A stretch of 28,148 nucleotides of DNA from a virus, in IMG/VR virus record IMGVR_UViG_3300033490_000004, positions 1-28,148 of that record. One strand, 5' to 3'. The notes beneath the pieces were generated by a model. It had not been told where the DNA came from. It made no database searches and was given only the letters and a program-made list of their open reading frames with translations. Both the position numbers and the translations under genes were made by a program. This document shows positions 1 through 28,148 of the stretch, in pieces (the stretch's first letter is position 1; every line of letters starts with the position of its first letter).

Positions 1-1798
1 AAATTTGCCTGACTAAGCCACGAAAGGTGAGTTCCCTGTCGCCAGCCTTGATTTTTTGGGCGACAACTTCGCCAGCACGAACGGTCACAACATTTTCAAC
101 GATGGGCAAGATGCTGATTTCTGCGATGCCGAAACGAAGCAGCCTGAGTTTGCCTGTCGGGTCAATCAAAACATCTTGCCCAACAACCGTGCCTTCAAAG
201 ACTATGTTGGGCGCAACTAAAGACCTCATAGCAGCCAAGCCGAGATTGCTCGGAAGGCTCAATGAACCGTAGCGGACGCCGTAATATGCCTCGCTCGTCC
301 CTTTGTTCTCATCGCCCTGCCAAAACAGAATTCGCCCTAAAAGCCCAGCATAAGGTGCTGGGTTGCCGGGCGGATATTTGTCAATACTGACAGTAAGCCG
401 ATAAGGTGGGTTGTTTGCGACGACGGTGAACCGCCACTCCTGCTGATAGTAGTAATCCCACAACTCCCCTTTCGTCCCTGCTGGAACGCCACTACCCAAA
501 GTCCCGTCCAAACTGTGCCAGATCCCTCGGTCAAGATACAAGTTGAAGTTCGTCCCGCTCGGCTCAACCCTCGTGACACGGAAGAAGTTGCTTTGTGCAA
601 GGAAGGTGTCAACTTCGCTCAAAAAATCATCGTTACTTCCGACTGGGCGCAAAAGGTCGTTGCGACCGAGATAGCGGGAAAGGGAAGCAGCATCAAGGTA
701 AACTGTCAAAGGTGACGATGTTGAGCCAGTGACGCGGAAGCCAACTTTTGCCCTCGTTTGTGATGTGATGTTCCAAGTCCACTCGTAGTAATTGAGCCCT
801 GCCGAAATGCTGACTGCTGTGTTGAAAGTTGAGCCGATGAAGGCATTGATTGCCCCAACGGCTGCTGCCGAATAAGCCCAAATCCCCATCCGATAAGTTC
901 CGGGTGCAAGTTCAATCTCAGAGCGGGTTTTGATGTCAACATAGCCGGCAGGGCTTTGCTGTGGGATGAAAACCCTCAAGACCGTCCCTTCCATGATGCC
1001 GATGATTCTCTCAGCGCCCAAATCGTAAACGCCTTTCCTTTCAACTGACCAACCGCTACCGCTCCCAACAATTTCCCATCGCTCAGAGTTGTAGTCCTCA
1101 AACGAGCCGTCGCTAAGCAGGTTTTTGAAAATTTCTGCATTGGTTGGCGACAAAAGCAAGCGGTTTTGAACTTGTGACGAGTCATATTCAATGCTCCAAT
1201 CAGCAAAGAAATCAATGGGCAAAGTGACAAGTTCATCCGAACGATACTGCAACTGAGGGATGATTCTGTTTGTCCCACTCTCTTTCTGCACCTTCAAAGC
1301 GACATCAAAGCCCATGTCGAGTAAAAACCTGTAAGCAGAGCCGAGATTTTGCCCTCGCAAGTCAACGGAGTTTGTGCCCAAACTGTCGGTGACAGAAATT
1401 GAAGGCGTGACAAGCCTTGACCAATGAACTCTTGCAACTTGACACGCAGCCTTCCAAAATTGCCCGACAGACCAATTGCTGCTTTGGTAAAGGACGCAAT
1501 CAACGGGCAAGTCAAGCAAAAACTCTGTCAACCCCTTGGCATCAATTTGCTGCTTGCCGTCGTGGGTGAACCTTTGCCTGACAATCTTTCCGAGCCAAAC
1601 CACATTGCCACTTTCGTCGACGATTTCAATTTCATCGCCCAAACGCAAATCGTCAAAAGTAGGTCTTGGCAAAAACGCTTGCAAATTCCCGACCCAACCT
1701 GCATGGCTTAGCGTGAATTGAAAATCAGCATCTTCAACAATCCGCTTTATCCCGTAGCCGAATTCGTAAGGCTTTCTGAAGATGAGCCTCAAATTCAC
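1..1798 (-). CDS. Tail hub / tip protein, siphovirus type (3' end cut by left window edge)
   Basis: An uninterrupted minus-strand reading frame of 599 codons runs from a GTG at 1798 to the window edge, so the C-terminus is missing. The GTG overlaps the stop of the Dit-like gene (GTGA), which suggests translational coupling. The N-terminus (MNLRLIFRKPYEFGYGIK) and the following beta-rich stretch look like the hub region of siphophage tail-tip proteins: a framework of the type 'GDEIEIVDESGNVVWLGKI', then a 'FLLDLP' segment. Around residue 220 there is LLSDGSFEDYNSERWEI followed by GSGSGWSV, the usual opening of a jelly-roll carbohydrate-binding module, so a sugar-binding insertion is likely. 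The position right after the tube and Dit genes supports a role at the tail tip, in adsorption or DNA delivery. The family is inferred from position and general character; I cannot name one with certainty. Confidence 0.6.
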   Translation of the reverse strand, partial: MNLRLIFRKPYEFGYGIKRIVEDADFQFTLSHAGWVGNLQAFLPRPTFDDLRLGDEIEIVDESGNVVWLGKIVRQRFTHDGKQQIDAKGLTEFLLDLPVDCVLYQSSNWSVGQFWKAACQVARVHWSRLVTPSISVTDSLGTNSVDLRGQNLGSAYRFLLDMGFDVALKVQKESGTNRIIPQLQYRSDELVTLPIDFFADWSIEYDSSQVQNRLLLSPTNAEIFKNLLSDGSFEDYNSERWEIVGSGSGWSVERKGVYDLGAERIIGIMEGTVLRVFIPQQSPAGYVDIKTRSEIELAPGTYRMGIWAYSAAAVGAINAFIGSTFNTAVSISAGLNYYEWTWNITSQTRAKVGFRVTGSTSSPLTVYLDAASLSRYLGRNDLLRPVGSNDDFLSEVDTFLAQSNFFRVTRVEPSGTNFNLYLDRGIWHSLDGTLGSGVPAGTKGELWDYYYQQEWRFTVVANNPPYRLTVSIDKYPPGNPAPYAGLLGRILFWQGDENKGTSEAYYGVRYGSLSLPSNLGLAAMRSLVAPNIVFEGTVVGQDVLIDPTGKLRLLRFGIAEISILPIVENVVTVRAGEVVAQKIKAGDRELTFRGLVRQI

Positions 1799-3072
1799 AA
1801 TCCCACCACCTCACCAGTCCTTGGATTGAAAGCACAAGCGATTTGCCAATACACAGTGTCGGAAAGCGGGTTATTGTTGCTGTCAAGATACTCAACGAAG
1901 ACCAAGTTGGTGCCGGGATGGAGGACGAAGGGCAATTGGCTTGAAATGTCAACTTGGTTCGTCACATCGGCGACAGTTGTGGCAGTTCCTCTGCTTGCGA
2001 TGTATACCTTGCCATCTTCACGAAACGAAATGACTTTGCCCGCCTCAGTGCCGTTGAGAACAAAGATGGCGGTTTGATCCGCTGGGACGACCCTGACGCG
2101 AATTTTGTAGCCATTAACTGCTGAACCGGGATTGACGCGAACTTCGCATGGAGTTTCTGCTGTGATTAGGTCGTTGCCAACCAAAATCCTGAGCGGTTCG
2201 GAAGATGATGGGTAAGTTGGTGGCGAAACAGTCAAGTAGCGGTTTTGATGGTAGCCGTAAGGTTGGAGAAGTTGAAGTTCAATGACGGCTCTGACAACTA
2301 AGCCACCGACGGGTTCAAAGCGCAACGATGCTGGGGCGCAACGAAATAAGTAGCCGTCAATGAACAACTCAAGCGGGTAACGGGCTGATGGCTTGGTCAA
2401 AAGCCCTTCAAGTTGTTTCCGCAAAGTCGTTTCGGTTCGGGAAAACAGAAGGGTTATTGTCAGCCGTTTTGCTGTCCACCGGTAATGCGTCCCGACAAAG
2501 TAGCGTCCAAAAGGCATCTGAAAAACTTCGGTGTCAGAATCAGCGGGAATCAAATCTTCAAGGTATGGTTCAATGTCAATGAACTCCCAAAGTCGAACTT
2601 CGTCAAGGTCTTGAGTTCCTCCCGATGCAGGGATGCTGACAGCGACTCGCCACCAACCTTGTGCTGGTTGTGTCCAACGGAGTTCATAGAAAGTGTTTCC
2701 AGATGTCGGCGTAACATGAGCAACTCCATTAGGGTTGCCCAACACAAAATAACCTCCAAGTGCTGGGTTGCTTCCGAGCCCAAACCTTGCAACTGCTCCT
2801 GCAGCAAAAGAAGGTGCAGCGTGATCGACACTAACACCTAATGCTGATGGTCCATAACTTACCCTCATATATCGTGAATGCAATGAATAAATACCACCGA
2901 GAAAAGAGCCAATATTCTCTCGCTGAAACCATCTCTCAGTCGTTCGCTGATAATTTGCCCAAGCGGGATATGATTCAGTGATCGGACATGTTTCACTTGG
3001 GAATTTCAAAAAGTTGAAATCCCCGTATGGGTCGCCGATGAGCAGCCGCCTCAACTCTATGGGCACAAACAT
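1795..3072 (-). CDS. Distal tail (Dit)-like protein with an inserted beta-sandwich
   Basis: The protein has about 425 residues. I chose ATG 3072, which overlaps the upstream stop (TGATG); a GTG at 3075 is the alternative. The C-terminal part contains LHPGTNLVFVEY, a common closing feature of Dit-type tail proteins, and residues about 185-275 form the N-terminal-type barrel (LTITLLFSRTETTLRKQLEG, then YPLELFIDGYLFRCAP). Residues about 60-165 look like a separate beta-sandwich (VRLWEF at its end), which would be an insertion into the first Dit domain and could bind sugars. Dit forms the hexameric ring that joins the tail tube to the hub. The gene is followed at once by the hub gene, as expected. 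Bases around 2840-2960 are visibly richer in A and T than their surroundings, so the insertion may be newer than the rest. The Dit call is by position and motif style. Confidence 0.55.
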   Translation of the reverse strand: MFVPIELRRLLIGDPYGDFNFLKFPSETCPITESYPAWANYQRTTERWFQRENIGSFLGGIYSLHSRYMRVSYGPSALGVSVDHAAPSFAAGAVARFGLGSNPALGGYFVLGNPNGVAHVTPTSGNTFYELRWTQPAQGWWRVAVSIPASGGTQDLDEVRLWEFIDIEPYLEDLIPADSDTEVFQMPFGRYFVGTHYRWTAKRLTITLLFSRTETTLRKQLEGLLTKPSARYPLELFIDGYLFRCAPASLRFEPVGGLVVRAVIELQLLQPYGYHQNRYLTVSPPTYPSSSEPLRILVGNDLITAETPCEVRVNPGSAVNGYKIRVRVVPADQTAIFVLNGTEAGKVISFREDGKVYIASRGTATTVADVTNQVDISSQLPFVLHPGTNLVFVEYLDSNNNPLSDTVYWQIACAFNPRTGEVVGL

Positions 3073-3269
3073 CACCGACCTTTGTCAGCGACTGGCGATT
3101 GGCGATTGGCGACTTGTTGCTTTTCTTCGTCGTAGCGTTTGATTTGACCTGCGGCGACCCGTTCAAGCAATTCAACCCATTTCGCCGCTTTCTCTGGGTC
3201 GCTTTCCTGCTCCAGTCGGGCAAGCAACAAAGCGATGACCCGCTCCGTCAGCGGAGTTTGTTGCTCCAT
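3072..3269 (-). CDS. Small helical tail-region protein ending in repeat-coded residues
   Basis: The product is 65 residues, mostly charged helix (TERVIALLLARLEQESDPEKAA). ATG 3269 has a strong ribosome site (GGAGG at 3279-3283); GTG 3272 is also possible. The last about 15 residues (QQVANRQSPVADKG) are encoded by a heptanucleotide repeat array, so the gene's 3' end has been replaced or extended by repeat DNA. It sits between the tube and Dit genes, where siphophages normally carry tail assembly chaperones and then a long tape measure gene. A chaperone role would fit the position and length, but there is no sequence evidence for it. Function is unknown. Confidence 0.6.
   Translation of the reverse strand: MEQQTPLTERVIALLLARLEQESDPEKAAKWVELLERVAAGQIKRYDEEKQQVANRQSPVADKGR
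3088..3115 (+). repeat. Heptanucleotide array, family A (GGCGAYT units), in a coding region
   Basis: Four tandem 7-nt units of the type GCGACTG/GCGATTG lie inside the end of the 65-aa gene above. On the coding strand they read VANRQSPVA. Confidence 0.85.
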
Positions 3270-3283
3270 CACCTTTCACCTCC

Positions 3284-3335
3284 ATTGCGTAATGCGTAAT
3301 TCTCCGTGTCTCCGTTTCACCGTTTCTCCGTTTCT
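3284..3335 (-). repeat. Composite octamer/heptamer array, family C
   Basis: On the minus strand this reads as four 8-nt units (CGGAGAAA, CGGTGAAA, CGGAGACA, CGGAGAAT) followed by CGCATTA-type 7-nt units, and it ends right at the ribosome site of the 65-aa gene. The same composite, in the same order and also abutting a ribosome site, occurs at 23675-23740. It fills the gap between the tube gene and the next start. Confidence 0.85.
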
Positions 3336-3343
3336 ATTCGCTA

Positions 3344-4381
3344 CTACGAGCCGCCAATTGTAGTGCCGGGATTGTAGGCGCTCGTCGAGTTGACCAGCAC
3401 AATTTGCAAGCCACGACCAAGGGACGAATCAAGCAGCGCCTCAAAGGAAAGTTCCTGCTCAACGACTGCGTTCCTGCGGACGGGTTCTGAGATTTCGGTC
3501 CAGACGACGCGGGGGATGTTGATGATCAACTGGCGGTTGCTGGCGGGCGTCCATTTCAGCGACAGGGAAGTGATGGGAGCATCGTCGGCGTTTTTGTGTT
3601 GCAGCGGGTAAGTGGCAGCGCCCGCTTGGTTCAGGAACGCCTTAAGGAAGTTGTCATTCTCAAAAGTCAGCCGAATCGTCCCGCGAACTCGCATTCCCGT
3701 CACTGGTTGATGCCCACGCGGGAAGACCGAGCCACGAGCAGTCCATCGGATTGCTCTATCAAGGGATATTTCCAAGTCTGCAGCGATGCACTGAGCGATC
3801 GCCGTCCCGATGGGCGTTTCAACGACGGCAAGGGCTTGAACGAATGGGTCGGCACTGTCAACGCCGACGCCCGCAGGAATGACAGTCCCTTCGTTGTTGA
3901 ACAACGCGGCGTAAGTGCCGATCAAGTCCATGTCGAATTGAAGGACTTCGTCTCGCTCCGCATCAAATCCAAGACGAAGACGAGTTGCCGCTAAGCCACC
4001 AAAGACTTCCTGTCTTGCGATGTCATTGTAGGCGTGAACAACCGAAAGCCATCGCGATGGGGAAGCAGCACCGTAATTGAAGGTGTGGATGTAGGGACCA
4101 GTTCCAGAAGTCGTCGGTGGGACGCCAAGAGCGTGAAGGATGTAGCCGAAAGAGTTGGGTTGAACATCTCCCCGTAATCCGCCTTCAACCCAGACATGGG
4201 AAGTTAGAGCCCGTCGGGGCATCAATGAGCCTGAACCAGCGTCAGTGATAATTCGGTTGACGCGAACTCTCAGGTCGCTTTCAACGCCGTCAAGTTGGAT
4301 TTGTGCTGCGACGGCAGCGTTCTCGTTGTTCGTGATGCCAACACCGATTTTCGTCAGCAAACCGACAACTTCAGTTGGCAT
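3344..4381 (-). CDS. Major tail tube protein
   Basis: 345 residues from ATG 4381, which overlaps the stop of the gene before it (TGATG) and has GGAGGTGA at the right distance. The opening (MPTEVVGLLTKIGVGITNN) and the layout are those of siphophage tail tube proteins of the Phage_tube_2 type: a first half with VRVNRIITDAGSGSLMPRRA and GYILHALGVPPTT, then 'TGPYIHTFNYG', and later VRGTIRLTFENDNFLKAFLN. Such proteins polymerise into hexameric rings that make the tail tube. The neighbours (a small protein, then Dit and hub) agree. The length is normal for the two-domain form of this family. No contractile sheath gene is seen in the window. Confidence 0.75.
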   Translation of the reverse strand: MPTEVVGLLTKIGVGITNNENAAVAAQIQLDGVESDLRVRVNRIITDAGSGSLMPRRALTSHVWVEGGLRGDVQPNSFGYILHALGVPPTTSGTGPYIHTFNYGAASPSRWLSVVHAYNDIARQEVFGGLAATRLRLGFDAERDEVLQFDMDLIGTYAALFNNEGTVIPAGVGVDSADPFVQALAVVETPIGTAIAQCIAADLEISLDRAIRWTARGSVFPRGHQPVTGMRVRGTIRLTFENDNFLKAFLNQAGAATYPLQHKNADDAPITSLSLKWTPASNRQLIINIPRVVWTEISEPVRRNAVVEQELSFEALLDSSLGRGLQIVLVNSTSAYNPGTTIGGS

Positions 4382-4602
4382 CAACTTTCACCTCCTTGGT
4401 TTTCCGTCCCTTGTCCCGTGTCCCTTGTCCCTTCAACGGGGACTAAAACTTCCGAACCGACAAAATCGTCGCCCCAGATTTCCTTCGCTTTTTCAACTGG
4501 GACGACATCGCCGGGATTTAATTCGCCGAGCCCGATGATTGTGACCGGGCTCGTCCCGACATACTTGAAGCCGACAATTTGTTGCGGCTTTTTAATCGGC
4601 AT
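4381..4602 (-). CDS. Small phage protein of unknown function, C-terminus repeat-coded
   Basis: 73 residues; ATG 4602 follows a strong ribosome site (GGAGGTGACCGACG) and overlaps the end of the glycosyltransferase gene. The core (VGFKYVGTSPVTIIGLG, then LNPGDVVPVEKAKEIWG) has the look of the short beta-rich proteins found near phage head-tail genes, where a bound residue pattern 'NPGDVVPV' is common; no function is known to me. The C-terminus (GTRDTGQGTENQGG) is encoded by the GGGACAA-type heptamer array at 4400-4437. Its TGA overlaps the tube start. Confidence 0.65.
   Translation of the reverse strand: MPIKKPQQIVGFKYVGTSPVTIIGLGELNPGDVVPVEKAKEIWGDDFVGSEVLVPVEGTRDTGQGTENQGGES
4400..4437 (-). 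repeat. Heptanucleotide array, family B (GGGACRA units)
   Basis: On the minus strand the units are GGGACAA, GGGACAC, GGGACAA, GGGACGG, a clean 7-nt period. It codes the C-terminus of the 73-aa protein. It belongs with the arrays at 10860-10912 and 15491-15528. Confidence 0.8.
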
Positions 4603-5308
4603 CGTCGGTCACCTCCGTTGCAGTTTTGAGCCAACGCTCTAACTCAGTGCTGCCGATATGGACAGCAACAGCCTTTTCTTCGCCTTCACGAACTTTCCAA
4701 CCAACGAAATGCAAATCGTCAGGAAGCCATACAAGTTGCCATTTGTCCCGATACTTGTGGGCAAGGGTGACCAAAGCGGTTTCTTCGGGATAGTATTGCG
4801 ATTTGTTCGTCAACATCTGCCATTCGTCAATGTAAGCCAGAAATGCTTTGTTGGCGACAATCATGCCCGTGCCGAAATAAAACTCCCACTCAAACTCGTA
4901 AAGCATCGCCCGCTGCCAATAGTCCCCAATGCGTTCATCAGGAATCCAGTTTTCTTTGCCCCTTTCCCAAACCTTCGTCACACACAAAACCGGGCAACTG
5001 GCGACTGGCGATTGGCGACTGGTAACCTGAGACAGAAAATCTTTCAAGCGATGGACAAAGTTATCACGGAATTCAATGTCGGCATCAACCCAGCAAACCC
5101 ATTCATCTTTTTGAGCAACCACAAGCCCTAAGCCAAAAACTTTCGGTTTGAGCCGCCAAACATCATCCCGGTCAACACCTTGTGACTTCTCAAAAGTCAA
5201 CAAAACATCATCCCCTCCCAATTGCCGAAACAAAGCCCACAAACAGCGTTCGGCAGCAAACCTTTTTGCGCTGTCAATCGGGTAAACGAGCATCGTCACA
5301 AAAATCAC
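4592..5308 (-). CDS. GT-A fold glycosyltransferase-like protein with an in-frame repeat
   Basis: 238 residues starting at GTG 5308, which overlaps the stop of the small membrane gene; AGGAGG lies just upstream. Residues about 70-77 read WVDADIEF, which carries the DxD metal/nucleotide-sugar motif of GT-A enzymes. FEFYFGTGMIVANKAFL-like and 'PEETALVTLAHKYRDKWQ' segments further on match the acceptor half of family 8/2-type enzymes. It would move a sugar from a nucleotide donor to an unknown acceptor, for instance a tail protein, the phage DNA or a host surface glycan. About eleven residues near position 95 (VTSRQSPVAS) are encoded by a heptamer array and separate the donor and acceptor halves. 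The location among adsorption genes favours modification of the virion or the host receptor, by inference only. Confidence 0.6.
   Translation of the reverse strand: MIFVTMLVYPIDSAKRFAAERCLWALFRQLGGDDVLLTFEKSQGVDRDDVWRLKPKVFGLGLVVAQKDEWVCWVDADIEFRDNFVHRLKDFLSQVTSRQSPVASCPVLCVTKVWERGKENWIPDERIGDYWQRAMLYEFEWEFYFGTGMIVANKAFLAYIDEWQMLTNKSQYYPEETALVTLAHKYRDKWQLVWLPDDLHFVGWKVREGEEKAVAVHIGSTELERWLKTATEVTDDAD
4993..5024 (+). repeat. Family A heptamer array inside the glycosyltransferase gene
   Basis: GCAACTG, GCGACTG, GCGATTG, GCGACTG units in tandem. The minus-strand reading frame passes through without a stop. Confidence 0.85.
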
Positions 5309-5430
5309 CTTCTCCGCCTCCTTTCCTTAAAGCGACTAAGCCTGTCAATCACAACCCACATCGCTACCCTTGCAGTGATGAAAGCGACAGCGAGAAAAAG
5401 TAAGACATAAAGGACATCAAGCATGAGCAT
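5305..5430 (-). CDS. 41-aa single-pass membrane protein
   Basis: A short reading frame, ATG 5430 to TGA 5305, that is coupled at both ends: its ATG overlaps the stop of the 90-aa gene (TGATG) and its TGA overlaps the GTG of the glycosyltransferase. The sequence begins MLMLDVLYVLLFLAVAFIT, one hydrophobic segment, followed by a basic tail (RFKERRRRR), so the tail would be cytoplasmic. The end-to-end overlaps are good evidence that it is translated. The function is unknown; a membrane anchor for the enzyme next to it is possible. Confidence 0.55.
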   Translation of the reverse strand: MLMLDVLYVLLFLAVAFITARVAMWVVIDRLSRFKERRRRR

Positions 5431-5669
5431 CACCCTTCCCTCACAAGCGTCAGTTCACACGGAATATGAGGGTTTTCATCGTGAAAGCATTTATGCCTGA
5501 AAATCTGATATGGCGACGACAATAATTGCGTTATGTCGTCAATTGATTGCTGAACTTCTGTGTCACTGAAACCTGTCACTTCATAACGGATAACCATGAC
5601 CATTGCAAGTCTTTGCTCTCCCATTTCTTCAACTAAGCGTTGCTCATAACCTTCAAGGAATTCACGCAC
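5430..5669 (-). CDS. Hypothetical protein
   Basis: Not recognised. I prefer GTG 5669 (MREFLEGYEQRLVEE), which follows an AGGTGG site and overlaps the preceding stop by only a few bases; a GTG at 5702 gives 90 residues but overlaps by 41 nt. The product is about 79 residues, mixed helix and strand (VMVIRYEVTGFSDTEVQQSI), with HENPHIPCELTLVREG-like closing residues. It lies in a tight run of four small genes between the LamG adhesin and the glycosyltransferase. Confidence 0.5.
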   Translation of the reverse strand: MREFLEGYEQRLVEEMGEQRLAMVMVIRYEVTGFSDTEVQQSIDDITQLLSSPYQIFRHKCFHDENPHIPCELTLVREG

Positions 5670-5907
5670 GCTGACCACCTGCCTGACGACGGAATTCTTC
5701 ACGCCATTGACGAACGAGCGAAACTAAACTTGCGTCGTCTCCTTCAGCATCAAAATCGTCACCAACACGCCTGTCAGCAAGCCAGCGGCGCTGAAGGAGA
5801 CGCCGCAAAATCGCCCGCTTCCGTGCTGTGTTGATTTCAACATCAAACTCGGTTTCCCATTCATCGTAATCTCGTGGCTTAACATGCCGCAATTTCAACT
5901 TCGGCAT
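5662..5907 (-). CDS. Hypothetical basic protein
   Basis: ATG 5907 has a GAGGTGA site eight bases upstream; GTG 5916 overlaps that site and is less likely. The product is about 81 residues, very rich in Arg and acidic residues (NTARKRAILRRLLQRRWLADR, then DDFDAEGDDASLVSLVRQW). It is probably helical. No family recognised. It follows the LamG gene after ten bases. Confidence 0.5.
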   Translation of the reverse strand: MPKLKLRHVKPRDYDEWETEFDVEINTARKRAILRRLLQRRWLADRRVGDDFDAEGDDASLVSLVRQWREEFRRQAGGQRA

Positions 5908-5917
5908 AGAAATCACC

Positions 5918-7045
5918 TCAGATACTCATGATGAACATACGACGCTGTCTAATAATGACTAAGCCAATTTCCTCATTGCCAACACTCGTTGTTGGTTCTG
6001 GGTCGCTTCGTTTACGAACTAAAACTCTGCGTGGATAATTAGGAGTAGCATAGCCATAGTAATTGTAGAGGTCAGCGATTTCAGCAGAAGTCAAAGCACG
6101 GGTAAAAAGAAAAACTTCATCTACAATGCCTTGGAGTGGTTTATTCACATCACGCAAGTCCATACCTATAGCAGTTTTAAGGGTATTGTCAAGCGATCTA
6201 ATCGTTCCTGATGCTTGTGCATCAAGCTTTCCGTCAATGTAAATATACCCATTTTCACCCTGTCGCACTGCCACAATGCTGTGCCATTGCCCATCATTAA
6301 CTTGTGTTGTTGACCATATCTCCCACTGAAATCCGGAGTTGTAAACCATGAAGTATATCTTACCAGGGTATAAAGCACTGTTGTTATGATTACCCCCCAA
6401 ATTTACCATCCATTCTCCTTGATAGCCTGGTGCTCTCTGGGCAATAATATATCCTCCTCCTGTAAAAGTGCTTTTTAGCCAAAATACGACTGAAAAATCA
6501 ATTGGTCCACTAAGAGACGGGGCTGTCCCGAAGTCAACATAATCGTCCACACCATCAAAACTTAATGCATTGCCATACCGACCTTGCGTCCATGTTGCTC
6601 CGTAGATTGTTCCATTAAAGTTGTTGCCGCTTTGGTCATAAACCGTTGAGCCGCTTCCTTCATCCATTGGAACAGCCAATCGTAACGGTTGCCCATTATC
6701 AATTTCACGAATGAAAGTGTTCGCTATACTGCTTTCGCTTTGAGCAGTTGTGTTGCCGTAGTAAAAATAGATGACCTTCGTTCCGTTGGCAGGAATAGAA
6801 GGAACTTTTACCCAAATCTTCGTGTTGCTTGCATTAATCGGTCCTTCAATCCAGTAAGGCAGCAAAGTTGTGCCGTCGCTGTCAGTGAAACGAATGTCGT
6901 CGCAATCCGCCTGCATTTTCCCTTGCTGAATGAGCGACGCTGTGTCAACTACAACGAGCACTTGATAATCAGTCAGTTCGTTTGAATTGTTTGTGTTGTT
7001 AATTGTGACTGGACGCCGAAATGACCAACCCGTAAGCCATCCCAT
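5918..7045 (-). CDS. DUF2341-LamG adhesin (tail-associated, lectin-like)
   Basis: I start it at ATG 7045, one base after the fibre stop (TAA at 7047-7049); the longer form from 7075 overlaps the fibre gene. The product is 375 residues. The first ~110 form a DUF2341 module: WSFRRPVTINNTNNSNELTD, DSDGTTLLPYWIEG, then VIYFYYGN. From ~130 a concanavalin-A-like LamG domain follows, with AVPMDEGSGSTVYDQSGN, ALSFDGVDDYVDFG, FSVVFWLKS, GYIYIDGKLDA and GIVDEVFLFTRALTSAEI. This pair is common in secreted and phage tail adhesins and binds sugars, often with calcium. It is probably a receptor-binding or decoration part of the tail. The DNA here is clearly more A+T-rich and uses more ATA and TTA codons than nearby genes, which suggests recent acquisition. 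Confidence 0.75.
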   Translation of the reverse strand: MGWLTGWSFRRPVTINNTNNSNELTDYQVLVVVDTASLIQQGKMQADCDDIRFTDSDGTTLLPYWIEGPINASNTKIWVKVPSIPANGTKVIYFYYGNTTAQSESSIANTFIREIDNGQPLRLAVPMDEGSGSTVYDQSGNNFNGTIYGATWTQGRYGNALSFDGVDDYVDFGTAPSLSGPIDFSVVFWLKSTFTGGGYIIAQRAPGYQGEWMVNLGGNHNNSALYPGKIYFMVYNSGFQWEIWSTTQVNDGQWHSIVAVRQGENGYIYIDGKLDAQASGTIRSLDNTLKTAIGMDLRDVNKPLQGIVDEVFLFTRALTSAEIADLYNYYGYATPNYPRRVLVRKRSDPEPTTSVGNEEIGLVIIRQRRMFIMSI

Positions 7046-7046
7046 T

Positions 7047-8834
7047 TTAGACCACCACCCATTCATCTGTTCCAATCTTTACGATTACCCTGACATCATA
7101 TTGGGTCGTAATTATCGCCTGATTATTCGGGTCTCTAAGTGTTACTTCAGTATCACCCTGAATTGTCACATCACCAGAACCATATTTCATGATTACTATC
7201 TTCGTGCCAAGTGGGAAAGGCACACTTGCGTTTGTCGGGATTGTTACTGTTACAGCACTTGAAGCATTCATCTTGATGAAACTGTTTTTGTCGGTAAGTT
7301 GGAGCGTGTAACTTGATGTTTGTTCAGTTACGGGAGTGTCAACTTCGGAGGCTTGATGACTATGGCTTGGCAGGTGTGTTGTCGGAAGTTTCGCATTCGC
7401 ATCCAGCGGGGCATAACCGTCCGCAACACCTTTGTTTACAATCTTTTCAAAAGCAGTGCTGTCTAAACCGTCTAACTTGTCAGCATCTAAGTTACTTCCT
7501 GAACCCTGCGGTATCCAGCCCAAAGCAATTTTGCCTGATGTATCTGCTTTCGGCACGGCGTTTGCTGTCGGCGTCGTCGTAATCGTCTCTAAGTCAGTAA
7601 TTTGTGACTTTGTGTGCGTGTGGCTCGGCAAGTCACTTGCTTGAATGGTATCGTAAATGGGGTCTGAGTTTGCTGTGCGAACGACAAGGAAACGGTTGGC
7701 ATTCGGTGAAGTTGGAAGCCTTGATGCGCTTAAGCGTCCCGAGGCAATTTCAGAAGCGTCATGTGTGTGACTTGGTAAGTGGGCTAATGGTAATTTGGCG
7801 TTTGAGTCCAAGGGAGCATAGCCATTTGCGACACCCTTGTTGACGACTTTCTCTAAATCAGCACCTTCAAACCCATCAATTTTGTCCGCATTTAACGAAG
7901 TAACAAGCGTTCCAGTGCCTTTGATTGAAGTGTCACGAATATAACGACCTTCAACACCTGTTGTGTCCGTCGCAACGATTTCACCATCAACAACCCTTAA
8001 TTGCCTGTTTGCTATAGGTGTCGCATCAACATCCTTAATTGTTGGGTTGACTAAAGTTTTGTTTGAAAGTTCTTGATTGTCTGCCGTGTAAACCGTGTCG
8101 CTTGGAAGTTCTGCCTTCGTCCATTGCCCGCTTAACGAAATCTTTGATTTTGCGATGTTAGCGTTGGCAGCGATGTGGCTGTCAGTGATGACGCCAGATT
8201 TGATGTTTGCAGCAATGTCAAACTGGTCGTTCGCTGCGTCCTCAGTGACTACAAAATCAACCGTTCCAGTCCCTCTAAAGTCCAGTCTCCTCGCTACAGT
8301 TCCAATCTGCGTTCCGTCTTTGAAGACTTTGACCTTTTCGTCTGTCCCGCCGCTACCAACTCCCGTGTTGACAATCGTAATTGTTTTTGCATTGTTGTCT
8401 TGTTGTAACTGAATACCAGTGCCAGCAAGCAGCCGAACATCACCCTTGAGTAATGCGTTATTGTCAGCAGCGATTCCTGTTACTGCTTCGTCTGGTGGTG
8501 TGACGGGTGGCGGAGTTATGAGAAGGTGGGTGATGTGAATGGGTTCTGTGTAGCCAGTTGAAGGCACTCTGATCGCATATTCGTTCGCTTTGCGACGCTT
8601 GTGTGAATATTCAATGACTTTGTAGTATGAATTTGGATCGCTCATCAAATCGTTGGGCTCTAATTCAACTTCCCATCGCCCATTGGCGTCTGTCTTCGTT
8701 TCAACACTCCACGCCGCAATTTCTTTTTGCTCACCTGCCACGAAGGTCGGGACATTCAATTGTATTCGGACGGGAACACCTGTAATTGGTTGTCCCGCTT
8801 CATCCGTGATGATGTTGAAAACTCTCCTCGTCAT
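7047..8834 (-). CDS. Tail fibre protein with duplicated HxH modules
   Basis: 595 residues; ATG 8834 follows AGAGGTGA. Residues 1-100 form an Ig/transthyretin-like N-terminal domain (DEAGQPITGVPVRIQLNV, KTDANGRWEVEL). The shaft contains two copies of a ~50-residue module, 313-363 and 448-497, each with an ADK(I/L)DG start, a NKGVA(N/D)GYAPLD core and a LPSH(T/S)H end. HxH pairs occur at 356/358, 405/407 and 491/493; in trimeric phage fibres such as T4 gp37 such pairs bind a metal ion along the axis. The last ~95 residues (SYTLQLTDKNSFIKMN, FPLGTKIVIMKYGSG, IVKIGTDEWVVV) match a C-terminal beta domain common in phage fibres. It is likely trimeric and involved in host attachment. Confidence 0.75.
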   Translation of the reverse strand: MTRRVFNIITDEAGQPITGVPVRIQLNVPTFVAGEQKEIAAWSVETKTDANGRWEVELEPNDLMSDPNSYYKVIEYSHKRRKANEYAIRVPSTGYTEPIHITHLLITPPPVTPPDEAVTGIAADNNALLKGDVRLLAGTGIQLQQDNNAKTITIVNTGVGSGGTDEKVKVFKDGTQIGTVARRLDFRGTGTVDFVVTEDAANDQFDIAANIKSGVITDSHIAANANIAKSKISLSGQWTKAELPSDTVYTADNQELSNKTLVNPTIKDVDATPIANRQLRVVDGEIVATDTTGVEGRYIRDTSIKGTGTLVTSLNADKIDGFEGADLEKVVNKGVANGYAPLDSNAKLPLAHLPSHTHDASEIASGRLSASRLPTSPNANRFLVVRTANSDPIYDTIQASDLPSHTHTKSQITDLETITTTPTANAVPKADTSGKIALGWIPQGSGSNLDADKLDGLDSTAFEKIVNKGVADGYAPLDANAKLPTTHLPSHSHQASEVDTPVTEQTSSYTLQLTDKNSFIKMNASSAVTVTIPTNASVPFPLGTKIVIMKYGSGDVTIQGDTEVTLRDPNNQAIITTQYDVRVIVKIGTDEWVVV

Positions 8835-8846
8835 TCAACTCACCTC

Positions 8847-9068
8847 TTATGAACACAAACGCGCAAACAAAGAATGCAACTTCTCTCGTAAGCATCTCTT
8901 TTCACCTCGTCGATTGCCGGCTTGCGACTGGTGACTGGTTAGGTGATGCAGGTGATTGAAGACGATTTTGCGCAATTTGCGCATCTGGAAGTGGGCGTAA
9001 GCGATTGTCAAGCCCAAGAAAATCCATGCTGCCATCTGCATCACTTCTTTAAGTTCCATCGCCATCAC
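8847..9068 (-). CDS. Small membrane protein, C-terminus partly repeat-coded
   Basis: About 73 residues from GTG 9068 or the ATG next to it; it overlaps the holin-like gene before it by 20 nt. One hydrophobic segment (AAWIFLGLTIAYAHF) is followed by a basic, amphipathic region (MRKLRKIVFNHLHHL). Residues TSHQSQAG are encoded by a heptamer array at 8921-8940, and the rest after that may be random extension. Its position in the lysis block suggests a second holin or spanin-like part, but there is no specific motif. Confidence 0.5.
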   Translation of the reverse strand: MMAMELKEVMQMAAWIFLGLTIAYAHFQMRKLRKIVFNHLHHLTSHQSQAGNRRGEKRCLREKLHSLFARLCS

Positions 9069-9240
9069 GCTCCAGCATGAGCATTAGTCGCTCAATCTTC
9101 TCATCAATGCGAATCAAGGCGTTGACGATTTCCTGAACCGTCATGACCTTGTTGACGAAATACATGAGCCAAAGAGCCACAACGATAGGAAAGCCCAATT
9201 CCTTTACGAACCCTGCAATTGCGTTCAGCCATTCGGTCAT
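9049..9240 (-). CDS. Holin-like protein (BhlA/UviB-like)
   Basis: 63 residues from ATG 9240 (GAGGTGATTTG just upstream). It has one membrane segment (GFPIVVALWLMYFVNKVM) followed by a coiled coil (TVQEIVNALIRIDEKIERL), the arrangement seen in BhlA/UviB holin-like proteins. The gene is two genes after the amidase, so a role in permeabilising the membrane for lysis is likely. The family call is from architecture and size. Confidence 0.55.
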   Translation of the reverse strand: MTEWLNAIAGFVKELGFPIVVALWLMYFVNKVMTVQEIVNALIRIDEKIERLMLMLERDGDGT

Positions 9241-9254
9241 CAAATCACCTCACA

Positions 9255-9292
9255 ATAGCGACTGGCGACTTGCGACTGGCGACTGGTGATTA
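9255..9292 (+). repeat. Family A heptamer array filling an intergenic gap
   Basis: AGCGACT, GGCGACT, TGCGACT, GGCGACT, GGTGATT units. It occupies nearly all of the space between the stop at 9290 and the start at 9240. Confidence 0.85.
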
Positions 9293-9538
9293 CTTGATCA
9301 ACTGGACGGCAAGTTCAATGGCAAGGTTGATGGCGGATTCTTTGAGTTCCTTGCCCCTCGCTATGGCTTCTGCCTTAATCATCTCAAAAGCCCGCTTCCG
9401 CTTCTCTTCGTTCGTCCAAGTTTCCATCTTCGCCGCTTCCTTGACTGCCAAAATTGCAACCTCGCTAAGTTCACCAAGCAAGTGTTCAAGCATCGCTTTT
9501 GCAAACGGTTTGAAGAAGCGTTTAACGAGCCATTTCAT
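9290..9538 (-). CDS. Small helical protein, LLH-type holin-like
   Basis: 82 residues; ATG 9538 overlaps the amidase stop (ATGA). The C-terminal half (AVKEAAKMETWTNEEKRKR, then ELKESAINLAIELAVQLIK) resembles the soluble C-terminal half of phage holins of the LLH type, which have 'AV.AAE....G.EKK......A' and a final 'I..LIE.AV'. There is no obvious membrane segment in the N-terminus (MKWLVKRFFKPFAKAMLEHL), which is amphipathic. Position next to the amidase suggests a lysis or virion-internal role. Confidence in the family is low. Confidence 0.45.
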   Translation of the reverse strand: MKWLVKRFFKPFAKAMLEHLLGELSEVAILAVKEAAKMETWTNEEKRKRAFEMIKAEAIARGKELKESAINLAIELAVQLIK

Positions 9539-10101
9539 CGCATCACGACCTCCTTTGTGCGAAGTTGCAACGAAGCCGCCACGACTTTTGCAAGTTGCTC
9601 GGCGTGGTCGGCTTCAAAGTCGCCGTAAAAGCAACGAGCGCCACGGTCGTTGGGCTGGGAAGTTTTGAATTTGTGCCCGATGTCTATGCCGATGACGGCA
9701 TCAAAGGGAAGCCACTTGACTAAAGCATCAGCGATGGCTTCGCCCAGTTTTCGGATGACTTGGACATCGTGGACAAGGTTGGCTTCTTCGGGGTTGGTGA
9801 TAAAGCAAGGTTCAAGCAAGATGGCAGGACAGTGATAAAACCGCAAAAATCCAGCCCTTGAGCCTTCAGCCTTCTTCACGCCCCTTGACCTTGTGCCCAA
9901 GACGCTGGTGATGATGTGAAGGAGTTTCGCTGCGATGTAATCTGCATCGCCCTTGCCGTTAGAGAAAACTTCGCTCCCTTGCGCCTTCGGGTCGGCAGCG
10001 TTGAAATGGAAACTGATGACAAGCCGACAATTGGCTTTTGATGCCTGCATTTGCCGTTCATGATTTCCAACATAGTCGCCTTTGAGCCAGACAATCTTCA
10101 C
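9535..10101 (-). CDS. N-acetylmuramoyl-L-alanine amidase (Amidase_3), circularly permuted
   Basis: 188 residues from GTG 10101, coupled to the gene before it (GTGAGCAATCGTGA region) and to the one after (ATGA). It should be the endolysin that cuts the amide bond between MurNAc and L-Ala. Canonical Amidase_3 order is DxGH, DxGA, Glu, SxHxNA, then ExxFxxN. Here the protein begins in the middle: KIVWLKGDYVGNHERQMQAS (strand 2), ISFHFNA with His32, LLEPCFITNPEEAN with Glu97, the final helix (IRKLGEAIADALVKWLP), and only then IGIDIGHKF with His143, NDRGAR at 151-156 and GDFEADHAEQLAKVVAASLQ with Glu163. All three zinc ligands and the catalytic Glu are therefore present but reordered. No second copy of the N-terminal block exists upstream. 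Confidence 0.8.
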   Translation of the reverse strand: MKIVWLKGDYVGNHERQMQASKANCRLVISFHFNAADPKAQGSEVFSNGKGDADYIAAKLLHIITSVLGTRSRGVKKAEGSRAGFLRFYHCPAILLEPCFITNPEEANLVHDVQVIRKLGEAIADALVKWLPFDAVIGIDIGHKFKTSQPNDRGARCFYGDFEADHAEQLAKVVAASLQLRTKEVVMR

Positions 10102-10511
10102 GATTGCTCACCTTCTTCCATCAGGATTTGCTGAATCCGGGCGAACTTGTCGGCGGAAACGAGGTCACGGAGGGCATCAAGGGCTGCTTTCGCTCGCTCT
10201 TCCCGCTCCCTTGCAAGTTCCAACTGCTTTCGCTTTTCTCGCTCATAGCGAATGAGCAAATCAAGTCGCTTGAGTTCGTCGGCTTTCTCCGTTTGCAAGA
10301 TCAAGTAGCGCTCCATCGCACGAAGTAGGTGCCTCTTGTGGCGATAAACGGTTTGGTAACTGACGCCAAGACCTTGAGCGATTTCCTCGTAAGTCTTTCC
10401 CGCCTTCATTTGCTGCCAGATTTCTTCCTGCATGTCTGCATCGAGCCGACACAAGCGACAGCGAGAGAAACTTTTGAGCATGGGCAAAAGTTCCCAAGCA
10501 TCTCTGGGCAA
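10098..10511 (-). CDS. HTH protein, putative terminase small subunit
   Basis: Up to 137 residues; the start is unclear (TTG 10511, or ATG 10481). Near the N-terminus there is a CRLCRLD Cys pair. A helix-turn-helix follows: MKAGKTYEEIAQGLGVSYQT, then VYRHKRHLL. The rest is a long charged coiled coil (EREKRKQLELAREREERAKA). HTH plus coiled coil is the usual layout of small terminase subunits, which recognise phage DNA and oligomerise. It lies next to, but divergent from, the large terminase gene. A transcription factor of the lysis/tail operon is the alternative. It reads away from the 44-bp palindrome. Confidence 0.5.
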   Translation of the reverse strand: MPRDAWELLPMLKSFSRCRLCRLDADMQEEIWQQMKAGKTYEEIAQGLGVSYQTVYRHKRHLLRAMERYLILQTEKADELKRLDLLIRYEREKRKQLELAREREERAKAALDALRDLVSADKFARIQQILMEEGEQS

Positions 10512-10543
10512 TGGACATCACCGACAACGAAAGTGGCGCAAAA

Positions 10544-10587
10544 TTTGTCAAAGTGGTTTGTCAAATTTGTCAAACTACTTTGACAAA
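10544..10587. promoter_or_regulatory. 44-bp near-perfect palindrome of four TTTG(T/A)CAAA boxes
   Basis: Four nine-base boxes lie at 10544, 10557, 10566 and 10579 (steps 13, 9, 13). The two 22-bp halves match as inverted repeats at 20 of 22 positions, centred between 10565 and 10566. It sits in the divergent gap between the lysis/tail block and the packaging/head block, so it is most likely an operator or activator site for late genes. The fourth box contains TTGACA and a TATATT lies at 10596-10601, but their spacing (10 nt) is too short for a standard promoter. Alternative roles: packaging or recombination site. Confidence 0.65.
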
Positions 10588-10615
10588 GAGGCGGGTATAT
10601 TTGGAGGTGGTGATC

Positions 10616-10861
10616 TTGCTTGTGGCAGTTAAGAGCCTGTATCGGATTCGTTCGGAACTTGAGCAGGAGGGGATTTTCATCACCCCCGACTGGCTTTATC
10701 ACATCGCAAGACGCCATTTCCGCTTGCGTGTTTGCAAAGAGACTTACGAGCGGGAGGTTTTCGGCGTAGATGAAGACGATGCTGAGCGCCTTAAGGAACT
10801 TGTTCGGCAAGCGGTTCAGCGCTCTAAGCGTCGTAGACCCGGCATTGAAAAAAGCACTTAA
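10616..10861 (+). CDS. Small basic protein upstream of terminase
   Basis: 81 residues from TTG 10616 (GGAGG at 10603-10607); GTG 10622 is also possible. An upstream in-frame ATG at 10511 would run through the palindrome and is rejected. The sequence (SLYRIRSELEQEGIFITPDW, then HIARRHFRLRVCKETYEREVFG, and a basic end RSKRRR) is helical and charged, like a small DNA-binding protein. It overlaps the terminase gene by about 90 nt if that gene starts at 10770. It could be the true small terminase subunit or a regulator. Confidence 0.5.
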   Translation: MLVAVKSLYRIRSELEQEGIFITPDWLYHIARRHFRLRVCKETYEREVFGVDEDDAERLKELVRQAVQRSKRRRPGIEKST

Positions 10862-12596
10862 ACGGAAAGGGACGAGGGGCGAGGGACGGGGGACGAGGGA
10901 TGAGGGAAAGGTAACGGAGTTTATCGCGACGCTGAAACTGCCTGATGGGAAAGAGTTTCGTTGGGATGGGCACGAAGATTTGAAAGCAATTGCGGAAGAT
11001 AATGCACAAGTCGTCATCGTGGAAAAAGCGGCGCAAAAGGGCGTCACTGAGTTGATGCTGCGATTGCAATTCTGGCTTTGTAAACAAGGCTTTTCATCCG
11101 CCTACTTCCTTTCTTCGCTCCGTTTTCTCCGAATGCAAGTTCAACGGCGGGTTGAGCCACTAATTCGGGCAAACCCCATCTTGCAAAAAGCCCTTGTTGA
11201 AGGCGCTGAACGGGAGTTGCTCGGTGAAGAGGATGAAGTTGAAGGGTTGCCGAAAAAGTATCGCTTGAGAGATAACCTCTACCTGAAGCGGCTTTGGGAA
11301 GGGTGGCTGCTTTACATGCCCGTCCAAAGCGAAGCTGATGTCCGCATGTTTCCACTTGATGCGATTTTTGTTGACGAAGTTGAAACGCTCAATCCTTCCT
11401 TGACCGATGCGTTGCAAGAGCGCCTTTACCATTCGCCCTTGAAATGGGAACGATGGTTCAGCCAGCCGACGGTTGCAGGTTACGGCATTGACGAACGATT
11501 TGCGATGACAGATCAGCGATACTGGCATCTCAAATGCCCAAAGTGCAAGCAGTGGTTTGCGATGGAAGAGCATTTTCCAAATGTTCTGATGGCGACGGTT
11601 GAAGACAAGCCTACATTGTGGGGCGGCGATTGGGATGCAACGACTTGGGATGGACGATGGAAGTTTTCCTATTGTTGTCCCTTCTGCCGGTCGCTAATTG
11701 ATACACTGTCGCTTGAAAAAGAATGGGTTGCAAAATATCCCGACAGGGACGCTCACGGTTATCACTTATCGCAACTTTATTCGGCGACGATGACAGCAAC
11801 TGATGTGGCTCGTTTGTGGCATCAAGCGCAATTTTCGCTGAGGCGCAAAGAGCGATTTTTCAACTCCGTCTTGGGCTTGCCCTACTCTGGTGGCGAGCGG
11901 CAACCGATTACGCCCGAAAAAGTGATTTACGGCACTCACGATTTAGGCATATTGAATGAGTTAAATAAGCGCTTTGCGGGCTTGGATGTGGGAGACCGGC
12001 TACATCTTGTCGTGCTGGAGCAACTTCCCGATGGAGTTTTGGCGCTTGTTTGGGCGGAAGAATTCAGCGGGATTGACAAATGGGAGCGGGTTGCCCAGAA
12101 AGTTCGTTCGCTGAAAGTTTCCGCTATTGCTGTCAACGCCATGCCCTACAAAGACAGTGCCAAAAAGTTGCTCAGACAACTTGCCCCGGAAATCAAAGGC
12201 GTTTTGGTTTACGATACTGGCGGGCAACGAATGTCCATCGGCGAGGAAGACAAAGAAACAGGGCAACCCATCAAGACCATCTCCATCCCAAGAGTGGAAC
12301 TCATGGACGGGACGGTTGATGCTGTGCTTTCAGGACGAATCATCTTCCCACGCAAAAACATCCCCATCACTGAGCAAGTTGTCAAGCATTTGCAGAACTA
12401 CATCATTGAGATTGACGAAACGGGCAAGCGGGATTACGCCAAAGGTCGGGAAGACCACTTTGGTCGTGCCATTGATTACGCCCGCATAGTCGCAGAAACT
12501 GCAAGGGCACTCAGGGCGATGCCTGCCGAGCCAATCAGGGCTGATTGGCTTGCTGGGACGCCTTTGGTGCCATCGTTGGGAGGTGTGTCATGGTGA
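10770..12596 (+). CDS. Terminase large subunit, GpA type
   Basis: 608 residues. The start (ATG 10770, or ATG 10779) is the weak point, because it overlaps the small gene upstream. The ATPase motor has a deviant Walker A, VEKAAQKGVTELML at about 85-98, comparable with the KSARVGYSK loop of lambda gpA, and a Walker B (AIFVDEVETL, Asp202-Glu203). Between motor and nuclease there are two Cys pairs (KCPKCK at 255-260 and CCPFC at 302-306) as in other GpA-type terminases. The RNase-H-like nuclease starts at FAGLDVGDR (Asp406). The enzyme cuts and pumps phage DNA into the capsid, and in a Mu-like phage does so from integrated copies. Residues about 31-47 (KRKGTRGEGRGTRDEGK) come from a heptamer array, placed before the motor core. 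Confidence 0.85.
   Translation: MKTMLSALRNLFGKRFSALSVVDPALKKALKRKGTRGEGRGTRDEGKVTEFIATLKLPDGKEFRWDGHEDLKAIAEDNAQVVIVEKAAQKGVTELMLRLQFWLCKQGFSSAYFLSSLRFLRMQVQRRVEPLIRANPILQKALVEGAERELLGEEDEVEGLPKKYRLRDNLYLKRLWEGWLLYMPVQSEADVRMFPLDAIFVDEVETLNPSLTDALQERLYHSPLKWERWFSQPTVAGYGIDERFAMTDQRYWHLKCPKCKQWFAMEEHFPNVLMATVEDKPTLWGGDWDATTWDGRWKFSYCCPFCRSLIDTLSLEKEWVAKYPDRDAHGYHLSQLYSATMTATDVARLWHQAQFSLRRKERFFNSVLGLPYSGGERQPITPEKVIYGTHDLGILNELNKRFAGLDVGDRLHLVVLEQLPDGVLALVWAEEFSGIDKWERVAQKVRSLKVSAIAVNAMPYKDSAKKLLRQLAPEIKGVLVYDTGGQRMSIGEEDKETGQPIKTISIPRVELMDGTVDAVLSGRIIFPRKNIPITEQVVKHLQNYIIEIDETGKRDYAKGREDHFGRAIDYARIVAETARALRAMPAEPIRADWLAGTPLVPSLGGVSW
10860..10912 (+). repeat. Family B heptamer array in the terminase N-terminus
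   Basis: GGGACGA, GGGGCGA, GGGACGG, GGGACGA, GGGATGA units, preceded by AAACGGAA. Bases 10860-10897 match 15491-15528 at 37 of 38 positions. Confidence 0.9.
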
Positions 12597-13849
12597 AGCC
12601 GATAGAGTTCGTTGAGTCACTTCAATTCGCTGACTGGATTCGCATCCTACCAAAAGGCGTTTTCAAACGCGATGGACGGACAATCAAACTTGACGACGCT
12701 TTTTTGCAGGCAATCAAGCGAAACTTCGATGCGGGCATTTTAGGGCGCGATGTCCCTGTCAACTTTGAGCACCAATACACCGCTTTGGGCGCTGCTGGTT
12801 GGGTTCGGGCATTGGAAGTTCGGGAAGATGGGCTTTATGCGCTGATAGAATGGACAGACATTGGCAAGGAAGCAATTGAAAAGCAGCGCTTCAAATATGT
12901 CAGCGTTGAGTTAGGCGGAGCCGTTGATCCCAAGACAGGCAAGATTTTGGGCGAAGATGTTTTGACGGGAATTGCATTGACCAACCGACCCTTTTTCAAG
13001 GGCTTGACAGCCCTTGCCGCTGCCGACCCTGATTGGACGGCAAACGATGACCCACTTGATTTTCCCATCCACGATGACCGCACTTACGAATGGGATGCCG
13101 ACGAAAGCGAACGAAGATGGAGAAGGTGGGTTTCAGAGAAAGACCCAAGCGAATGGGGCAATGAGGAATGGCGGAAATATCGGCGTCGGTTTCTCGCTTA
13201 CGACCGAGCCAACCCCGATCTATTTGGCTCTTACAAACTTCCTGTCGTTGACATCGTTAACGGTCAACCACGCGTCATCTTCCGAGCCGTCGTTCAAGTC
13301 CTTGCCATTTTGGCAGGCGCTCGTGGGGGCGTTGATTTGCCAAGCGATGTGAAAGAGCGCGTTCGGTCAATTGCCGAGCGCTTGAGAAGCAAGTTTGAAG
13401 GAGGTGAAGAAAAGATGAGCGACGAGAAGCAAGTCGCTCAAGACCATCTGACACTTGACCCCGCTAAAGTCGTTGCGCTTGAACAGGAAGTGCAACGGCT
13501 AAAGGCGGAGCAACGGAAGCGACAGTTTGCAGACGAGTTGGCATCACTGCGTTTCAGCGAGGGCAAAGTTGCCCTTGCTCCAGCCAGTCGCAACAAATTC
13601 GTGGAAGTTCTCGCGGAGTTAAACGACGAACTGGCGGGCAAATTGATGGACGCAATCAAGTCCATCCAGTTTGTCCCGCTCGGCGAACTCGGCTTTTCTG
13701 CCACTGAGCCCGACGAGAAGACCGAGACCTTGCAAACTTACGCCGAGAAAATTGCCCGAGAACGAAACTTGAACTTCATTGATGCGATCCGCATCGCCGC
13801 TTCGGAGCGACCAGACCTTGTTTTCAGCGAATACAAAGTCCACAAGTAG
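12590..13849 (+). CDS. Mu gpI-like prohead protease with fused scaffold
   Basis: 419 residues; ATG 12590 has GGGAGGTG upstream and overlaps the terminase stop, so the in-frame ATG at 12545 is not needed. The first ~150 residues are the Mu-like protease domain: DVPVNFEHQ (His61), LGAAGWVRALEVREDGLYAL, IEWTDIGKEAIEKQ, then FKYVSVELGG with the likely nucleophile Ser105, and LTGIALTNRPF. A middle region (YKLPVVDIVNGQPRVIFRAV, then VKERVRSIAERLRSKF) resembles the 'KLP' segment seen in other phage proteases. The last ~145 residues are acidic, with a coiled coil (LEQEVQRLKAEQRKRQFADE), and act as scaffold. The protease cuts scaffold and capsid during head maturation. The gene lies between terminase and decoration genes, as in many phages. 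Confidence 0.8.
   Translation: MVKPIEFVESLQFADWIRILPKGVFKRDGRTIKLDDAFLQAIKRNFDAGILGRDVPVNFEHQYTALGAAGWVRALEVREDGLYALIEWTDIGKEAIEKQRFKYVSVELGGAVDPKTGKILGEDVLTGIALTNRPFFKGLTALAAADPDWTANDDPLDFPIHDDRTYEWDADESERRWRRWVSEKDPSEWGNEEWRKYRRRFLAYDRANPDLFGSYKLPVVDIVNGQPRVIFRAVVQVLAILAGARGGVDLPSDVKERVRSIAERLRSKFEGGEEKMSDEKQVAQDHLTLDPAKVVALEQEVQRLKAEQRKRQFADELASLRFSEGKVALAPASRNKFVEVLAELNDELAGKLMDAIKSIQFVPLGELGFSATEPDEKTETLQTYAEKIARERNLNFIDAIRIAASERPDLVFSEYKVHK
13415..13849 (+). CDS. Internal-start scaffold protein (Mu gpZ analogue)
   Basis: An in-frame ATG at 13415 within the protease gene is preceded by a very strong ribosome site (AAGGAGGTGA at 13398-13407). It would yield a separate 144-residue protein (MSDEKQVAQDHLTLDPAKVV...) containing only the scaffold part. 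Mu gene Z and lambda Nu3 are made in the same way inside their protease genes. The site lies in frame in otherwise ordinary coding sequence, so its strength is unlikely to be chance. Confidence 0.65.
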   Translation: MSDEKQVAQDHLTLDPAKVVALEQEVQRLKAEQRKRQFADELASLRFSEGKVALAPASRNKFVEVLAELNDELAGKLMDAIKSIQFVPLGELGFSATEPDEKTETLQTYAEKIARERNLNFIDAIRIAASERPDLVFSEYKVHK

Positions 13850-13870
13850 CAAATGGCGAATAGCCAATAG
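13848..13870 (+). repeat. Short family A heptamer run before the decoration gene
   Basis: GCAAATG, GCGAATA, GCCAATA units directly after the protease stop and directly before the ribosome site of the next gene. Confidence 0.6.
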
Positions 13871-13883
13871 GAGGTGACGAAAG

Positions 13884-14291
13884 ATGGCGACTTATCGGGA
13901 AGCGTTAGTCGTTTCCTTTGTGGCGGGGGCGGATTTGCGAAACTACCCCTTCGCTCCCGTCAGGCTGGACGCTGCAACGGGGCGCGTCGTTTTGGCAGGT
14001 GCTAACGAGCGAGCCATCGGCATCCTGCAAAACAAACCAAACGCTGGCGAGACGGCATCCGTAATGCTTTACGGCATCAGCAAGGCTATCGCCGCTGGCG
14101 CTATCACCATCGGAAGCCCCGTCGTTGCTGCCGCAAACGGGCGAGTGGCAGCGGCAGGGACTTTCCACAATCACGGCGCCGCTTCTTCCAACCCGCCAAC
14201 GGCGCAACAACGCATTCTCGGTTTCGCTTTGACGGCAGCGACTGCTGCCGGACAAGTCATTGAAGTCCTACTTGCACCCTTTGAGTTCTGA
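13884..14291 (+). CDS. Capsid decoration/stabilising protein (DUF2190-like)
   Basis: 135 residues; ATG 13884 follows GGAGGTGACGAAAG. The pattern VVSFVAGADLRNYPFAPVRL, VVLAGANERAIGILQNKPNA, GETASVMLYGISKAIAAGA, ITIGSPVVAAANGRV and GFALTAATAAGQVIEVLL is the usual one of the small beta-rich DUF2190-type proteins that lie just before or after the capsid gene. They trimerise on the head surface. Its place between protease and major capsid genes agrees. Confidence 0.75.
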   Translation: MATYREALVVSFVAGADLRNYPFAPVRLDAATGRVVLAGANERAIGILQNKPNAGETASVMLYGISKAIAAGAITIGSPVVAAANGRVAAAGTFHNHGAASSNPPTAQQRILGFALTAATAAGQVIEVLLAPFEF

Positions 14292-14309
14292 CACGGAGGT
14301 GAGTGAACG

Positions 14310-15236
14310 ATGCCGCAAGTGACTGATGTCAAGGATGTGATTTTGGTTGACCCTGTATTGACGCAAGTCGCCATCAGCTACCGCGTGCAGGGAGCAGTTG
14401 CAGAAAGCTTGTTGCCCACCTTGCCCGTCTCGTCCGTCTCCGGGCAAATCGCTCGCTTTGGCAAGGACGCCTTTCGCCGCGAATCTGCCCGACGAGGACG
14501 GGGAAGCCAAGCAAGGCGAGTTCATTGGTCCGTTGAATCGGTGAAGTTCTTCTGCGAGGAATATGCCCTTGAAATTGCCGTTGACGACCGCGATGTCGCT
14601 GCCAGCCAGAACCCCATTGACCCATTTGTCGCCGCAACAACGCAACTCGTTGACATGCTAACTCTAGATGCGGAAGTTCGGGCGAGGGATGCCGTTGTCA
14701 ATGCCCTGACGGCAGCGGGTTACCGAACCGTCCCATCAACTAAGTGGGACCAGAGTGGCTCAACGCCCATCACTGACTTGAAGAACGCCATCATTGCCGT
14801 CAGCCGCAGAATCGGCGTTCGCCCAACGACCGTCGTCATCTCCCGACCCGTCTGGGAAGTTTTGATTGAACACGCCCAAGTTGCCGACCGACTGAAGTTC
14901 ACCAATGCAACTTTCTCCACAGACATCCTCGCAAGGTGGCTGGAAGTTCGAGAAGTGGTCATCGGCGACATGGTGATGGACACTGCCGTTGAGGGCGACA
15001 CGCCGAACCTGCAATATGTTTGGGGCGATCGGGTCGTCGTTGCTTTCGTGCCACAGCGCCCCGCCATCAACCAACCCGCCTTCGGCTACCGACCAACCCT
15101 TTCCAACTTCGTCGTTGAACGCTACCGTGACGAGCCTTCACGGAGCACCGTTATCCGCGTCCGACATGAAGTCGCTGAGGTCATCACCGCCCCTGATGCC
15201 GGTCATCTGTTAGACGATGTTCTGGCATCTATCTGA
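14310..15236 (+). CDS. Major capsid protein, HK97 fold, Mu-type
   Basis: 308 residues; ATG 14310 after GGAGGTGAGTGAACG. The order is that of HK97-fold capsid proteins of transposable phages: an N-terminal arm (AESLLPTLPVSSVSGQIARF), FRRESARRGRGSQARRVHWS for the E-loop side, a long helix with QLVDMLTLDAEVRARDAVVN, then the P-domain PTTVVISRPVWEVLIEHAQV and WLEVREVVIGD, and the A-domain end VWGDRVVVAFVPQRP. It assembles the icosahedral head around the scaffold. The gene follows the decoration gene and is likely to be the most expressed one. A repeat-filled, possibly terminating region follows it. Confidence 0.8.
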   Translation: MPQVTDVKDVILVDPVLTQVAISYRVQGAVAESLLPTLPVSSVSGQIARFGKDAFRRESARRGRGSQARRVHWSVESVKFFCEEYALEIAVDDRDVAASQNPIDPFVAATTQLVDMLTLDAEVRARDAVVNALTAAGYRTVPSTKWDQSGSTPITDLKNAIIAVSRRIGVRPTTVVISRPVWEVLIEHAQVADRLKFTNATFSTDILARWLEVREVVIGDMVMDTAVEGDTPNLQYVWGDRVVVAFVPQRPAINQPAFGYRPTLSNFVVERYRDEPSRSTVIRVRHEVAEVITAPDAGHLLDDVLASI

Positions 15237-15240
15237 ACGG

Positions 15241-15335
15241 CAGCGACTGGTGATTAGCGATTAGCGACTTGCGAATAGCGACTGGTCAAACGGCAAAAAG
15301 AACCAGTCGCAAGTCGCCAGTCGCCATTTCCTGCC
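15241..15335 (+). repeat. Family A forward array, AAACGGCAAAAA linker, reverse array: hairpin
   Basis: After the capsid stop come six forward heptamers (GCGACTG, GTGATTA, GCGATTA, GCGACTT, GCGAATA, GCGACTG), then CAAACGGCAAAAAGA, then reverse heptamers. GCGACTGGT and ACCAGTCGC around the linker form a 9-bp perfect stem. It may act as a terminator or RNA stabiliser at the end of the capsid message. Bases 15336-15382 hold T-rich and G-rich stretches without a gene. Confidence 0.8.
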
Positions 15336-15382
15336 GTTTTTGGCGTCTGACGGGCTTTTTGGGCGAGGGGGGTATTCCGATA

Positions 15383-15460
15383 TAGGGGTGCCCCCTACGA
15401 GGCGATTGTAGGGCAAAAGTTTGCGCAAACTTGAGCACGCTGGTATACTAATGTGCTCAA
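15383..15460 (+). promoter_or_regulatory. Dense palindrome region with a likely promoter for the portal operon
   Basis: Three symmetrical elements lie in 78 bp: TAGGGG/CCCCTA with a 3-nt loop (15383-15397); a perfect 16-bp palindrome AAGTTTGCGCAAACTT (15417-15432); and TTGAGCAC/GTGCTCAA arms (15431-15438, 15453-15460). TATACT at 15444-15449 is a good -10 box, with TTGCGC 17 nt upstream as a poor -35. A regulator that binds the 16-bp palindrome would cover the -35 box. The whole stretch 15237-15568 has no gene. Confidence 0.5.
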
Positions 15461-15544
15461 TTTTGAGAACAACCCTTTCGGACGCCGTCCAAACGGCAAG
15501 GGACGAGGGGCGAGGGACGGGGGACGAGTCAAGTTAGTATACCA
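15441..15544. promoter_or_regulatory. Inverted pair of 11-bp TTAGTATACCA sites
   Basis: TGGTATACTAA (15441-15451) and its exact reverse complement TTAGTATACCA (15534-15544) face each other about 90 bp apart, flanking a family B array. The second copy is inside a wider CAAGTT...AACTTG inverted repeat and lies about 25 bp before the portal start. They may be operators that loop DNA, or ends of a small mobile module. Confidence 0.5.
15491..15528 (+). repeat. Family B heptamer array upstream of the portal gene
   Basis: AAACGGCA followed by GGGACGA-type heptamers; 37 of 38 bases are the same as 10860-10897 inside the terminase gene, so the two are recent copies. Confidence 0.9.
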
Positions 15545-15568
15545 ACTTGCACATTGGAGGCGACAAAA

Positions 15569-17551
15569 ATGCGCCTTTGGGGCTGGTGGAAAAAGCCAAA
15601 ACAGTCGTTTCAGGAACTCCCACAGCAGCAACTTCGCTCAGAGTTAGGGTTTGGCGGCAGCGGTGTCGGCTACCTTCTGACCAACTTGGGCGCCGACGAA
15701 TATTTGCCTGAACTTTCCTTCCCAAAATGCATCCAAGTTTACACCCGAATGCGACGCTCAGATGCGACTGTCCAAGCCCTTGAACTTGCCATCACCTTGC
15801 CCATCCGAGCGAGCGATTGGGATGTCCAGCCTGCTTCTGACGACCCGACGGCGAAGGAAGCGGCAGATTTGGTCTATGACAACCTTTTCGGTGGCATGAC
15901 TCACACCTTTGATGATTTTTTGCGTGATGCTTTGCTGGCGCTCTTTTACGGCTTCACAGTTTTTGAAAAAGTCTTTGAGGAGCGGGACAACTACATCGTT
16001 TGGCGCAAGTTCGCTCCGAGGCATCCGCAGACGATTGAGCGTTTTTTGTTTGACGAAACAGGCGGCTTGGCTGGAGTTCGGCAGGTCGGTTTTGACCCGC
16101 AAGGGCGATTTCGGCGGGTTGACATCCCCATTGAGAAATTGCTCGTCTTCATCTGGCGCCGCGAACTTGGCAACCCTTATGGCGTTTCAGTCCTTCGGGC
16201 TGCCTACAAACATTGGTTTCTCAAAGACCTTGCCTACAAACTTCAAGCGATTGCACTTGAGCGCTGGGCTGTCGGAATCCCTGTCGGCAAAGTTCCTGCA
16301 GGAACATCGGAGCAAGACAAGCAAACTTTCCTGCAAATGCTGGAAGCGATGCGAGGACATGAACGGGCTGCGATGGTGCTACCTGAGGATTACAGCGTGG
16401 AACTGATTGGAGCGGAGGCGGGACAGAGGGCAAATCAAGCCTTCGTTGAAGCAATTCAGCACCACGACACGATGATTGTCAAATCAGTTTTGGCTCAGTT
16501 TTTGAACTTAGGGACGGGCGATGTTGGAAGTTGGGCGCTATCAAGAGACCACAGTCAACTTTTTTTGATGGGCTTGAATTCCGTTGCCCAATGGTTTGCC
16601 GACCACATTAACCGATATGCCATCCCGCAACTTTGTCGGCTCAACTTCGGCGAAGATTTCACCGACTTTCCAGAATTGACCTTCACCGACTTGAGGCTCG
16701 TCCTGCAGCGTGAAGTCCTTGCCGAAGCCATCTCCAAACTTGTGCAAACGGGCATCTTGACACCCGACCGAAGTTTGCAGGAATGGGTTCGCGATGTCTT
16801 TGATTTGCCACCTTTGCCAGAAGAACAACCCGAAGAAGTTGAATTGCCAGCACCGGAAGCGACAGCGAGTAGCGACTCGCGACTGGCGACTGGAAACGGC
16901 AAAAATGACCAGTCGCTAATCGCCAATCGCCAATCACCGTCGTTTCGCCAATCGCCAGTCGCTAATCGCCAGTCGCTGTCGTTTTCCGATCCATTGGGGC
17001 TCATTCAAGGGGCGACATTGAGAAGTTTGTCGGACACGACAATCACGGCAGCGGAGCAAAGTTTGCGGAATTTGTTGCGGCAGCAAATTGATGCGTTGAT
17101 GGAGCAGGTTCGTAAGTTGATTGCCGATGCCGATACTGGCAAACCTTCTGCATTGCGTGAACTTGGTCGGCTTTCCGTCCCGCAGCACCTCGTTGATACT
17201 TACGCCGTTGAGTTGACGAAATACTTGATGGACGCTTATCGGGCTGCAAGATCGGTCTATCTTGCTTCCACTGGCTCCGACCCAACGAAGCCGATTCCCA
17301 GATGGGTTGACTTTTACTTGCAAGGGTTCGCCCAAGCCATCGCCCGCCAACATGCTGCAGATTTGGCTGCGACCGTCGGCTATGAGGCGCTGAGGCTTTA
17401 CGAGGAAAGCAAGACTTTGGGACGAAAATTCAGCGACGAACAAATTGAGGCTGCTGCTGTTGAACGGGCTGCCAACATGATGGACGATTTACCGAGAACG
17501 GTTGAGTTGTTGACAGAGATTTTGTTTGAGCCGATTGAGGTGAGCGAATGA
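15569..17551 (+). CDS. Portal protein, Mu gp29-like (DUF935 type)
   Basis: 660 residues from ATG 15569 (GGAGG 9 nt upstream). The core is that of the Mu-type portal: CIQVYTRMRRSDATVQALEL, ITLPIRASDWDVQPASDDP, FDDFLRDALLALFYGFTVFE, FAPRHPQTIERFLFDETGG, a DIPIEKLLVFIWRRELGNPY segment, LRAAYKHWFLKDLAYKLQ, and LGTGDVGSWALSRDHSQLFL. It forms the dodecameric ring through which DNA enters and leaves the head. Residues about 431-470 are encoded by a repeat array (SRLATGNGK, ANRQSP and similar), placed between the conserved core and a helical C-terminal part (AAEQSLRNLLRQQIDALMEQ, DLAATVGYEALRLYEE). A flexible surface linker there would be tolerated. The stop overlaps the next start (ATGA). Confidence 0.8.
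   Translation: MRLWGWWKKPKQSFQELPQQQLRSELGFGGSGVGYLLTNLGADEYLPELSFPKCIQVYTRMRRSDATVQALELAITLPIRASDWDVQPASDDPTAKEAADLVYDNLFGGMTHTFDDFLRDALLALFYGFTVFEKVFEERDNYIVWRKFAPRHPQTIERFLFDETGGLAGVRQVGFDPQGRFRRVDIPIEKLLVFIWRRELGNPYGVSVLRAAYKHWFLKDLAYKLQAIALERWAVGIPVGKVPAGTSEQDKQTFLQMLEAMRGHERAAMVLPEDYSVELIGAEAGQRANQAFVEAIQHHDTMIVKSVLAQFLNLGTGDVGSWALSRDHSQLFLMGLNSVAQWFADHINRYAIPQLCRLNFGEDFTDFPELTFTDLRLVLQREVLAEAISKLVQTGILTPDRSLQEWVRDVFDLPPLPEEQPEEVELPAPEATASSDSRLATGNGKNDQSLIANRQSPSFRQSPVANRQSLSFSDPLGLIQGATLRSLSDTTITAAEQSLRNLLRQQIDALMEQVRKLIADADTGKPSALRELGRLSVPQHLVDTYAVELTKYLMDAYRAARSVYLASTGSDPTKPIPRWVDFYLQGFAQAIARQHAADLAATVGYEALRLYEESKTLGRKFSDEQIEAAAVERAANMMDDLPRTVELLTEILFEPIEVSE
16864..16980 (+). repeat. 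Family A forward-linker-reverse array within the portal gene
   Basis: Forward heptamers (GCGAGTA, GCGACTC, GCGACTG, GCGACTG), then AAACGGCAAAAATGA, then about ten reverse heptamers. GCGACTGG and CCAGTCGC make an 8-bp stem. The frame stays open throughout. Confidence 0.85.
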
Positions 17552-18051
17552 TGCTCGTCGTGATGATAGACGATGAAAATGTCTTGTTCGCCGTTGACAC
17601 TTTGAGCGAGCGGGTTCAAAACCTTGAGCCCGTTTGGAGGCAGATCGCGAAAGACCTAATGGAACTTGAAGAGCAAATTTTTGCGACGCAAGGGAGCGTC
17701 ATCGGAAAACCTTGGGCGCCATTGTCGCCCAAAACAATCCAACAAAAACAGCGGAAAGGCTTCCCGCTTGAACCGCTCGTTCGGACGGGACGGTTGCGAG
17801 CATCCTTGACCGATGAAACGAGCGGCGAGATGATTCTGGACATTGAGCCTTTAGGCTTGACTTTCGGTTCGGCAAGACCCGTTGATCGTGGCGATTGGTG
17901 GCTTGCTCCCATCCACCACTTCGGCGCTCCAAGACGGAATATCCCAGCAAGGGCTTTGATGCCTGACAATCAATTCCTTGCCGGACGCTATCGAGAGCGA
18001 TGGCAGGATTACTTTCTCAATTACCTGTCCGAAGAGAAAAAGTTCCTTTGA
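17548..18051 (+). CDS. Virion morphogenesis protein, Mu gpG-like
   Basis: 167 residues; ATG 17548 overlaps the portal stop. Features of the gpG / tail completion family are present: GKPWAPLSPKTIQQKQRKG, LVRTGRLRASLTDE, LTFGSARPVDRG, then WWLAPIHHFGAPRRNIPARA, the IPAR motif typical of the family, and a final helix. The protein acts at head-tail joining. It lies between portal and gp36-like genes, as in other Mu-like phages. Confidence 0.75.
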   Translation: MMLVVMIDDENVLFAVDTLSERVQNLEPVWRQIAKDLMELEEQIFATQGSVIGKPWAPLSPKTIQQKQRKGFPLEPLVRTGRLRASLTDETSGEMILDIEPLGLTFGSARPVDRGDWWLAPIHHFGAPRRNIPARALMPDNQFLAGRYRERWQDYFLNYLSEEKKFL

Positions 18052-18066
18052 CAAGGAGGTGCTTTG

Positions 18067-18495
18067 ATGCCACGCTATCACAGCCTTTCCGATGTCCAAA
18101 GTCGCCTGCCTTCATCCATTGCCACAATTGACGCCTTGACAGAACCCAACGCCGATCAGGTAACGGCATGGATGAACGAGACGGAAGCCTTTGTGGATGG
18201 GCAATTAGCAACCCGCTATCAAGTCCCCATCACTGGAACGCAAAGCCTTTTGATTGTCCGAGACATTTGCGCTGACTTGACAGCCTATCGGGTTTGGCAG
18301 TTTAAGGCGATGGGCGTTGACGACCCAGAATTTCGCAACCAAGCGGAAGTGCTAAGGCAGCGGGCGATGGAGAAACTTCAAGCCCTGTTGGAAGGTAAAC
18401 TTATCTTACCCGACCAACCTACAACGAAATCTTCATCAACACCTGTAGGAACTTTCCCTGAACCGATTTTTGAGAGGGACAGAGTTCAATGGTAG
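18067..18495 (+). CDS. Head-tail connector, Mu gp36-like (DUF1320)
   Basis: 142 residues from ATG 18067 after AAGGAGGTG; TTG 18064 is less likely. RYHSLSDVQSRLPSSIATID, VTAWMNETEAFVDGQLATRY, QVPITGTQSLLIVRDICADL and TAYRVWQFKAMG follow the DUF1320 pattern (two helices ending in 'RY..P', then a helical hairpin). The C-terminus (TTKSSSTPVGTFPEPIFERDRVQW region) is extended and may bind the neighbouring ring. It probably makes the adaptor ring beneath the portal. Confidence 0.7.
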   Translation: MPRYHSLSDVQSRLPSSIATIDALTEPNADQVTAWMNETEAFVDGQLATRYQVPITGTQSLLIVRDICADLTAYRVWQFKAMGVDDPEFRNQAEVLRQRAMEKLQALLEGKLILPDQPTTKSSSTPVGTFPEPIFERDRVQW

Positions 18496-18620
18496 CGAAT
18501 AGCGAATGGCGAGTAGCGAGTAGTTGGTAGGAGGGGCGTTAGCCCCGAACCGAAACGGCAACGAATAGCGAGTGGCGAGTAGAAACGGCAAAAAGAACCA
18601 GTCGCCAATCGCCAGTCGCA
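18493..18620 (+). repeat. Family A array with linker and a GGGGC hairpin
   Basis: TAGCGAA, TAGCGAA, TGGCGAG, TAGCGAG heptamers begin at the gp36 stop. Then come a small hairpin GGGGC-GTTA-GCCCC (about 18534-18547), another forward group, the AAACGGCAAAAA linker at 18583-18594 and a reverse group. The 23 bases from 18583 are the same as those from 15288. It fills the gap before the next gene; no gene is seen in it. Confidence 0.8.
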
Positions 18621-18636
18621 GGCAAGGTGACCAAAG

Positions 18637-19095
18637 ATGGCGAAGACGAGGGAGTTGATTGAGCAGATCATCAACTATTTGACGATGCGGCTGCCAAATG
18701 CCGTCGCGGCAGCAGGGTTGCCGACGCCGATGGGGATTGAGTATGGCGATTTGGTGTTGGTGAGCCCAGCAAATTTGCCCCGACTTGCCGTTGACATCAA
18801 CCGCTACCCGCAACAACAAGCGACGCTCGGTCCAAATGCCCAATTGCGGCAGCGGATGGAAGGGGAAGTTTGGGTCGCCGTGGCAGGGCAAGACAAAGAA
18901 GAGACGGCGAAACTTTTGCACGATTACGCCGACATCGTTGCGGAAGTTTTTGCGGGCGACATTCAGGCTGGCGGCTTGGCACTGATCTTGCAAGTGACGG
19001 AAGTTGATTTTTCGCCAACGGTTCGTTGGCAAAACGCCTTGGTTCGGGTCGCCAGAATTCGGTTTCAGGCGGTTACTCAGTATCGGAGGATGTAG
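18637..19095 (+). CDS. Head-tail/tail terminator-like protein
   Basis: 152 residues; ATG 18637 after AAGGTGACCAAAG. VDINRYPQQQATLGPNAQLR is followed by GEVWVAVAGQDKEETAKLLH and DYADIVAEVFAG, which resembles the fold and size of tail terminator and Mu gp37-like proteins (central beta sheet with a helix that begins 'EE'). It is the last gene of the plus-strand head block and its end overlaps the minus-strand gene at 19073 by 23 nt, tail to tail. Its exact family is uncertain. Confidence 0.5.
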   Translation: MAKTRELIEQIINYLTMRLPNAVAAAGLPTPMGIEYGDLVLVSPANLPRLAVDINRYPQQQATLGPNAQLRQRMEGEVWVAVAGQDKEETAKLLHDYADIVAEVFAGDIQAGGLALILQVTEVDFSPTVRWQNALVRVARIRFQAVTQYRRM

Positions 19096-19492
19096 GCTTG
19101 CCAAAGTAAAGTTGCCATTCAGGTAGTTCCGTGATTTTCTTCCGTTTGCCTTCTTTGAGGCGTTGATAATCATCGGGATGGGGAGCCCACCAAATATCTG
19201 GTGGCTCTAAGTTCTCTGGCAAAATTTCAAAGTCGCCCCAATCTGTTTGTTCGTCAGGCAACCTGTCATCAAGGGCAAGCAGAAGTTTCCCCAAGACGGG
19301 TAGCAATTCTCTCTGAGACCGTGCTTTCGGTGATAGAGACAACTGAGGGCGAACATAATGGATGCCCAGAAAGTTTGGAGCGTTTTCGTCAGCGATGTAG
19401 AGTTGCTCTGGAAAGTAAATCCCCCCGATTTCCCTATCCTTTTTGTGCCAGAAGGTGTAACACCGAATGCCATCGTTTCCCCGTCGCACCAC
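19073..19492 (-). CDS. Unknown protein coupled to MuF
   Basis: 139 residues from GTG 19492, one base after the MuF stop, with AGGAGGT in the end of the MuF gene. No family recognised. The N-terminus (CYTFWHKKDREIGGIYFPEQ) and the middle (LPVLGKLLLALDDRLPDEQT) suggest a small mixed alpha/beta domain, acidic overall. Coupling to a MuF protein with a toxin-like end suggests that it might be an immunity or chaperone protein, by analogy with MuF-toxin pairs. This is inference only. Confidence 0.5.
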   Translation of the reverse strand: MVRRGNDGIRCYTFWHKKDREIGGIYFPEQLYIADENAPNFLGIHYVRPQLSLSPKARSQRELLPVLGKLLLALDDRLPDEQTDWGDFEILPENLEPPDIWWAPHPDDYQRLKEGKRKKITELPEWQLYFGKPTSSDTE

Positions 19493-19493
19493 T

Positions 19494-20546
19494 TTACTTG
19501 ACCTCCTGCCACAGATTTTCCATACTGAAAGGCATATCCGCCAACTTGCCCTTTTCCCCCGTGAGAAAGAAGGTCAACGCTTTTGCCAGCCATTCCTGCG
19601 CGTTGCGCCGCCATGTTGCCCGTTCGTTTTCCCCTTGCCTGAAAAGAGGTCGCAAAAGATAACCCCGCTGCCAAATTTGTCCCTCATACTGACTAAAGCG
19701 CTTAGGATGTCGTTCAACGAACACCTGAACTTTCGGATGCACCAACTCTTCCACCAAAGTCAGCAAAAATTGATCCGTCGGGTCAAAGATGCCGACCGAT
19801 GGACTGCCCCTTTCTATCTGGACGGGATTGAGGAAAACCGTCCCGCTGTAAGGGTTGACTTGCCCCCGCCACGAAAATTTCTGACCGAGGGAAGAAGACA
19901 AAACAAAAACCCGACGAAGGTCGGCTCTGACGAACAACTCAGGATAGGCTTGTCTCAGTTGCCGAATTGCCCGACCGATCCGTCGCAGGTCAAAAACAGG
20001 TCTCTCCCCCTTCGGCGGCAACAAGTTTTCCAACCCTCTAAACTGAACCATCCGCTCTTCACCGGGACGAAACTCCAACTTGCTAACCCATCGCCCTGTT
20101 GTCGGGTCTTTCACCCGACGGAAAATGAAATCCCGCCCTTCAACTCTCGCAGGAATTTGCAGCGCCTCATAGCGAACCTCACGACCTCTTACTCTATCAG
20201 CGACGAAGTGGGCATGTCTAAGCAACGGCTCAACTTCGTTCGGGTCAAAGTTCTCTTGTGCCATCCCTTCCTGCAAGTGAACAACGACGCAGCGGCAGTT
20301 AATGTGGAAGGGAGGCAGATAAGCGCTGAAGGCATCTTTTCGGAAAACCTTGCGGTTCATCGCTTGGCAAAAAGGACAAGCATCCGCTCTCGCCCTGATT
20401 TCCACCAACGGAAACCGCTTCGGGTCAACAACTTCCATCCCGCCAAGCCTGATGGCGCTTGTGACCGAGACCCGCACTCCAGCAACGAGCGGGGCATTTC
20501 GCTTGCCTTGTGCCAATTGCCGAAGTTGCTCAAGGTTGATGGGCAT
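19494..20546 (-). CDS. MuF head morphogenesis protein with zincin-like C-terminus
   Basis: 350 residues; ATG 20546 after AAGGTGAC. The N-terminal part has the MuF signature: ADACPFCQAMNRKVF, then YLPPFHINCRCVVVH (Cys57, Cys60, His81, Cys84, Cys86). MuF is a minor capsid protein that interacts with the portal and enters the cell with the DNA in some phages. The long C-terminal part is not normal Mu gpF: GTVFLNP (about 235-241), LLTLVEELVHPKVQVF (261-276) and NAQEWLAKALTFFL (315-328) look like a zincin-type metallopeptidase with HExxH changed to EELVH. Fused effector domains are known for MuF proteins. Unlike other head genes here it is on the minus strand. Confidence 0.75.
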   Translation of the reverse strand: MPINLEQLRQLAQGKRNAPLVAGVRVSVTSAIRLGGMEVVDPKRFPLVEIRARADACPFCQAMNRKVFRKDAFSAYLPPFHINCRCVVVHLQEGMAQENFDPNEVEPLLRHAHFVADRVRGREVRYEALQIPARVEGRDFIFRRVKDPTTGRWVSKLEFRPGEERMVQFRGLENLLPPKGERPVFDLRRIGRAIRQLRQAYPELFVRADLRRVFVLSSSLGQKFSWRGQVNPYSGTVFLNPVQIERGSPSVGIFDPTDQFLLTLVEELVHPKVQVFVERHPKRFSQYEGQIWQRGYLLRPLFRQGENERATWRRNAQEWLAKALTFFLTGEKGKLADMPFSMENLWQEVK

Positions 20547-20826
20547 GGTTTGTCACCTTACCATTTCCTTGACCGTTTCCTTGCTTTACTGCGATGACCA
20601 CAAAAATTTTGCCATTGCAGCAGCCACGATTTGATGAAGCCAGAACGGATGAAAAGCGCTTTGAGTGCCAAATCCGAATTGTCGTCCCGCATCTTCGGCA
20701 TTTTTGCTCGCAAAACAAAACTCCCTGTCTTGGCGGTCGCCGAATTTGCCGCAACTCAAACCTCGCTCCTTTGCGGATTAGCCGATAATGGACGACATTG
20801 TTGCGCATAAGAGCAGGGGCGACCAT
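20530..20826 (-). pseudogene. Com-like zinc-finger regulator, frameshifted remnant
   Basis: The single open frame here (98 codons) has only one half of a Com-type zinc finger: CEQKCRRCGTTIRIWH. The other half is in other frames: a second minus frame gives AKTGSFVLRAK and a third gives LSCGKF. Removing one A from the AAAAA run at 20701-20705 joins AKTGSFVLRAK to CRRCGTTIRIWH, the expected Com layout ('...CGKLLAK...F.IKC.RCGT.N'). So this is a Com homologue (Mu protein that controls translation of mom) with at least two frameshifts. ATG 20826 lies inside a hairpin, so ATG 20808 is a better start for whatever is made. A programmed shift is possible but less likely. No mom gene is seen. Confidence 0.45.
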
Positions 20827-20838
20827 TTCGGTCGCCCC
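20816..20838 (-). terminator. Perfect 9-bp hairpin between early genes and Com/MuF
   Basis: GGGGCGACC, five-base loop, GGTCGCCCC; no strong U run follows on the minus strand (TGCTCTT), so termination is uncertain. It lies just after the 179-aa gene. Confidence 0.4.
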
Positions 20839-20866
20839 CTGACACCCCCTTTACCCCCGTTTCATC

Positions 20867-21406
20867 TTAATCCACAATCCACATTGACATAATCTCCCAG
20901 CAGTCAGCATCAACAACAGCCGCGATCTCATATTTCTGAGGCTGTCCGTCTTCCATCACGATGAACACATTCCCTGCGTTCGGTTGACTTGATTTTTCAA
21001 TCCTCTCCAAGTCTTCCTTAAACCATGCTACTCCCCATTTATCACCGTCCAGAAGCAGTTTAATGGCTGCGATGACTCTTGAAGGAACATAACCCAAAGT
21101 GCGTTTAAACCATTCCCTCACTACCTTTGCGTTCTCCTCATTAGGTTCCTCATACAAGTTGGCTACAACTTCCATAAGTCTCTCTGGCACATTTCCTTTT
21201 CGTGACCAATACTGCTCCATAATAACCGCTGGTGGTGTTAGCCACACATACCATCGCCCATCAGGTTTGTGTTGAAACATCATTATCAAGCCAGCGTTTG
21301 CGAGTTCCTTAAGGCTCGTAAGGAGCTCCTCCTCCGTTAGTATTTCGCCCGTAAGCACCATCTCAGCCATTATTTCCTCCAAAGGCACGAGCCATCGCAA
21401 CTTCAT
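20867..21406 (-). CDS. Hypothetical winged-helix-like early protein
   Basis: 179 residues; ATG 21406 with GGAGGTGACGGAAG. Not recognised. Residues about 20-60 (EILTEEELLTSLKELANAGL, then GRWYVWLTPPA) look like the second half of a winged-helix domain with its wing. The rest has helical stretches and ends ADCWEIMSMWIVD. Codon choice (more ATA, AGG, CTC) differs slightly from its neighbours. It is the last clear gene of the early block. Confidence 0.55.
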   Translation of the reverse strand: MKLRWLVPLEEIMAEMVLTGEILTEEELLTSLKELANAGLIMMFQHKPDGRWYVWLTPPAVIMEQYWSRKGNVPERLMEVVANLYEEPNEENAKVVREWFKRTLGYVPSRVIAAIKLLLDGDKWGVAWFKEDLERIEKSSQPNAGNVFIVMEDGQPQKYEIAAVVDADCWEIMSMWIVD

Positions 21407-21460
21407 CTTCCGTCACCTCCTTGCATATTTGGGTCATGCTTTCAAAGCGCTCCGACATGT

Positions 21461-21483
21461 TGTCGTGGCTATTAGCCACGACA
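21461..21483 (-). promoter_or_regulatory. Perfect 10-bp intergenic hairpin
   Basis: TGTCGTGGCT and AGCCACGACA with a 3-base loop, starting right after the stop of the 127-aa gene. It might stop or protect transcript ends; there is no U run. Confidence 0.45.
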
Positions 21484-21867
21484 TTAGTCTTTGCGGAATT
21501 CAACCCTCGGTTCCTCTCCGACTTTTACGACCAGCCGCTCAACCACATTGGCGGGCAAGAAGCCCGCATCACGGAGTTTGTAGGGGACGGTGTGGTTGGG
21601 ATTGGCGAAACGAAGGGCGGCTTCAAGGGCTTTCGGGTCATTTCGGATGTGACGGAGCAAACCGTCAAGGTCAAGGGTAAACTTGGGTTGCCAACGAACT
21701 ATCGCCTTACCGATGCCCTTTGCCTCGAAGCCCTCTGGGAACTTTTCTGCGAACCAGTCACGAATCTCCTTCAATTGCTCCTCAAGCCGCTCAATCTGCG
21801 CCTTCAGTTGCAGTGCTTTGCGTAATCGCTTCGTCGCTTCCTTCGTCAAATCTTGCGTCGCGATCAT
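21484..21867 (-). CDS. Hypothetical coiled-coil early protein
   Basis: 127 residues; ATG 21867 with AAGGAGGCGAGGAAG. The N-terminus is a coiled coil (LRKALQLKAQIERLEEQLKE). Then comes a short domain with GIGKAIVRWQPKFTLDLDGL and DAGFLPANVVERLVVKVGEE. Not a clear Gam homologue by length or motif. Unknown function; the early-operon context suggests DNA metabolism or host takeover. Confidence 0.55.
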   Translation of the reverse strand: MIATQDLTKEATKRLRKALQLKAQIERLEEQLKEIRDWFAEKFPEGFEAKGIGKAIVRWQPKFTLDLDGLLRHIRNDPKALEAALRFANPNHTVPYKLRDAGFLPANVVERLVVKVGEEPRVEFRKD

Positions 21868-21884
21868 CTTCCTCGCCTCCTTGC

Positions 21885-22256
21885 CTAAATCGTGATGAGC
21901 CTTGTAGTCCCAACAATCCGCCCCTGTTCATCCCTGATCGCCCCCGAACCAGTGTCAGGGGCGCAAAAGAGCGGTTTCGTTGGCATGGGGCTAAGGGCTG
22001 CTTTGAGCGAAAGCAGCATCGGCAAACTGACGATGACAATATCGGAAGCCCAAACTTCCTGCGGCATCATAGACAAGTCAACGGAGAAACGCCTCGCTAC
22101 AACTTCAATGCCTTCGGTGTCAAAACCAAGCCTTTCGGTGATCTCAACATCTTCTTCCTTCAACCGCCAGACCAGCCCAGACGGCTCAATGGTGATTTCT
22201 GAGCCGTCTTTCCTCCGAATCACGATCGGATGCGGCGTCAAGTTCAAAATCTTCAT
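21885..22256 (-). CDS. Conserved phage protein with 'LTPHP' start
   Basis: 123 residues; ATG 22256 overlaps the previous stop (ATGA) and has AGGAGGTG. The start (MKILNLTPHPIVIRRKDGSE), IEPSGLVWRL, and the end CAPDTGSGAIRDEQGRIVGT-TRL match a widespread uncharacterised phage/mobile-element protein whose hallmark is 'LTPH.......G.....PSG..AR' and 'PD....RDE.GRI.G...L'. Its role is not known. It is usually encoded among early or accessory phage genes. Confidence 0.65.
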   Translation of the reverse strand: MKILNLTPHPIVIRRKDGSEITIEPSGLVWRLKEEDVEITERLGFDTEGIEVVARRFSVDLSMMPQEVWASDIVIVSLPMLLSLKAALSPMPTKPLFCAPDTGSGAIRDEQGRIVGTTRLITI

Positions 22257-22846
22257 CGCCCATACACCTCCTTGATGAATTCCTTGACCGTCTCCTCAGT
22301 TATGCCCATCTGCCGAAGCCATTGAAGCGCTGGTTCGGACAGATAGTTGTGCTCTTTCAGCGCTGACAAAACAGCCCGACTGAAAAGTTTTTGTGCAAAC
22401 CGCTCTGGCGATTGTCTGAGATGCTTGATGTCTTCATCAAAGATGAGCGACCTCAAAAATTGCTTCCCTTCTTCCGTGATGATTGTCAACCTCCGCTGAA
22501 CTTGCTCATTGACCCACTGCCGATAAACCCGCTTCAATGCCGCAATCGGCTTTGCTTGCTCTCTTAGTCGGTCAATTTCACGCTGGATGTAGTCCCAAAG
22601 TTCGTCAGGAGTTTCAGCAAGGAAGTAACCTGCAAAGGCATCATTGGAAGCGCAAATTGGAAAGCCTTTGAGCCGAAGTTGATGCATGATGTCACGAAGC
22701 TCCCTTGTCGGATCCGCTCCCAAATCAATGCCCAACGATTGCAATTCAGCGATGATTTGTTTGCTGGGTTTTGCGTTGACTTTCCCTTTGCCGAGAAGGC
22801 TCAGGACTGTTTCTTCAATGATTGTCAACTGCTCCGTTGCTGTCAC
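22253..22846 (-). CDS. Winged-helix DNA-binding phage protein
   Basis: 197 residues from GTG 22846 (coupled, GTGA). Residues about 8-75 form a winged helix of a type common in phages: LLGKGKVNAKPSKQIIAEL, TRELRDIMHQLRLKGFPICA, then the wing GYFLAETPDELWDYIQREID and RLREQAKPIAALKRVYRQW. The second half (FLRSLIFDEDIKHLRQSPER, then VLSALKEHNYLSEPALQWLR) is helical. It probably binds DNA as an early regulator or replication helper. Confidence 0.6.
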   Translation of the reverse strand: MTATEQLTIIEETVLSLLGKGKVNAKPSKQIIAELQSLGIDLGADPTRELRDIMHQLRLKGFPICASNDAFAGYFLAETPDELWDYIQREIDRLREQAKPIAALKRVYRQWVNEQVQRRLTIITEEGKQFLRSLIFDEDIKHLRQSPERFAQKLFSRAVLSALKEHNYLSEPALQWLRQMGITEETVKEFIKEVYGR

Positions 22847-23208
22847 ATCGTTCCCCTCCCGTTCAGCCTAACTTCGTAGATGGCATTGATGAGAGCGTCT
22901 CTGCGTTTGAGTTGGCGGGAACAAAATTGGCAAAAGACTTCAAGGCAAATTTTTCGGAAGGCATAGTCAACGCAAAGCAAGTCAGCAAATTCGCCCTCTT
23001 TAATCACCCCATTGCAAGCACCACACTCAATCGCTCTCCCGATTTTCACCCTAACCCACTTAAACTTCCCTCTCTCAATCAGCCACAACTTTTCGTCTCG
23101 CTCCAACATCCTCACAAGCCTCTCAGCAACCGCTTTCGTCATCGTAATGCACCTCCGAACAATTTTCCGCTCACGACCTTCTTTGTCCTTTGTTTTCAGA
23201 AGCCACAT
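22843..23208 (-). CDS. Zinc-ribbon-like early protein
   Basis: 121 residues; ATG 23208 with GGAGGTGAAAGGAG. Cys pairs IECGACNGVI and VFCQFC, about 35 residues apart with another Cys between, suggest a zinc-binding domain in the second half. The first half is basic (KEGRERKIVRRCITMTKAVA). It may bind nucleic acid. Family unknown. Confidence 0.55.
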   Translation of the reverse strand: MWLLKTKDKEGRERKIVRRCITMTKAVAERLVRMLERDEKLWLIERGKFKWVRVKIGRAIECGACNGVIKEGEFADLLCVDYAFRKICLEVFCQFCSRQLKRRDALINAIYEVRLNGRGTM

Positions 23209-23371
23209 CTCCTTTCACCTCCGTTCGCTTTTTCATCGCGCAACGGAAACAAACGCGGGCAAAATGTCTGTCAACATCAATGACGGTGTGGATTGGGCAA
23301 ATTGGCTTTTGGCATTCGGCGCATTGATTGATTGCTTTTGCGTCGCAGTAGGCACATTTTTGCTCCTTCAT
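23171..23371 (-). CDS. B-box-like zinc finger protein
   Basis: 66 residues; ATG 23371 overlaps the previous stop (ATGA). The Cys/His spacing CAYC-x6-CAEC-x4-CPIH-x12-CFRC is that of B-box type zinc fingers, binding two zinc ions. The basic tail (MKKRTEVKGDVASENKGQRRS region) overlaps the next gene by 38 nt. It is probably a protein-protein adaptor or nucleic-acid binder. Confidence 0.6.
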   Translation of the reverse strand: MKEQKCAYCDAKAINQCAECQKPICPIHTVIDVDRHFARVCFRCAMKKRTEVKGDVASENKGQRRS

Positions 23372-23661
23372 CGCTCTGACACCTCTGGGAACTCTTCTGG
23401 ATTGACCATCTTGAAGAACTTCGCAATTTTCAACATCAACCCCTCCCGGTTGGGCGACTGGTTTTCGTGGTCAAAATTCGCCAAGACCAGTTCTCCATCT
23501 TCGAGCAAGCCTGTTAGCAACTTTTTGAGCACCTTTAAACGATACAAACTCAAAAGCCACGAATCTCTTGCACCTTGTTCTTCAATCATCCTCCGAACAC
23601 GCTCAATCTGCAGCCCTACTTCTTTCCTCAACTCCGCAACCAGTTGAGCATCCACCTTCAT
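23368..23661 (-). CDS. Hypothetical helical early protein
   Basis: 97 residues from ATG 23661; the GTG at 23670 is inside the ribosome site GGAGGTGA and is rejected. It is all helical (VDAQLVAELRKEVGLQIERV, YRLKVLKKLLTGLLEDGELV). No family recognised. Its upstream gap is the family C array. Confidence 0.55.
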   Translation of the reverse strand: MKVDAQLVAELRKEVGLQIERVRRMIEEQGARDSWLLSLYRLKVLKKLLTGLLEDGELVLANFDHENQSPNREGLMLKIAKFFKMVNPEEFPEVSER

Positions 23662-23674
23662 TGCTTTCACCTCC

Positions 23675-23740
23675 GTGATGCGTGATGCGTAATGCGTCCT
23701 TCTCCGAGTCTCCGTTTCACCGCTTCACCGTTTCACCGTT
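23675..23740 (-). repeat. Composite octamer/heptamer array, family C (second copy)
   Basis: Minus strand: CGGTGAAA, CGGTGAAG, CGGTGAAA, CGGAGACT, CGGAGAAG, then CGCATTA, CGCATCA, CGCATCA, then the GGAGG of the 97-aa gene. It also encodes the end (NGETVKR) of the 89-aa protein. Confidence 0.85.
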
Positions 23741-23986
23741 GCTCTGCCACTTAGCCCGCCTCCCCCACTCCAGCAAGCGATGAATCTCATCAATCCGCCT
23801 CGGCAACGGCTTGATGTCAGCGGTTTGTTCAATGGCGGATTTGATGTCTTCAAGCGTCCAGTCGCCCAAAGTCGTCGCAACGGCGATCCATTCAAGTCGG
23901 TGAATTGCACCGCTATCGCCGATAGCGAGATATGACCGAATGCCGAGTTCCTTCTCAAGCCATTCCAAAACTTCGTTCCTTGTCAT
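23717..23986 (-). CDS. Hypothetical early protein
   Basis: 89 residues from ATG 23986 (GGAGGTGAAAGAA before it; GTG 23995 is within that site). TRNEVLEWLEKELGIRSYLA, IHRLEWIAVATTLGDWTLED and LPRRIDEIHRLLEWGRR suggest a compact helical domain. Function unknown. The last residues are repeat-coded. Confidence 0.55.
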   Translation of the reverse strand: MTRNEVLEWLEKELGIRSYLAIGDSGAIHRLEWIAVATTLGDWTLEDIKSAIEQTADIKPLPRRIDEIHRLLEWGRRAKWQSNGETVKR

Positions 23987-24000
23987 TTCTTTCACCTCCC

Positions 24001-24720
24001 TTAGTTGCCAGTTGCGATTTGCCGCCGTCTTTCAAGAGCCTCGGCAGCAGCCTTACTTGATGCGGAAGCAAAAGCCCTTGTCGCTTGCTCAGCCATCTTC
24101 TCTGCCAAATCTTCACGAAGCAACTTCTCCCACATCCGCTTTCGTGCTGCATAAATGCGCCTGATGAGCCGTTGGAGATAGCGGATGGGAAGTTTTTGAC
24201 CTTGCAAGAGCCGCCTTCTTTCCCTCAACTTGCGGTCATGCTCAAAGAAGGTCTCAATTGCAGCGAAAGTTTCAGGCTCTCCGTTTCGCCGAACTGCCGC
24301 TGCGATGCGGGCAAGCAGTTCAGCAAGTTCGTGGATGTGGGCTGGGGTGAAATAGGCAAGGAGTTTGTAAAGGGTCTCAAGGTGGTAGGAAGTCATGTTC
24401 TTGACAACCTTCCGACCTCGCCGCGTCGTGTATCGCCACTGATAGTTGCGTCTCTTTGCAAATTCTTTGACCAACTCCTCTAATTGCGGGCAATAAAGCG
24501 GTTGACCGTTGTTCCAGACATCCCAAGTAACCCTTTCATCACCGTGATTTGCCATCTCTTCTAACTTCGCCAGAACCGCTTCCTGATCGTCATACTTCAA
24601 ATCATGTGGCGACCAAACCCCATATCGTTCCCAAAGCCACCGCCTTATCTTCTCCTCGTCCTTGCTTATCACCTTTTTCGCCAGCGTCCAGAATTTCCGC
24701 AACTTCTTCGTCTCCATCAT
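24001..24720 (-). CDS. GemA-like (Mu gp16) protein with long C-terminal extension
   Basis: About 239 residues from ATG 24720 (GGAAGGTGAACGAAAA). The N-terminal part, LRKFWTLAKKVISKDEEKIR, then RWLWERYGVWSPHDLKYDDQ and EAVLAKLEEMA, matches the DUF1018/GemA layout (a 'W.LAK..G' helix, an 'R.W....fGv.s...L' helix, and a closing helix). Mu GemA affects host gene expression and DNA topology. The rest is rich in Arg and helical (LPIRYLQRLIRRIYAARKRM) with an Ala-rich end. The last residues (RQIATGN) come from a family A array. It sits just after transposase and ATPase genes, close to the Mu order. Confidence 0.55.
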   Translation of the reverse strand: MMETKKLRKFWTLAKKVISKDEEKIRRWLWERYGVWSPHDLKYDDQEAVLAKLEEMANHGDERVTWDVWNNGQPLYCPQLEELVKEFAKRRNYQWRYTTRRGRKVVKNMTSYHLETLYKLLAYFTPAHIHELAELLARIAAAVRRNGEPETFAAIETFFEHDRKLRERRRLLQGQKLPIRYLQRLIRRIYAARKRMWEKLLREDLAEKMAEQATRAFASASSKAAAEALERRRQIATGN

Positions 24721-24735
24721 TTTTCGTTCACCTTC

Positions 24736-24845
24736 CAATCGCCAGTCGCTAATCGCCAGTTGCTGCCGTTAAGGCGGGGGCGAAGGGGCGGGACGAAAGG
24801 GGCTACGGCTACTGGCGTGGCGGCAAGTCGCTCCCCCTCGCCCCC
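24736..24845. repeat. Family A array and a G/C-rich inverted repeat between ATPase and GemA-like genes
   Basis: 24736-24770 hold reverse heptamers (TCGCCAG, TCGCTAA and so on) ending in GCCGTT, the reverse of the linker motif. GGGGGCGAAGGGG (24776-24788) pairs with CCCCTCGCCCCC (24834-24845), one base bulged, with a 45-nt loop. No gene is seen here; the inverted repeat may reduce read-through beyond the transposition genes. Confidence 0.6.
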
Positions 24846-24851
24846 TGAGCC

Positions 24852-25586
24852 TCACCACTCAACGACAAGGTTCTTCGTCACAAACCGCAAATCTTGAACC
24901 GTAAGTTCTGTCGTCAGTTTCTTCCTTGCCGCTGCGTAGGCAAACAAGTGAGAAACCACTCGTTGGAGCCGCCTGAAGTTGCCCTGCGTCAAGTCGTAAA
25001 TCGCTTGCAATAACTCACCGTTGAAGTCCGCTCCATGCAGGAGTTCAAGATCGCTGAACGAAAGCGGCGGGACGACGAAACGCATCGCAACACGATCTCT
25101 CGCCTGCGGGTAGCGGGAAAGCAACTTGACAATTTCGCCTTCGTGACCAATGAGCAAGATTGTTGCCCCGGTGAAGTCATGGAGCCGCCGAAAAACATCC
25201 AACGCCTTGCCTGTCAGCCATTGAGCCTCGTCAAGGAAAATCGTTCGTGGGGCATTGCCGTTGCTTGCCCAAAGTTCCAGAGCCTCCAACGCATCCCACA
25301 GCGATGCCGGCTGCCGACCAGTAATTTCGGCGACAATTGTTCGGAAGAAACGGCTCGGAGATTTTTCAAGGACGACACGCTCAACGACGGTGATGAATGG
25401 GATGTTGTAGCGCTTTGCGAAAGAGAGAGCCCCGAAAGTTTTCCCAACGCCCGGCTCACCTTCCAGAACTGCCATGCACCTTGAACCAACGACTTCCCTC
25501 AAAAATGCCCAAGTCGCCTTGTAGGGTTGCGTTTCCCGCAACTTTGCTTCATCATAAGTTACTGGGTTGACCATCAACCGACGCAT
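24852..25586 (-). CDS. MuB-like AAA ATPase, transposition target selector
   Basis: 244 residues from ATG 25586 with GGAGGCGAACAACC; it overlaps the transposase end by 35 nt. Walker A is LEGEPGVGKTFGAL (about 43-50), Walker B is RTIFLDEAQWL (Asp119-Glu120), followed by ATILLIGHEGEIVKLLSR as sensor region, ARDRVAMRFVVPPLSFSDLE and a C-terminal helical domain (LTQGNFRRLQRVVSHLFAYA). This is the MuB/TniB-type layout. The protein forms ATP-dependent filaments on DNA, chooses target DNA and activates the transposase, and gives target immunity. No long N-terminal HTH like that of MuB is seen. Confidence 0.85.
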   Translation of the reverse strand: MRRLMVNPVTYDEAKLRETQPYKATWAFLREVVGSRCMAVLEGEPGVGKTFGALSFAKRYNIPFITVVERVVLEKSPSRFFRTIVAEITGRQPASLWDALEALELWASNGNAPRTIFLDEAQWLTGKALDVFRRLHDFTGATILLIGHEGEIVKLLSRYPQARDRVAMRFVVPPLSFSDLELLHGADFNGELLQAIYDLTQGNFRRLQRVVSHLFAYAAARKKLTTELTVQDLRFVTKNLVVEW

Positions 25587-27390
25587 GGTTGTTCGCCTCC
25601 TTCTCCTCATCGTTTATCCACCAGAACCCCGCAAAGGGGTTCTCCTCTTCCCGCCTCTTTCTCAGCGCTTCTTCAATCTCCTTCCTTTGTTGCTCAGCGA
25701 ATATGTGCAAAACTTCCATTTGCTCCTCCCAACTCATCTCAGGCTCTTCCTCAAGGTCAACGGGTTTTGCTGGTCGGTAAGGCAGGAAGGTCTTGGGGTT
25801 AGCAAGGAAGGCATTGACTTGTGCGACAAACTCATCCCGATACTTCAAAATCACATCGTCAACCCATTCGCCCTCCCGCTTTGCCTGCTCAACAATCTGC
25901 TTTATCCGCCTAACCATCGCCCGCTTGAATTCCGTCCAACATTGGGCTGTTTCGCTGTCTTCAATGTATCGCCAGCATGGCACTTCAATCGCTCGTGCCG
26001 CTTCTAAATCGCCACCAATCGGTTCATCGTTCAGGAAAACCCAAGCACGCAGGTCGGGAGCGACATAAAGAGTGACCTTCCGCGTGTCGCCAAATGCAGC
26101 CATAATCGCTGTCCCATAGTTCCACCAGCGATATTGACCCCAACCAACCTCTCCATCCCGCTGCGGCTTCCTTTGAGTTGATGGCAGCAACATGACCCGA
26201 AGCATTTCCTCATTGAGTTCCGTCCTGTTGGCTTTCGCTTGAAAGACTTCCAGCCGCCTTCCATTCCAGTGCTGGCACATTTGAGCGTTCCATTTGCGAG
26301 CCCATTCCTTGAGCAACTGATTGAACTCCCGAACCGACAGAATTCGCCGCCCTGAATCGTCAACCCAGTAAACTTCGCCCGTCTTCATGTCGATCTCTTT
26401 GCGAAGTTTCCCTGACTCCGTCGTCGGCGGTCGGCTGTCAGGTCGGTTCAATGAGCCAAGATAGCCGGGCAAGTAGGCTTCAAGTTGCTGGTGAATGAAG
26501 TTGAAAAGTGCTTCAACTTGCGGCTTAGAGCCGGGATCGTAAGGGCGGGCATGTTGGACGCTTATCCGTAATTTTTTGCAAACCTTCTCAAGCGCCTGAT
26601 TGTTTTCCACCTTGCCCCAGTCCACAACCAAAACTTTCGGTTTCGCCTGAATGCCTGTCAGTTCGCCAAGCAGGGCGTCGGCGAACAAGGCGTTAAAAGC
26701 AGCGGCATCAAAGAAGGGGCTGAATTTGCCGTCAACTTGCCTCTCAACGGCAGCAATCGCCAAGACTGTCATCGTCCCTTGATCAACGAAAGCACCAATC
26801 TCATAACGAGCCACTTCTCCCTTCCACTCATCCCGCATCAATTGAATGTCCGACTTAGAACGGTCGGCAAGCCAAACCATGCCCGGCGGAACGAGCGATG
26901 TGTGGGAAGCCCGGAAGCGTTTGCGGAGACGGAGTTTGCCTTCCCGATAGGCGGATGGAAGCGACTGCAAAAAGCGAAGGGCGGTGTAGTAGGAGACGGT
27001 TTCGTGTGGGCAATTATCGGATGCTTGACATTCAGGCGAACACTCAAACTCCCGCAAATAAAACTGCCACAAAACTTTTGCAGGAAGATGGGCAGTGGCA
27101 GGGTTGGATGCCAATCTCATCAAAACTGCCTTGTGGCTCGGCAATAATTCCGAAGGTCGCCCACGGTCTAAATCATCCCTGCCATTACCATTGACAGATT
27201 TGAGCCATTTCAAGAGCGACCAATGAGTTATCCCGATTGCTTTTGCCAGCGGTCTCAGTTCCCAACCGCTTTTCAACGCTTCCAACACAACTTTACCTCG
27301 CTCAACCGCTGGCGCTCCCTCAGAAATTAGCGACTGTAACATCGCTACATATCTCCAGTCACCGCTCTTTCCTTTCCTCGCCATCTCCAT
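25552..27390 (-). CDS. DDE transposase, MuA-like
   Basis: 612 residues; ATG 27390 or ATG 27384 (overlap with the XRE gene 27359-27390). It carries out phage integration and replicative transposition. An N-terminal HTH (WELRPLAKAIGITHWSLLKW, about 43-62) is followed by a Cys-rich stretch (CSPECQASDNCPHE, Cys117, Cys121, Cys127, His129), then the RNase-H-like core: MVWLADRSKSDI with Asp176, KVLVVDWGKVENN with Asp257 and GSKPQVEALFNF with Glu293, the order and spacing of D269-D336-E392 in MuA. The mu-type C-terminal beta barrel follows (KVTLYVAPDLRAWVFLNDEP), then an acidic coiled coil (MSWEEQMEVLHIFAEQQRKE) that probably contacts the ATPase. Confidence 0.9.
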   Translation of the reverse strand: MEMARKGKSGDWRYVAMLQSLISEGAPAVERGKVVLEALKSGWELRPLAKAIGITHWSLLKWLKSVNGNGRDDLDRGRPSELLPSHKAVLMRLASNPATAHLPAKVLWQFYLREFECSPECQASDNCPHETVSYYTALRFLQSLPSAYREGKLRLRKRFRASHTSLVPPGMVWLADRSKSDIQLMRDEWKGEVARYEIGAFVDQGTMTVLAIAAVERQVDGKFSPFFDAAAFNALFADALLGELTGIQAKPKVLVVDWGKVENNQALEKVCKKLRISVQHARPYDPGSKPQVEALFNFIHQQLEAYLPGYLGSLNRPDSRPPTTESGKLRKEIDMKTGEVYWVDDSGRRILSVREFNQLLKEWARKWNAQMCQHWNGRRLEVFQAKANRTELNEEMLRVMLLPSTQRKPQRDGEVGWGQYRWWNYGTAIMAAFGDTRKVTLYVAPDLRAWVFLNDEPIGGDLEAARAIEVPCWRYIEDSETAQCWTEFKRAMVRRIKQIVEQAKREGEWVDDVILKYRDEFVAQVNAFLANPKTFLPYRPAKPVDLEEEPEMSWEEQMEVLHIFAEQQRKEIEEALRKRREEENPFAGFWWINDEEKEANNHASVDGQPSNL

Positions 27391-27610
27391 CGCCCCCGTT
27401 CACGAGTTCCAAAAGTTCGGGGAAGATGCGAGCAAGTTTGAGAGTGTTCAAAACCGAAGGGGCACTTCTGCCTTTTTCCCACGCATTGACAGTAAGCCAA
27501 CTCACCCCCAATGCTTTTGCCAACCGATATTTCGTCCACCCCCTTTTCAACCTCGCCGCCTTTAGTGCTTCATGGAAGCCTACTTTCCTTGCGACTTCCC
27601 GAAGCCTCAT
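27359..27610 (-). CDS. XRE-family regulator (Ner/Cro-like)
   Basis: 83 residues from ATG 27610; GTG 27622 overlaps its own ribosome site (AGAGGTGA). The HTH (ARLKRGWTKYRLAKALGVSW, then LTVNAWEKGRSAPSVLNTLK) is of the Cro/C1 type. As the first gene of the leftward early transcript, opposite the repressor, it takes the place of Mu ner, which turns down early and repressor transcription. Its end overlaps the transposase start, so the two are translated together. Confidence 0.75.
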   Translation of the reverse strand: MRLREVARKVGFHEALKAARLKRGWTKYRLAKALGVSWLTVNAWEKGRSAPSVLNTLKLARIFPELLELVNGGDGDGEERKER

Positions 27611-27629
27611 GACCGTCGTCACCTCTTAT

Positions 27630-27684
27630 GCATGATTACATGCTCAGCGCTATGCATTTTATCGTGCATCTTGCGCCTTGTAAA
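27630..27684 (-). promoter_or_regulatory. Early promoter with two inverted-repeat operators
   Basis: Minus strand: -35 TTTACA (27684-27679), 17-nt spacer, -10 TAAAAT (27661-27656), each five of six to consensus. Operator 1 is GCATG-ATTA-CATGC (27630-27643), operator 2 is ATGCA-N8-TGCAT (27652-27669); they share the ATGCA/TGCAT half-site and are 24 bp apart centre to centre. Operator 2 covers the -10 box, which fits repression of the early operon by the repressor or the XRE protein. The remaining gap to 27750 shows nothing else clear. Confidence 0.6.
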
Positions 27685-27750
27685 GACTTGTGCCATAGTC
27701 AAAATCACGGATTTTCCCGCCTGTTTGGGGCAATTTGAGAGGTGACCGAA

Positions 27751-28148
27751 ATGAAGGATGGCTTCGTGGGTCAAAAGATCAAAGCGCTCCGTCAAGCCAG
27801 AGGTTGGTCGCAATATCGGCTCGCCAAAATAACAGGAATCCCACATCAGATGATCTCAGCATGGGAATCAGGGAAACAAAACCCGTCAGCCAAGCACCTT
27901 ACCAAACTCGCCGCTGCCTTTGGGATACCTGTTGACGCCTTGCTTTATAGCCGTGACGCAAGGGTAGAAGATGGCAAGCCCATTTTGCGCCTACCTATTG
28001 TCTTGCGGGTTTCGGCAGGCAGCGGCAACGGCGGTCCTGTCATCCTTGAAGAAGCGGGAACGATTGAAGTCACCATAGAAGAAGCGATGGCTGCAGATGC
28101 TGCTATTGAAGTCAGCGGTGAAAGCATGTTGCCGACCTTAGAACCCGG
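27751..28148 (+). CDS. CI/LexA-like repressor, S24 peptidase (cut by right window edge)
   Basis: 132 residues are visible from ATG 27751 (GAGGTGACCGAA). Residues 5-60 are an XRE HTH (IKALRQARGWSQYRLAKITG, then IPHQMISAWESGKQNP). Then comes a hinge with VLRVSAGSGNGG, where Ala89-Gly90 is a likely self-cleavage site, and EVSGESMLPTLEPG with the nucleophile Ser125 of the LexA/S24 family; the catalytic Lys is beyond the edge. It keeps the prophage silent and is expected to be cleaved on RecA activation, so the phage would be SOS-inducible, unlike Mu itself, whose repressor is not of this type. Confidence 0.8.
   Translation, partial: MKDGFVGQKIKALRQARGWSQYRLAKITGIPHQMISAWESGKQNPSAKHLTKLAAAFGIPVDALLYSRDARVEDGKPILRLPIVLRVSAGSGNGGPVILEEAGTIEVTIEEAMAADAAIEVSGESMLPTLEP

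Follow-up and report, generated by a model that had tools for sequence, protein, structure and literature searches.

The Amidase_3 enzymes are among the commonest families of cell-wall hydrolases, and structures have been solved for several of them, including CwlV (1jwq), PlyPSA (1xov), AmiP (7b3n) and the C. difficile enzyme 4rn7. In AmiP, which comes from a Thermus prophage, the zinc is bound by His17, Glu32 and His85, and Glu145 is the catalytic residue (PMC9929850). A precedent for circular permutation exists in a superfamily holding peptidoglycan hydrolases, namely the permuted NlpC/P60 families (YaeF/G6R-like and LRAT-like; PMC6403190), but these have a cysteine peptidase fold and are unrelated to the amidase considered here. 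For Amidase_3 itself, the preliminary description of the present locus knew of no natural permutation, and our search of the open-access literature (most subscription journals lay outside it) found no description of one either. The window analysed here, by which we mean the whole 28,148-nucleotide stretch of the virus record IMGVR_UViG_3300033490_000004, has on its minus strand (9535..10101) a gene for a 188-aa protein that is very probably such a permutant, serving a Mu-like transposable phage of hot springs as its endolysin.

Amidase_3 (PF01520) was the sole Pfam family that matched this protein at E-values up to 10 (with no LigB or Memo match), with a score of 77.5 bits (cut-off, 27). The match fell into two stretches, the better of which placed residues 10-127 on profile positions 53-172, while the C-terminal 61 aa alone aligned to positions 1-46 with 13 bits (E 0.11 against all of Pfam). 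Once the sequence was rotated computationally, the two partial matches merged into a single one covering positions 1-172 of the 174 in the profile, at 84.2 bits. To the same effect, a custom HMM built from 16 natural-order amidases of phages and bacteria aligned the native chain to its positions 58-173 and then 2-47; when all 188 cyclic rotations were scored with it, the best single-domain score rose from 89.3 bits (native) to 114.5 bits (rotated), with a peak at offset 130-134 and its top at 133-134, where the junction was expected. The C-terminal block alone reached 21.5 bits, a score attained by none of 2000 shuffles (best, 7.9 bits). Database searches behaved similarly: in tblastn against phage genomes the native order retrieved two records at an E limit of 1e-5 and the rotated one 25 at the looser limit of 1e-3, the rotated query matched a natural-order Vibrio phage amidase with 34% identity over 94%, and the phmmer match to 4rn7 was partial with the native order and extended over the whole domain once the sequence had been rotated. 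The columns G, H, G, E, H, G, E and F are invariant across the rotated and natural-order sequences. Counted over both blocks, all parts of the Amidase_3 domain are thus present, in an order other than the usual one of the described members (order is not part of the Pfam cut-off). Profile order, rotation and shuffles all uphold the original claim that the first strand and helix (DIGH...DRGA...E) sit after the normal last helix, and the near-complete profile coverage of the rotated sequence agrees with its description as a clean circular permutation from which nothing is missing.

The gene begins with a GTG at 10101, overlapping the stop codon of an upstream HTH protein gene (10098..10511, minus strand), and ends with a TGA at 9535-9537 that overlaps the ATG of a holin-like gene. 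Block 1 (residues 1-131; 9709..10101, minus) runs from canonical strand 2 to the last helix and corresponds to profile positions 53-172. It is followed by a new junction linker, PFDA (residues 132-135; 9697..9708, minus), which the fold model places between helix 113-130 and strand 136-141, and then by block 2 (residues 136-184; 9550..9696, minus), which holds canonical strand 1 and helix 1 (profile positions 1-46 in Pfam and 2-47 in the custom HMM; modelled as strand 136-141 and helix 163-182). Block 1 carries His32 in ISFHFNA (codon 10006..10008) and Glu97 in LLEPCF (9811..9813), and block 2 carries His143 in DIGH (9673..9675) and Glu163 in DFEADH (9613..9615), all on the minus strand. In the alignment, His17, Glu32, His85 and Glu145 of AmiP map in rotated order onto His143, Glu163, His32 and Glu97, so that the first three are predicted zinc ligands and Glu97 the predicted catalytic residue. 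All four had been named beforehand, all four are where they were said to be, and none of them varies among the aligned relatives. After GH the window amidase has five residues, KFKTS, that ordinary DxGHG enzymes lack. The C-terminal TKEVVMR was considered as a doubled strand 2 and rejected: it overlaps the likely ribosome-binding site of the holin gene, AAAGGAGGT, read directly from the sequence at 9548..9556 (minus strand) within the 3' end of the amidase gene, it is absent in L010, and its last four residues have a pLDDT below 50. With the tail so explained, the statement that nothing is doubled also stands.

A search of metagenomes for the same block order, suggested in the preliminary description, yielded 11 further IMG/VR contigs from several metagenomes, with 72-95% identity to the window amidase. 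One source metagenome of the contigs is a Yellowstone hot spring at 69.4 C (PMC8098120, PMC10033731), and the Mu-like phage apparently comes from hot springs. In every contig that reaches that far the amidase is flanked by the HTH and holin genes, and the overlap with the next gene is mostly kept; several differing leaders occur upstream of the start codon, with the protein start unchanged. Comparisons with the window amidase gave dN/dS values mostly of 0.03-0.16 over both blocks (roughly 0.06-0.16 in block 1 and 0-0.12 in block 2; block 1 of L012 was left out because its synonymous sites are saturated), and the moved block is under strong purifying selection. These data bear directly on whether two blocks, from two genes or two copies, have been wrongly joined by the assembly, a frameshift or a misread gene. 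The phage version is known from metagenomic contigs only, which would leave room for such an artefact, but the 11 additional contigs, which agree in block order and mostly in the overlap, the purifying selection to either side of the junction and the same order in a complete bacterial plasmid record (see below) leave it next to no probability, and we have rejected it; the frameshift or assembly join that the preliminary description named as a refuting result is absent. The amidases found in genome contigs during a host search were natural-order ones only, with 26-34% identity.

A first AlphaFold2 model, based on 11 close sequences, had a pLDDT of 77.4 and a pTM of 0.79. Adding natural-order relatives gave a second model with a pLDDT of 90.9 and a pTM of 0.88 (five models agree, at 86-91); in its alignment these relatives entered as separate fragments for each block, which may nudge the model towards the amidase fold, and the first model, made without such fragments, has the identical order of elements at lower confidence. 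The main elements of the second model are strands 2-6, 27-31, 43-47, 72-77, 93-97 and 136-141 and helices 15-22, 53-68, 113-130 and 163-182. The protein is thus predicted with confidence to be a closed domain to which the C-terminal block contributes a strand and a helix, as had been anticipated from the sequence. Solved amidases align to residues 1-135 of the model with Z-scores of 9.6-12.3 and rmsd values of 1.9-2.9 (for 4rn7, Z up to 12.3 and rmsd 2.4 over 129 residues), and the alignment begins near residue 45 of the single-domain solved amidases such as CwlV and runs to their C-terminus. Residues 1-135 therefore have the Amidase_3 fold, and block 2 is a strand plus helix by prediction; a match limited to this portion is what would be expected, since the aligner is order-dependent and the chain is permuted. 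The C-terminal block might instead complete the active site of a neighbouring molecule, giving a domain-swapped dimer or chain. Neither sequence order nor conservation would tell the two cases apart, and a linker of only about four residues between the blocks can favour swapping, yet in both monomer models a single chain closes the domain and residues 136-141 are assigned as a strand, and we regard the swapped arrangement as improbable. Taken together, rotation, shuffles, conservation among the contigs, purifying selection and the fold model support the 188-aa ORF as a true circular permutation of Amidase_3.

The genomic setting suggests what the permuted enzyme is for. With its MuA-like transposase and MuB-like ATPase genes (24852-27390), Mu-type portal and protease and gpA-like terminase, the window genome is, by its predicted gene content, a Mu-like transposable tailed phage. 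Directly downstream of the amidase, and in conserved synteny, are two holin-like genes, both on the minus strand and both with weak scores: one of LLH type (9290..9538; Phage_holin_6_1 E 0.0025, below the cut-off; phrog_2609 holin E 0.00019) and one YvrJ-like (9049..9243; phrog_4898 holin E 1.6e-06), so that their assignment as holins is tentative. Overlapping the second is a hydrophobic 73-aa ORF (8847..9068, minus) that matched no family, is syntenic in most relatives and is possibly a third lysis gene. Neither an obvious signal peptide nor a separate binding domain is present in the amidase, and no other endolysin candidate was seen among the window genes scanned. Since it comes first in a holin-containing lysis cassette of a Mu-like phage and lacks an obvious signal peptide, endolysin is the best reading of its role, the one also proposed at the outset. 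Could the protein be a binding or regulatory relic that is no longer an enzyme? This seems very unlikely, given the four invariant catalytic positions, a dN/dS of about 0.1 and its place in a lysis cassette for which the gene scan turned up no second endolysin candidate. The chain runs from canonical strand 2 to the last helix and, through the four-residue linker, on to strand 1 and helix 1; in a working endolysin, strand 1 would pack back into the sheet, where His143, Glu163 and His32 would hold one zinc beside Glu97. The enzyme would presumably accumulate in the cytoplasm until a holin opened the membrane, and would then cut the MurNAc-L-Ala bond and lyse the host.

Other features of the window vary among the relatives. 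Downstream of the lysis cassette, the region 5918-8834 contains a tail fibre gene that is patchy among them and a laminin-G-like gene absent in all relatives fetched, as expected if host-recognition modules are swapped. Short arrays with a 7-base period (GGGACGA, CCAGTCG) occur at 10869-10900, 15500, 9265-9286 and elsewhere, both in intergenic DNA and, keeping the reading frame, within the terminase gene (KGTRGEGRGTRDEGK); they differ in length between relatives.

Permuted Amidase_3 domains also exist outside this phage family, which extends the preliminary description in two directions. One is a bacterial plasmid gene, THSYN_RS32930 (WP_100923257.1), on pTs485 of Candidatus Thiodictyon syntrophicum, which tblastn against plasmids matched in native order, with an alignment that covers 94% of the query. 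This gene (L073, 7980-9283) lies beside a GerMN-domain gene on a large plasmid with a complete record, is annotated as an ordinary amidase, has no phage genes among its annotated neighbours and has its top rotation score at offset 141. The other is a second and probably independent case, recovered by a generic DNA pattern scan (ExGF[IL][ST]N, then DxGHG 32-42 residues on) that yielded six loci, five of which were chance matches and not amidases. The sixth (L065; IMGVR_UViG_3300002164_000166, 2395-3102, minus strand) encodes a permuted Amidase_3 among phage tail genes, with its top rotation score at offset 137, with the hinge before strand 2 as in the window amidase, and 44-48% identity to natural-order lysins of Paenibacillus, Geobacillus and Bacillus phages; it is represented by one contig, with ambiguous bases. 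Its C-terminal extension looks S-layer homology-like by eye, and Pfam detects no such domain. Scans with the His codon CAC or with longer linkers gave no further permutants. A Peribacillus plasmid match (H81) was rejected, having the natural order despite its one-piece match to residues 10-170 of the query. No permuted match was found in 74 and 246 cellular genomes of two phyla, which says little about distribution because the phyla were chosen via chance loci.

In a phylogeny built from de-permuted and natural-order domains, the Thiodictyon amidase groups with the window family (support 95/98) and L065 stands apart; none of 200 bootstrap trees unites all the permutants. The permutation of L065 thus probably represents a separate event, although with a short alignment, many weak or long branches and one contig with ambiguous bases, two events are likely rather than proven. 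On balance we think it likely that Amidase_3 has been permuted at least twice at the same hinge, once in the lineage of the hot-spring phages and the plasmid gene and another time in a phage lysin of Bacillales type; if so, the loop before strand 2 is a natural permutation site of this fold. The permuted gene could have arisen by tandem duplication of an ordinary amidase gene, after which copy 1 lost its first quarter and copy 2 the remainder; no tandem amidase, the duplication intermediate expected, was seen.

A natural permutant with intact catalytic residues indicates that the fold tolerates new termini. Permutation also shifts the C-terminus, the usual attachment point of cell-wall-binding modules, to the end of helix 1. 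Such proteins escape notice in standard annotation, since a profile search reports their larger block and the name amidase is given all the same. For crystallographers and endolysin researchers, the hot-spring version offers a natural test case for the influence of topology on folding and stability.

With respect to known systems, LigB-like extradiol dioxygenases (7txy, DesB) align in native order to residues 1-185 of the model, with Z-scores of 6-8 and rmsd values of 3.8-5.2, but have only 5-12% identity and no Pfam match to the LigB/Memo families links them to the window amidase. In SCOP, the LigB-like proteins are given as circularly permuted versions of the fold class to which the Amidase_3 amidases belong, so the alignment fits the permuted topology. 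This likeness is one of arrangement rather than of kinship, and Z-scores below 8 may mean arrangement only. The Thiodictyon protein has the permuted order, 29-31% identity and the signature GHK[FY]KxSxPNDRGA, but it is encoded on a bacterial plasmid next to a GerMN-domain gene, with no lysis cassette seen, and carries a C-terminal extension. L065 is likewise permuted at the hinge before strand 2, whereas it is nearest to natural-order Bacillales phage lysins, has a C-terminal extension and lies among tail genes. Finally, CwlV, PlyPSA, AmiP and 4rn7 are homologous to the window amidase across both of its blocks: they share its four active-site residues and the fold of its residues 1-135, and what sets it apart from these solved enzymes is the C-terminal position of strand 1 and helix 1, together with the five additional residues after GH.
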